Source: Anaerolineae bacterium (lineage in GTDB: Bacteria > Chloroflexota > Anaerolineae > SpSt-600). From it: a stretch of 36,667 nt of DNA. The stretch spans positions 1 through 36,667 of the forward strand of contig JANXAG010000017.1 of the NCBI GenBank assembly GCA_025062375.1, given 5' to 3'. Of the stretch, positions 1 to 36,667 are shown piece by piece. The notes beneath the pieces were generated by a model that saw only the letters and a program-made list of their open reading frames with translations, did no database searches and was not told where the DNA came from. Every line of letters starts with the position of its first letter. Within the stretch, counting starts at the first letter, position 1. The translations under genes were made by a program, and so were the position numbers.

Positions 1-378
1 TTCGCCCCCTGAACCCCCAATTTTTCCCACCCTCGTGGGCTTAGGGTTTGCCACGGTTAAGGGTCCCCACTCGTGGGTGGTATGCAAAGGGTGGTTGATT
101 GCTCCCTTTTTAAGGTTTTTGGGGGATACCCCCGAAGGTTCCCCGAAATGGACCAGAGGACCCGATATGTCCCGGTCGAGGTTTTTCACTTTTACAAGCC
201 AGCAAAGCCAGGATTTCCCACGCCCTTTGTTTCCCAACACCGCCAGCACCAGAATTAATGCCTGAAGGTCAGTATGGTCCAGCCTTATGGTCAGGGTCTG
301 GAGATCTCGCTCACCTCCCAAAATACGCTCCGGCACCTGTGCCAGCGCAGTCCAATCCTGCGTCTGGGATATTGCCAT
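1..378 (-). CDS. unidentified ORF, partial (runs off left edge)
   Basis: A minus-strand frame stays open for 126 codons from ATG at 378 to the first base of the window, so the stop lies outside. The first half (MAISQTQDWTALAQVPERIL, then a leucine-rich stretch with IRLDHTDLQALILVLAVLG) looks like real protein. The second half is Pro/Gly/Lys-rich and unconvincing. It follows the broken TPR tail after 38 bases and could be a downstream partner or more debris of the same locus. No strong Shine-Dalgarno site is seen. I recognise no family. Confidence 0.35.
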   Translation of the reverse strand, partial: MAISQTQDWTALAQVPERILGGERDLQTLTIRLDHTDLQALILVLAVLGNKGRGKSWLCWLVKVKNLDRDISGPLVHFGEPSGVSPKNLKKGAINHPLHTTHEWGPLTVANPKPTRVGKIGGSGGE

Positions 379-416
379 CAGTGTTCCCCGTATGGGCTGG
401 TTTTTTCTCCTGCAGT

Positions 417-955
417 TTACTTTGCACCAGCAGCCTTGCGGAGATCTTGAGCTAACTGTGGAAGGCCAATCCGGTCAAAGATTCCTGCTGCCTGCAATAG
501 GTAGGGCCTGGCTTCCTCAATGCGACCCAGTTCGCGCAGAACCAGCCCGAAGTTACCCAGAGTAGCAGCAACGCCGTAGTGGTTGCCAATGGTCTGATGG
601 AAAGATATAGCCTGATTCAGGAAAACGCGGGCTTCCTCTTCTTGACCCTGCTGGAGGGTCAGCAGGCTCATAGAAGCTAAAGTATTGGCCTCCCCAAGCC
701 TATCGTCCACCTCCCGGAAAAGCTCAAGGGCCTTTTCGTAATACCCCAGGGCTTTGCCCATATCCTTCTGAAATCTATCCACATCACCAATGGCTCTGAG
801 AGTATTGACCTCCCTAAGTCTTTCGCTTACCCCCAGGAAAAGCTTAAGGGCCCTCTTGTAATACCCCAAGGCTTCGCCGTATTTACCCTGAATTCTATGG
901 ACTTCCCAATGACCATGAGAACATTGGCTTCCCCAAGCCTATCGCTCCATCAGCG
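417..955 (-). pseudogene. TPR tail of the CHAT/NB-ARC protein, frameshifted remnant
   Basis: Three tetratricopeptide units can be read on the minus strand, but in different frames. One piece (about 900-950) reads SDRLGEANVLMVIGK. After a frame change near 899-905 the text continues as HRIQGKYGEALGYYKRALKL and runs to a stop at 417, with further units such as GKALGYYEKALELFREVDDR. A one-base insertion near 903 would join these two pieces. The upstream CHAT/NB-ARC frame (stop at 964) is a third frame, so at least two lesions separate the parts. TPR repeats are the usual C-terminal sensor of CHAT/NB-ARC proteins, so I read this as the detached, decayed end of the neighbouring gene rather than an independent gene. 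Confidence 0.7.
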
Positions 956-963
956 GGCGCACT

Positions 964-2805
964 TTAGCGCACGATGGTGTCGCTCAGAATCTCTTTACGA
1001 TACAACTGGCCGGTCAGGGCGTAAATATTTTGCAGCAAAGCAGCCAGGTGCGGCAAACAGACCCGACCTTCCCAGCCTCTTTCATGCTCCAGGCCCCAAT
1101 CCAGCCAGGCCTCTATAGAGGGAAGTTCATAAGTGTAACGAGCGAAGAACAGAGATGCCGCCTCGCCACCCCGAATCAGTGCCTGGTCTAACGATATACC
1201 CCAGCCGACGTGTGGCTCTTCACCTTCTGCAACCCATTCCCTCGCCTGGCGCCCAAAATTGGGCTCTACACCTTCCTCAGAGAAGCCGCCGGGAAAAAGG
1301 GCCAGGTGTGGGTAGAAACGGGCTACTTCGGGGTTTCGCTCCTGCAACCGGCTGTAGCTCAGGCTGATGCCTGCCACCACGCTCCTCACTTCTTCAGGGT
1401 AATATGGGTCCTGCATAACCTGGTCCCACTTTTCCTTCAGATCTCGCCTCAGGGCTTTCAGGTCAGGACTCCGGGAATACCGCCAGGCCCTTGCCGTCAG
1501 GGTCACAGCACGGGGGATGAGGTCTGTATAAAACAGAAGTTCTTCCAAGTCCTCTGCTTCTATCCGTCCCCCTTCAGCTTGCGTGACGTTGGCCTCAACC
1601 AGGAAAAGAGCCAGTGCGGCTTCAGGAGTCAAACGGCGGAGTTTGTAACGGGGAAAAAAGGCGCTCCCCACATCCATCTGAGAGGTCACGATGATACAGG
1701 GGAAAGATGGGGCAGCAGCCAGTGCTTCCAGAAAGTCGCGGAAAGCTCTGCCACCGCGGAGGATCACATTTTCTGCTTCGTCCAGGATGAGGAGAAGCCC
1801 CTGGGGAAGAGCACCAGGAATACCCTCGGCCCAGAATCCTAATGCATTGGCAATTGCGATCCGGGCGCCGTCGGCGCTTGAGATATTACTCAGGTCTACA
1901 AAGATAACTTTTTCCGGCTCGGCTCTCCGGCGGGCCACAAGCCAGCGGGCAACTTCTTTAGCCAGTTCGGTCTTGCCCACGTCGCTTACACCCTGGATGA
2001 GGACAGCCCGGCGCTCCCGGGGTATATGCAGGATATCTCGCATCTGCTCCTCTCGGCCTACAAAGAGGAGAGGCCGTCGGTCAAAGAGGTGACGGCTCAG
2101 AGTCGGGAGGAGCCCTACCCGGACCTCCCTTTCCGGCAGCATGGGCCAGAGGACCTCGTCATGGTCGCGGTCCTTAGGGAAGAGCTGGAACTTAGGGGCC
2201 TCTGCTGCGGCCCCTTCTTTCCCTATCAGACAGCAAAGGTCCTCATCCAGCATGACAGCGCTCTGCCCGGCGCGAAAGGCTTCGGCAACAGTGTTACCGG
2301 TTAAGAGGGCCTCGTAGAAACGGCGTAAAAAGGCAATGGCAGCTAGCTGCCTTATTGTTTCCCCGACGTCTACAGCCACTATATGGGGTATGTTTAAAGC
2401 ATAGAGAGCGGCAGCCACGCTCTCCGAGTGGCAAGAAGTCACCACCGCCAGGCGAAATTCTAGTTCCGGGTGGCCAGCGAGGTTGAGGACCCTCTGAAGC
2501 TGAAGGCCGTTGAGGTGACGGGTGTTCCCAGCCTGGTCTTCAAAAATTAAATAGCCTTCAAGCATGTCCTCCGGTCTAGAGCCGTGGCCCAGATAGTGGA
2601 GCACGGAAAAACGAGGGCGGTCCCTGCGGGCCATGAGGGCGCTTATGGCTTCTACTTCAGCGATGTGCACGGTGAAAGTGGCCCGAACGTAGAGGGTTCG
2701 GAGGGCTTCCGTCAATTCATGGACTGCCCGGTCCACAGCCACGGGATTAGCCGTCAGCGGGCTGCTGACCAGGAACAGGATGTGTGGATGCTCCGATTGG
2801 TTCAT
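964..2805 (-). CDS. CHAT-domain protease with NB-ARC/AAA NTPase (tail truncated)
   Basis: About 613 residues. The N-terminal 200 residues are a caspase-like CHAT peptidase: the His is in LHYLGHGS (about residue 74) and the Cys in VVTSCHSES (about residue 125), the expected dyad. Then comes a STAND/NB-ARC-type NTPase with P-loop GVSDVGKTE (about 272-280) and Walker B LLLILDEAE (about 334-342). The rest is helical. In this family a C-terminal repeat domain senses a trigger and the NTPase oligomerises to switch on the protease, often in defence or programmed cell death. Here the repeats are out of frame downstream. I chose ATG 2805 because a GGGAG site precedes it; an upstream in-frame start at 2859 lacks one. 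It lies 74 bases after infA in the same direction. Confidence 0.8.
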   Translation of the reverse strand: MNQSEHPHILFLVSSPLTANPVAVDRAVHELTEALRTLYVRATFTVHIAEVEAISALMARRDRPRFSVLHYLGHGSRPEDMLEGYLIFEDQAGNTRHLNGLQLQRVLNLAGHPELEFRLAVVTSCHSESVAAALYALNIPHIVAVDVGETIRQLAAIAFLRRFYEALLTGNTVAEAFRAGQSAVMLDEDLCCLIGKEGAAAEAPKFQLFPKDRDHDEVLWPMLPEREVRVGLLPTLSRHLFDRRPLLFVGREEQMRDILHIPRERRAVLIQGVSDVGKTELAKEVARWLVARRRAEPEKVIFVDLSNISSADGARIAIANALGFWAEGIPGALPQGLLLILDEAENVILRGGRAFRDFLEALAAAPSFPCIIVTSQMDVGSAFFPRYKLRRLTPEAALALFLVEANVTQAEGGRIEAEDLEELLFYTDLIPRAVTLTARAWRYSRSPDLKALRRDLKEKWDQVMQDPYYPEEVRSVVAGISLSYSRLQERNPEVARFYPHLALFPGGFSEEGVEPNFGRQAREWVAEGEEPHVGWGISLDQALIRGGEAASLFFARYTYELPSIEAWLDWGLEHERGWEGRVCLPHLAALLQNIYALTGQLYRKEILSDTIVR

Positions 2806-2879
2806 TCCCCCACTCCCTTCAGGTGTTCGCCCTTTAACTCGCTCCTGGTTCAAATGCAAACCCTTAGCGTGAGTGCTCG

Positions 2880-3122
2880 TTACTTATATCGGTAAACAAT
2901 TCGCCCTCGGGTTAAATCGTAGGGTGAAAGCTCAACCCTTACCCTGTCGCCTACTAACACGTGGATATAGTACATGCGCATTTTGCCTGAAACGTGGGCG
3001 AGGACTTCATGGCCTGTGTCAAGCTTGACTTTGAACATGGCATTGGGTAAGGCCTGGATTACAGTGCCATCCATCTCCAGGGTTTCCCTTTTCTTCCTGG
3101 GCTCTTCTTTCTTAGGGTTCAT
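2880..3122 (-). CDS. infA: translation initiation factor IF-1
   Basis: 80 residues. It binds the 30S A site during initiation. The OB-fold core matches the family closely: [20 protein letters not shown], then [20 protein letters not shown] and the ending [11 protein letters not shown]. The N-terminus has an unusual basic, charged extension of about 16 residues ([16 protein letters not shown]) before the point where most IF-1 proteins begin. The start ATG at 3122 lies inside the last codons of ftsK and has a good AAGGAGG site 6 bases upstream, so the two genes overlap by 11 bases and are probably translationally coupled. infA is usually in a ribosomal protein operon (after secY/map); its place behind ftsK is unusual. 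Confidence 0.95.
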
Positions 3123-5076
3123 CGGATTCCCCTCCTTTCATGGGTATATAGGCCCTGAGGTTTTCGTCGTAGCGGACATAGCCTTTCTCTTCCAAGGTTT
3201 CCATGAGGCGAGCAGCTTTAGGGTAGCCAAGCCGCAGCTTGCGTTGCAAAAGGGATATGGATAAACGCTGGTGGGAAGCCAAAAGCCCAAGGGCTTCTCT
3301 CACAAGTTCGTCTTCTTCCTCTTCCGGAATTTCCCTGCTCCACGGGGCAAAAGCTGACGCCTCAAAGGGCCTCCTGGCTCGCCAGAAATCCACCACCTTT
3401 TTCACTTCCTCCTTTGATACGTAGCAGCCTTGAACCCGTATCGGATAAGGGCGGTCGGGTGGGAGGAAGAGCATGTCTCCCTTCCCCAGGAGACGCTCAG
3501 CCCCGGCTGTGTCCAAGATAACCCTTGAATCTACCTGGCTGGTGACCAGGAAACTTATGCGGGCTGGAAAGTTGGCTTTTATAAGGCCGGTTATAACATC
3601 CACACTGGGCCTCTGGGTGCTCAAGACAATGTGTATTCCCGTAGCCCTGCTGAGCTGGGCCAGACGCGTGAGCTTCCCCTCCACCTCATCGGGGGCTGCC
3701 AACATGAGGTCTGCCAGCTCATCCACTATGAGCACTATCCAGGGCATTGGTTCCGGAGGGTGACCAGCATTATACTCTTCCAGGTTTCTGGCCCCCACCC
3801 TGGCAAACTCTTCATACCTTATCCCCATCTCTTTCACGAGCCAGTTCAGAGCCTTTATAGCCTCCCCAACCTCCACGATTACCGAGCCAAGAAGGTGTGG
3901 GAGGCCATTGAAGTGGACAAGTTCCACCCGCTTTGGGTCCACCAGGATCAGGCGAAGCCTTTCAGGAGGGTGCTGGCTTACAAGACAGACCACGATGGAA
4001 TTAATGCACACGCTTTTGCCAGAGCCCGTAGCTCCAGCTATTAAAAGGTGGGGCATGGAAGCAAGATCCGCCACCACCGGCGCTCCCGATACCCCTCTCC
4101 CCAGAGCCAGCTTTAAGGGGGATTTGTCCTGGCGGAACTCCCTGCTCTCCATCACTTCCCGCAGGGTTACCAGAGCTGGGTTCTGGTTAGGGACCTCAAT
4201 GCCAATGTAGGGGCGGCCTGGAACGGGTGCTTCTATGCGGATGGGAGCTGCCGAGAGGGCCAGAGCTATGTCATCGGCCAGGGCTACTATCTGGGCTACC
4301 CTCACCCGTGTACGCTGAACCTTTCCATCTTTACCCATCTTTTCCACAAACCCCGGCTCAACTCCGAACTGAGTGACCACAGGCCCAGGGTTTATGGCCA
4401 CGACCTTAGCCGGAATGTTGAAGTTGGCAAGGGTCCTTTCCAGAAGTTGAGCTTTCCGTTCCAGGTCCAGTTCCTTTGCCTTAGCGGCTCTGGGAGGGTT
4501 AAGGAGCTCCATGGGTGGAAGGTCCTTTGCGGGCTGAGGGGGTGGTCTCTCAGGCAATGGAGGCTGAGCTTTAGACTTCGCAGGAGAGGGTTTCGGACGG
4601 CGCTGGGTAGAAGGTTCGGGGGTTGGGGCCGGACGCTGGGAAGCTATCAGGTTTATTCCGAGGAAAACAAAAGCCAGAAGGGCCATAGCGCCACCCCATT
4701 TTCCTCCGATGCCTGCAAAAGAGGAAGATATAGCCCACCCTACGTAACCTCCCCCTCCGCCCTGATAGGCCAGGCTCAGTGGGTCAGGAGTAGGCCAGAG
4801 AAGGTGAATCAGAGCCAAGGAGGAGAAGAGGCAAAGTTCAAGGCCTGCTATCAGCCTCCAGGGGGGATCCTTTTTCCGAAGACTCCACCCCGAAAAGGCA
4901 AAGAGGAAAGAGGCCGGCACAGCCCCTAACCCGAAGAGGAATCGCCATCCTTTGCCGAACCAGTTCGTTATTATTCCCCCCTCCCAGGGCATAACGCTTA
5001 TAAAGCTCAGTATGCCCAGAGCCATCAAAGCGTAGGGGCCTGCGCCTCTAATTTTCCCGAAATCAATCCCCCTCAT
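3112..5076 (-). CDS. ftsK: DNA translocase FtsK/SpoIIIE
   Basis: 654 residues, compact for the family. The N-terminus has about four hydrophobic spans (residues 10-150), then a Pro-rich linker (about 155-200), the motor domain with Walker A GATGSGKS (about 348-355) and Walker [13 protein letters not shown] (about 445-456), and a C-terminal gamma winged helix (about residues 590-650, ending in an [14 protein letters not shown] hairpin) that reads polar KOPS-like sequences. The protein pumps chromosome ends through the division septum. Its ATG overlaps the stop of the S1-domain gene by four bases (ATGA), and infA starts inside its 3' end. All expected domains are present. A second FtsK-like gene lies at the right edge of the window. 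Confidence 0.95.
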
Positions 5077-5930
5077 CTTTTCCTGATGATAGAATGGGGA
5101 ACCCTCCTTGTGCTGAGGCCAAGCTTGCGGTTCTTTTCGTCCACTTCCAGAACCTGGGCTATAACTTCGTCTCCTTCCTCCACCACGTTGCGGGGGTGAA
5201 TAAAGTTGCCTTCGGCCAGCTCGGAGACATGGATGAGACCTTCAAGCCCTCTCTCTACCTCCACAAAGACCCCAAAATCTACCACATTGGTCACTTTCCC
5301 TTTGACAATCTGACCCACTCTATACCGTTCTTCAACCCCAACCCAGGGGTCAGGCTGGAGCCTCTTTATGCTCAGAGCTATCTTCCTTTCCTGAGGGCTT
5401 ACATCCATGACCAGAACATCCACCTCCTGGCCCGGCTTCAAAACCTGGGAGGGGTGCTCGATCCTGTTCCAGGAAATCTCGGAAATGTGGACAAGGCCCT
5501 CAAGGCCACCGAGCTCCACAAAGGCGCCGAAAGGCCTGAGGGAGGTTACGATGCCCTTTAGGACCTGGCCCGGGCGTACCCTCTGCCAGAAGGCTTCCCC
5601 ATCTTTTTCCAGAAGGGCCTCCCTTTCCGATAGAACAAGCCTGTTGCGGTGGCGGTCCACTTCAATTATTTTGACTTTTACCCTTTCCCCTACCCACCCG
5701 GCCACGAAGGAAAGTCTTTCTTTGGGGGAAAGGCCGTAGGGGATGAAGGAAACCTGGGAGAAGGGGACAAATCCCTTGATACTGTTGAACTGGACTACAA
5801 AGCCTCCGCGGTTATACCCGACTATCGGTAATTCCAGGACAGCTCCGGCCTGATACAGCTGTTCCACTTCTTCCCAATCGGCGGGTGGTGTAAACTTTGC
5901 AGCTTCATCCATGAAGTTTTCCATTTCCAT
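5073..5930 (-). CDS. triple S1-domain RNA-binding protein (RpsA-like)
   Basis: 285 residues with three S1 OB-fold repeats: about 25-95 (LELPIVGYNRGGFVVQF), 105-180 (GIVTSLRPFGAFVELGGLEG) and 190-262 (GKVTNVVDFGVFVEVERGLE). It resembles short S1 proteins of Gram-positive bacteria and Chloroflexota rather than the six-repeat E. coli protein, and probably binds mRNA on the ribosome. I place the start at ATG 5930 because GGAGGGAGG stands just upstream; the open frame extends to 5978 but without such a site. The start lies 26 bases inside the end of the upstream sensor gene, and the stop overlaps ftsK by four bases. The product may therefore be co-regulated with cell-division and translation functions. 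Confidence 0.85.
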   Translation of the reverse strand: MEMENFMDEAAKFTPPADWEEVEQLYQAGAVLELPIVGYNRGGFVVQFNSIKGFVPFSQVSFIPYGLSPKERLSFVAGWVGERVKVKIIEVDRHRNRLVLSEREALLEKDGEAFWQRVRPGQVLKGIVTSLRPFGAFVELGGLEGLVHISEISWNRIEHPSQVLKPGQEVDVLVMDVSPQERKIALSIKRLQPDPWVGVEERYRVGQIVKGKVTNVVDFGVFVEVERGLEGLIHVSELAEGNFIHPRNVVEEGDEVIAQVLEVDEKNRKLGLSTRRVPHSIIRKR

Positions 5931-7791
5931 AGGCCTCCCTCCGTTCCATTTCTGCCAAGATTTTTGACACCTGTTCAATCGCTATCCTCTGCTTTCTGTA
6001 AAGGTCCGATTCGCTTATGGCCAGACGCTCCGCTATTTCCTTGGGGCGCTTGCCCTGAAGGTAGCGCATTTCCAGTATGTTATAAAGCACCCATTCTATG
6101 GAGCCTGCTGGCTGCCTGCCTTCGGGCTTGAGGGCTTCTATGGCCTCTTTCAGGACAACTCTCAGGGCTTTTACAGGATTACCGTCGTGTTCCTTGAGGG
6201 CTTTCTCCACCACTTTGAGCTTGAGGAGTGGGCTCTGGGCAAGCTTCGGGCCCACCCAGTAATTGCTCAGAGCTTCTTTAACCCACAACTGGTAATCGGG
6301 GCCGGCCAGCTCCAGGAGGGCTTCAGTTCCTCCGGCAGGCATAGTGTAAAGGGAGGCTTGCCACTGCCTTATGCTTTCCACATCAGGAATTATATGCCGA
6401 AGAGCCTCAAAGACCTTCTGCTGGAGGATTCTGTCCTCAAGAACCCTGGCAATCCTCTGCACCAGGGTTTCTAAGACCTCCAGCTCTTCAGATGAGAACT
6501 CAGCTTCAGAAGAAGGAGCTTCTATCACCAGCAGGCCAACTTCTTCCCCATTAACTTCAAGGGGTATTACCCAGAAGCCGATATTGTAAACGTTAAACCC
6601 TTCCATCAAGCTGATGGGAGAAGCTTTTTCCCGGTAGTTCGGAAGGGCTTGCAGAGCTTCGTTGATTCTGTAAAGGGGCCCGCAGCGAGCTTCTATAGAT
6701 TTGTTCCGTAAAGCTACAAATCCCCACCGAACTTTCAGCAGCTCGCACAAAGCCACCAGAATGCTTTCCAAAAATTGCTGAAGGTCAGTGGTGGTAAGCA
6801 ATCTGCTGTCCAGCTCCTGGATCCAGACAACCTCATCCCGATCGCGGCTGTATATTAAGCGATCAATGAAGGGTTTGGCCTTGTTTATGAGGATCTGGAG
6901 CAGGACCACCAGGATCACCACAGCGAAAATTGTTGCGGTTTCCCCTGGAAGGCCCAGGAAACTATCAACTTCCGAGAGGAGCAGTATCACCCCTATGACG
7001 CATATCCCCACGAAAGGCCCCCGCAGGAGGTAGTGGATAAGCTGGTGCTTTATAATCCGGTCAGGGGCCAGGGCACCATAATAGGCCACAACATAAGCCA
7101 TCACTATGAGCATAAGAGCTACTATGACATTACCCACCACCGAAAGGAAAAGGACCAGAGGAGGAGAAAGAAGCGCAGCAGTCCTCGAAAGGAGAAGGTA
7201 AGGGAAAACCCCTATGCCTGGTCCGACAAAGGCCCCCAGAAGGTAAGAAAGGCGCCGGCGAGTTGTAGAGGTGAAAGCTTTCTGCCTTGCCTTGTAGAGA
7301 ATGAAAAGGCTTGCCACGGAAGAAATCACAAAGAAAGCGGTGAAAATGGGGAAAATAGGGCCTGGGGTAAGGTGAACGAGCCCTCCGTGATACTTTCCAT
7401 CGTAGACCAGGAGGTCGCTCCTTAGAGCCAGCAGACAGAAAAGCAGGCTCATAAGGTATAGAAGCACCGAAATCCACCTCCGCAGGGAAGAGAAAGAACC
7501 TGAAGCCCTGAGAATGGCGCTGGCAAAATGGAAATAGGCCGCAGGAATGAAGGAAATGCCCAGCCATTGGAAACGCAACCAGGAAAAAGCTGTGGTCAGA
7601 TCCTCAACCTTAGGGATTACCAGGTCGCCGGAGTATACGGCTATGACGAAAGCCATCATAGCGCAGAAGGCCCTGGCCACAGGGTTCCGTAGATTTGTAG
7701 AAGCCACATAGGCCAGGAGAGAAAAGGCTACAAGCACAATCCCCGCTGAAAGGATAAAATTGATCTGCGTTAAAAAGTTCATTCCAGGCAT
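5905..7791 (-). CDS. membrane regulator: 7TM + GAF + C-terminal HTH
   Basis: 628 residues. The first ~300 residues hold about seven to nine hydrophobic spans, resembling the 7TM N-terminus found on some histidine kinases. A GAF-like sensor follows (about 325-465). The last 70 residues include a helix-turn-helix segment resembling sigma region 4 or LuxR (MRYLQGKRPKEIAERLAISE). There is no His-kinase H-box, ATP-binding G-box, cyclase or receiver domain. I infer a one-component membrane-tethered transcription regulator. The gene starts 3 bases after the GH3-like gene and overlaps the S1 gene at its 3' end. No ligand or target can be deduced from sequence. Confidence 0.75.
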   Translation of the reverse strand: MPGMNFLTQINFILSAGIVLVAFSLLAYVASTNLRNPVARAFCAMMAFVIAVYSGDLVIPKVEDLTTAFSWLRFQWLGISFIPAAYFHFASAILRASGSFSSLRRWISVLLYLMSLLFCLLALRSDLLVYDGKYHGGLVHLTPGPIFPIFTAFFVISSVASLFILYKARQKAFTSTTRRRLSYLLGAFVGPGIGVFPYLLLSRTAALLSPPLVLFLSVVGNVIVALMLIVMAYVVAYYGALAPDRIIKHQLIHYLLRGPFVGICVIGVILLLSEVDSFLGLPGETATIFAVVILVVLLQILINKAKPFIDRLIYSRDRDEVVWIQELDSRLLTTTDLQQFLESILVALCELLKVRWGFVALRNKSIEARCGPLYRINEALQALPNYREKASPISLMEGFNVYNIGFWVIPLEVNGEEVGLLVIEAPSSEAEFSSEELEVLETLVQRIARVLEDRILQQKVFEALRHIIPDVESIRQWQASLYTMPAGGTEALLELAGPDYQLWVKEALSNYWVGPKLAQSPLLKLKVVEKALKEHDGNPVKALRVVLKEAIEALKPEGRQPAGSIEWVLYNILEMRYLQGKRPKEIAERLAISESDLYRKQRIAIEQVSKILAEMERREAYGNGKLHG

Positions 7792-7794
7792 CCT

Positions 7795-10464
7795 TTACCT
7801 CTCCCGCGGTGAGAGAAGCCAGAAAAGGCTCACAGTAAAAGCCAGGCCTGCGCTAATAAAAGGCAACCAGCTTACGATGGTTTCATCCCCTACGGTCACG
7901 GCCAGGATAGCGCAGGCAATATACCCCACCAGCCCGATTATAACCACCAAGAGAAACCTTCTGACTTTTTCCTTGAGCCTTGCTTCCCGGACCTGGGTCA
8001 GAATTCCCGCCAGGAGGATGGCCAGAAAGGTTCCCCCGAAATGGAGTGGCGTGGGGCCTGAACCCAATGGAGCTAACGGCACCGGGGTCGGGGAAGGAAA
8101 GGGTGTAGGAGGAAGAGTGGGGGTGGGGGAAAGGGTGGGAGTGGGCGTCGGCGATGGAACCACAGTGGAGAGAATGGCTGGCTGGTTTTCCTGAACTGTT
8201 ACTACAATCTTGGTGGATCTGGTAGCCGAAAGGCTCTGGGCCGTTATCTCCAGCTGGCCTGTCCGCTCCAGAGTAAGGGAAATTTCGGCTACACCGTTTA
8301 CAGTGGTGACCTCTTTGCGGGGAAGCTCCAGGGATTCCGCTGGGTAGAAAAGCCTGAAGATGACAGGGGTGCCATCCGGTACTGGGTGGCCGTTGCGATC
8401 AAGGATGACACTGGTTCGGATTTTGAAGGAGCTTCCTGGCCTCAGGTCCAGAGGCTGCGGCGTTCCCTCCTTTGGCACCCCCACTACCTCCAGTTCAATG
8501 ACCTGATCCGGATCAGGCTCTGTCTGCACTATCAAATCGTAATTCACTCCGGGGACGCTCACAGGTGGAGCTCCATGGGGGGCAAATTCTTGGAAGAGAG
8601 CTTTCACGGTGTATTCCACAAAGTAAGGTAGAGGGCTGTAAGCTGCGTAGTAAGCAGTGAGCTTGCTTATCTCGGTGGTATCAAGGTAATAGGGAGCACC
8701 GTAACTTATGGCGATCACTTTCTTATCCCTGAGGAGTTCAGGGCGACCCCGCAGGAGCTCCTTGAAAGCGTCAGAAGCCGGGTAACGTTTGGGGTCCAGA
8801 TCCTGCAGGGCGAAGATAACCCAGGTGGCCCTGGAGAAAAGCTCTTCAAGCTCTTTATCCTCTTTCGGGGCCAGAAGAAAGCTCTTAAGGCGAACAAAAC
8901 TGAAGCTGTGAACCTTCTCGGGATCTATCTGTCCTGTAGCTTTAGGTCCATAAAGCTTCAGCATCATGTTCTCCAAAGCATCAACCGGGAGCGTCTGCTC
9001 GGGAAGGCAATCCTGACAATCCTTTAGAGTTCGGGTGTCGGAGAAGATAAGGATGTAGTCTTTGTAGAGGGGTGGGGAGGGGATCCGGCCTGCGAGTTCT
9101 TCCCGCTCCGGATAGATGAGGGTCAGAGAGCGCATAGCTAAAGGAAGCAATTTTTCGGTAAAGGAGCCCGTTACCTCCAGGCTTACAGAAGGGGTAAGGA
9201 CTTCATGGAGGGAGAAGCTGGGGTAAAGGCGCAGTTTGGCTTTCAGGATGCGGCGGCAGGATTCATCCACCCTGGCTCTGAAGGCTGGGTCGCTGGCATA
9301 TTTTTCCCGGAAAAAGAGGATGGTCTGGATTATGTTTTCGTAGTGTTCCTCCCAGGAACCGGAGAGGGAAAACTCGGAAAGGAAAAGGATGTCATTCCCG
9401 GCCAGAAAAGCATCCTGAGCTATACGCTTGAAGGGGAAGGAAGAGAGCTGGGGATCGTAGTAGCGCTTGATGGGCATGGCTCCCAGGGATTCAGCGATGA
9501 GAATTCCTCCCCTCTCGCGCCAGGAAGCAAACTCAGGCATGGAAAGGATGGCTCCAAGGCCCTGGGGATGAAGGCTCAGGGGCGGGGTGATATCCCGGAT
9601 GTTCCCCTGAAAACCCCTGTATCGGATGTGAGAACTCATCAGAGCATCAGCGGCCCCTTCTTCCTGAGCCTGGATAACCGCCAGGAAAGGTGCAAGTTCT
9701 ATCTTACGCAATTCTTGAACCGACTTCTGGATGGTAGCCACCTCTTCTTCAGGTGGGCGATCGCTTCCGCCGCGGCCGGGGAAGTGTTTGGCCACCGTTA
9801 TTACCCGGCCTTTGCTTCCGACATGAACTCCTTTAATGTAGGCCTTACCCAATTTCCCAACCCAGTATGGGTCTCCGCCGAAGGCTCTGGTTCCTATTCC
9901 GGACTTTATCGCTACCTCGGGGCGATCAACCACATCCAAGGAAGGGCCGAAGAGCATGTTTACGCCCACAGCCGCCAACTCCGCCCCCACTATAGAGCCC
10001 ACAAGCTCCGCCTGGCCCTCATCCCAAGTGGCTCCTATGGCCATGTAATTGGGCACAGGGGTAAACCCTGAGCGAAGCTGGGGAAAATCCCCATCGTGGT
10101 TGATCCCGATAAAGAGGGGGATTGAGGTGGTGCCCGAAAGAGGTTCACTCATGGCGAGGGATTGGAGACTTCGGGTAAGGGAAAGGACTTGAGCTGGAGT
10201 TTCTGAACCGTTGGTGAAGTTCCTGTTCTGCGCCGAAATTACTACACCCCCTATCCTGAACTCTCGAATGAGCCTGCCAATATAAGAATCGGGGGAAATG
10301 TCGGAGCCGTGGAAGGTTACCAGGAAAAGTTGTCCGACCCTTTCCTCCGGGGCCATTTTGCTCAGGATGGCTTCCACCTGGTCGTTGCTGGCTGAAGAGG
10401 AGGACTGCACCCCCAGGAAATAAAGAAAAAGCAGGGCAAGCAGAAAAATCTTTGTCCTGGTCAT
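7795..10464 (-). CDS. secreted, membrane-anchored GH3-like protein with altered active site
   Basis: About 889 residues. A signal peptide (LLALLFLYFLGVQ) is followed by a glycoside hydrolase family 3 barrel (about 28-400) with NagZ-like landmarks: GQLFLVTF, INHDGDFPQL, VAKHFPGRGG, DALMSSHIRYRG. A second alpha/beta domain and an Ig-like domain (about 640-760) follow, then a Pro/Thr-rich stalk (SPTPTPTLSPTPTLPPTP) and two terminal membrane spans. Normal NagZ enzymes have KHFPGHG followed by a D-S-H acid/base motif and an Asp nucleophile in a DDL motif. Here these read KHFPGRG, DRPP and AESL, so normal beta-N-acetylglucosaminidase activity is doubtful. A TTG at 10470 is an alternative start, closer to the AAAGG site. 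The gene overlaps the preceding small membrane gene by a few bases. Confidence 0.8.
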   Translation of the reverse strand: MTRTKIFLLALLFLYFLGVQSSSSASNDQVEAILSKMAPEERVGQLFLVTFHGSDISPDSYIGRLIREFRIGGVVISAQNRNFTNGSETPAQVLSLTRSLQSLAMSEPLSGTTSIPLFIGINHDGDFPQLRSGFTPVPNYMAIGATWDEGQAELVGSIVGAELAAVGVNMLFGPSLDVVDRPEVAIKSGIGTRAFGGDPYWVGKLGKAYIKGVHVGSKGRVITVAKHFPGRGGSDRPPEEEVATIQKSVQELRKIELAPFLAVIQAQEEGAADALMSSHIRYRGFQGNIRDITPPLSLHPQGLGAILSMPEFASWRERGGILIAESLGAMPIKRYYDPQLSSFPFKRIAQDAFLAGNDILFLSEFSLSGSWEEHYENIIQTILFFREKYASDPAFRARVDESCRRILKAKLRLYPSFSLHEVLTPSVSLEVTGSFTEKLLPLAMRSLTLIYPEREELAGRIPSPPLYKDYILIFSDTRTLKDCQDCLPEQTLPVDALENMMLKLYGPKATGQIDPEKVHSFSFVRLKSFLLAPKEDKELEELFSRATWVIFALQDLDPKRYPASDAFKELLRGRPELLRDKKVIAISYGAPYYLDTTEISKLTAYYAAYSPLPYFVEYTVKALFQEFAPHGAPPVSVPGVNYDLIVQTEPDPDQVIELEVVGVPKEGTPQPLDLRPGSSFKIRTSVILDRNGHPVPDGTPVIFRLFYPAESLELPRKEVTTVNGVAEISLTLERTGQLEITAQSLSATRSTKIVVTVQENQPAILSTVVPSPTPTPTLSPTPTLPPTPFPSPTPVPLAPLGSGPTPLHFGGTFLAILLAGILTQVREARLKEKVRRFLLVVIIGLVGYIACAILAVTVGDETIVSWLPFISAGLAFTVSLFWLLSPRER

Positions 10465-10655
10465 ACCCAATGGGATAACCTTTCTACCGTTCGAAGGAAA
10501 GAGACTATAAGCTTAAGGACCTCAGCCCATGAGACAGGTCGCTTTTCCCTTTCAAACTCCTGGGGGCGAGTGAGAAGCAACCAGGCTATAGCCATCCCTG
10601 TAAGCGCACCCACAATGCCACCGACTATTAACCCCTGCACTTCCCTCCTCTTCAT
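10461..10655 (-). CDS. small single-span membrane protein
   Basis: 64 residues: a short basic N-terminus (MKRREVQ), one Gly-rich hydrophobic span (about residues 8-28, GLIVGGIVGALTGMAIAWLLL), then a charged tail. The glycine pattern resembles YtxH-type small membrane proteins, but too little is present for a firm assignment. It is the first gene after the promoter at 10687-10715, has a GGAGGGA site before its ATG, and overlaps the start of the GH3-like gene, so the two are probably co-translated. Confidence 0.65.
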   Translation of the reverse strand: MKRREVQGLIVGGIVGALTGMAIAWLLLTRPQEFEREKRPVSWAEVLKLIVSFLRTVERLSHWV

Positions 10656-10686
10656 TCTCCCTCCAGGGCAGGAAAATATCGCTTAA

Positions 10687-10715
10687 ATATTACCCTCAAC
10701 ATGCTCTTTTGTCAA
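10687..10715 (-). promoter_or_regulatory. sigma-70-type promoter for the leftward operon
   Basis: On the minus strand TTGACA (10710-10715) and TAATAT (10687-10692) are separated by exactly 17 bases. The predicted start is about 30 bases before the ATG at 10655. It probably serves the run of closely packed genes from 10655 down to at least infA. Confidence 0.7.
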
Positions 10716-10893
10716 TTTGACCTCAGGATGCGCCCTAAATCGCAGCGACCCACGTGAACCGCACGCCTATGGCAAATATTACCTGCCAGAAAAACACACC
10801 CGGAGTTAGAAATTTTCCAGCTCGCTCAGAAAGCTCCCTGGGCAAGTTTTTTCCTGAGGCTGCTGACGGCTTCGCGCAGCAATTTTTTCGGAT
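10716..10893. other. intergenic stretch, nothing clear
   Basis: Lies between the protease stop and the leftward promoter. I see an imperfect GCTGC/GCAGC hairpin near 10859-10885 but no T-tract on the minus strand, so no confident terminator. No RNA gene is recognisable. Confidence 0.4.
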
Positions 10894-13800
10894 CTAACGG
10901 GATGATTTGAAAATCAATGGGAAGAAAATTTTCCAGGAGCGAACTTTTACCCAGGCGGCGCGCTCCAAGAAATTCCCCCCTCTTTCCCCGAAGAGAGCCA
11001 CGAGATAAAAAGTTCGCTCTTTCCAATTTCGCATCTCAAGTTCCCAGCGCACAGAAGAAGAGGAGCCGGCAGGAAGGGAACCCCTCCAGCGCAAGGAACC
11101 TTCTCCCACCTCCAGATCCCCCGCATCCCAGGAGACGGAATCTGCGATAAGCTTGGAGCCTGCAGGAAAAGTTATAAAGGCCAGAACCTCGGGAGCATCG
11201 CCGAAACCCTCGTTTCTGAGAGTCAGAACGCAGGAAACAGAAAAACCCGAGAGGGTTTCCAGCGGCGCGCATCCGAAAGTGGATGGGCTTAAATCCGGTA
11301 TCTCTATCCCGACCCGCGCTTCTCTACGGAAGCGGATGCCCTGCTCTTCAATGCCCATGGTTGCTTCCTGGCGCACTACCGTGCCAGGCAGAAGATCCTC
11401 CCCCACCGCAGTCCGGTAAACTACAATCACGGACTCACCGGGCAGAATTTGCCTGAACCCCGAAATGGAGAAAGAGGCTGGATCATATACTGCTGGCCCG
11501 GTCAGACTTGAAGGCAAGAAAGTCAACCCCGATGGGATTGCGGTGGAAAAGAAGGCTGTTACAGGCTCCGGGCCGTCGTTCCTCAAGACAATGGTCCAGG
11601 TTACTGTGTCTCCTGGCATTACCGAAACTGGCTCAGCAGAAAAGGAAGAGGAGCCAAGCCAGGACAGGAATCCCACGATCCTTTCCATCGTTTGAGGGCG
11701 TGCTTCTTCCGGTAGAGCTTCAAAGGGGAAGGCAAAGAAAACAGAAGCCCGGTCTCCATCCCGGCGAGCCAGCCCAATGGCTCTCCTTTCTTGATCTCTG
11801 AAAACCACCAGCGTGCCCGGAGTGGGCTCAAGGGCATCGGACCAGTTGCGGAAGGGGTATTCGAGGGGCCAAGGACCAAGGTTCTCTCCAACGGGCTCTT
11901 CCGGCACCCCCAAAGCCAGAGTTGGTGTAATATCCTCGGTCCAAGTGAGAACCCCCAGGAAGGGAAGCAGGGAGCCTGTCCCCCTGCAGAAAGGAAGGCC
12001 AGCAGGACTTCGGCAGAAAAGGAAATCCTGGGAAGAGAGAAAAAGCCTGCCTCCATTGAGGAGATAATAAGCCAGAGCCTCCTCTTCCTCCGGCCTCACC
12101 GGGTCATACCAGTTGTATCCTGTCCACCATACGACGATGGGATACCAGTTCAACATTTCCAGAGGGAGCTTTGAATCAGTAGCTACCAGCAAATCGTAGG
12201 GAAGTCCAGCTTTAGTCATAGCGCTTTCATACTTTTCTGCCTGTTCATACCACCGATCATTGTCCACAAGGAGGATGGGGGCAGGAGTTTTGGTGGTCAT
12301 GGATATCTGCACGGAAACAGCTGAGGACAGGGAAGAGCGCAGGGTCAAAGTCAGGGTGTCCTGTTCATTCCACCCCGCATCAGGGGGTATCGCTACCGCA
12401 ATTTCAATCTTATCAGCCGCGCAGGGTTCAAGGGTTACAGACCAGGCAGAGGGGACGGCAGACCATCGGCCTCCTTCTATAGAAACGGTTATGGTATCAA
12501 TTCCGCCTCTTCCTATGTTTCTGAACGCAACCCCGTGGGTAATTACATCACCTGGCTGGCCTATGATGGTGCGAGAGGCTCCGATCACCTGAAGGCCAGC
12601 CTGAGGAGGTGGAGAGGTGAGCCACGATATGGCTTTGTCCATGATCTCCCTTCTGGAATCTCTGCTGGCTATAGCCTCAAAGCCGAAGGAGAAGTAAAGC
12701 ACCCTGTAATCAAGGCACACCCCAACCGCAAGCCCTCCATAGCCATCGCCGGAGTAGACCAATACCGGTGAAGCTTCAACGGGATCAGCGGGTTCTATCA
12801 CGTCCGGGAATAGCTGGTTGTCGGCGCCATCCCCGTTGGCGATGGAGAAATTTAAACCGGCGAAGGGTCCCCCAGGGAGGCCTTGAAGGCTCCAGAGCTG
12901 GCTGTTATCCCGGACGAAACGAGCTTTGAGGTAACGGTTGTAGTATGGAGCGTAACCGATTCCGCCCCCGTCCAGAAAACCTATATCCTGGCCGCTCAGG
13001 AAAAGCCTGCCACCGCTGGAAAGGTAAGAAGTTATGGCTCCTTCAGCCCCGATGTAACCCGGAGCATCCTGAGGTGCGCTCCATATTACGAGGTCGTAAC
13101 GGCTCAGGAACTCTGCGGCGGGAAGGTCCCGCGGGATGCGGCGGATTGTCCATTCATCGTAGGTGTAGGCCAGATCTTCCAGAGCTTGGCGATAATAAAC
13201 TATCTGGCTTCCATAGTACCAGGCTCCGCTATCCACCAAGAGGATGGAAGGAGCAGATACTAAGTTCAAGGTCACGGTCGTCGTTTCGCCCACTTTGACA
13301 GAAACTGTGGTGGTTGCCACCCGGAAGCCTAAAGCACGAGCCAATACTGTGTAGTCTCCGGCTGGGAGGGAGAAACTCCAGAAACTGGCGGTAGCCGATA
13401 GAGGTGTCCCCGCAATGGAGATGGCGGCGGTCAAAGGCCTTCCAGTTGCAGCTTCGTAGACGTAAACTTCAAGGGTTCCGGTTGGAAGGGACTGAAGGGT
13501 AAAGTTAACGGTGGTGGTGGCACCCCTGGAGACAGCAACATTGGGGAAGGTCTGGGAATAATAGCCAAAGGCGGAGGCGGTTAGCCTGTATAGGCCAGGG
13601 GCCAGGAAAAGGGCATAGCGGCCTGATGGATCAGCAATGGTGTTGCCGCCTCCTGGCCCATCCCTCGGAGTGGCCGAAACGGTCGCCCCTGGAATGGGAG
13701 CTCCCCCCACATTCCGCACCGTTCCCTGGATGCTCCCGGCATTAAGGACAACCGCTACGGCGGCGAAAGCGTCTATCCTCCCCCAGCCAGAATCATTGTT

Positions 13801-15111
13801 GGGGATTGTTAGGGTCAAAGGGACAGCGGTAGAGGTAATGAGGAAAAGAGTTCGGGTTACACTCAAGGTGGGGCTTACCGAACGCATTAGAGCTATCAAA
13901 CCTGTGACATGAGGCGCCGCCATGGATGTGCCACTCTGGTAGCCATAGGTTCCGCCCGGAAGGGATGAACGGATGTTGACCCCGGGAGCCACCACGTGGG
14001 GGCGGATTTCGTTCCACGGGGATGGGCCGCGACTGGAGAAAGAGGCCACCTGATCGTAGGGGTCGCTGGCTCCCACCGCTACCGCTTCAGGGAGGGAAGC
14101 AGGAGAATTTATGGAACCGGGAGAAGGCCCTCCATTTCCGGCAGCAAAAACCGGTACGATTCCCGCAGCCCTTAAAGCCCGGATATCGGCCTGAAATACG
14201 GTGCTCATGGCGCTCGGGGTTCCCCAGGAACAATTCACCACATCAGGAGCGAGGGCCGGGTTTCCTCCCGGGGCCAGGAGCCACTGAAATCCAGCGTGGA
14301 TCCAGGAATCGTACCCAAAGCCATTGCCATCCAGAACTTTAACGGCAATCCAGCGTGCTCCCGGGGCAACCCCTATTCCGCCCCAGCCTACCGCTATCCC
14401 GAGGACGTGAGTGCCGTGGCCGTGGTCGTCAAAGGGGTAAACAGAACCGGTTACAGGGTCAAACCAGTTCCCGAAATGAATTGCAGGGCCATGGGGGTTA
14501 TAACCCCGGTAATTGAACCTGAGAGCGGGGTGGAGCCAATCGGCACCAGTGTCCATTACCGCTACCACAGCTCCTGTTCCGGATATAGCTAAAGAAGACC
14601 ATACCTGAGGGGCCCGGATGCGCTCTATGTTCCATTCCGTTGATTGGAGTGAAATATAAGGCTTTTCCCTCAACCACTGACGGTAATGGTCCAGAAAGAT
14701 GGCGGCTACCGAAGGGTGAGAGGCCAGCTGACGTATTGCCTGAGGCTTCGCCTTCAATGCGAACCCGTTGAAAATCCAGAAGGAGAAATAAGATTCCACA
14801 AAGCCGGAGGTCCTGGCTTCATCCAGATAAGCTTTGAGGGGCGCCTGAGTTCTTGCAGCGAAGGCCTTGAGGTTAGCCACCATTCTGTCTCTGGCCCCAG
14901 CCCACTTTTCAGGCAACTCCTGTTCTTTGAGGACCACGATGACGGATAAAAGGTCATCGGGGCTGGCGGAAGCGAGAGCTTTTGCCAGGGCTGGTTCTAA
15001 GATGGCGCTTCCTCTGGGCTCCGGGGGCTTTTCGGCCGAGGCTAACCAGCCAAACCCTAAGGTGACAAGGGTGGGGATGATCAAAAAGAGAGCAATCCTG
15101 AATTTTATCAA
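10894..15111 (-). CDS. large secreted subtilisin-family (S8) protease with multidomain C-terminus
   Basis: 1405 residues. A signal peptide (about 1-26) and propeptide (about 35-150) precede a subtilase domain with a complete catalytic set: Asp187 (VMDTGAD), His232 (DHGHGTH), oxyanion Asn326 (AAGNGG) and Ser396 (GTSMAAPH). Then come two carboxypeptidase-regulatory-like beta domains (about 455-620), a class I amidotransferase-like Rossmann fold (about 622-840, SILLVDSGAWYYGSQ), a CARDB-like beta domain, a second copy of the Rossmann fold (from about 952, ILLVDNDRWYEQAEKYE), and two DUF11-like beta domains. The tail KIFFPLIFKSSR may be a surface-retention signal. The start is TTG at 15111, with GGAGG five bases upstream. 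It is transcribed away from the lysW operon and probably degrades external protein. Confidence 0.9.
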   Translation of the reverse strand: MIKFRIALFLIIPTLVTLGFGWLASAEKPPEPRGSAILEPALAKALASASPDDLLSVIVVLKEQELPEKWAGARDRMVANLKAFAARTQAPLKAYLDEARTSGFVESYFSFWIFNGFALKAKPQAIRQLASHPSVAAIFLDHYRQWLREKPYISLQSTEWNIERIRAPQVWSSLAISGTGAVVAVMDTGADWLHPALRFNYRGYNPHGPAIHFGNWFDPVTGSVYPFDDHGHGTHVLGIAVGWGGIGVAPGARWIAVKVLDGNGFGYDSWIHAGFQWLLAPGGNPALAPDVVNCSWGTPSAMSTVFQADIRALRAAGIVPVFAAGNGGPSPGSINSPASLPEAVAVGASDPYDQVASFSSRGPSPWNEIRPHVVAPGVNIRSSLPGGTYGYQSGTSMAAPHVTGLIALMRSVSPTLSVTRTLFLITSTAVPLTLTIPNNDSGWGRIDAFAAVAVVLNAGSIQGTVRNVGGAPIPGATVSATPRDGPGGGNTIADPSGRYALFLAPGLYRLTASAFGYYSQTFPNVAVSRGATTTVNFTLQSLPTGTLEVYVYEAATGRPLTAAISIAGTPLSATASFWSFSLPAGDYTVLARALGFRVATTTVSVKVGETTTVTLNLVSAPSILLVDSGAWYYGSQIVYYRQALEDLAYTYDEWTIRRIPRDLPAAEFLSRYDLVIWSAPQDAPGYIGAEGAITSYLSSGGRLFLSGQDIGFLDGGGIGYAPYYNRYLKARFVRDNSQLWSLQGLPGGPFAGLNFSIANGDGADNQLFPDVIEPADPVEASPVLVYSGDGYGGLAVGVCLDYRVLYFSFGFEAIASRDSRREIMDKAISWLTSPPPQAGLQVIGASRTIIGQPGDVITHGVAFRNIGRGGIDTITVSIEGGRWSAVPSAWSVTLEPCAADKIEIAVAIPPDAGWNEQDTLTLTLRSSLSSAVSVQISMTTKTPAPILLVDNDRWYEQAEKYESAMTKAGLPYDLLVATDSKLPLEMLNWYPIVVWWTGYNWYDPVRPEEEEALAYYLLNGGRLFLSSQDFLFCRSPAGLPFCRGTGSLLPFLGVLTWTEDITPTLALGVPEEPVGENLGPWPLEYPFRNWSDALEPTPGTLVVFRDQERRAIGLARRDGDRASVFFAFPFEALPEEARPQTMERIVGFLSWLGSSSFSAEPVSVMPGDTVTWTIVLRNDGPEPVTAFFSTAIPSGLTFLPSSLTGPAVYDPASFSISGFRQILPGESVIVVYRTAVGEDLLPGTVVRQEATMGIEEQGIRFRREARVGIEIPDLSPSTFGCAPLETLSGFSVSCVLTLRNEGFGDAPEVLAFITFPAGSKLIADSVSWDAGDLEVGEGSLRWRGSLPAGSSSSVRWELEMRNWKERTFYLVALFGERGGNFLERAAWVKVRSWKIFFPLIFKSSR

Positions 15112-15137
15112 ACCATCCTCCAGCTCAGGCTAACATC

Positions 15138-15165
15138 ATTATAGCCTGGGAGGCAGAATGTTCAA
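15138..15165 (-). promoter_or_regulatory. promoter of the subtilase gene
   Basis: On the minus strand TTGAAC (15160-15165) and a perfect TATAAT (15138-15143) are 16 bases apart, about 27 bases upstream of the TTG start at 15111. It is divergent from the lysW operon promoter, about 95 bases away. Confidence 0.6.
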
Positions 15166-15259
15166 AGTCAAAGGGACCACTCAGCCGCCAACATGGAACT
15201 TTCGGCCCCTTTTGAAGGCTCGCCAGCGCACCGGGCTGGTCGCGAGTTTAATTCGGAAT

Positions 15260-15288
15260 TTGACAAGCTTTGAGTTCTGTAGTATATA
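15260..15288 (+). promoter_or_regulatory. promoter of the lysW-arg operon
   Basis: TTGACA (15260-15265), a 17-base spacer, then TATATA (15283-15288). Transcription should start near 15295, giving a leader of about 215 bases before lysW. This long leader contains the leader peptide and attenuator described separately. Confidence 0.75.
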
Positions 15289-15314
15289 TAGCTAAACCAT
15301 TTGGGGGAAAAGCT

Positions 15315-15422
15315 TTGGATTTGACGGTCCTGGTAGACCTTCGGGCCAGAAAGCGCGCTAAGCGTGGGCAGGCCCTCAGTTCCGGAGGGTCTATCAGGGC
15401 CATCTTGTCTGCTTTAGCCTAA
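15315..15422 (+). CDS. Arg/Lys-rich leader peptide of the lysW-arg operon
   Basis: A 35-codon ORF starts with TTG at 15315, with GGGGG (15303-15307) seven bases upstream, and ends with TAA at 15420-15422. It reads LDLTVLVDL, then RARKRAKR, then GQALSSGGSIRAILSALA. Four Arg and two Lys codons fall within eight codons (15342-15365), and another Arg codon stands at 15396. Position (just after the transcription start), length and codon content fit a transcription-attenuation leader peptide that senses charged Arg-tRNA, and perhaps Lys-tRNA. A leader peptide-controlled lysine cluster is known in Thermus thermophilus; the assignment here is inference from sequence. Confidence 0.65.
   Translation: MDLTVLVDLRARKRAKRGQALSSGGSIRAILSALA
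15370..15392 (+). promoter_or_regulatory. attenuator pause hairpin (strands 1:2)
   Basis: Bases 15370-15377 (AGGCCCTC) pair with 15385-15392 (GAGGGTCT), giving eight pairs including one G-T, with a seven-base loop. A ribosome stalled on the Arg/Lys codons at 15342-15365 would cover strand 1. Strand 2 (GGAGGGTC, 15384-15391) could then pair with GGCCCTCC at 15454-15461 in the terminator. Confidence 0.55.
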
Positions 15423-15444
15423 GGCTAACTGTAACCAGGGGAAT

Positions 15445-15488
15445 AAAGGGGCCGGCCCTCCGGACAAGAAGGAGGGTCGGCCCTTTTT
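15445..15488 (+). terminator. intrinsic terminator (attenuator) before lysW
   Basis: The 5' arm 15449-15461 and the 3' arm 15471-15483 pair over 13 positions (GGGCCGGCCCTCC with GGAGGGTCGGCCC, one G-T), with a nine-base loop, followed by T84-T88. It ends about 12 bases before the lysW Shine-Dalgarno site. The 3' arm begins with the same octamer GGAGGGTC found at 15384-15391, so the two copies compete for one partner. That is the hallmark of terminator/antiterminator switching. Confidence 0.75.
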
Positions 15489-15512
15489 ATATTACCGATG
15501 AGGAGGTGTGCC

Positions 15513-15677
15513 ATGGCCGAGTGCCCTGAATGCGGAGCTATCATTGAGCTCCCATCCGGAACAGAGGTGGGAGAAATCATCCCTTGCCCCGATTGTGGAG
15601 TGGAGCTGGAAGTCACTAACCTTAACCCCCCAACCCTGGAACTCGCCCCACAAGTGGAAGAGGACTGGGGGGAGTAA
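15513..15677 (+). CDS. lysW: amino-group carrier protein LysW
   Basis: 54 residues. LysW carries the alpha-amino group of 2-aminoadipate or glutamate on its C-terminal Glu, protecting it while the side chain is processed. The sequence has a zinc-binding CPECG ... CPDCG pair (Cys at 4, 7, 25, 28) and the invariant C-terminal EDWGE. AGGAGG lies 6 bases before the ATG. It is the first structural gene after the attenuator and 10 bases before lysX. Confidence 0.95.
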
Positions 15678-15687
15678 GGAGGTGAAG

Positions 15688-16539
15688 ATGAGAATCGGGG
15701 TGCTGGTCTCCCGAATTCGGGTGGAGGAAAAACTCCTCTTCCAGGCCTTGGAGAGGGCCCGAATTCAATACGAGAAAATTGATGTGGAAAATGTCCCCTT
15801 CCTCCTCACCGACAGCAAATTCTCAGGCTTTGATGCTGTGCTGATCCGCTGCGTGAGCCATACCCAGGCCTTTTACGCTTCCAGGGTCCTGGAGAGCCAG
15901 GGTGTGAAGGTTATAAACTCCCACCAGGTAATACACGTGTGTGGGGATAAGCTCCTAACCTCCCTCGCCCTTCTGGAGCATGGTGTCCCCACCCTTCACA
16001 CCCTGGTGGCCTTTGCCCCCGAAACAGCCCTTCAAGCTATTGAAACCATGGGTTATCCCGTAGTGCTGAAGCCCCTCCATGGCTCCTGGGGAAGGCTCCT
16101 GGCTAAAGTGAACGACAGGGACTCAGCCGAAGCTATCCTGGAGCACAAGAAAACCCTGGGAGGATATGCCCACTCGGTTTTCTATATCCAGGAATACGTG
16201 GAAAAACCGGGCAGAGACATAAGGGCTTTTGTGGTTGGAGGGGAGACAATCGCTGCCATCTACCGAAATTCTCCCCACTGGATTACTAATACTGCAAGGG
16301 GGGCAAGGGCCTCTTTTTGTCCCATCACCCCAGAACTTGACCATATAGCCAGAGCCGCTGCCGAAGCGGTAGGAGGGGGGATCCTGGCTGTGGATATCCT
16401 GGAGAGCCCCGATGGAAGACTCCTGGTGAGCGAGGTTAACCATACTCCGGAATTCCGCAACAGCATAGAACCAACAGGGGTGGATATTCCCGGCAGGATG
16501 ATCGATTACGTGAGGGAAGTGGCAGGAGGGAAGCTATGA
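15688..16539 (+). CDS. lysX: LysW-amino acid ligase, first copy (LysX-like)
   Basis: 283 residues, an ATP-grasp (RimK-like) ligase that joins the alpha-amino group of the substrate to the C-terminal Glu of LysW. Visible features are the ATP-grasp core [14 protein letters not shown], the substrate loop [11 protein letters not shown] and the metal site [11 protein letters not shown] followed by [10 protein letters not shown]. The segment [15 protein letters not shown] closely follows what I remember of the 2-aminoadipate-specific Thermus LysX. I therefore favour aminoadipate, but glutamate is possible. The ATG at 15688 has AAGGAGGTGA upstream; the longer frame from 15508 is only read-through of the lysW region in another frame. 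Its stop overlaps the ATG of the next copy (ATGA). Confidence 0.88.
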
Positions 16540-17377
16540 GCGAGGGAAGATTGGGGTTCTTTTCTCCCGGGTGAGGCTTGAAGAAAAACTTATCTTCCAA
16601 GCCCTCGCCCAGCGGAAAATCCCCTTTGTGAAACTGGATATACGGGACTTAGCTTTTGACCTTGAAAAAGGGCTGGCCTTCGAGCGAGTTCTCATCCGGT
16701 GCATAAGCCACCGGGAAGCCCTTTATGGTTCCCGACTTCTGGAAAGCCAGGGGGCAAAAGTGGTCAATTCCTATAAAGTTATCCACCTGGCGGGGGATAA
16801 ATTACTGACATCCCAAACCCTCCTGGATAAAGGGGTGCCTACTCTACCGGTAGTGCTGGCCTTTTCTCCCCAGGCTGCTCTGGAAGCACTGGAGAAAATA
16901 GGCTACCCAGCCGTAATAAAGCCCGTTAATGGTTCCTGGGGCAGGCTCGTTGCCCGAGCTGACACCCCTGAAGCAGCCCGCACTATCCTTGAGCACCGCT
17001 TTTATATGAGCGAGCACTTCGGTTCTGTCTTCTACATCCAGCCTTACGTGGAAAAACCCGGACGGGACATCCGGGTGATGGTCGTGGGAGACGAAGTAGT
17101 CTATGCCGTTTACCGCTACTCATCCCACTGGATAACCAACACCGCCCGTGGTGCCTATACTGCGCCATGCCCTCTGACTCCGGAGCTGGAAGAACTGAGC
17201 CTGAAGGCAGCCAGGGCTATCGGTGGTGGAATTTTAGCTCTGGATATTTTTGAAACCCCCGATGGGCTCGTGGTTAATGAGGTGAACCACACCCCGGAGT
17301 TCCACGGAGCCCTGAAGGCGGTAGAGGCTGACATTCCAGGAAAAATCGTGGACTATTTCCTGCAAGGAGGGGGATAA
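16536..17377 (+). CDS. argX: LysW-amino acid ligase, second copy (ArgX-like), frameshift at start
   Basis: About 280 residues if the frame is restored. This second ATP-grasp ligase is homologous to its neighbour throughout ([33 protein letters not shown]). The substrate-side segment differs: [15 protein letters not shown] instead of [15 protein letters not shown], which may mean glutamate specificity (ArgX-type). The natural start appears to be ATG 16536, which overlaps the previous stop as ATGA and has AGGAGGG five bases upstream. That frame ends at 16572 after 12 codons, whereas the homologous text ([15 protein letters not shown]) is one base out. Inserting one A near 16548 repairs it exactly. 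The only ordinary in-frame start is GTG at 16571, which would remove the first beta strand. Confidence 0.8.
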
Positions 17378-17378
17378 A

Positions 17379-18413
17379 ATGGTTTCTGCTTCCATAGTTG
17401 GGGCTTCCGGATACGCTGGCGGAGAGCTTCTCCGACTGCTCCTTGGCCATCCGAAGTTCAGAGTAAAACAGGTTACCTCTGAAACCTGGGCCGGAAAGCC
17501 TGTTTACTTTGTCCACCCCAACCTCCGGGGGCGCACAGAACTAAGGTTCGTTCAACTTGAGGATCTGGAACCCTGCGATGTCCTCTTCCTGGCCTTGCCC
17601 CACGGTCAGGCAATGTATCAGATAGATTCCTTCTCCTCCCTCGCCCCTTACATCGTAGACCTCTCAGCCGATTTTCGCCTTAAAGATCCAGAGGATTATG
17701 AACGCTGGTACGAGGTAAAACATCCAGCCCCCCACTGGCTTCCCCTTTTCACCTACGGTCTTCCGGAGCTCCACCGCGAAGAGATACGCTCTGCCCGCTA
17801 TGTAAGCGGTGTGGGATGCAATGCTGCCTGCTCCATACTGGCCCTCTATCCCCTTTACCGTCGTAAACTGGTGGAAAAAACCGTCGTGGACGTCAAAGTT
17901 GGCTCCTCGGAAGGGGGAAGCAAGCCAACTCAAGCCTCCCACCACCCGGAAAGGGCAGGGGTCATGCGACCTTATGCTCCCGCATCCCATCGCCACCTAG
18001 CAGAATTGCTTCAGGAACTCAATTTCGGGGAAAAGCCGCAGATACACTTCACAGTCACCTCCGTTGATGCCGTCAGAGGTGCACTGGCTACCTGCCATTG
18101 CTTCCTCAAAGAACCCCTTACCGATAAGGAGCTGTGGAAGATCTACCGGGAAGATTACGGGACTGAACCCTTCATCCGGTTGGTTTCGGCCAAACAGGGA
18201 ATCCACCGCTATCCCGACCCCAAAGTGCTGGCTGGTTCCAATTACTGCGATATCGGCTTTGCTTCTGAGGAAGGGACGAACCGGGTAGTAGTCATGGGTG
18301 CCATTGACAACCTGATGAAAGGCTCGGCCGGGAATGCTCTCCAGGCCGCCAACCTGATGCTGGGCTTTCCCGAAACCATGGGTCTGGAATTCCCCGGCCT
18401 TCACCCTGTTTAG
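17379..18413 (+). CDS. lysY: LysW-gamma-aminoadipyl/glutamyl phosphate reductase
   Basis: 344 residues of the ArgC/LysY family, which reduces the LysW-bound acyl phosphate to the semialdehyde with NADPH. It has the N-terminal nucleotide motif VGASGYAGGELLRLL, the catalytic Cys in SGVGCNAAC (about residue 149), and a conserved His-rich segment in the C-terminal half (HPERAG, ASHRHLAE). It begins one base after the second ligase stop. In this cluster it acts on LysW derivatives rather than on N-acetylglutamyl phosphate. It may serve both arginine and lysine branches. Confidence 0.92.
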   Translation: MVSASIVGASGYAGGELLRLLLGHPKFRVKQVTSETWAGKPVYFVHPNLRGRTELRFVQLEDLEPCDVLFLALPHGQAMYQIDSFSSLAPYIVDLSADFRLKDPEDYERWYEVKHPAPHWLPLFTYGLPELHREEIRSARYVSGVGCNAACSILALYPLYRRKLVEKTVVDVKVGSSEGGSKPTQASHHPERAGVMRPYAPASHRHLAELLQELNFGEKPQIHFTVTSVDAVRGALATCHCFLKEPLTDKELWKIYREDYGTEPFIRLVSAKQGIHRYPDPKVLAGSNYCDIGFASEEGTNRVVVMGAIDNLMKGSAGNALQAANLMLGFPETMGLEFPGLHPV

Positions 18414-18425
18414 AGGAGGATTGAA

Positions 18426-19241
18426 ATGCTGGTGGTTAAATTCGGGGGGAATGGGGACCTTAACCTGGAGGCTTTTTGCTCCGATGTCGCTTTCATGGTT
18501 CAGAACGGCCACAAAGTAGTGGTGGTTCACGGAGGCTCCCGGGAAATGGACTTAATTTCCGAAAAACTGGGCAAGCCTCCCCTCTTCGTTAATACCCCCT
18601 CGGGCTTCCAGTGCCGCTATACCGACCGGGAAACCATGGAGATTTTCACCATGGTACTGGCCGGAAGGGTGAACAAGCTACTGGTGGAAAAGCTTCAGAA
18701 ACTCGGGGTCAACGCCATTGGCCTTTCGGGGCTCGATGGAGGGCTGATAAGAGGGGAACGAAAAGGGGTGATAATTGCCCAGGAGGGAGGGAAGAAGAAA
18801 GTCCTTAAGGGAGACTACGGGGGGACCGTGAAAGCTGTAAACGCGGAGCTTCTCCTGCTTCTCCTTGAACGAGGGTATACCCCTGTAATTGCTCCTGTGG
18901 CTTTAAGCGACGAAGGGGAAGCCCTGAACGTGGATGGAGATAGGGTGGCAGCAGCGGTGGCTGGAGCTCTGGGGGCTGAGACCCTGCTTATACTCTCGGG
19001 GGTTCCAGGACTTCTGAGCGTTTTCCCCGATGAATCCACCCTTATAACCGAAATCCCCGCTCCTAAATTGGGTGAATGTATTGAGCTTTACGCTCAGGGT
19101 AGGATGAAGAAAAAGCTTCTGGGGGCTGTGGAAGCTCTCAACTATGGGGTGCCCTTGGTCATCTTGGCCGATGGCCGGGTTGAAAAGCCCATCCGCAGGG
19201 CTCTTGAGGGATGTGGAACCTTCATTAGGCAGGGAGGCTAA
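18426..19241 (+). CDS. lysZ: LysW-aminoadipate/glutamate kinase
   Basis: 271 residues of the amino acid kinase family (ArgB/LysZ type). It phosphorylates the side-chain carboxylate of the LysW-bound amino acid. Landmarks are VVKFGGNGD at the start, VVVHGGSREMD (Gly-rich loop), the substrate segment RYTDRETMEIFTMVLAGRVN, and APVALSDEGEALNVDGDRVA followed by LLILSGVPGL in the nucleotide half. It has AGGAGG before ATG 18426, twelve bases after lysY, and ends three bases before lysJ. Confidence 0.92.
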   Translation: MLVVKFGGNGDLNLEAFCSDVAFMVQNGHKVVVVHGGSREMDLISEKLGKPPLFVNTPSGFQCRYTDRETMEIFTMVLAGRVNKLLVEKLQKLGVNAIGLSGLDGGLIRGERKGVIIAQEGGKKKVLKGDYGGTVKAVNAELLLLLLERGYTPVIAPVALSDEGEALNVDGDRVAAAVAGALGAETLLILSGVPGLLSVFPDESTLITEIPAPKLGECIELYAQGRMKKKLLGAVEALNYGVPLVILADGRVEKPIRRALEGCGTFIRQGG

Positions 19242-19244
19242 ACG

Positions 19245-20399
19245 ATGGATTACATAGCTCTGGAGGAAGCCCACACGAGTGGTTTCTACAGGAAACAGCC
19301 AGTAGTCCTGGTAAGGGGAGAAGGGGCAAAAGTATGGGATGTGGAGGGACGAGAATACATTGATTGCACATCGGGCCATGGAGTGGCTAATATCGGACAT
19401 GCTAACCCTTATGTTGCTGAGGCCATAGCCCGCCAGGCAACCCGCCTCGTAACTTGCTCCGAAATTTTCTACAACGATGTCCGGGCAGAGCTCTTAGTCA
19501 CCCTATCCCGGATAACGCCGCCGGGCCTCAAGCGGGCCTTCCTGTGCAACTCCGGAACGGAGGCCGTAGAAGGCGCTCTTAAAATAGCCCGGCTTGTGAC
19601 CGGACGCAGGAATTTTGTCGCGGCGATGCGGAGTTTCCACGGCCGCACTTTCGGGGCTCTATCGGCTACGTGGCGCAAAGAATATCGAGAACCCTTCGAG
19701 CCTTTAGTGCCGGGGTTCAGTTTCGTGCCTTTCAATAACCTAAAGGCTATGGAAAAAGCCGTAAACCAGGAGACCGCCGGAGTCATCCTCGAGGTAGTTC
19801 AAGGCGAGGGAGGGGTAATCCCCGGAAAAGGCGAATACCTCCGAGGGGTCCAGGAACTCTGCCGCCAGAACGGAGCCCTCTTCATCCTGGATGAAGTTCA
19901 GACAGGGTTTGGGCGAACGGGGAAGATGTTCGCCTGTGAACATCATGGCCTCGAGCCCGACCTGATGTGCATTGCTAAGGGGCTTGGAGGAGGAGTGCCC
20001 TTCGGAGCGGTGATGATCCACGAGAAGCTTGGGGAAATGCCCAGGCGCCTGCATGGCTCTACCTTCGGGGGTAACCCCTTGGCCTGCGCTGCAGCCCTGG
20101 CCGCCATCCGTTACCTCCAGGAGCACGACCTTCCCAAACGGGCAGCTGAGCTCGGAGAATACTTCCTGAACCGCCTGAGCCAGATAAACTCCCCACTGAT
20201 CCGGGAAGTAAGAGGTTTGGGTCTCATGGTGGGGATTGAACTCAAAAAAGAGGCTGCCCCCTACCTTGAAGCTCTCGTCAGGGAAGGAGTTCTGGCGCTT
20301 TTCGCTGGCCCAACCGTTATACGTTTCCTGCCACCCCTCGTAATAACCAAAGAGGAACTGGACAGAGTAGTGGAAGCTGTGGAGAGGGTGCTTTCATGA
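19245..20399 (+). CDS. lysJ: LysW-gamma-aminoadipate/glutamate semialdehyde aminotransferase
   Basis: 384 residues, PLP-dependent class III aminotransferase of the ArgD/LysJ group. It converts the LysW-bound semialdehyde to the LysW-bound lysine or ornithine with glutamate as donor. It shows CNSGTEAVEGALKIAR (phosphate-binding), FHGRTFGALSAT, ILDEVQTGFGRTGK, and the Schiff-base lysine in CIAKGLGGGVPFGA. Its last four bases overlap the lysK start (ATGA), which indicates translational coupling. Confidence 0.93.
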   Translation: MDYIALEEAHTSGFYRKQPVVLVRGEGAKVWDVEGREYIDCTSGHGVANIGHANPYVAEAIARQATRLVTCSEIFYNDVRAELLVTLSRITPPGLKRAFLCNSGTEAVEGALKIARLVTGRRNFVAAMRSFHGRTFGALSATWRKEYREPFEPLVPGFSFVPFNNLKAMEKAVNQETAGVILEVVQGEGGVIPGKGEYLRGVQELCRQNGALFILDEVQTGFGRTGKMFACEHHGLEPDLMCIAKGLGGGVPFGAVMIHEKLGEMPRRLHGSTFGGNPLACAAALAAIRYLQEHDLPKRAAELGEYFLNRLSQINSPLIREVRGLGLMVGIELKKEAAPYLEALVREGVLALFAGPTVIRFLPPLVITKEELDRVVEAVERVLS

Positions 20400-21466
20400 A
20401 AGATGGAGAAGCTGTGGAATTCCTCAAAGACCTCCTGAACATTTACTCACCCTCGGGTGAAGAAAGAGCTCTGGCCATTTACCTGGCCGAAAAGCTTGAA
20501 AGGCTTGGGCTCCACGCCTTCGTGGACCAGGTGGGCAACGTGGTTGCTTCCACCTCTCGCTTAATCCTTCCCGAGCCTAACCTCCTTTTCCTTGGGCACA
20601 TAGATACTGTTCCTGGGTTTATTCCAGTGCGGGAAGAGGGGGGGAAAATTTTCGGTCGGGGCGCTGTAGATGCCAAGGGCCCCATAGCGGCTTTTCTGGT
20701 TGCTCTGGCCAGGATAAACCCCGACAGCGCTGTAGTTTTCGTCGGGGCAGTGGGGGAGGAAGCCGAAAGCCTGGGGGCAAAGCATATAATTCCCAGCTTT
20801 CGCCCCCTTAATGCGGTAATCGGAGAGCCGGGCCGATGGGAAGGAATAACCCTGGGGTACAAGGGGCGGCTCCTCATACGGTATATCCTGTCCAGGCCGA
20901 AGTTTCACACGGCTGCGCCTTCCCCTACTGCTCCGGAGGAGGCTTTCCGGTTCTGGCAGGGGCTCAAGGCTTGGGCCGAGGAGTTCAACGGAGCAAAAAG
21001 CCCCTTTGAGAGGATAGATCTCTCCCTTCTGGAAATTTGTTCTCAGGAAGGGGAGTTTTCCACCTCAGTAGAGATGAAGCTGGGGCTACGCCTTCCCCCG
21101 GGCTTTAAACCTTCCTCAGCAGCTCACCAGGCTTCCTTTTTAGCCGGAGAGGCAACCCTCGAATTTTCGGGGGAAGAGGAAGCCTTCGTGGCCGACCGCA
21201 ACAGTCCCCTTGTCAGGGCTTTCCTGGAAGCCATCCGAAGCGAGGGAGGAAAACCCCGTTTCAAACTTAAAACCGGCACATCCGATATGAACCTGGCAGG
21301 GCACTCTTGGCGCTGCCCCATCCTGGCTTACGGTCCCGGCGATTCCTCCCTGGACCACACCCCCTGGGAGCACATTGAAATTAGCGATTACCTGAAGGCC
21401 ATAAAAGTTTGGGAAAGAGTCCTGAAGCGCTTTTCCGGAGGGCGAGAAAATGGAACCGTGGATTGA
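20396..21466 (+). CDS. lysK: LysW-lysine/ornithine hydrolase
   Basis: 356 residues of the M20 zinc peptidase family. It releases lysine or ornithine from LysW and regenerates the carrier. Metal and catalytic motifs are present: LGHIDTVPG, GRGAVDAKGPIAAFL, GAVGEEAES and, near the C-terminus, KLKTGTSDMNLAG. It overlaps lysJ by 4 bases at the 5' end and argH by 17 bases at the 3' end, so argH expression is tied to the carrier pathway. Confidence 0.92.
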   Translation: MKDGEAVEFLKDLLNIYSPSGEERALAIYLAEKLERLGLHAFVDQVGNVVASTSRLILPEPNLLFLGHIDTVPGFIPVREEGGKIFGRGAVDAKGPIAAFLVALARINPDSAVVFVGAVGEEAESLGAKHIIPSFRPLNAVIGEPGRWEGITLGYKGRLLIRYILSRPKFHTAAPSPTAPEEAFRFWQGLKAWAEEFNGAKSPFERIDLSLLEICSQEGEFSTSVEMKLGLRLPPGFKPSSAAHQASFLAGEATLEFSGEEEAFVADRNSPLVRAFLEAIRSEGGKPRFKLKTGTSDMNLAGHSWRCPILAYGPGDSSLDHTPWEHIEISDYLKAIKVWERVLKRFSGGRENGTVD

Positions 21467-22808
21467 ATCGGAAATGGTGAGGAAATTTACCGCTTCCGTG
21501 AACTTTGACCGGAGGCTTTACCGAGAAGACATCCGGGGAAGCAAGGCTCATGTCAAAATGCTGGCGCAACAGGGCCTTCTTTCCCCTGAAGAGGCCGAAG
21601 CCATCCTCCGGGAGCTGGAGAAAATCCAGGAAGAGATAGAAAAAGGTGAGTTCAGGTGGAAGGAGGAGTACGAAGACCTCCACCTGAACATAGAGGCTGC
21701 TCTCATAGAGAGGCTTGGAGAAACAGGGGCTAAGCTTCACACTGGGAGGAGCCGGAACGACCAGATTGCTCTGGATATGCGCCTTTACGTTCGCGAGGCT
21801 GCAGGGAAAATCTGTGAAGCCATAACCCGGGTGCAGGAAGCCATCGTTGACCTGGCGGAAAATCACATGGATGCAATAATGCCAGGCTACACTCACCTTC
21901 AGAAAGCCCAGCCAGTGCTCTTTTCCCACCACATTATGGCCTATTTCTGGATGCTGGAAAGGGACAAGGGGCGATTCCGTGATGCGCTCCAGCGAGCTGA
22001 TGAGTGTCCTCTGGGAGCTGGGGCTTTAGCCGGAAGCACTCTCCCCCTCGACCCCGAATTTGTAGCTCGGGAACTGGGCTTCTCCCGGAGCTTCCACAAT
22101 AGCATGGACGCTGTAAGCGACCGAGATTTCATCCTGGAGTTCCTTTCAGCTTGCTCAATCCTCATGGTGCACCTATCTCGCCTGGCTGAAGAATTAATCC
22201 TGTGGTCCACCCGAGAATTCGGCTTCATAGAGCTGGCGGCCCCCTTCACTACTGGCTCCAGCATGATGCCCCAGAAGAGGAACCCCGATGTGGCGGAACT
22301 CATAAGAGCGAAGGCCGGAAGGGTGTTCGGTCACCTTATGGCTCTCCTCACGGTCCTCAAGGGCCTTCCCCTGGCCTATAACCGAGACCTTCAGGAAGAC
22401 AAAGAAGGCCTTTTTGATGCGGTAGATACCGTCCTGGCCTGCCTTGAAGTTTTAGCGCCGATGCTTCGCTCCATTGAAGTCAAGAAAGAGCGGGCAGCTT
22501 CAGAGGCAAGGGATGGCTTTCTGCTGGCCACAGACATGGCCGAATACCTCGTGGCCAGAGGGATGCCTTTCCGTCAGGCTCACGCTGTGGTGAGGAAGAT
22601 AGCAGAATACTGCCGGACAGGGGGAAAGGACCCTCAGGAGCTAAAGGTGGAAGAACTGCGGGCTTTCTCCGAACTTTTTGGAGAAGATTTTATGGAAGGC
22701 TTCACCGCTGAAGCTTCCACCAGGGCAAGGCGTGCCCCAGGTTGCACCTCCCCGGAGCGGGTCAAAGAGCAAATCCTTGAAGCGAAACAAAAACTAAAAG
22801 GAGGTTAG
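21450..22808 (+). CDS. argH: argininosuccinate lyase
   Basis: 452 residues. It cleaves argininosuccinate to arginine and fumarate, the last step of arginine synthesis. Fumarase-superfamily signatures are clear: HTGRSRNDQIALDMRL, the lyase loop TTGSSMMPQKRNPDVAE with the catalytic Ser, and the C-terminal RRAPGCTSPERV. The N-terminus is short: it starts MEPWIESEMVRKFTAS and lacks the usual WGGRF segment, although FDRRLYREDIRGS follows normally. The start overlaps the end of lysK. Its place directly after lysK points to arginine as a product of the cluster. Confidence 0.96.
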   Translation: MEPWIESEMVRKFTASVNFDRRLYREDIRGSKAHVKMLAQQGLLSPEEAEAILRELEKIQEEIEKGEFRWKEEYEDLHLNIEAALIERLGETGAKLHTGRSRNDQIALDMRLYVREAAGKICEAITRVQEAIVDLAENHMDAIMPGYTHLQKAQPVLFSHHIMAYFWMLERDKGRFRDALQRADECPLGAGALAGSTLPLDPEFVARELGFSRSFHNSMDAVSDRDFILEFLSACSILMVHLSRLAEELILWSTREFGFIELAAPFTTGSSMMPQKRNPDVAELIRAKAGRVFGHLMALLTVLKGLPLAYNRDLQEDKEGLFDAVDTVLACLEVLAPMLRSIEVKKERAASEARDGFLLATDMAEYLVARGMPFRQAHAVVRKIAEYCRTGGKDPQELKVEELRAFSELFGEDFMEGFTAEASTRARRAPGCTSPERVKEQILEAKQKLKGG

Positions 22809-22810
22809 CC

Positions 22811-24001
22811 ATGAAAAAGATAGTCTTAGCTTACTCGGGCGGTCTTGACACTTCTGTTTCCATCCGCTGGTTGAGGGAAAAATACGATGCTGAAGTAATT
22901 GCCCTGACCGTGGACATAGGTCAGGAAAAGGACATTGAAGCCATCCGCCGCAAGGCGCTCGCTATCGGAGCCGTAAAAGCTATAACGGTAGACGCCAGGG
23001 AGGAGTTCATAAAGGATTTCGTCTTCCCGGCCCTGAAAGCCGGCGCCATATACGAAGGCGATTACCTCTTATCTACAGCCCTGGCCCGTCCTCTTATCGT
23101 AAAGCACCTGGTAAAAGTGGCCAGGGAAGAAGGAGCCACAGCTGTAGCCCATGGTTGCACCGGCAAAGGCAATGACCAGGTCCGATTTGATGTCTCCACA
23201 GGTGCCCTCGCCCCTGATCTGGAAGTGATCGCCCCGGTGCGAGAATGGGGGATGACCAGGGAGGAAGAGATCGAATACGCCCATAAACATGGGATACCCG
23301 TCCCGGCAACCCTCAGCAGCCCCTACAGCATAGATGCTAATCTCTGGGGCCGGAGCATAGAATGCGGGGTTCTGGAAGACCCCTGGCAAGAGCCCCCGGA
23401 AGAGGTCTTTGAATGGACCAAGCCCGTTGAAGCTGCCCCTGCCAAACCTTATTATCTCCAGATAGACTTTGAAGAAGGAATCCCTGTCGCTCTGGACGGA
23501 GAGAAACTTTCGGGGGTTGAACTCGTGAGCCGCCTCAACCAGATAGCGGGGGAGTACGGAGTTGGCCGCATAGACCACATTGAGAATAGGCTTGTGGGGA
23601 TAAAATCTCGTGAGGTCTACGAAGCCCCCGCCGCTGTGGTCCTCTTTGAAGCCCACCGCAAGCTGGAAAAGATGACCTTAACCAAAGAGGTGCTGCGGTT
23701 CAATGCCCAGGTGGCCGCAACCTATGCCGACCTGGTCTACAATGGGCTCTGGTTCTCACCCCTGAAAAAAGCCCTGGACGCTTATGTGGATGCCGTCCAA
23801 AAGGTGGTCACGGGCACAGTAAGGGTAAAGCTGGAAAAAGGGGTAGCACGCGTGGTGGGAGTTCGTTCCCCCTACTCCCTTTACGACTATAACCTTGCCA
23901 CTTACGACAAAGCTGATGCCTTTGACCACAGGGCTGCGGTGGGCTTCATAAAACTGTGGGGACTTCCCCTCCGGGTAAAGGCGAGGGTGCAGGGACTTTA
24001 A
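22811..24001 (+). CDS. argG: argininosuccinate synthase
   Basis: 396 residues. It joins citrulline and aspartate with ATP. The pyrophosphatase loop AYSGGLDTSVSIRWL opens the protein; other family segments are HGCTGKGNDQVRF, SIDANLWGRSIECG and YNLATYDKADAFDH. It is normal in length, starts two bases after argH with GGAGG upstream, and is the last gene of the operon. argF (ornithine carbamoyltransferase) is not in the window. Its end overlaps the end of the opposing rplY gene by four bases. Confidence 0.97.
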   Translation: MKKIVLAYSGGLDTSVSIRWLREKYDAEVIALTVDIGQEKDIEAIRRKALAIGAVKAITVDAREEFIKDFVFPALKAGAIYEGDYLLSTALARPLIVKHLVKVAREEGATAVAHGCTGKGNDQVRFDVSTGALAPDLEVIAPVREWGMTREEEIEYAHKHGIPVPATLSSPYSIDANLWGRSIECGVLEDPWQEPPEEVFEWTKPVEAAPAKPYYLQIDFEEGIPVALDGEKLSGVELVSRLNQIAGEYGVGRIDHIENRLVGIKSREVYEAPAAVVLFEAHRKLEKMTLTKEVLRFNAQVAATYADLVYNGLWFSPLKKALDAYVDAVQKVVTGTVRVKLEKGVARVVGVRSPYSLYDYNLATYDKADAFDHRAAVGFIKLWGLPLRVKARVQGL

Positions 24002-24651
24002 TCTTCTTCCTCCTTCTCCTTTGCAGCTTTACCCTTGGCTACAACTTCAACCTCTGCCGGGCGAGCTGGCGCTTCCTCTTCTACTTCCTCCTCTCCGGCC
24101 CTGACCACCCTCACGATTTCCTCATCCAGAGGAACGGCCGGAGTAACACCTGGGGGTAGCTTGAGATCCTTCACTAAAATGGCGTCATCAATTTCTCTGA
24201 GGACCGACAGGTCCACCTCAATTTCTGGCGGGAGGTCAGCTGGGAGACATTCCACCTCTAAAGACTCCATGGAATAAAGCAGGACACCGACTCCCGAGGC
24301 AACGGCAGGGGACTCGCCTCTGAAAACAAGGGGCACCTCTGCCGTTATCTTTTCCTCTGCTGCTACCTTGTAAAAGTCCACGTGGCGAACCCTGTGGGTT
24401 ATGGGATCCCTCTGCAGGTCCTTCAGAAGCACCAGGTGAGAGGTGCTTTCCCCTTTGATTTTGAGAGTTATAAGGCGGCTGAACCCCGCCTTCCTTATGA
24501 CTTCCCTCAGATCCTTACGGGCCACCTGAATGGGAATGGAGCTGTCCACGTGGCCGTAAATTACTCCAGGGACGTAACCCGCTTCCAGAAGGCGCTTGCT
24601 CTTTTTGCCCAGAAGAGTTCTCCTCTCAACTATGAGTTCAATAGCTTCCAT
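23998..24651 (-). CDS. rplY: 50S ribosomal protein bL25 (CTC form)
   Basis: 217 residues. It binds 5S rRNA. The N-terminal domain carries RRTLLGKKSKRLLEAGYVPGVIYG and the second (CTC) domain follows, with DLQRDPITHRVRHVDFYKV at the junction. The C-terminal 40 residues are an acidic and Lys/Glu-rich tail (GEEEVEEEAPARPAEVEV...), seen in several longer bL25 proteins. It lies 13 bases after the beta-repeat protein and converges tail-to-tail with argG. Confidence 0.95.
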   Translation of the reverse strand: MEAIELIVERRTLLGKKSKRLLEAGYVPGVIYGHVDSSIPIQVARKDLREVIRKAGFSRLITLKIKGESTSHLVLLKDLQRDPITHRVRHVDFYKVAAEEKITAEVPLVFRGESPAVASGVGVLLYSMESLEVECLPADLPPEIEVDLSVLREIDDAILVKDLKLPPGVTPAVPLDEEIVRVVRAGEEEVEEEAPARPAEVEVVAKGKAAKEKEEED

Positions 24652-24664
24652 AACTTCTCCCTCC

Positions 24665-25138
24665 TCAAACCAGCCGGATTTTCTTAAAAAAGCTTCTTAA
24701 AATCGAAATAAAGCCCAGAGCCAGGCCAAGCCCCAGCCCGAACTTGAAAGCCGTGGAACCATCGAAAACAGTCTCCATAGTTCCGGCCACTTCCCTGGCC
24801 AGCACAATAAAAGCTCTTCCATTCTGGCTTCTGATAGTCTGACAGAAAGCAATTCCCACCCTTGAATTGGAAATTTCAGCCTTATCGGCCTGGACAAACC
24901 CCAGGCGGCTTTCCTCAAAGGAGCACTCCTGGGCCTTGACCACCAACGCCAGGCTCTGCCTGGCCTCAACCTTTTCAGAATTTATAACTTCAGCCCCTGA
25001 TTGGGTCATTTCCACCTTTGAGGCCGAAATGTGAGAAGCACCGCTCTGGGTCATCCTTACTTCCTGAGCGGATACATCTCCCACCAGTTCGCCCTCAATG
25101 GCGGCTAACCTTTTCTGCAAATCTTCTCGCTCTTCCAT
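24665..25138 (-). CDS. beta-repeat protein with C-terminal membrane span, unknown function
   Basis: 157 residues. A short coiled N-terminus is followed by irregular repeats of about 15-20 residues (EVRMTQSGASHISASK, KVEMTQSGAEVINSEK, then KVEARQSLALVVKAQE), suggesting a small right-handed beta-helix like bactofilins or polymer-forming adhesin folds. A hydrophobic segment (FKFGLGLGLALGFISIL) and basic end (FFKKIRLV) anchor the C-terminus in the membrane. I use ATG 25138, which has AAGGAG six bases upstream, rather than the in-frame TTG at 25156. It precedes rplY in the same direction. I cannot name the family. Confidence 0.65.
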   Translation of the reverse strand: MEEREDLQKRLAAIEGELVGDVSAQEVRMTQSGASHISASKVEMTQSGAEVINSEKVEARQSLALVVKAQECSFEESRLGFVQADKAEISNSRVGIAFCQTIRSQNGRAFIVLAREVAGTMETVFDGSTAFKFGLGLGLALGFISILRSFFKKIRLV

Positions 25139-25166
25139 AGCCAGCTCCTTGTTCAAAGGTCAAACT

Positions 25167-25195
25167 ATTGTAATAGAGAAAATGCTTCAAGTCAA
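25167..25195 (-). promoter_or_regulatory. promoter for the beta-repeat/rplY pair
   Basis: On the minus strand TTGACT (25190-25195) and TACAAT (25167-25172) are 17 bases apart, about 30 bases before ATG 25138. Confidence 0.6.
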
Positions 25196-25274
25196 ATAAC
25201 GCTGGTTCCTGCGCTAGGCAAAGGACGTTATTTCTGCCTGGGAAATCCCACCACTTCTTCGTCGAGGCTGAGGT

Positions 25275-25430
25275 GTGACTTTTGTCACAGATACAGATGG
25301 CGGTTTTCGCTACCTCTATCCTCAAGAGGAGTGTGCCCATTGCCCGGTGGCAGATTTGCTGCTTCTGACGGTAGCCTCTGAGCGGGCAAAGCGAGAAGGG
25401 ATGGATGCGGAAGCGCCAAAATTGCTCTAA
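25275..25430 (+). CDS. small CxxC protein, possibly a remnant
   Basis: 51 residues from GTG 25275 to TAA 25428-25430. It reads VTFVTDTDGGFRYLYPQEEC, then AHCPVADLLLLTVASERAKR and a charged end, with one Cys-x-x-Cys pair. It is bounded by an in-frame stop at 25269 and has only a weak GAGG site. The composition is coding-like and it sits 15 bases before the MoaD-like gene. It may be an intact small gene or the C-terminal fragment of a lost larger one. I know no matching family. Confidence 0.4.
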   Translation: MTFVTDTDGGFRYLYPQEECAHCPVADLLLLTVASERAKREGMDAEAPKLL

Positions 25431-25445
25431 TTGACGGAGGAATAA

Positions 25446-25769
25446 ATGGTAGAAGTCCGACTCTATGGAAAGCTGCGACGTTTCGGGCCTGAACCACGCG
25501 GCGACCGGGAGACGATAGTCTATCTGGAAGTTGAACCAGGAGAAACCGTGGAAAGCGTGCTGACGCGGCTTAGCATCCCTCAGGAAGAGATCGCCCACAT
25601 CTTCCTGAACGGCAAGCTCCTGACCACCCGCAACTCCATGGCCCCCTGGCTCCGTTACCAGCGGGCGCGGGATAATGTCCCTACCTGTGAGCCTAACCTG
25701 GACCATCCCCTCCGCGACGGCGACCGACTGGGTATCTTCGGCCGGGATATGGCACTACTGGTGGTATAG
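25446..25769 (+). CDS. MoaD/ThiS-like ubiquitin-fold protein without C-terminal GG
   Basis: 107 residues. The start MVEVRLYGKLRRFGPE, then ETVESVLTRLSIPQEEIAHI, FLNGKLL and a late PLRDGDRLGIFG are typical of the beta-grasp MoaD/ThiS family. Functional sulfur carriers end in Gly-Gly; this one ends GRDMALLVV, so it cannot form the usual thiocarboxylate. It has GGAGG before the ATG. It may be a scaffold or subunit linked to neighbouring redox genes, or it may have been retained for another role. Confidence 0.7.
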   Translation: MVEVRLYGKLRRFGPEPRGDRETIVYLEVEPGETVESVLTRLSIPQEEIAHIFLNGKLLTTRNSMAPWLRYQRARDNVPTCEPNLDHPLRDGDRLGIFGRDMALLVV

Positions 25770-25812
25770 CAGATTGAAGAGCCAACGATAGAAATTTAAA
25801 GAGGGTTTTGCT

Positions 25813-26406
25813 ATGGCACGCATCCTCGGGGGAACTTTCATTGCGCTGGCCGGTTTAGCGCTTTTTATTCTGATAGTGCTTTTCGCTGCGGGCACCCGCA
25901 CCCAGAATTACGAGAGTTGGTGGATCAGCATCCCCACAGGCTTCCCCCTGGTCTGGCTCCTCCTCGGCCTGGCCTGGGCAGTGTGGACCAGACGCAGAAT
26001 ACGTCCCGTTGCGGGCATCTTGACCGCTTTTGGTGCTCTATGGTATGCGGTTTTCTTCGCCTACGCTACTTTCGGCATCACTCGCGCGGTGATAGAATCC
26101 ACAAGTCCCCTGGCTGGAATAGCATACTTAGCTCTGATCCCCATTTGGTTTATAGCGTTATTGTCCACTTTGCTGGGCTGGGCTCTTCTCCGCGGGCAAA
26201 ACATACCCTGGGTGCGCTTTGTATATCTGAGCATCTCCTTAGCCTGGCTTGTGGCCTGGCTAGGGTTCTGGTGGGCCCTGTTCCCTGCGCTGGAAAGAAT
26301 AGAACTCACCCACCCGATGACCTGGATTGTAAACGGGTTCTTTCTGCTTCCAACCCTATTGACCCTGGGGCTGGCAGCGTGGTCAGGCAAAAAGGAAAAG
26401 CGCTGA
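25813..26406 (+). CDS. polytopic membrane protein, unknown
   Basis: 197 residues with about six hydrophobic helices rich in Trp, Leu and Ala (first span GGTFIALAGLALFILIVLFA) and a basic C-terminus (GKKEKR). There is no His pair or other clear cofactor motif in the spans. It lies between the MoaD-like gene and the heme-copper genes and may be an assembly or accessory membrane component. The function is not predictable. Confidence 0.6.
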   Translation: MARILGGTFIALAGLALFILIVLFAAGTRTQNYESWWISIPTGFPLVWLLLGLAWAVWTRRRIRPVAGILTAFGALWYAVFFAYATFGITRAVIESTSPLAGIAYLALIPIWFIALLSTLLGWALLRGQNIPWVRFVYLSISLAWLVAWLGFWWALFPALERIELTHPMTWIVNGFFLLPTLLTLGLAAWSGKKEKR

Positions 26407-26525
26407 ATTGGCTATAGAAACCTCTTTTCCCTGCCCACAGCGGCATTTCACGCCCTGGAATGCACCAGGGAATTGGGCCTGTAACAAGGGCCGGACGCCC
26501 TTAATTCCCACGAAGGGAGGGAAAA

Positions 26526-26630
26526 ATGTACATAACGGAAATAATCTGGTGGTCCTACACGGCCTTCATCGTCGCTGTGGCCCTCTTCATGTTATACTTT
26601 GCCGCCCGGGTGCGGCATAAAGGAGGATAA
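26526..26630 (+). CDS. 34-residue single-span peptide before the oxidase subunits
   Basis: ATG 26526 to TAA 26628-26630 encodes MYITEIIWWSYTAFIVAVAL, then FMLYFAARVRHKGG: one membrane helix with a basic cytoplasmic end. A GAAGGGAGGG site precedes it and the next gene starts three bases later. Small single-helix subunits (for example subunit IIa of ba3 oxidases) are common in heme-copper complexes, so I propose a small structural subunit. Confidence 0.65.
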   Translation: MYITEIIWWSYTAFIVAVALFMLYFAARVRHKGG

Positions 26631-26633
26631 GCC

Positions 26634-27056
26634 ATGGAGAGGGAAGAACGCATTTGGCTCGGAGTGCTACTGGGCATCTTTCTCATCGTTAATGCCATCA
26701 CCCTTTCCCCCCTTGTGCCCTGGCAACAGTGGATGCTCTGGACGCGCCCTACTCCAAAGCAGCAGATCCGCGTGGAATTCGCCGATTACGAAATCCGCCT
26801 TCCGCCCCAGGGCATCCAGTTGAAAGTCGGGGAATTTGTAGAGTTCATCGCCACCTCCCGCGATGTAACCTATGGTTTTGGTGTCTTCCGTAAGGACGGC
26901 CGGATGGTTTTCCAGATGCAAGTGGTTCCGGGATATGAAAACCGCCTCCTCTGGCGATTTGACGAGCCAGGTTTATACGATATCCGCTCCACAGAATACT
27001 CCGGACCCCGCCATCCGGAGATGTTCATCCCCAACGCAATTAATGTAGCACCGTAA
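26634..27056 (+). CDS. cytochrome c oxidase subunit II-like protein lacking the CuA ligands
   Basis: 140 residues: one N-terminal membrane span (about 8-29) and a cupredoxin domain facing outward. Aligned by eye with ba3-type subunit II, the expected CuA segments VIHGF and ICNQYCGLGHQNMF read here VTYGF (Tyr80) and RSTEYSGPRHPEMF (Ser119, Ser123, His127, Met130). The first His and both Cys ligands are therefore replaced, while the second His and the Met remain and spacing is preserved. It should not bind the usual binuclear CuA. This resembles quinol-linked enzymes, whose subunit II has lost CuA. It sits directly before subunit I (15 bases). Confidence 0.8.
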   Translation: MEREERIWLGVLLGIFLIVNAITLSPLVPWQQWMLWTRPTPKQQIRVEFADYEIRLPPQGIQLKVGEFVEFIATSRDVTYGFGVFRKDGRMVFQMQVVPGYENRLLWRFDEPGLYDIRSTEYSGPRHPEMFIPNAINVAP

Positions 27057-27071
27057 AGAAGGAGGTGCCTT

Positions 27072-28688
27072 ATGGGCTGGAACGAGAAATGGACCCTGCG
27101 CTTTGCCGTTGTCGCCCTTATTTTCCTGGCGATGACCGGGTTTGAGGGGGTCCTTATGCGCACTTACTTATCCGCCCCTCAGGCGTTGGAAGGCTTTGAG
27201 CGAGCCTTCAGCGTCATACGCGTAATTCCCCGAGAACTAACTCCAGCTGATTATTTTTACAGCATGATGACTGTTCACCCTATCGTCGGCGTTTATGGCT
27301 TCGCCTACATGGCAGTGATGGGTGCCTTCTATTTTCTGGTCCCCTACCTCCTCAAAAAGGAAATCCGCCACAGGAAATTGGTCCCCCTAAACTTTTGGCT
27401 CCAGACGATAGGAGTCCTCACCTGCTGGGCCTCCGGCTTCTTCCTCCTTTTCAACTCCCTCTACACCTTATACTGGCCCCTGCCTGTTTCCTTCGATCGA
27501 GTGCCACTGTCAGGGACGATTGCCTTCACCGTTGGTGCGGCAATGATTATGGTTAACATCCTGCTTTTCTCCTTCAACATCTTCAGCACAGTCCTTTCCA
27601 AGAGCAATCCCCAGTCTTACACCTTCGGACAGTTCTTCAGGGCTGCGTTCGGCATCTCGCGCCTCATGCGTCTCTTGGGCAAAGAAGATAAAACCGCTGT
27701 CCCTCTGGATTACAATGGCCTTCCCGTTTTCATCGTCGCGGTAGCACGAGGCTCTATTGATACTGTCATCAACGCTGTGGTCCTTCTCACCGCTGGAGCG
27801 TTGATTCTGATTTATGGGCTGGCGACCCTCTTCGGCCATCCCCTCAACCCGATGGCTGTGGACGCCTTGGTCTACAAGAATTGGTTCTGGTGGGGATTGG
27901 ACATGGTGGCCGACGGCAACGTCCTCATTTATACCGCCGGGGTTTGGTACCTGCTCATCCCATTGCTGGTGGGCCGGCAGCTTTACGGCGAACCAGTGGT
28001 GCGGACGGTCATCATGGCGGACCTGCTCATATCTTTGGGAGTTTGGAGCCACCACCTCCTGGGCGACCGGGTGCAGCCACTGGTGATGCGGCTCCTTTCA
28101 GGTCAGTTCATCACCTGGGGCGAATTTATCACCATGGGATTGACCATCTTTGCCTCGCTTATGACCATCTGGAAGGCCCAACCGGTGAAAATTACACCGC
28201 CGCTCCTGTTCATTCTGGGCTCCATTTTTGGCTTCATTATGGGCGGCACGGCAGGGTTAATACAGGCTAATGTAGGGCTTAATTTAGTGCTCCACAACAC
28301 CCAGTGGGTTATTATGACTCATGCCCACACAATGCTGCTGACAGGCCTTAGCAACCTGCTGTTTGCCGTCGTCTACGCGCTGGTGCCAATGCTCACCGGC
28401 AAGGAGATCCGTAGCCGGGCTCTCACTCTGGCCCACTTCTGGTTCTGGACTGCCGGTTCAGTGCTGATGACCTACGTTATGGGGCTGGCCGGCGCACAGG
28501 GGATGCTGCGGCGGATGCTTTACCCGCAACCGAATATCTACCAGCCTTTCCTGGACATAGCTTGGGTGGGGGGTATCCTGATGACCTTGGGCTTCCTGGC
28601 CTTCCTGATTAACATTATCGCCACCATTGGTTGGGATAATCTCCTGAGGCTGGTAGTAGAACGGCGCCCTGCGGCCTCCGCGGCATAA
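27072..28688 (+). CDS. heme-copper oxidase/NO reductase superfamily subunit I, unusual active site
   Basis: 538 residues with about 12-14 membrane helices. Low-spin heme ligands are visible at His69 (MMTVHPIVG) and His419. The proximal ligand is His417 (MTHAHTMLL) and two metal-B ligands are His327-His328 (VWSHHLL). The third metal-B ligand and the Tyr/Glu four residues later normally read HPEVY (oxidases) or HLWVE (cNOR). Here the segment is WFWWGLDMVADGN, with Asp277 and Asp281 at those positions. The pattern is unlike O2 reductases with the Tyr cross-link and points to a divergent NO reductase-type subfamily. GGAGG precedes the ATG. It probably takes electrons from quinol or a partner protein through the next membrane subunit. 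Confidence 0.82.
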   Translation: MGWNEKWTLRFAVVALIFLAMTGFEGVLMRTYLSAPQALEGFERAFSVIRVIPRELTPADYFYSMMTVHPIVGVYGFAYMAVMGAFYFLVPYLLKKEIRHRKLVPLNFWLQTIGVLTCWASGFFLLFNSLYTLYWPLPVSFDRVPLSGTIAFTVGAAMIMVNILLFSFNIFSTVLSKSNPQSYTFGQFFRAAFGISRLMRLLGKEDKTAVPLDYNGLPVFIVAVARGSIDTVINAVVLLTAGALILIYGLATLFGHPLNPMAVDALVYKNWFWWGLDMVADGNVLIYTAGVWYLLIPLLVGRQLYGEPVVRTVIMADLLISLGVWSHHLLGDRVQPLVMRLLSGQFITWGEFITMGLTIFASLMTIWKAQPVKITPPLLFILGSIFGFIMGGTAGLIQANVGLNLVLHNTQWVIMTHAHTMLLTGLSNLLFAVVYALVPMLTGKEIRSRALTLAHFWFWTAGSVLMTYVMGLAGAQGMLRRMLYPQPNIYQPFLDIAWVGGILMTLGFLAFLINIIATIGWDNLLRLVVERRPAASAA

Positions 28689-28784
28689 AAACAGCTTAGG
28701 GAAAAAAGCAAGGGGCGTCCGGCCCTCACACCTACTGTCTGGCAATCGTTCTGCATGGGGCCCAACCGAATGGAGGTGACAAAT

Positions 28785-30113
28785 ATGCGTCGAACGAGCT
28801 TTCTATCCACCACTGAATCTTTACTGTGGACCGTCACCGTGTGGGAGGCGTCACTGGTCATCCTGCTTGGAACCCTCTCGCCCACCGGACCACTGGCCTG
28901 GCTGGGAATGGCAACCCGCTTGGGGCTGGACGAGGCAGGACGGATAGGACGCATCGTGATGCTCTACCACTCCCTGGCCATCCCCTTTGTTGCCGCATTG
29001 GTCTACCTTATTCTGGATGCACTCCCTTTTGATGAAATCATCCCGCGCCTGGTCCGCCCCACCATCACAGCGGGCTACTTCCTCACCAGCACTGGTGGGC
29101 TCAGTTTCGCCTACCTGCGGGCCGGCTGGATCGCCCATGGGGTTTTCCTGGTGGGCCTGAGCCTGACCTTCTACGCTGGCGCTATCCTCTGGTGGGGTCT
29201 TTCTCCCTGGCGCGCTCCGGACGGGCGAAGTCTGGAACGCTGGGCCTTCTGGCTCATGGCCCTTTATTCCCTTATATCCGCCGCCATAGGAGGCGCAGTC
29301 GGAGCTCACTTCGGCCACGGTTTTAAAGCCTTCCTGGCTGAAGACCTCTTGAGGGTCGAGCATGACCTTTTCCAGCGGGCTATCATCGCCCACCTCCACA
29401 TCATGCTTACCCTTATAGACGTGGCCCTTCTTCTCCTGGTGGCCCATCGTGTGGGCATTACGGGCTTAGCTTATAAGATCACCATTCCCCTCATCATCGC
29501 CGGGACCACTATCACCACTTTTGCTACCTGGAGCGTGATATTTGTAGGAGGAGTCGCTCACAGAATAATCACTGTGGGCGCAGTAATTTTGCTAACAGGG
29601 GCCGCCATCGTCGCCCTCTACGGGATGCGAAGTTTAATTCGAGAGCGGCCAGATCGCCCAGCTCTGAAAGCCCTATTGAGTGACCCAGTTAGCTTTGGGA
29701 TGCTCTTCCAGCTGCTTTTTGTCAACCTGGTGGTGACGGCGCCTGGCATCTGGGTAGCTGTTAACCTGGAGGCGATTCGGGCGGGAGATCTGGCCTGGGA
29801 GCGGACTTTCGCTGTAGGTCACTGGCATGTCCTGGCTACGCTATCGGCGACGATAGGACTTTTATTGGTTGTGGACCGGCTGGGGGCACGAGGGTGGCTC
29901 AGGCAGGCTGTCGGTTGGGGAGTGTTAGCGGGTTCTATCCTGGCCTTTTCAGCCGCTCAGCTTTACATGTTTCGTCAACCTGGAACTGCACCGGCGCAAA
30001 CTACCATCCTGGTCATAGATGCTGGCATTGGCCTTTTCTTCCTGGCTCTGGGTCTGTGGGCTGCAGCCACAGGTCCATCAGTCATGAGGAGGCCAGAAGG
30101 AAGACGAGATTAA
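28785..30113 (+). CDS. multi-span membrane protein with two His-x-His motifs (oxidase-associated)
   Basis: 443 residues with about 12 hydrophobic helices. Conserved-looking His residues lie in or near the spans: MLYHSLAIPF, AHFGHGF, QRAIIAHLHIMLTLID, GVAHRIITVG and FAVGHWHVLATLSA. The last and third of these resemble the helix X motif of subunit I next door (THAHTMLLTG), so the protein may bind hemes and could be a distant, degenerate heme-copper relative or a b-type cytochrome subunit. The start is ATG 28785, with GGAGGTGAC upstream; an earlier in-frame ATG at 28755 lacks a site. It probably forms one complex with the two genes before it. I cannot give a family name with confidence. Confidence 0.7.
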   Translation: MRRTSFLSTTESLLWTVTVWEASLVILLGTLSPTGPLAWLGMATRLGLDEAGRIGRIVMLYHSLAIPFVAALVYLILDALPFDEIIPRLVRPTITAGYFLTSTGGLSFAYLRAGWIAHGVFLVGLSLTFYAGAILWWGLSPWRAPDGRSLERWAFWLMALYSLISAAIGGAVGAHFGHGFKAFLAEDLLRVEHDLFQRAIIAHLHIMLTLIDVALLLLVAHRVGITGLAYKITIPLIIAGTTITTFATWSVIFVGGVAHRIITVGAVILLTGAAIVALYGMRSLIRERPDRPALKALLSDPVSFGMLFQLLFVNLVVTAPGIWVAVNLEAIRAGDLAWERTFAVGHWHVLATLSATIGLLLVVDRLGARGWLRQAVGWGVLAGSILAFSAAQLYMFRQPGTAPAQTTILVIDAGIGLFFLALGLWAAATGPSVMRRPEGRRD

Positions 30114-30267
30114 AGCTGGAGCTTACCCATTTGTCCCAAGTGCGGGCAGGCAACCGTTTCACTCCGTTCGCAATGGCGATGTCGCCCACTGCGAAGGGTG
30201 AGGCGGTAAAGCATCATCACCAGCCCGCCCGCCTGTTACGGAGTGACGTTGGTAATACAACCCAAAA

Positions 30268-30293
30268 AGGCCCAGAAGTTATTTCCTGCGGCT
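30268..30293 (-). terminator. possible fabH terminator
   Basis: On the minus strand GCCGCAG pairs imperfectly with CTGGGC around the fabH stop codon, followed by CTTTTTG. The stem is short with one bulge, so this is tentative. Confidence 0.35.
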
Positions 30294-31418
30294 CCTTAAA
30301 GACCTGCCCCACGATTTGAGCGTGTAAAGGGGAAGGAGAAGACTTCCTCCAGCGCTGGTTATTGCCCTCTGAACCTTTTTCATCCAAGACAAAGCTCTTG
30401 CGGGCTCCACCACAAAGAAGGGGATGGCTTCTGCCACACCCCACCTGACTGCGCAGGCTCCCCAGGTAAGCCCCGCACCGAAGCTCACCATGATTACGTT
30501 ATCCCCATCCTTAATTCGGCCCTCTTCCACCGCTTCACAGAGGGCTACAGGGATGGAAGCAGCGGAGGTATTCCCATATCGGTCAAGGTTAATGTAGAAC
30601 TTCTCCATGGGGATGCCCAGCTCTTTGGCAGCAGCCTGGATTATGCGGAGGTTGGCCTGATGGGGAATGATGAGGCTGACTTCATCGGGAAGGAGGCCTG
30701 ATGAAGCCATGATTTCCCTCACCGATTGCACCATTGTCTTGACGGCGAACTTGAAAACCCTCGGCCCATCCATTCTTAAGTAGTGCATCTTGCGGTCCAG
30801 AACCTCCTGGGAGAAGGGGTACTTGCTTCCTCCTCCATAAGCGATGAGGGCATCAGCCTGGGAACCATCGGAGCCCAGTAAGAAGGAGATAATTCCTGTG
30901 GGATAATCGCTGGGCTGAAGAACCACTGCACCGGCTGCATCTCCGAAGAGAACACAGGTGTTGCGATCAGTCCAATCAATGAATTTGGAGATAATCTCGG
31001 TTCCAATCACCAGGATGTTCCGGTAAGTCCCGGTAGCGATAAATTGCGTGGCTACAGCCAGAGCGTAGAGGAAACCGGTGCATCCCGCCCTCAGGTCAAA
31101 GGCGGGCACGTAACCTGCCCCTAGCATGTCCTGAACAAGGCTCGCAGCGGCAGGAAGATGGTAATCGGGTGAAGAAGTAGCCAGGATTATGAGGTCCAGG
31201 TCTTTTGGAGAAAGGCCAGCCCGGTTCAGAGCCTCCTTCGCTGCTTCTACGGACATTGTAGCTGTAGTCTCTTCCGGTGCAGCAATGCGCCTTTCCCGGA
31301 TCCCAGTCCTCTCCAGGATCCATTCGTTGGATGTTTCCACCATTTTCTCCAGATCAAAATTTGTGAGCACTTTGGCCGGGGCATATTTGCCCCATCCAGT
31401 TATCCTGGCATACTTCAT
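30279..31418 (-). CDS. fabH: 3-oxoacyl-ACP synthase III (KAS III) with C-terminal extension
   Basis: 379 residues. It condenses acyl-CoA with malonyl-ACP to start fatty acid synthesis. The catalytic triad is intact: Cys113 (AGCTGFLYAL), His253 (IIPHQANLRI) and Asn283 (YGNTSAASIP), plus FGDAAGAVVL and the closing SFGAGLTWGACAVRW. Typical proteins end here (about residue 327). This one continues for about 50 residues with a hydrophobic stretch (AIPFFVV, GGSLLLPLYTL) and a basic end, perhaps for membrane contact. I use ATG 31418 with GGAGGGGGTG upstream; the frame runs on to 31541 without a site. It is last in the leftward lipid-related operon. Confidence 0.92.
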   Translation of the reverse strand: MKYARITGWGKYAPAKVLTNFDLEKMVETSNEWILERTGIRERRIAAPEETTATMSVEAAKEALNRAGLSPKDLDLIILATSSPDYHLPAAASLVQDMLGAGYVPAFDLRAGCTGFLYALAVATQFIATGTYRNILVIGTEIISKFIDWTDRNTCVLFGDAAGAVVLQPSDYPTGIISFLLGSDGSQADALIAYGGGSKYPFSQEVLDRKMHYLRMDGPRVFKFAVKTMVQSVREIMASSGLLPDEVSLIIPHQANLRIIQAAAKELGIPMEKFYINLDRYGNTSAASIPVALCEAVEEGRIKDGDNVIMVSFGAGLTWGACAVRWGVAEAIPFFVVEPARALSWMKKVQRAITSAGGSLLLPLYTLKSWGRSLRSRRK

Positions 31419-31476
31419 ATTTTTCACCCCCTCCGTGAACCTTTTAAAAGTTAAACCCATACTTTGGGCATAAGTT

Positions 31477-33144
31477 TCACCGCCGCATTCCCAGGAGGAT
31501 GGAAAAGAAAAGCCAGACACCGAGGAAAGCCGAGAGGGCAAAAGTGAAAGCCAAAAACCATATTCCCCACCTGGCCTGGCTTATCTGAGGCCAGGCAGCC
31601 ATCACAACGGCCGAGGAAATGATGAAGGCCGCCAGCAGAATGCTGAGCGCCAGACGATTGGTGCTCTCCCGGAAACGACGTCCCAGCTCTCCTGCTTCTT
31701 TAATCCCAACATTTAACCTCAAATCCCCTTTCTCCGCCTGTTCCAGAAAAGCGGGAATACGGCGAGGGAGAGCTTCCAGAAATTCCCCCCAGAAGATAAA
31801 CTCCCGGAACAGCTTCTCCCCCAGGGTTCTGGGAGAAAACATCTGAAGCATAAATTGGCGCACATAGGGCTCACTGACAGCAAAAATATCAAAATCGGGG
31901 TCAAGCTTAAGCCCGACACCCTCCATCATGGCGAGAGTTTTTCCCAGAAGCCAGAAGCGGGAGGGAAACCGCAAGCGGTATCGGAAGGTCAAAGGAGTAA
32001 CATCTTCCATGAGCTCGGTAGCCCGAATGTACTTCAAAGGGATCCCAAAATATTTTCCCAGGAGCCTGGATATATCCCTGGCCAATTTTATCCTATCCAC
32101 CCCCGGGCTGGCTGCCCCCATCGTTATAAGCTGTTCTACAACCCCCTCTGCATCCATCCTGACAGCGAAAATGTAGAGGCGGATAAGATCCTCCTTGTCC
32201 CGGCGGGTTAAGTGCCCCACCATCCCAAAATCCATCGCTCCTATCACCCCACCTTCCATCACAAAGAAGTTTCCCGGGTGAGGATCGGCATGGAAGAACC
32301 CATCCACCAGCACTTCTTTGATAATTATCCTGGCGGCATTAAGAGCCACGGCATGGCGATCAATACCAGCGGCATCAATGGCTTCAATATCGTCGATCTT
32401 TATTCCCTCAAGCTCTTCCATAACCAGAACCCTGCGGGTTGTGTAATCCCAGTAAATTTTGGGTATGTAAAGGAAAGGCTCATGGCGGAAATTATCCCGA
32501 AAGCGTTCGGCATTGAGGCCCTCACGGATGTAATTGAGCTCATTCCGCAGAGTGAAGGAAAACTCCTCCACGATCTCCAGAGGGTCATAGACCTCCTTTA
32601 TGGGGGTCTGACGGGCAAGGTAGGCCAGTTCGTTCAGGATTTCCAAATCTTTCTCGATCACTCCCTCAATTCCAGGACGTTGCACCTTTACCACCACTTT
32701 CTCCCCGGAGCGAAGGGTTGCCCTGTGGACCTGAGCCAGGGAGGCAGCAGCGATGGGCTCGGACTCAAAAGAGGCGAAAACCCTTTCCAGTGGAGCCCTA
32801 AACTCCTTTTCCAGGAAGCACTGAATCTTATCCCATGGAGCGGGTGGGACTGTGTCCTGAAGTTTAGCTAACTCCCTAATGTAGGCTGGAGGGAGGAGAT
32901 CGGGGCGGGTGCTTAAAATCTGGCCGAATTTGATAAAAGTTGGGCCCAGTTCTTCCAGAGCCATCCTGAGCCTTTGAGGAGCACCAATCTTAACTCCGGG
33001 CTGAGGGTAAATGCGCCTTGGAAAGGGGAGTAAGCCTTTTGCTCCCACCCGCTCAAAAAGCTCATCCACTCCATGTTTGACCAAAATGCCGACGATTTCC
33101 CGATATCGGCCCAGGTGACTATGGGTCCGGAAAAGGGGAAACAA
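31477..33144 (-). CDS. AarF/ABC1/UbiB-family atypical kinase
   Basis: 555 residues. Conserved kinase-like elements are [46 protein letters not shown] and MDFGMVG. Two hydrophobic helices end the protein (about 500-550), giving membrane attachment. The family has an unusual ATPase fold needed for ubiquinone synthesis or other isoprenoid-lipid homeostasis. The start is TTG 33144 with AAGGAGGT just upstream, two bases after the patatin gene. Function here is probably lipid or quinone handling, consistent with its neighbours, but the substrate is unknown. Confidence 0.9.
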
Positions 33145-33146
33145 AT

Positions 33147-33986
33147 CTACCTCCTTATAAAGAGGCGAGGTCTGAGGAGCTTCCTTAAAGTCTGAAGGTT
33201 TTCTTTGGTAGCCTGATAACCGGCCTCAATTATTTCCGAAGCTTTGTGGAATCCCCAAAGAAGGGAAACATCCCCATTAACTGGAGGACAGATGAGGAGG
33301 TCAGGAACCGCCTCCCGGAGTTTGTGCTCCTTAATTTTCTTGTTCATTACCTCCACTGTCCTCCACAATACAGAGAAAACAGGGGGATTCCGGGAAGAGA
33401 TCAACGGTGATTTCTCCTCCTCCAGCCCTACATCCACAGCCACCACCACATCGGCTCCCATACGCCTGACCACATCGGCTGGAAGGTGGTTCAAAATTCC
33501 ACCATCCACGAGGACCTTGTCTCCCAGAGCATAGGGGGCAAAGAGGCCAGGAACACACGTGGTAGCCCTTAATGCATCTACAATTCTACCTTCCCTGAAA
33601 ACCACCTCTTCTCCGCTGACCAGATCCACAGCCACTAAAGCCAGGGGGATGCGAGTGTCTTTGAAAGTAGCATCCCCAAATTTTTCCTCAAAGTATTCCG
33701 CGAACTTCTTACCCTCAAGCAAACCTTTCCAGGGGAGAGAAAAATCCACCAGGAAGCTGGCTATAGAGGTGAACTTCCCCTTCCTGAGGGCTTCTTCTTC
33801 CATCTGAGCAGGAGTATAGCCCATAGCATAGGCAGCTGCAATGAAGCCACCCATGCTGGTGCCAGCGATGAAGTCGATTTTTATGCCCTCTTCCTCCAAA
33901 GCTTTAAGAACACCGATGTGGGCCAGCCCCCTGGCTCCTCCTCCGCTCAAGGCTAACCCAAGGGCAGGTTTTATCCGCAACCTCAT
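33147..33986 (-). CDS. patatin-like phospholipase (RssA type)
   Basis: 279 residues. It has the oxyanion loop GGGARG (about 15-20), the nucleophile elbow GTSMGG with Ser about residue 45, and the catalytic Asp in VDGGILNHLP (about 163), so the Ser-Asp dyad is complete. These enzymes hydrolyse phospholipid or acyl esters, probably at the membrane. Its ATG overlaps the end of the BON gene (ATGA). Confidence 0.9.
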   Translation of the reverse strand: MRLRIKPALGLALSGGGARGLAHIGVLKALEEEGIKIDFIAGTSMGGFIAAAYAMGYTPAQMEEEALRKGKFTSIASFLVDFSLPWKGLLEGKKFAEYFEEKFGDATFKDTRIPLALVAVDLVSGEEVVFREGRIVDALRATTCVPGLFAPYALGDKVLVDGGILNHLPADVVRRMGADVVVAVDVGLEEEKSPLISSRNPPVFSVLWRTVEVMNKKIKEHKLREAVPDLLICPPVNGDVSLLWGFHKASEIIEAGYQATKENLQTLRKLLRPRLFIRR

Positions 33987-34402
33987 ACCGGCGCAGCCCT
34001 TTCGTCAAATTCTACCCCAAAAACTCCAGGGGTCCCCTCAGCCACTTTCTTGATAAGATCTCGGACCTCTGGTGGAACTTGGCCCTTTAGCCTGACCTGG
34101 CCCCTTATCACCTGAACCCGGATAGAGCGGGCCCAGGGACGGGTCTGCGGGTCAGCAGCGAGCCTCATGGCTACTTCTTCCTCCAGCTGAGAATCCACCA
34201 GAAGGTTGTTTATGACCTCCTTAACCCCTTTAACTTTCCAGGCAAGCCTTGTGGCCATTTCCTTCATCGCCAGAGAACGCACTACACCCTTGAGCTCAAC
34301 CCGGCCATCTTTGACTTCCACGGAAATCGGGCAAAAGCTTTCCCTCAGAGGAGCGTAGGAGAAAAGGGATTCCTCCACCAGCAACTTTATCTCGTCGTTC
34401 AT
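33983..34402 (-). CDS. two-BON-domain protein
   Basis: 139 residues with two BON repeats, about 15-68 (ISVEVKDGRVELKGVVRS ... VKGVKEVINNLLV) and 75-135 (IRVQVIRGQVRLKGQVPP ... GTPGVFGVEF). BON domains bind phospholipid surfaces. No signal peptide is seen, so it may act on the cytoplasmic side. AGGAGG precedes ATG 34402. Confidence 0.8.
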   Translation of the reverse strand: MNDEIKLLVEESLFSYAPLRESFCPISVEVKDGRVELKGVVRSLAMKEMATRLAWKVKGVKEVINNLLVDSQLEEEVAMRLAADPQTRPWARSIRVQVIRGQVRLKGQVPPEVRDLIKKVAEGTPGVFGVEFDERAAPV

Positions 34403-34429
34403 GGCGCTCCTCCTGGCTGGGGATTTGAA

Positions 34430-34693
34430 TTATCTGGATTCTGTTTTCTTCAGCTTTCGGCTCAGCTCCTCTATATCAGCCTTTGTGGCTAAGCCCAGCG
34501 ATGAAAAGAACTTCTGAAGCTCCTCACGAACTGCTTTCCGGATTTCTTCCCGCTGCTTTTCACCTCTGGAGATCAGCTCCTTGCGGTAGTCCTCCCTCTT
34601 CTTAGCCACCTCGCTAAGTTTTTCCCAAGTCAGGGCTATTATCCCAAGACCAATCAGCAGGCTCTTCTCCGCCAGTTCCTTCAACCCTTTCAT
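34430..34693 (-). CDS. phasin-like small helical protein
   Basis: 87 residues: a hydrophobic N-terminal helix (KSLLIGLGIIALTWEKL), then a highly charged helix, and the ending SSLGLATKADIEELSRKLKK. This matches the small phasin/PhaF-like group often listed as polyhydroxyalkanoate synthesis regulator proteins. The role could be granule coating or membrane association. It has GGAGGTGA before its ATG and overlaps the end of the upstream regulator by 80 bases in another frame. Confidence 0.7.
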   Translation of the reverse strand: MKGLKELAEKSLLIGLGIIALTWEKLSEVAKKREDYRKELISRGEKQREEIRKAVREELQKFFSSLGLATKADIEELSRKLKKTESR

Positions 34694-35333
34694 CGCTCAC
34701 CTCCTGTGGAATTAAAATTTGTAAAATTTCACTGGCAAAATCTGCCAATGCATGGTGGGCATCCTCCCTAAGCTGCGCCAGGGATTGACGGATCATTTCT
34801 GCCGAAAAGCCCCCGGCGAGCGCCAGCCCCACGACAAATCCGGTGATGGCTCCGGGTGAGTGCATTGCTTTAAAGAGGGAGCGAAGCTCTGAAACCTGCC
34901 CCCTCCTGAAAGCCTTCAACAGGGCCAGAAGGGTTATAGCCGTCAGGCCAGCCATAAAGAGAAGAGGGGAAGGGTTTTCAGGCAATCCCTTAAGGAACTC
35001 CTCTCTCAACTTCTCAAGGTCATAATCTATCCCCTTCTCTGCGATCCTGGAAAGAAAAGAGCGCACCTCTTCCCAATCTTTCCCTAAACTTTTCAAACTT
35101 AGCGCCTGGGGCGAGGGCAAAAACTTTACAGTGGAACGCCCAGGCCTTTTCCGGGAATAATACTCCCTGGAAACAAGGCCCACTTTCTCCAGAGCGCAGA
35201 GCATCTCATAAGCTGTTACCTTAGCTATGCCCAGCTTTTTGGCTATAAAGGAATAATGCAAAGGTCGCCCGTCCTCGCGATAAAGCTCCAAGAATTTTCC
35301 CAGAAAATCCTTCTGCCTCGGGGTAAGCTTCAT
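34614..35333 (-). CDS. winged-helix regulator with membrane-associated C-terminal part
   Basis: 239 residues from ATG 35333 (AAGGAG six bases upstream). The N-terminal 75 residues are a LexA/MarR-like winged helix: KLTPRQKDFLGKFLELYRED, then IAKKLGIAKVTAYEMLCALE and KRPGRSTVKFLPS. The middle has two hydrophobic helices (LLFMAGLTAITLLALL, GAITGFVVGLALAGGF). The final 26 residues overlap the phasin-like gene and look like read-through rather than a folded domain. It is first in the operon and may regulate it in response to membrane state. A TTG 60 bases earlier lies inside the -35 box and cannot be the start. Confidence 0.75.
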   Translation of the reverse strand: MKLTPRQKDFLGKFLELYREDGRPLHYSFIAKKLGIAKVTAYEMLCALEKVGLVSREYYSRKRPGRSTVKFLPSPQALSLKSLGKDWEEVRSFLSRIAEKGIDYDLEKLREEFLKGLPENPSPLLFMAGLTAITLLALLKAFRRGQVSELRSLFKAMHSPGAITGFVVGLALAGGFSAEMIRQSLAQLREDAHHALADFASEILQILIPQEVSDERVEGTGGEEPADWSWDNSPDLGKT

Positions 35334-35364
35334 ACCCATCTCCTTTTCCGAAAGAACCGAAAAT

Positions 35365-35393
35365 ATTATATCTCCAGCATCCTGCTTTGTCAA
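35365..35393 (-). promoter_or_regulatory. perfect consensus promoter of the regulator-fabH operon
   Basis: On the minus strand TTGACA (35388-35393), a 17-base spacer and TATAAT (35365-35370). Both boxes are exact consensus. The leader is only about 25 bases before ATG 35333. It probably drives the run down to fabH. Confidence 0.85.
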
Positions 35394-35542
35394 ACTCGCA
35401 CGAGGCTACGGAGAGTGGGAAAAACTCTCTTATAAATGGCCCTGAACCTGGCACGAGCAAACCCCGGAACTATGATTACTCCCAGGCCCATAGGGTGATG
35501 GGTGGAGGATTCAGGGGCTTTCGCCTTGCGGAAGTTTCCCAG

Positions 35543-35566
35543 GAAAAAGCAGCCCGAGGCAGAGCT
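35543..35566 (-). terminator. weak possible terminator after the right-edge genes
   Basis: On the minus strand a five-pair hairpin (AGCTC/GGGCT) directly after the stop at 35567 is followed by GCTTTTTCC. It is short and has a G-T pair, so this is only suggestive. Confidence 0.3.
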
Positions 35567-35893
35567 TCAGTCTTCCCCTATGACTTTGAAACTGCGCACC
35601 TCACCACTTTCCCACCCTTCGAGGGACTGGATAGTAGGTGGAAGATACTGAGCACCCCCAGGATTCACCACAATAACCGGAGGATTGGTAAAAGAAGTCT
35701 GCTGAACCTTCTCCTCCATCTTCCAGACCTTCCTCAAAAGAAAAAAGGTCAAAAAGTAAAGGGGAAGACTTGCCCCAAAACCCAGCATCACCCCCACCAC
35801 AACCGCCAAAGACTCCTTCGATAGCCTGATACCAGCCACTACCCCAAGAGCCAGAGGAAAAAGAATCAATCCCAAAACAGCCCACTTCCTCAT
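35567..35893 (-). CDS. small membrane protein, unknown
   Basis: 108 residues. Two hydrophobic helices (about 5-22 and 27-53, the second KESLAVVVGVMLGFGASLPL onward) and a soluble C-terminal half ending EVRSFKVIGED. It overlaps the preceding 65-residue gene by four bases (ATGA). It appears to be part of the right-edge set with the FtsK-like ATPase and may be a mobile-element accessory protein. No recognised family. Confidence 0.6.
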   Translation of the reverse strand: MRKWAVLGLILFPLALGVVAGIRLSKESLAVVVGVMLGFGASLPLYFLTFFLLRKVWKMEEKVQQTSFTNPPVIVVNPGGAQYLPPTIQSLEGWESGEVRSFKVIGED

Positions 35894-36087
35894 GGCCAGA
35901 CCCCCCTTTCCTTCCTCTTTATCCCAAAAGCACTGGCCAAAGCCCTTATGGCCGCCCTGTAACCATCGCGATAACCCCTTGTGTATTCTGTTTCCTCACC
36001 TATAACCCCCACCACCTCCTCCATCGCCTCCTCTATCGCAAGAAGCGCCCTTTCTATCTCCTCACGAAACCATACCCCAAGACCCAT
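35890..36087 (-). CDS. small soluble helical protein, unknown
   Basis: 65 residues, mostly acidic helix (FREEIERALLAIEEAMEEVV) followed by a YRDGYRAAIRALASAFGI segment. It has GAGGAGGTGAG before the ATG, lies three bases after the FtsK-like gene and overlaps the next gene. The YxxGYRAAI pattern is common in small phage or plasmid proteins, but I can assign no function. Confidence 0.6.
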   Translation of the reverse strand: MGLGVWFREEIERALLAIEEAMEEVVGVIGEETEYTRGYRDGYRAAIRALASAFGIKRKERGVWP

Positions 36088-36090
36088 GGC

Positions 36091-36667
36091 TCACCTCCTC
36101 TTTAGCCTTTCCACCATCTCCTTTATCTCCTCAGGCTTTATCATGGCCGCCTGAAACCTCACCACAACCCCACAACCCACCACCAAAAAATCACCCCTCC
36201 CAAAAAGCTTCTCCGCACCACTGCCACCAATCCCACTGGCCACCCTCGCCTCCTCAGGCGTCGTAACCTTACCCACTATCCTCACGGGAAAGTTGGCCCT
36301 CGCCAGTGAGCCTATCACCTCCAGGCTCGGCTTCTGAGTGGCCACCACAAGGTGAACCCCTGCCTCCCTCCCCCTCTGAGCAATTCGGGTCAAAATCAAA
36401 TCCACCTCCTTACCCCCAAGAATTCTGAGTTCCGCCAGCTCATCCACAAAAACCACAACCCTCGGAACATAATACCCATCGCCCTTAAGCCTGCCACCAG
36501 ATGGCTTTATCCCTTCTCTATCTCGCCTCTCCACCTCCTCAAGAGCCTTCCTCAGAAGGCAAAGGGCGCTTTCAGGTTCGGTGGCCACAGGCCCCATAAG
36601 GTGCGGAAGACCCTCAAAAACCTTCAAACCCTTACCTTTAAGGTCCACAAGCCCCAGGCTCAAATCC
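36091..36667 (-). CDS. FtsK/SpoIIIE-like ATPase, C-terminal part (runs off right edge)
   Basis: About 190 residues are visible; the N-terminus and Walker A lie outside. It shows the segment LVDLKGKGLKVFEGLPHLMG, Walker B VVVFVDELAEL, the motif IAQRGREAGVHLVVATQKPS, and ARANFPVRIVGKVTTPEEAR. The gamma winged helix of chromosomal FtsK is missing: it ends soon after the motor core with MIKPEEIKEMVERLKRR. A motor of this kind without gamma fits a conjugative or integrative element (TcpA/Tra-type) rather than a second divisome pump. Two small genes follow tightly. Confidence 0.85.
   Translation of the reverse strand, partial: DLSLGLVDLKGKGLKVFEGLPHLMGPVATEPESALCLLRKALEEVERRDREGIKPSGGRLKGDGYYVPRVVVFVDELAELRILGGKEVDLILTRIAQRGREAGVHLVVATQKPSLEVIGSLARANFPVRIVGKVTTPEEARVASGIGGSGAEKLFGRGDFLVVGCGVVVRFQAAMIKPEEIKEMVERLKRR

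Follow-up and report, generated by a model that had tools for sequence, protein, structure and literature searches.

Classic transcription attenuators combine a leader ORF that contains codons for the cognate amino acid with antiterminator and terminator structures that are mutually exclusive. Leader-peptide attenuation also reportedly controls the lysine cluster of Thermus thermophilus. The fungal arginine attenuator peptide, as in Neurospora arg-2, is a eukaryotic nascent peptide that causes arrest at high arginine and involves no transcription terminator. The trp, his, leu and thr leader-peptide attenuators have been reviewed or analysed (PMC1262725, PMC1183508). In Salmonella, ORF34 of speF senses arginine by ribosome pausing at consecutive Arg codons, and replacement of these codons with Lys codons abolished arginine control (PMC6386406). 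A leader peptide upstream of carA, a gene of the arginine/pyrimidine route in Pseudomonas aeruginosa, is cited in PMC4997734.

Here, we describe a candidate attenuator in the window, the whole 36,667 nt stretch of DNA that was analysed, which belongs to a genome of the Anaerolineae (Chloroflexota). It appears to be a ribosome-mediated transcription attenuator that senses charged tRNA-Arg and controls the lysW-lysX-argX-argCBDE-argHG operon, a reading to which we assign a probability of about 0.87. The interpretation offered in the original prediction, which was made from the DNA letters, is supported as largely right. Three aspects appear to be new, namely Arg-codon control of an operon for arginine biosynthesis, a class-wide relationship between leader codons and ligases, and tandem Lys attenuators; a published arginine-type biosynthetic attenuator was not found in the open-licence literature, which does not establish priority. 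Attenuation of arginine biosynthesis through Arg codons would add a missing member to the attenuated pathways, and would do so in a phylum whose tested genomes are without ArgR.

The lysW operon and the window genome

All genes of the operon are on the forward strand. The first is lysW (15513–15677; TIGR01206), for an amino-group carrier protein ending in EDWGE, and it is followed by two ligase genes of the NCBIfam LysX family at 15688–16539 (TIGR02144) and 16547–17377. Homologues of argC/lysY, argB/lysZ, argD/lysJ and argE/lysK occupy 17379–21466, and their NCBIfam matches include ArgC, a LysW-type kinase, LysJ/ArgD and a LysW-type hydrolase. The operon ends with argH and argG (21450–24001; TIGR00838 and TIGR00032). 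A distinguishing motif near the C-terminus is EFRNS in the first ligase and EFHGA in the second. The substrate signature motif of the Sulfolobus enzymes is Asn-Thr in LysX and Gly-Phe in ArgX (PMC10433800). From the motifs, we take the EFRNS ligase to be LysX-like and the EFHGA ligase to be ArgX-like.

The window genome (95% complete) encodes ornithine carbamoyltransferase (argF), while ArgJ, ArgR and LysA were not found in it, nor was a homocitrate synthase above the cut-off. Given this content, the LysW route is probably the arginine route of this genome, which apparently does not make lysine, and the suggestion that arginine is mainly what is sensed gains support. Four carbamoyltransferase-family matches were seen in the genome, one of them exceeding the argF cut-off. 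A LysX-type ligase is kept beside the ArgX-type ligase in the window genome and in G001, G120, G076, G266, G019 and G059, despite no homocitrate synthase being found above the cut-off in any of the seven.

The leader region

A sigma-70-type promoter is predicted at 15260–15288 on the forward strand, with TTGACA (15260–15265) and TATATA (15283–15288) separated by 17 bp, and similar boxes precede other leaders of the class. A possible Shine-Dalgarno sequence, GGGGGA (15303–15308), is followed by a 35-codon leader ORF (15315–15422) that starts with TTG, stops with TAA and encodes the peptide LDLTVLVDLRARKRAKRGQALSSGGSIRAILSALA. Codons 10–17 (15342–15365) read R-A-R-K-R-A-K-R and are the putative control codons. 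Promoter, ORF and codon block had all been placed in the original prediction, and re-reading the sequence gave the same coordinates. The ORF is between the promoter and lysW, the first structural gene, and is predicted to share its transcript. A pattern-based scan of the window flagged neither the leader promoter nor the leader terminator, because the pattern requires a -10 box ending in T and accepts no loop longer than 8. Upstream, a gene encoding a large subtilisin-like protein (1405 residues) runs divergently at 10894–15111 on the minus strand, with a promoter-like site at 15165–15138 on the same strand.

A same-genus genome, Anaerolineae bacterium RSWS10 (G001; JAPWUT010000077.1), keeps both promoter boxes, the ORF, the helices and the terminator. 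It has GGGG at the site matching the possible Shine-Dalgarno sequence and GTG as the leader start codon. The frame and stop position are retained, with no indel within the ORF. Differences between the two congeners affect 15/36 leader codons but spare the RKRAKR block, where every base is identical, and are found at 4, 11 and 7 sites in codon positions 1, 2 and 3, respectively. A test for purifying selection on the peptide in this two-congener comparison was negative, and a function of the peptide in trans is therefore not favoured.

Alternative RNA structures in the leader

Folding with 37 °C parameters, which ignore transcription kinetics, gave −96.4 kcal/mol for the window leader, compared with −71.9 ± 4.5 kcal/mol for shuffled sequences (z −5.4). 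The predicted intrinsic terminator (15445–15488) has a stem of −34.5 kcal/mol in which 15445–15461 pairs with 15471–15487, making 17 bp rather than the 13 originally counted, and a T-run at 15484–15488; it is conserved in the congener. Segment 2 (15381–15406), the 5′ strand of the antiterminator, has its partner at 15446–15464, with 15381–15391 pairing with 15454–15464 and then 15398–15406 with 15446–15453. An antiterminator formed by an octamer had been proposed, and GGAGGGTC does occur at 15384–15391 and 15471–15478, with GGCCCTCC at 15454–15461, but the helix is longer than the octamer. In the window folds and in the comparison of 50 leaders described below, the antiterminator and the intrinsic terminator are mutually exclusive.

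Segment 1 (15326–15342), the anti-antiterminator, can form an uninterrupted 17 bp 1:2 helix with 15385–15401. This helix had been overlooked in favour of a hairpin at 15370–15392, and is the strongest upstream structure in the window leader. The hairpin is possible, with GGCCCTC (15371–15377), conserved in the congener, as an alternative protector arm for 15385–15391, and it appears in the model with the ribosome at 15354, but it is not the strongest structure. In the congener, the 1:2 helix is just partly kept, with G-U/G-C exchanges and one A-A mismatch. As the window's family supplies these two sequences only, the covariation available there, a few such exchanges and the one mismatch, is thin.

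Under the proposed mechanism, transcription would begin near 15295 and a ribosome would translate the leader ORF. With arginine in good supply, the ribosome would pass the RARKRAKR codons, segment 2 would be covered or re-paired with segment 1, and the terminator would form, ending transcription before lysW. A shortage of charged tRNA-Arg would instead stall the ribosome on the Arg codons, where it would cover segment 1, allowing segment 2 to pair with 15446–15464 and RNA polymerase to read through. Sequence and comparison establish the parts, their mutual exclusivity, the coincidence of the control codons with the predicted stall optimum across the class and the agreement of leader codons with ligase type; a transcript from this promoter, stalling in vivo and a response to arginine are inferred.

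Predicted effect of ribosome position

To model stalling, the ribosome was placed at each codon and only the RNA past its 3′ edge was free to fold. The score was the free-energy cost of opening the terminator 5′ arm before the 3′ arm exists, with a high cost meaning that the antiterminator holds the arm. It replaced an earlier measure, based on whether the arm pairs with any upstream sequence, that gave no discrimination. In the window, the cost is approximately 7–8 kcal/mol with the ribosome at the stop codon or absent, versus 17–19 kcal/mol when the A site holds AAG 15360 or CGT 15363. With the A site at 15342, 15351, 15360 or 15363, the free RNA has a minimum-energy fold in which 15381–15391 pairs with 15454–15464, extended to 15406/15446, and which so takes up the terminator 5′ arm; at 15348 or 15354, other folds win. 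A shift test on the window alone was weak (11/34 shifts match or exceed the observed value), because codons before the block free segment 2 too, but the highest costs still span AAG 15360 through CAG 15369.

Among the leaders of the class, the cost generally peaks at or beside Arg/Lys codons, with low values when the ribosome is at the stop codon or absent. In 27 leaders, R/K codons had an excess of 3.6 kcal/mol, compared with −0.14 ± 0.52 kcal/mol under the shift null, and the observed excess was reached by 0/100,000 circular shifts, or by 17/100,000 when one leader per family was used. Optima are weak and partly off the Arg codons in some ArgX leaders (G186, G173 and G316). In the folding model, a ribosome stalled at the control codons promotes the antiterminator, clearly across the class and less so for the window alone. 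This part of the stalling model in the original prediction stands, but the main protector is the pairing of 15326–15342 with 15385–15401, not 15370–15377.

Attenuators in other LysW operons

In a survey of 160 distinct lysX operons, ORF-terminator pairs were picked solely by cost contrast and terminator strength, leaving amino-acid identity unused. Attenuators with a leader and a terminator were found in 46/160 operons, compared with 2/160 when the reverse strand of these regions was scanned. Several lineages that have LysW operons yielded neither a leader nor a terminator. As had been anticipated, the leaders of related lysW operons contain an Arg/Lys-rich ORF in front of the terminator. Leaders in other families of the same class as the window genome have the blocks RNSRRARxKRS (f9, seven genomes), RSKRSR (f18), SKRR (f54) and VKRSPR (f12). 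Operons with a single EFRNS ligase, many of which continue into homocitrate synthase and homoaconitase genes, have Lys blocks, e.g. KKGKK, KKQVKKNK and IKK, and those with a single EFHGA ligase have the blocks RRARA, RRAR, RRPRK, RRSR or RRRK. The control peptide of L242 (same operon as L262), MQISFDLKRRARELVEPDLLGRCCFA, was classed as Arg.

The 2:3 helix beats shuffled controls at z < −2 in 37/50 leaders (mean z −2.8), and matched segments pair at −22.8 kcal/mol, compared with −17.2 kcal/mol for mismatched segments from other leaders. Cores such as UCCGG/CCGGA, the form in the window family, and UCUGG/CCAGA, seen in many leaders, are compatible with compensatory change. In the alignment of f9 and f18, the helices are nearly invariant and there is little covariation. 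A separate 1:2 helix, such as the 17 bp helix of the window, is supported in just 12/50 leaders (z < −2). A check for covarying 1:2, 2:3 and 3:4 stems had been proposed; of these, the 2:3 helix has support in most leaders and a separate 1:2 helix in a minority. In many leaders lacking a separate 1:2 stem, segment 2 extends into the stop codon, e.g. GTCTGGATAG, and a terminating ribosome would therefore mask segment 2 directly.

Lys-type operons seem in places to have doubled the attenuator in tandem. Two leader-ORF/terminator units, each containing Lys codons, are found in series upstream of lysW in 11 operons from at least four families (L056, L117, L126, L177, L178, L229, L237, L238, L243, L248 and L249). 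Outside Chloroflexota, Candidatus Neomarinimicrobiota bin92 (L173) has a Lys-codon leader, KADMKAKAR, and a terminator before its lysW operon. Two-ligase LysW operons with the ligase order reversed are present in Acetothermia (L101 and L108), where one ligase is approximately 67% identical to LysX of the window; this may reflect horizontal transfer, and no terminator or leader was found for these operons. In L102 and L038, a repeat-like stretch of approximately 300 bases separates the attenuator terminator from lysW.

Codon identity and ligase type

In LysX-type operons, the codons at the predicted optimum are 43% Lys and 4% Arg, compared with 7% Lys and 6% Arg elsewhere. The Lys figure has a shift null of 12.6 ± 2.7% and was reached by 0/2000 shifts; Arg was not enriched. 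Where an ArgX-type ligase is present, Arg accounts for 28% at the optimum versus a shift null of 16% (14/2000). A curated set, for which the choice of blocks used amino acids as the operon scan did not, contained Lys-dominated blocks in 34/34 LysX-only operons and Arg-dominated blocks in 7/7 ArgX-only operons (Fisher P 4e-8, relatedness ignored). All 12 two-ligase operons that have a leader, including that of the window, are Arg-dominated and each has at least one Lys. Both kinds are found in one genome, G364, in which the LysX operon has a Lys leader (NDKKDKRTK) and the ArgX operon an Arg leader (RDRRART).

The control codons are cognate to the predicted end product, with Arg codons before the arginine operon of the window and codon-ligase concordance across the class. 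As the LysW lysine and arginine pathways use homologous enzymes, annotation often cannot tell which amino acid is made. The leader codons appear to reveal it, in agreement with the ligase motif, and amount to a natural codon-swap experiment in which one operon type, sometimes in one genome, has Lys or Arg control codons. ArgJ is present in 2/2 tested genomes that have a Lys-type leader and in which no Arg-type leader was found, and absent in 10/10 with an Arg-type leader.

Alternative explanations

The leader might instead be a dual-input attenuator, in which a shortage of either lysine or arginine would trigger antitermination of an operon that has both LysX-type and ArgX-type ligases. We consider this possible though somewhat doubtful. 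In the 12 two-ligase leaders, the Lys is usually part of an adjacent Lys-Arg pair (AKRG, AKRS, SKRS, SKRR or VKRS), AAG 15360 and CGT 15363 are the R/K codons of the window with the highest predicted antiterminator strength, and the block is entirely without Lys in some ArgX-only leaders (G364, G173, G186 and G009). However, these 12 operons represent five families, with seven of them in one family, and a Lys codon in a peptide rich in Arg may be there by chance or by descent. Homocitrate synthase is missing from the window genome and several relatives, and some of them either make lysine through LysA or apparently make none, so lysine need not be a product there. We advance only tentatively the broader proposal of an attenuator family in LysW operons whose codons mirror the ligases (Lys with LysX, Arg with ArgX, both with both) and in which the window would be a two-input Arg-or-Lys gate.

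Arrest driven by charge or by the nascent peptide is very unlikely. In that reading, tRNA supply would not be what is sensed; the polybasic peptide itself would slow the ribosome or, as an arrest peptide, detect arginine or ornithine within the exit tunnel. RARKRAKR is strongly basic, and a leader that responds to arginine and ornithine is known from Salmonella (ORF34 of speF; PMC6386406), but Lys and Arg are both basic, yet Lys is found in LysX operons and Arg in ArgX operons, and leader sequence outside the block is not conserved, as the codon-position differences between the two congeners indicate. A terminator in a 5′ leader would also fit a metabolite riboswitch, a T-box or protein-dependent antitermination, in which case the ORF would be incidental. 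These options seem extremely improbable, as no Rfam regulatory RNA family (riboswitches, T-box and known leaders) matched at the gathering score, the weak matches (E up to 1) being unrelated hairpins, and no conserved aptamer-like core is apparent, with sequences varying among families while the codon rule persists. ArgR (PF02863) was found in 0/12 genomes searched, including that of the window, though the eight control genomes were positive, which argues against both protein-dependent antitermination and an ArgR-controlled arginine operon. Constitutive attenuation, or a leftover terminator without regulation, could account for the leaders missing from many relatives, but has hardly any probability given the codon-ligase concordance, the optimum position and the 2:3-helix support across many families. 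We therefore favour the tRNA-Arg-sensing attenuator.

Comparison with described systems

Like the T. thermophilus lysine cluster, the operons described here appear to have ribosome-mediated attenuation upstream of a LysW-pathway operon, with Lys sensor codons in the Lys-type leaders. The window differs in having mainly Arg codons, two ligases and argH/argG, and in belonging to Chloroflexota; ArgR is present in the Thermus control genome but was not found in the window genome. With the trp, his, leu and thr attenuators, the locus shares a leader ORF with cognate codons and mutually exclusive antiterminator and terminator, but the cognate amino acid would be arginine (or lysine), many leaders are without a separate 1:2 stem, and Lys-type leaders can be in tandem.

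Arg codons in a leader ORF are the proposed arginine sensor here, as in speF ORF34. Rho-dependent termination, RNase G and polyamine-gene translation are part of the ORF34 output, whereas the window has an intrinsic terminator before arginine biosynthesis genes. The P. aeruginosa carA leader is likewise a leader peptide upstream of a gene of the arginine/pyrimidine route, but of a different operon and phylum. The arg-2 peptide of Neurospora and the leader peptide of the window would both be short arginine-sensing peptides, the former acting by arrest at high arginine without a transcription terminator.

Follow-up and report, generated by a model that had tools for sequence, protein, structure and literature searches.

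Which enzyme is encoded by a heme-copper subunit I gene with aspartate in place of a metal-B histidine, and aspartate again where oxidases and NO reductases carry tyrosine or glutamate? The question is raised by a locus of the window, as the whole analysed stretch is called here (36,667 nucleotides of contig JANXAG010000017.1, from an Anaerolineae bacterium of the Chloroflexota). In the original prediction, the motif GLDMVADG was read as carrying Asp277 at the position of the metal-B His and Asp281 at that of the cross-linked Tyr of oxidases, or of the Glu of cNOR, and the protein was tentatively called gNOR-type. The features of the locus are reported in Table 1.

Table 1. Genes and diagnostic codons of the locus, with their positions in the window
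Feature	Positions	Strand	Evidence
ThiS/MoaD-like small protein	25446-25769	+	Ub-Mut7C 25 bits, cut-off 23
Subunit II, 140 aa, one TM helix and cupredoxin domain without CuA	26634-27056	+	CoxB TIGR02866 E 3e-7, below cut-off
S119-T-E-Y-S123, place of CuA C-x3-C, both Cys now Ser	26988-27002	+	
Subunit I, gNOR-type heme-copper protein, 538 aa, ATG start	27072-28688	+	exact ORF
H69 codon, helix II low-spin heme ligand (by homology)	27276-27278	+	
D277 codon, place of helix VI metal-B His	27900-27902	+	alignment
D281 codon, place of oxidase Tyr, cNOR Glu or eNOR Gln	27912-27914	+	alignment
H327-H328 codons, helix VII metal-B ligands (by homology)	28050-28055	+	
H417-A-H419 codons, helix X ligands of high-spin and low-spin hemes (by homology)	28320-28328	+	
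TM12, 452-aa membrane protein, predicted heme-copper subunit I fold	28755-30113	+	VIA, Foldseek on model

The metal site of subunit I

The subunit I protein matches the Pfam COX1 family (PF00115) with 214.3 bits, the cut-off being 34.8; NCBIfam oxidase models match it only under their cut-offs. Its AF2 model (pTM 0.86) features the 12-helix fold of heme-copper subunits I, as indicated by a VIA match to 8iuf_C1 (Z 40.0, 463 residues, 2.9 Å).

The register around the two aspartates was evaluated by phmmer: on PDB chain 4n4y (Thermus ba3), WGLDMVAD is aligned without gaps to WTVHPIVY, so that D277 takes the place of the CuB His and D281 that of the Tyr. The observation of the original prediction is confirmed. 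When a plant COX1 is aligned by phmmer, D277 falls again on the His, with a slip afterwards; when Chloroflexi references are aligned by MAFFT, the block slips by one, and D277 is found on the Gly preceding the His. In none of these registers, by either program, is a His located at the helix VI metal-B place. The spacing of D-x3-D is the same as that of H-x3-Y, of H-x3-Q in eNOR and of H-x3-E in cNOR. No Tyr is present in subunit I at the cross-link place of A- and B-type enzymes, nor among the conserved helix VII residues ahead of the HH pair, where the C-type Tyr is presumably located.

Reference controls show H-x3-Q in eight eNOR-like proteins, H-x3-Y in five B-type ones and H-x3-E in NorB-like loci; the HLWVE motif of the last agrees with the Glu that had been expected in cNOR at the place of Asp281. 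For three of the eight eNOR-like controls (L131, L132, L133), a nirS match is present on the same stretch. A further COX1-family protein (L145, G038:C24) features SYGALTGSW in helix VI, without a metal-B His, and keeps the HH of helix VII.

Conservation and phylogeny of the aspartate pair

When genome_contigs was scanned with the window protein, 206 relatives were identified, and the analysis covers the best 80. The peptide patterns used to choose these 80 loci include YKNWFWWG, which stops just short of D277; genomes found by whole-protein similarity were therefore also inspected. The subunit I alignment contains 82 rows, with the window included twice.

Among the best 80 of 206, both positions are Asp in 79 loci, while the remaining one, L017, begins past the region: thus the helix VI His, needed for a three-His metal B, is replaced by D277 in 79 out of 79 covered loci. 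H327, H328, H417 and H419 are His in 80 of the same 80 loci, and H69 in 78, the two gaps corresponding to L016 and L017, which start later; the ligands listed in the original prediction are found where they were placed, and are conserved across the aligned loci. By whole-protein similarity, the protein was found in 10 of 60 Chloroflexi genomes, and GLDMVADG is present in all 10 (the window and L083-L091), which were identified by similarity alone. A chance or misread motif may be discarded, as both Asp are present in every covered relative. The rule of three histidines on metal B has, within the heme-copper superfamily, gNOR as a recognised exception.

Identity to the window protein, for the best 80 of 206, ranges from 63 to 86% in Chloroflexi, and is near 40% in Bacteroidota, Campylobacterota (Sulfurimonas, Sulfuricurvum, Aliarcobacter), Ignavibacteria and a few others, as named in the record titles. 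In all these groups the D/D pair of this set is invariant, even where identity falls to about 40%. In the tree, the D/D rows form a single clade (SH-aLRT 99), apart from the eNOR-like rows of Chloroflexi and from B-type and A-type rows; the Chloroflexi D/D branch is separate from the one containing Bacteroidota and Campylobacterota. Because of long branches, the deeper branching was left unused.

A cupredoxin subunit without CuA

The gene for subunit II ends 15 nt before the start of subunit I. Where CuA proteins have CNEYCG, STEYSG is found: S119 is present in 74 out of 74 subunit II rows and S123 in 73 out of 74, and the C-x3-C-x3-H pattern is absent from all 74. The pattern is kept in nine Chloroflexi stretches, used as controls. 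Of the 80 related loci (best 80 of 206), 73 contain a subunit II gene; in the other seven, subunit I lies within about 320 nt of the contig end. Since both CuA cysteines of subunit II are serines, quinol is, judging from the sequence, the likely electron donor of the enzyme encoded by 26634-28688. Loss of CuA is also seen in bo3-type quinol oxidases.

Assignment to the gNOR family

In the literature, gNOR is described as a quinone-oxidising enzyme, norGH (PMC8906906), composed of two subunits, the second being a cupredoxin rather than a c-heme protein (PMC8756737). Its active-site residue is D, where other families have Y, E, N or Q, and its carriers are Sulfurimonas, Sulfurovum and Persephonella, as reported in PMC8756737 (Table A4). 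It is a proposed family, not included among the biochemically characterised ones in PMC11388526. The papers disagree on energy conservation: H+ translocation is indicated in PMC6349771, versus the absence of a channel in PMC8756737 and a non-electrogenic reaction in PMC8906906.

The locus corresponds to this description: D281 is the Asp found at the Y/E/N/Q place, and 26634-28688 encodes two subunits, the second being a cupredoxin. A D/D member is present in a genome recorded as Sulfurimonas sp. MAG 17 (L058), and in 4 out of 4 genomes of that genus. The other heme-copper motifs read in Campylobacterota, among the 21 genomes reached through loci, are cbb3-like (6 loci) or cNOR-like (4 loci), all with His. 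Homologues from Sulfurimonas, a genus whose published gNORs carry Asp (PMC8756737), place the protein in gNOR. The tentative call of the original prediction is thus supported, at the level of sequence, by the residue rule, by the Sulfurimonas carriers and by the architecture, with its two subunits, cupredoxin and missing CuA. One more feature is the His-to-Asp change on metal B, which we take to be part of the published gNOR definition and which corresponds to D277; a search of the open-licence literature found no text on such a ligand in gNOR.

It appears likely, on these grounds, that 26634-27056 and 27072-28688 encode a two-subunit NO reductase of the gNOR type, fed by quinol and probably devoted to NO removal; the pair is a Chloroflexi addition to gNOR, a known family of predicted NO reductases. 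On the other hand, a metal site with two acidic residues differs from that of cNOR/qNOR, which have only the Glu, and from that of eNOR, which has Gln, and the gNOR literature consulted does not describe a test of gNOR. This may be seen as an indication of a catalytically changed relative, acting on another nitrogen oxide, as an NO dismutase or as an NO sensor, and not as a reductase. Yet every locus that extends far enough (best 80 of 206) retains the remaining ligands together with subunit II, as expected of a working, electron-fed reductase; such a change is improbable.

Proposed function and genome context

Starting from the gene pair, its conserved aspartates and histidines, the lost CuA, the missing Tyr and the genome context, we infer the metal, the quinol donor, NO as the substrate and a role in detoxification. 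Electrons would enter from quinol, since the cupredoxin subunit has no CuA, and would pass from the low-spin heme (H69/H419) to the high-spin one (H417), opposite which a metal would be coordinated by H327, H328 and D277. D281, in place of the cNOR Glu, may act as a proton relay or as a second acidic ligand. The acidic site would probably contain non-heme iron rather than copper, and there two NO molecules would be coupled to form N2O.

In the window's genome, subunit I is the only COX1 protein found, and nirS, nirK, nrfA and nosZ were not found. An apparent NosZ match (26766-27023) falls on the cupredoxin part of subunit II, and denitrification to N2 is unsupported in this organism, as no full nirS, nirK or nosZ was found. 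Because none of these genes, nor nrfA, is present in full among the sequences of the genome, removal of NO made elsewhere would be more likely than denitrification. The ten D/D Chloroflexi genomes behave similarly, when compared with the other 50: full-length NirS is found in 0 of 10 vs 4 of 50, G049 having just one fragment of 86 positions at the end of a contig; NirK above cut-off in 0 of 10 vs 9 of 50; full-length NrfA in 0 of 10 vs 15 of 50; NosZ above cut-off in 0 of 10 vs 12 of 50, an association which is suggestive only and can be due to chance. An NO-removing, quinol-fed reductase seems, from gene content, the explanation that best fits these facts.

The distribution of terminal oxidases bears on a different substrate, O2. 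The D/D protein is the sole PF00115 protein above cut-off in 9 out of 10 D/D Chloroflexi genomes, and in 10 of the 21 D/D genomes reached through loci. Neither a second PF00115 protein nor a bd oxidase match is found in G010, G013 and G019; G030 shows, a 32-bit fragment apart, no further oxidase of either kind. Since G010, G013, G019 and G030 show no other full oxidase (PF00115 or bd), there is room for O2 reduction: the enzyme might be an O2 reductase with an acidic metal site and no cross-linked Tyr, acting as the sole heme-copper terminal oxidase of these bacteria. However, a full bd oxidase is present in 6 of the 10 D/D Chloroflexi genomes, the window's included (vs 13 of the 50 others), a cbb3-like gene accompanies the D/D gene in each of six Campylobacterota genomes (G349-G354), and no Tyr occupies either of the known cross-link positions. 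To our knowledge, every characterised O2-reducing heme-copper enzyme has the cross-linked Tyr. O2 reduction is accordingly improbable, and NO reduction is the preferred reading.

Upstream of subunit II, a gene for an Rrf2-family regulator is found in 31 of the 80 loci (best 80 of 206), which counts in favour of the gNOR reading. The one protein examined, from L021, is above the Rrf2 superfamily cut-off; SUF/IscR models score higher on it than NsrR, which leaves a role in NO sensing unsupported. The ThiS/MoaD-like gene of the window is syntenic in relatives: it is located upstream in L002, L003 and L005, and in G001 and G560 it has NDH2-like and TM12 genes nearby. In 9 of the 80 loci (best 80 of 206), a gene for a protein of about 200 aa directly follows gNOR subunit I; one of them is L019 (7670-8269), whose copy has no NCBIfam match. 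Elsewhere in the window, two consecutive LysX/RimK ATP-grasp ligases (15508-17377, + strand) and an argininosuccinate synthase (22811-24001) are found, presumably a cluster for carrier-protein lysine/arginine biosynthesis.

A third gene with a predicted heme-copper fold

The TM12 gene starts 66 nt past the end of subunit I. Its product has no match in Pfam or NCBIfam, and PF00115 is not among the matches of any of 16 members of its family, with E up to 1. As a sequence relative of known subunits I, TM12 had to be rejected: in profile-profile comparison by hhalign, probabilities are 10.6% or below, and the best one, to eNOR, is obtained in a shifted register. As hhalign gave nothing useful, the link to the heme-copper superfamily rests on the predicted fold. 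The model, built from five sequences (mean pLDDT 66.9, pTM 0.72), shows a subunit I fold when compared by VIA with CcoN (Z 25.9, 385 aligned residues, 3.8 Å), and a similar match to cNOR (Z 24.4); all 50 rows, among the matches listed by the VIA search, belong to the heme-copper superfamily. Foldseek reports a probability of 1.00 and a TM of 0.62, the first unrelated row being at TM 0.26.

Seven His are invariant in the 51 aligned rows, a few of which are second copies of one gene: H72, H128, H213, H215, H269, H356 and H358. In the same 51 rows, columns 245-268 feature no conserved His, so that the helix VII pair is missing. Within the class, members of the TM12 family occur in 65 out of 396 genomes; no match was found on plasmids, and no description of a TM12-like protein in the open-licence literature.

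TM12 is found behind gNOR in 4 of the 80 loci (L001, L002, L003, L017; best 80 of 206), directly as in the window, and has a predicted fold and conserved His suitable for two hemes. It might thus be the third subunit of a complex, a di-heme, quinol-oxidising protein feeding gNOR. Such a role is unlikely: TM12 accompanies gNOR in just those four of the 80 loci, is located on stretches without gNOR genes in G001 and G560, and is found on a different contig from gNOR in G003, G029 and G041. A constant gNOR subunit may be discarded for the same reason, TM12 occurring also without gNOR or away from it.

More tentatively than the gNOR assignment, TM12 may be regarded as the founder of an unrecognised branch with a heme-copper fold and no helix VII His pair, possibly an independent terminal reductase that acts on NO or O2. 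Its heme positions would be like those of cbb3 and cNOR, and H213, H215 and H269 would be available to bind either a second metal, at a remodelled site, or another heme of the bis-His kind. Such a reductase may be fed through an NDH2-like enzyme and quinol.

Gene neighbourhoods in close relatives also speak for the reading of gNOR as an NO-removing, quinol-fed reductase. A DUF438-hemerythrin-PAS gene lies beside TM12 in the close relatives G001, G385, G560 and G407; where they can be aligned, its products share about 52-53% identity with the copy of L125. In G385 and G407, gNOR is also present with the two genes. The run includes an NDH2-like flavoprotein gene in G001, G385 (on the contig of L001), G560 and L002; "NDH2-like" is our own reading, the best model being the pyridine nucleotide-disulfide oxidoreductase family, below cut-off. 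In G001, which belongs to the window's genus, and in G560, TM12 is located behind the NDH2-like gene and by the DUF438-hemerythrin-PAS one, with no gNOR genes in the stretch; as G001 is 82% complete, its gNOR may be missing by assembly. In L125 (G069, 6712-9350, - strand), flavodiiron and DUF438-hemerythrin-PAS genes are found directly upstream of a TM12 relative; for the flavodiiron gene, the best NCBIfam model is NO reductase flavorubredoxin, below cut-off. If TM12 is a new branch, it may belong to an NO-stress gene set, either together with gNOR or in its place.

Alternatively, the new branch may be paired, in other Chloroflexi, with heme O synthase-like genes. Ten Chloroflexi loci (L181-L190) feature a run composed of X213, TM12, an FGE-domain protein, a heme O synthase-like UbiA, an X213-like protein and X228: TM12 and the FGE-domain protein are fixed in 10 out of 10, the heme O synthase-like gene is present in 9 out of 10, and in individual loci individual members escaped the queries used. 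X213 and X228 fall in no Pfam or NCBIfam family. In G003, G041 and G382, the TM12 gene precedes a UbiA-type gene. TM12 is the most novel element of the locus, and an unusual neighbour worth a study of its own: if a heme enzyme, it would enlarge the heme-copper superfamily with a member missed by current profiles.

Comparison with known heme-copper enzymes

The combination of a metal site with two His and one Asp, an acidic partner in place of Tyr or Glu, and no CuA, all exactly conserved, makes gNOR chemistry directly testable. The D/D gene is often the only heme-copper enzyme in genomes where no NO-forming nitrite reductase was found, and annotation based on COX1 tends to label its product as a cytochrome c oxidase.

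With B-type ba3 oxidases, the window enzyme has in common a gapless local alignment at the site and the two-subunit design; these oxidases, however, have HPLVY or HPIVY, with His and Tyr, and CuA, all three missing from the window enzyme. A B-type oxygen reductase is ruled out by the absence of the helix VI His and Tyr and by the separate clade. cNOR and qNOR have, as the window enzyme, an acidic residue four positions past the helix VI ligand, but keep the His (HLWVE), and belong to another clade, with other subunits; the lack of a helix VI His followed by Glu at +4, together with the separate clade, rules out this identity as well. eNOR shares the heme-copper fold, a cupredoxin subunit II and the occurrence in Chloroflexi. 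It keeps the metal-B His, with Gln at +4 (HPAQQ or HGAQQ in local rows), where the window enzyme has Asp; in the eNOR-like stretches examined, subunit II retains CuA, in contrast to that of the window enzyme. The Asp found instead of the conserved Gln, and again the separate clade, rule out eNOR.

gNOR (norGH, from Sulfurimonas, Sulfurovum, Persephonella and Ca. Methylomirabilis) shares with the window enzyme the active-site Asp, the two subunits with a cupredoxin as subunit II, and Sulfurimonas as a carrier; its description as quinone-oxidising fits a subunit II without CuA. The window member differs from it by its Chloroflexi branch, and by the TM12 gene located behind.
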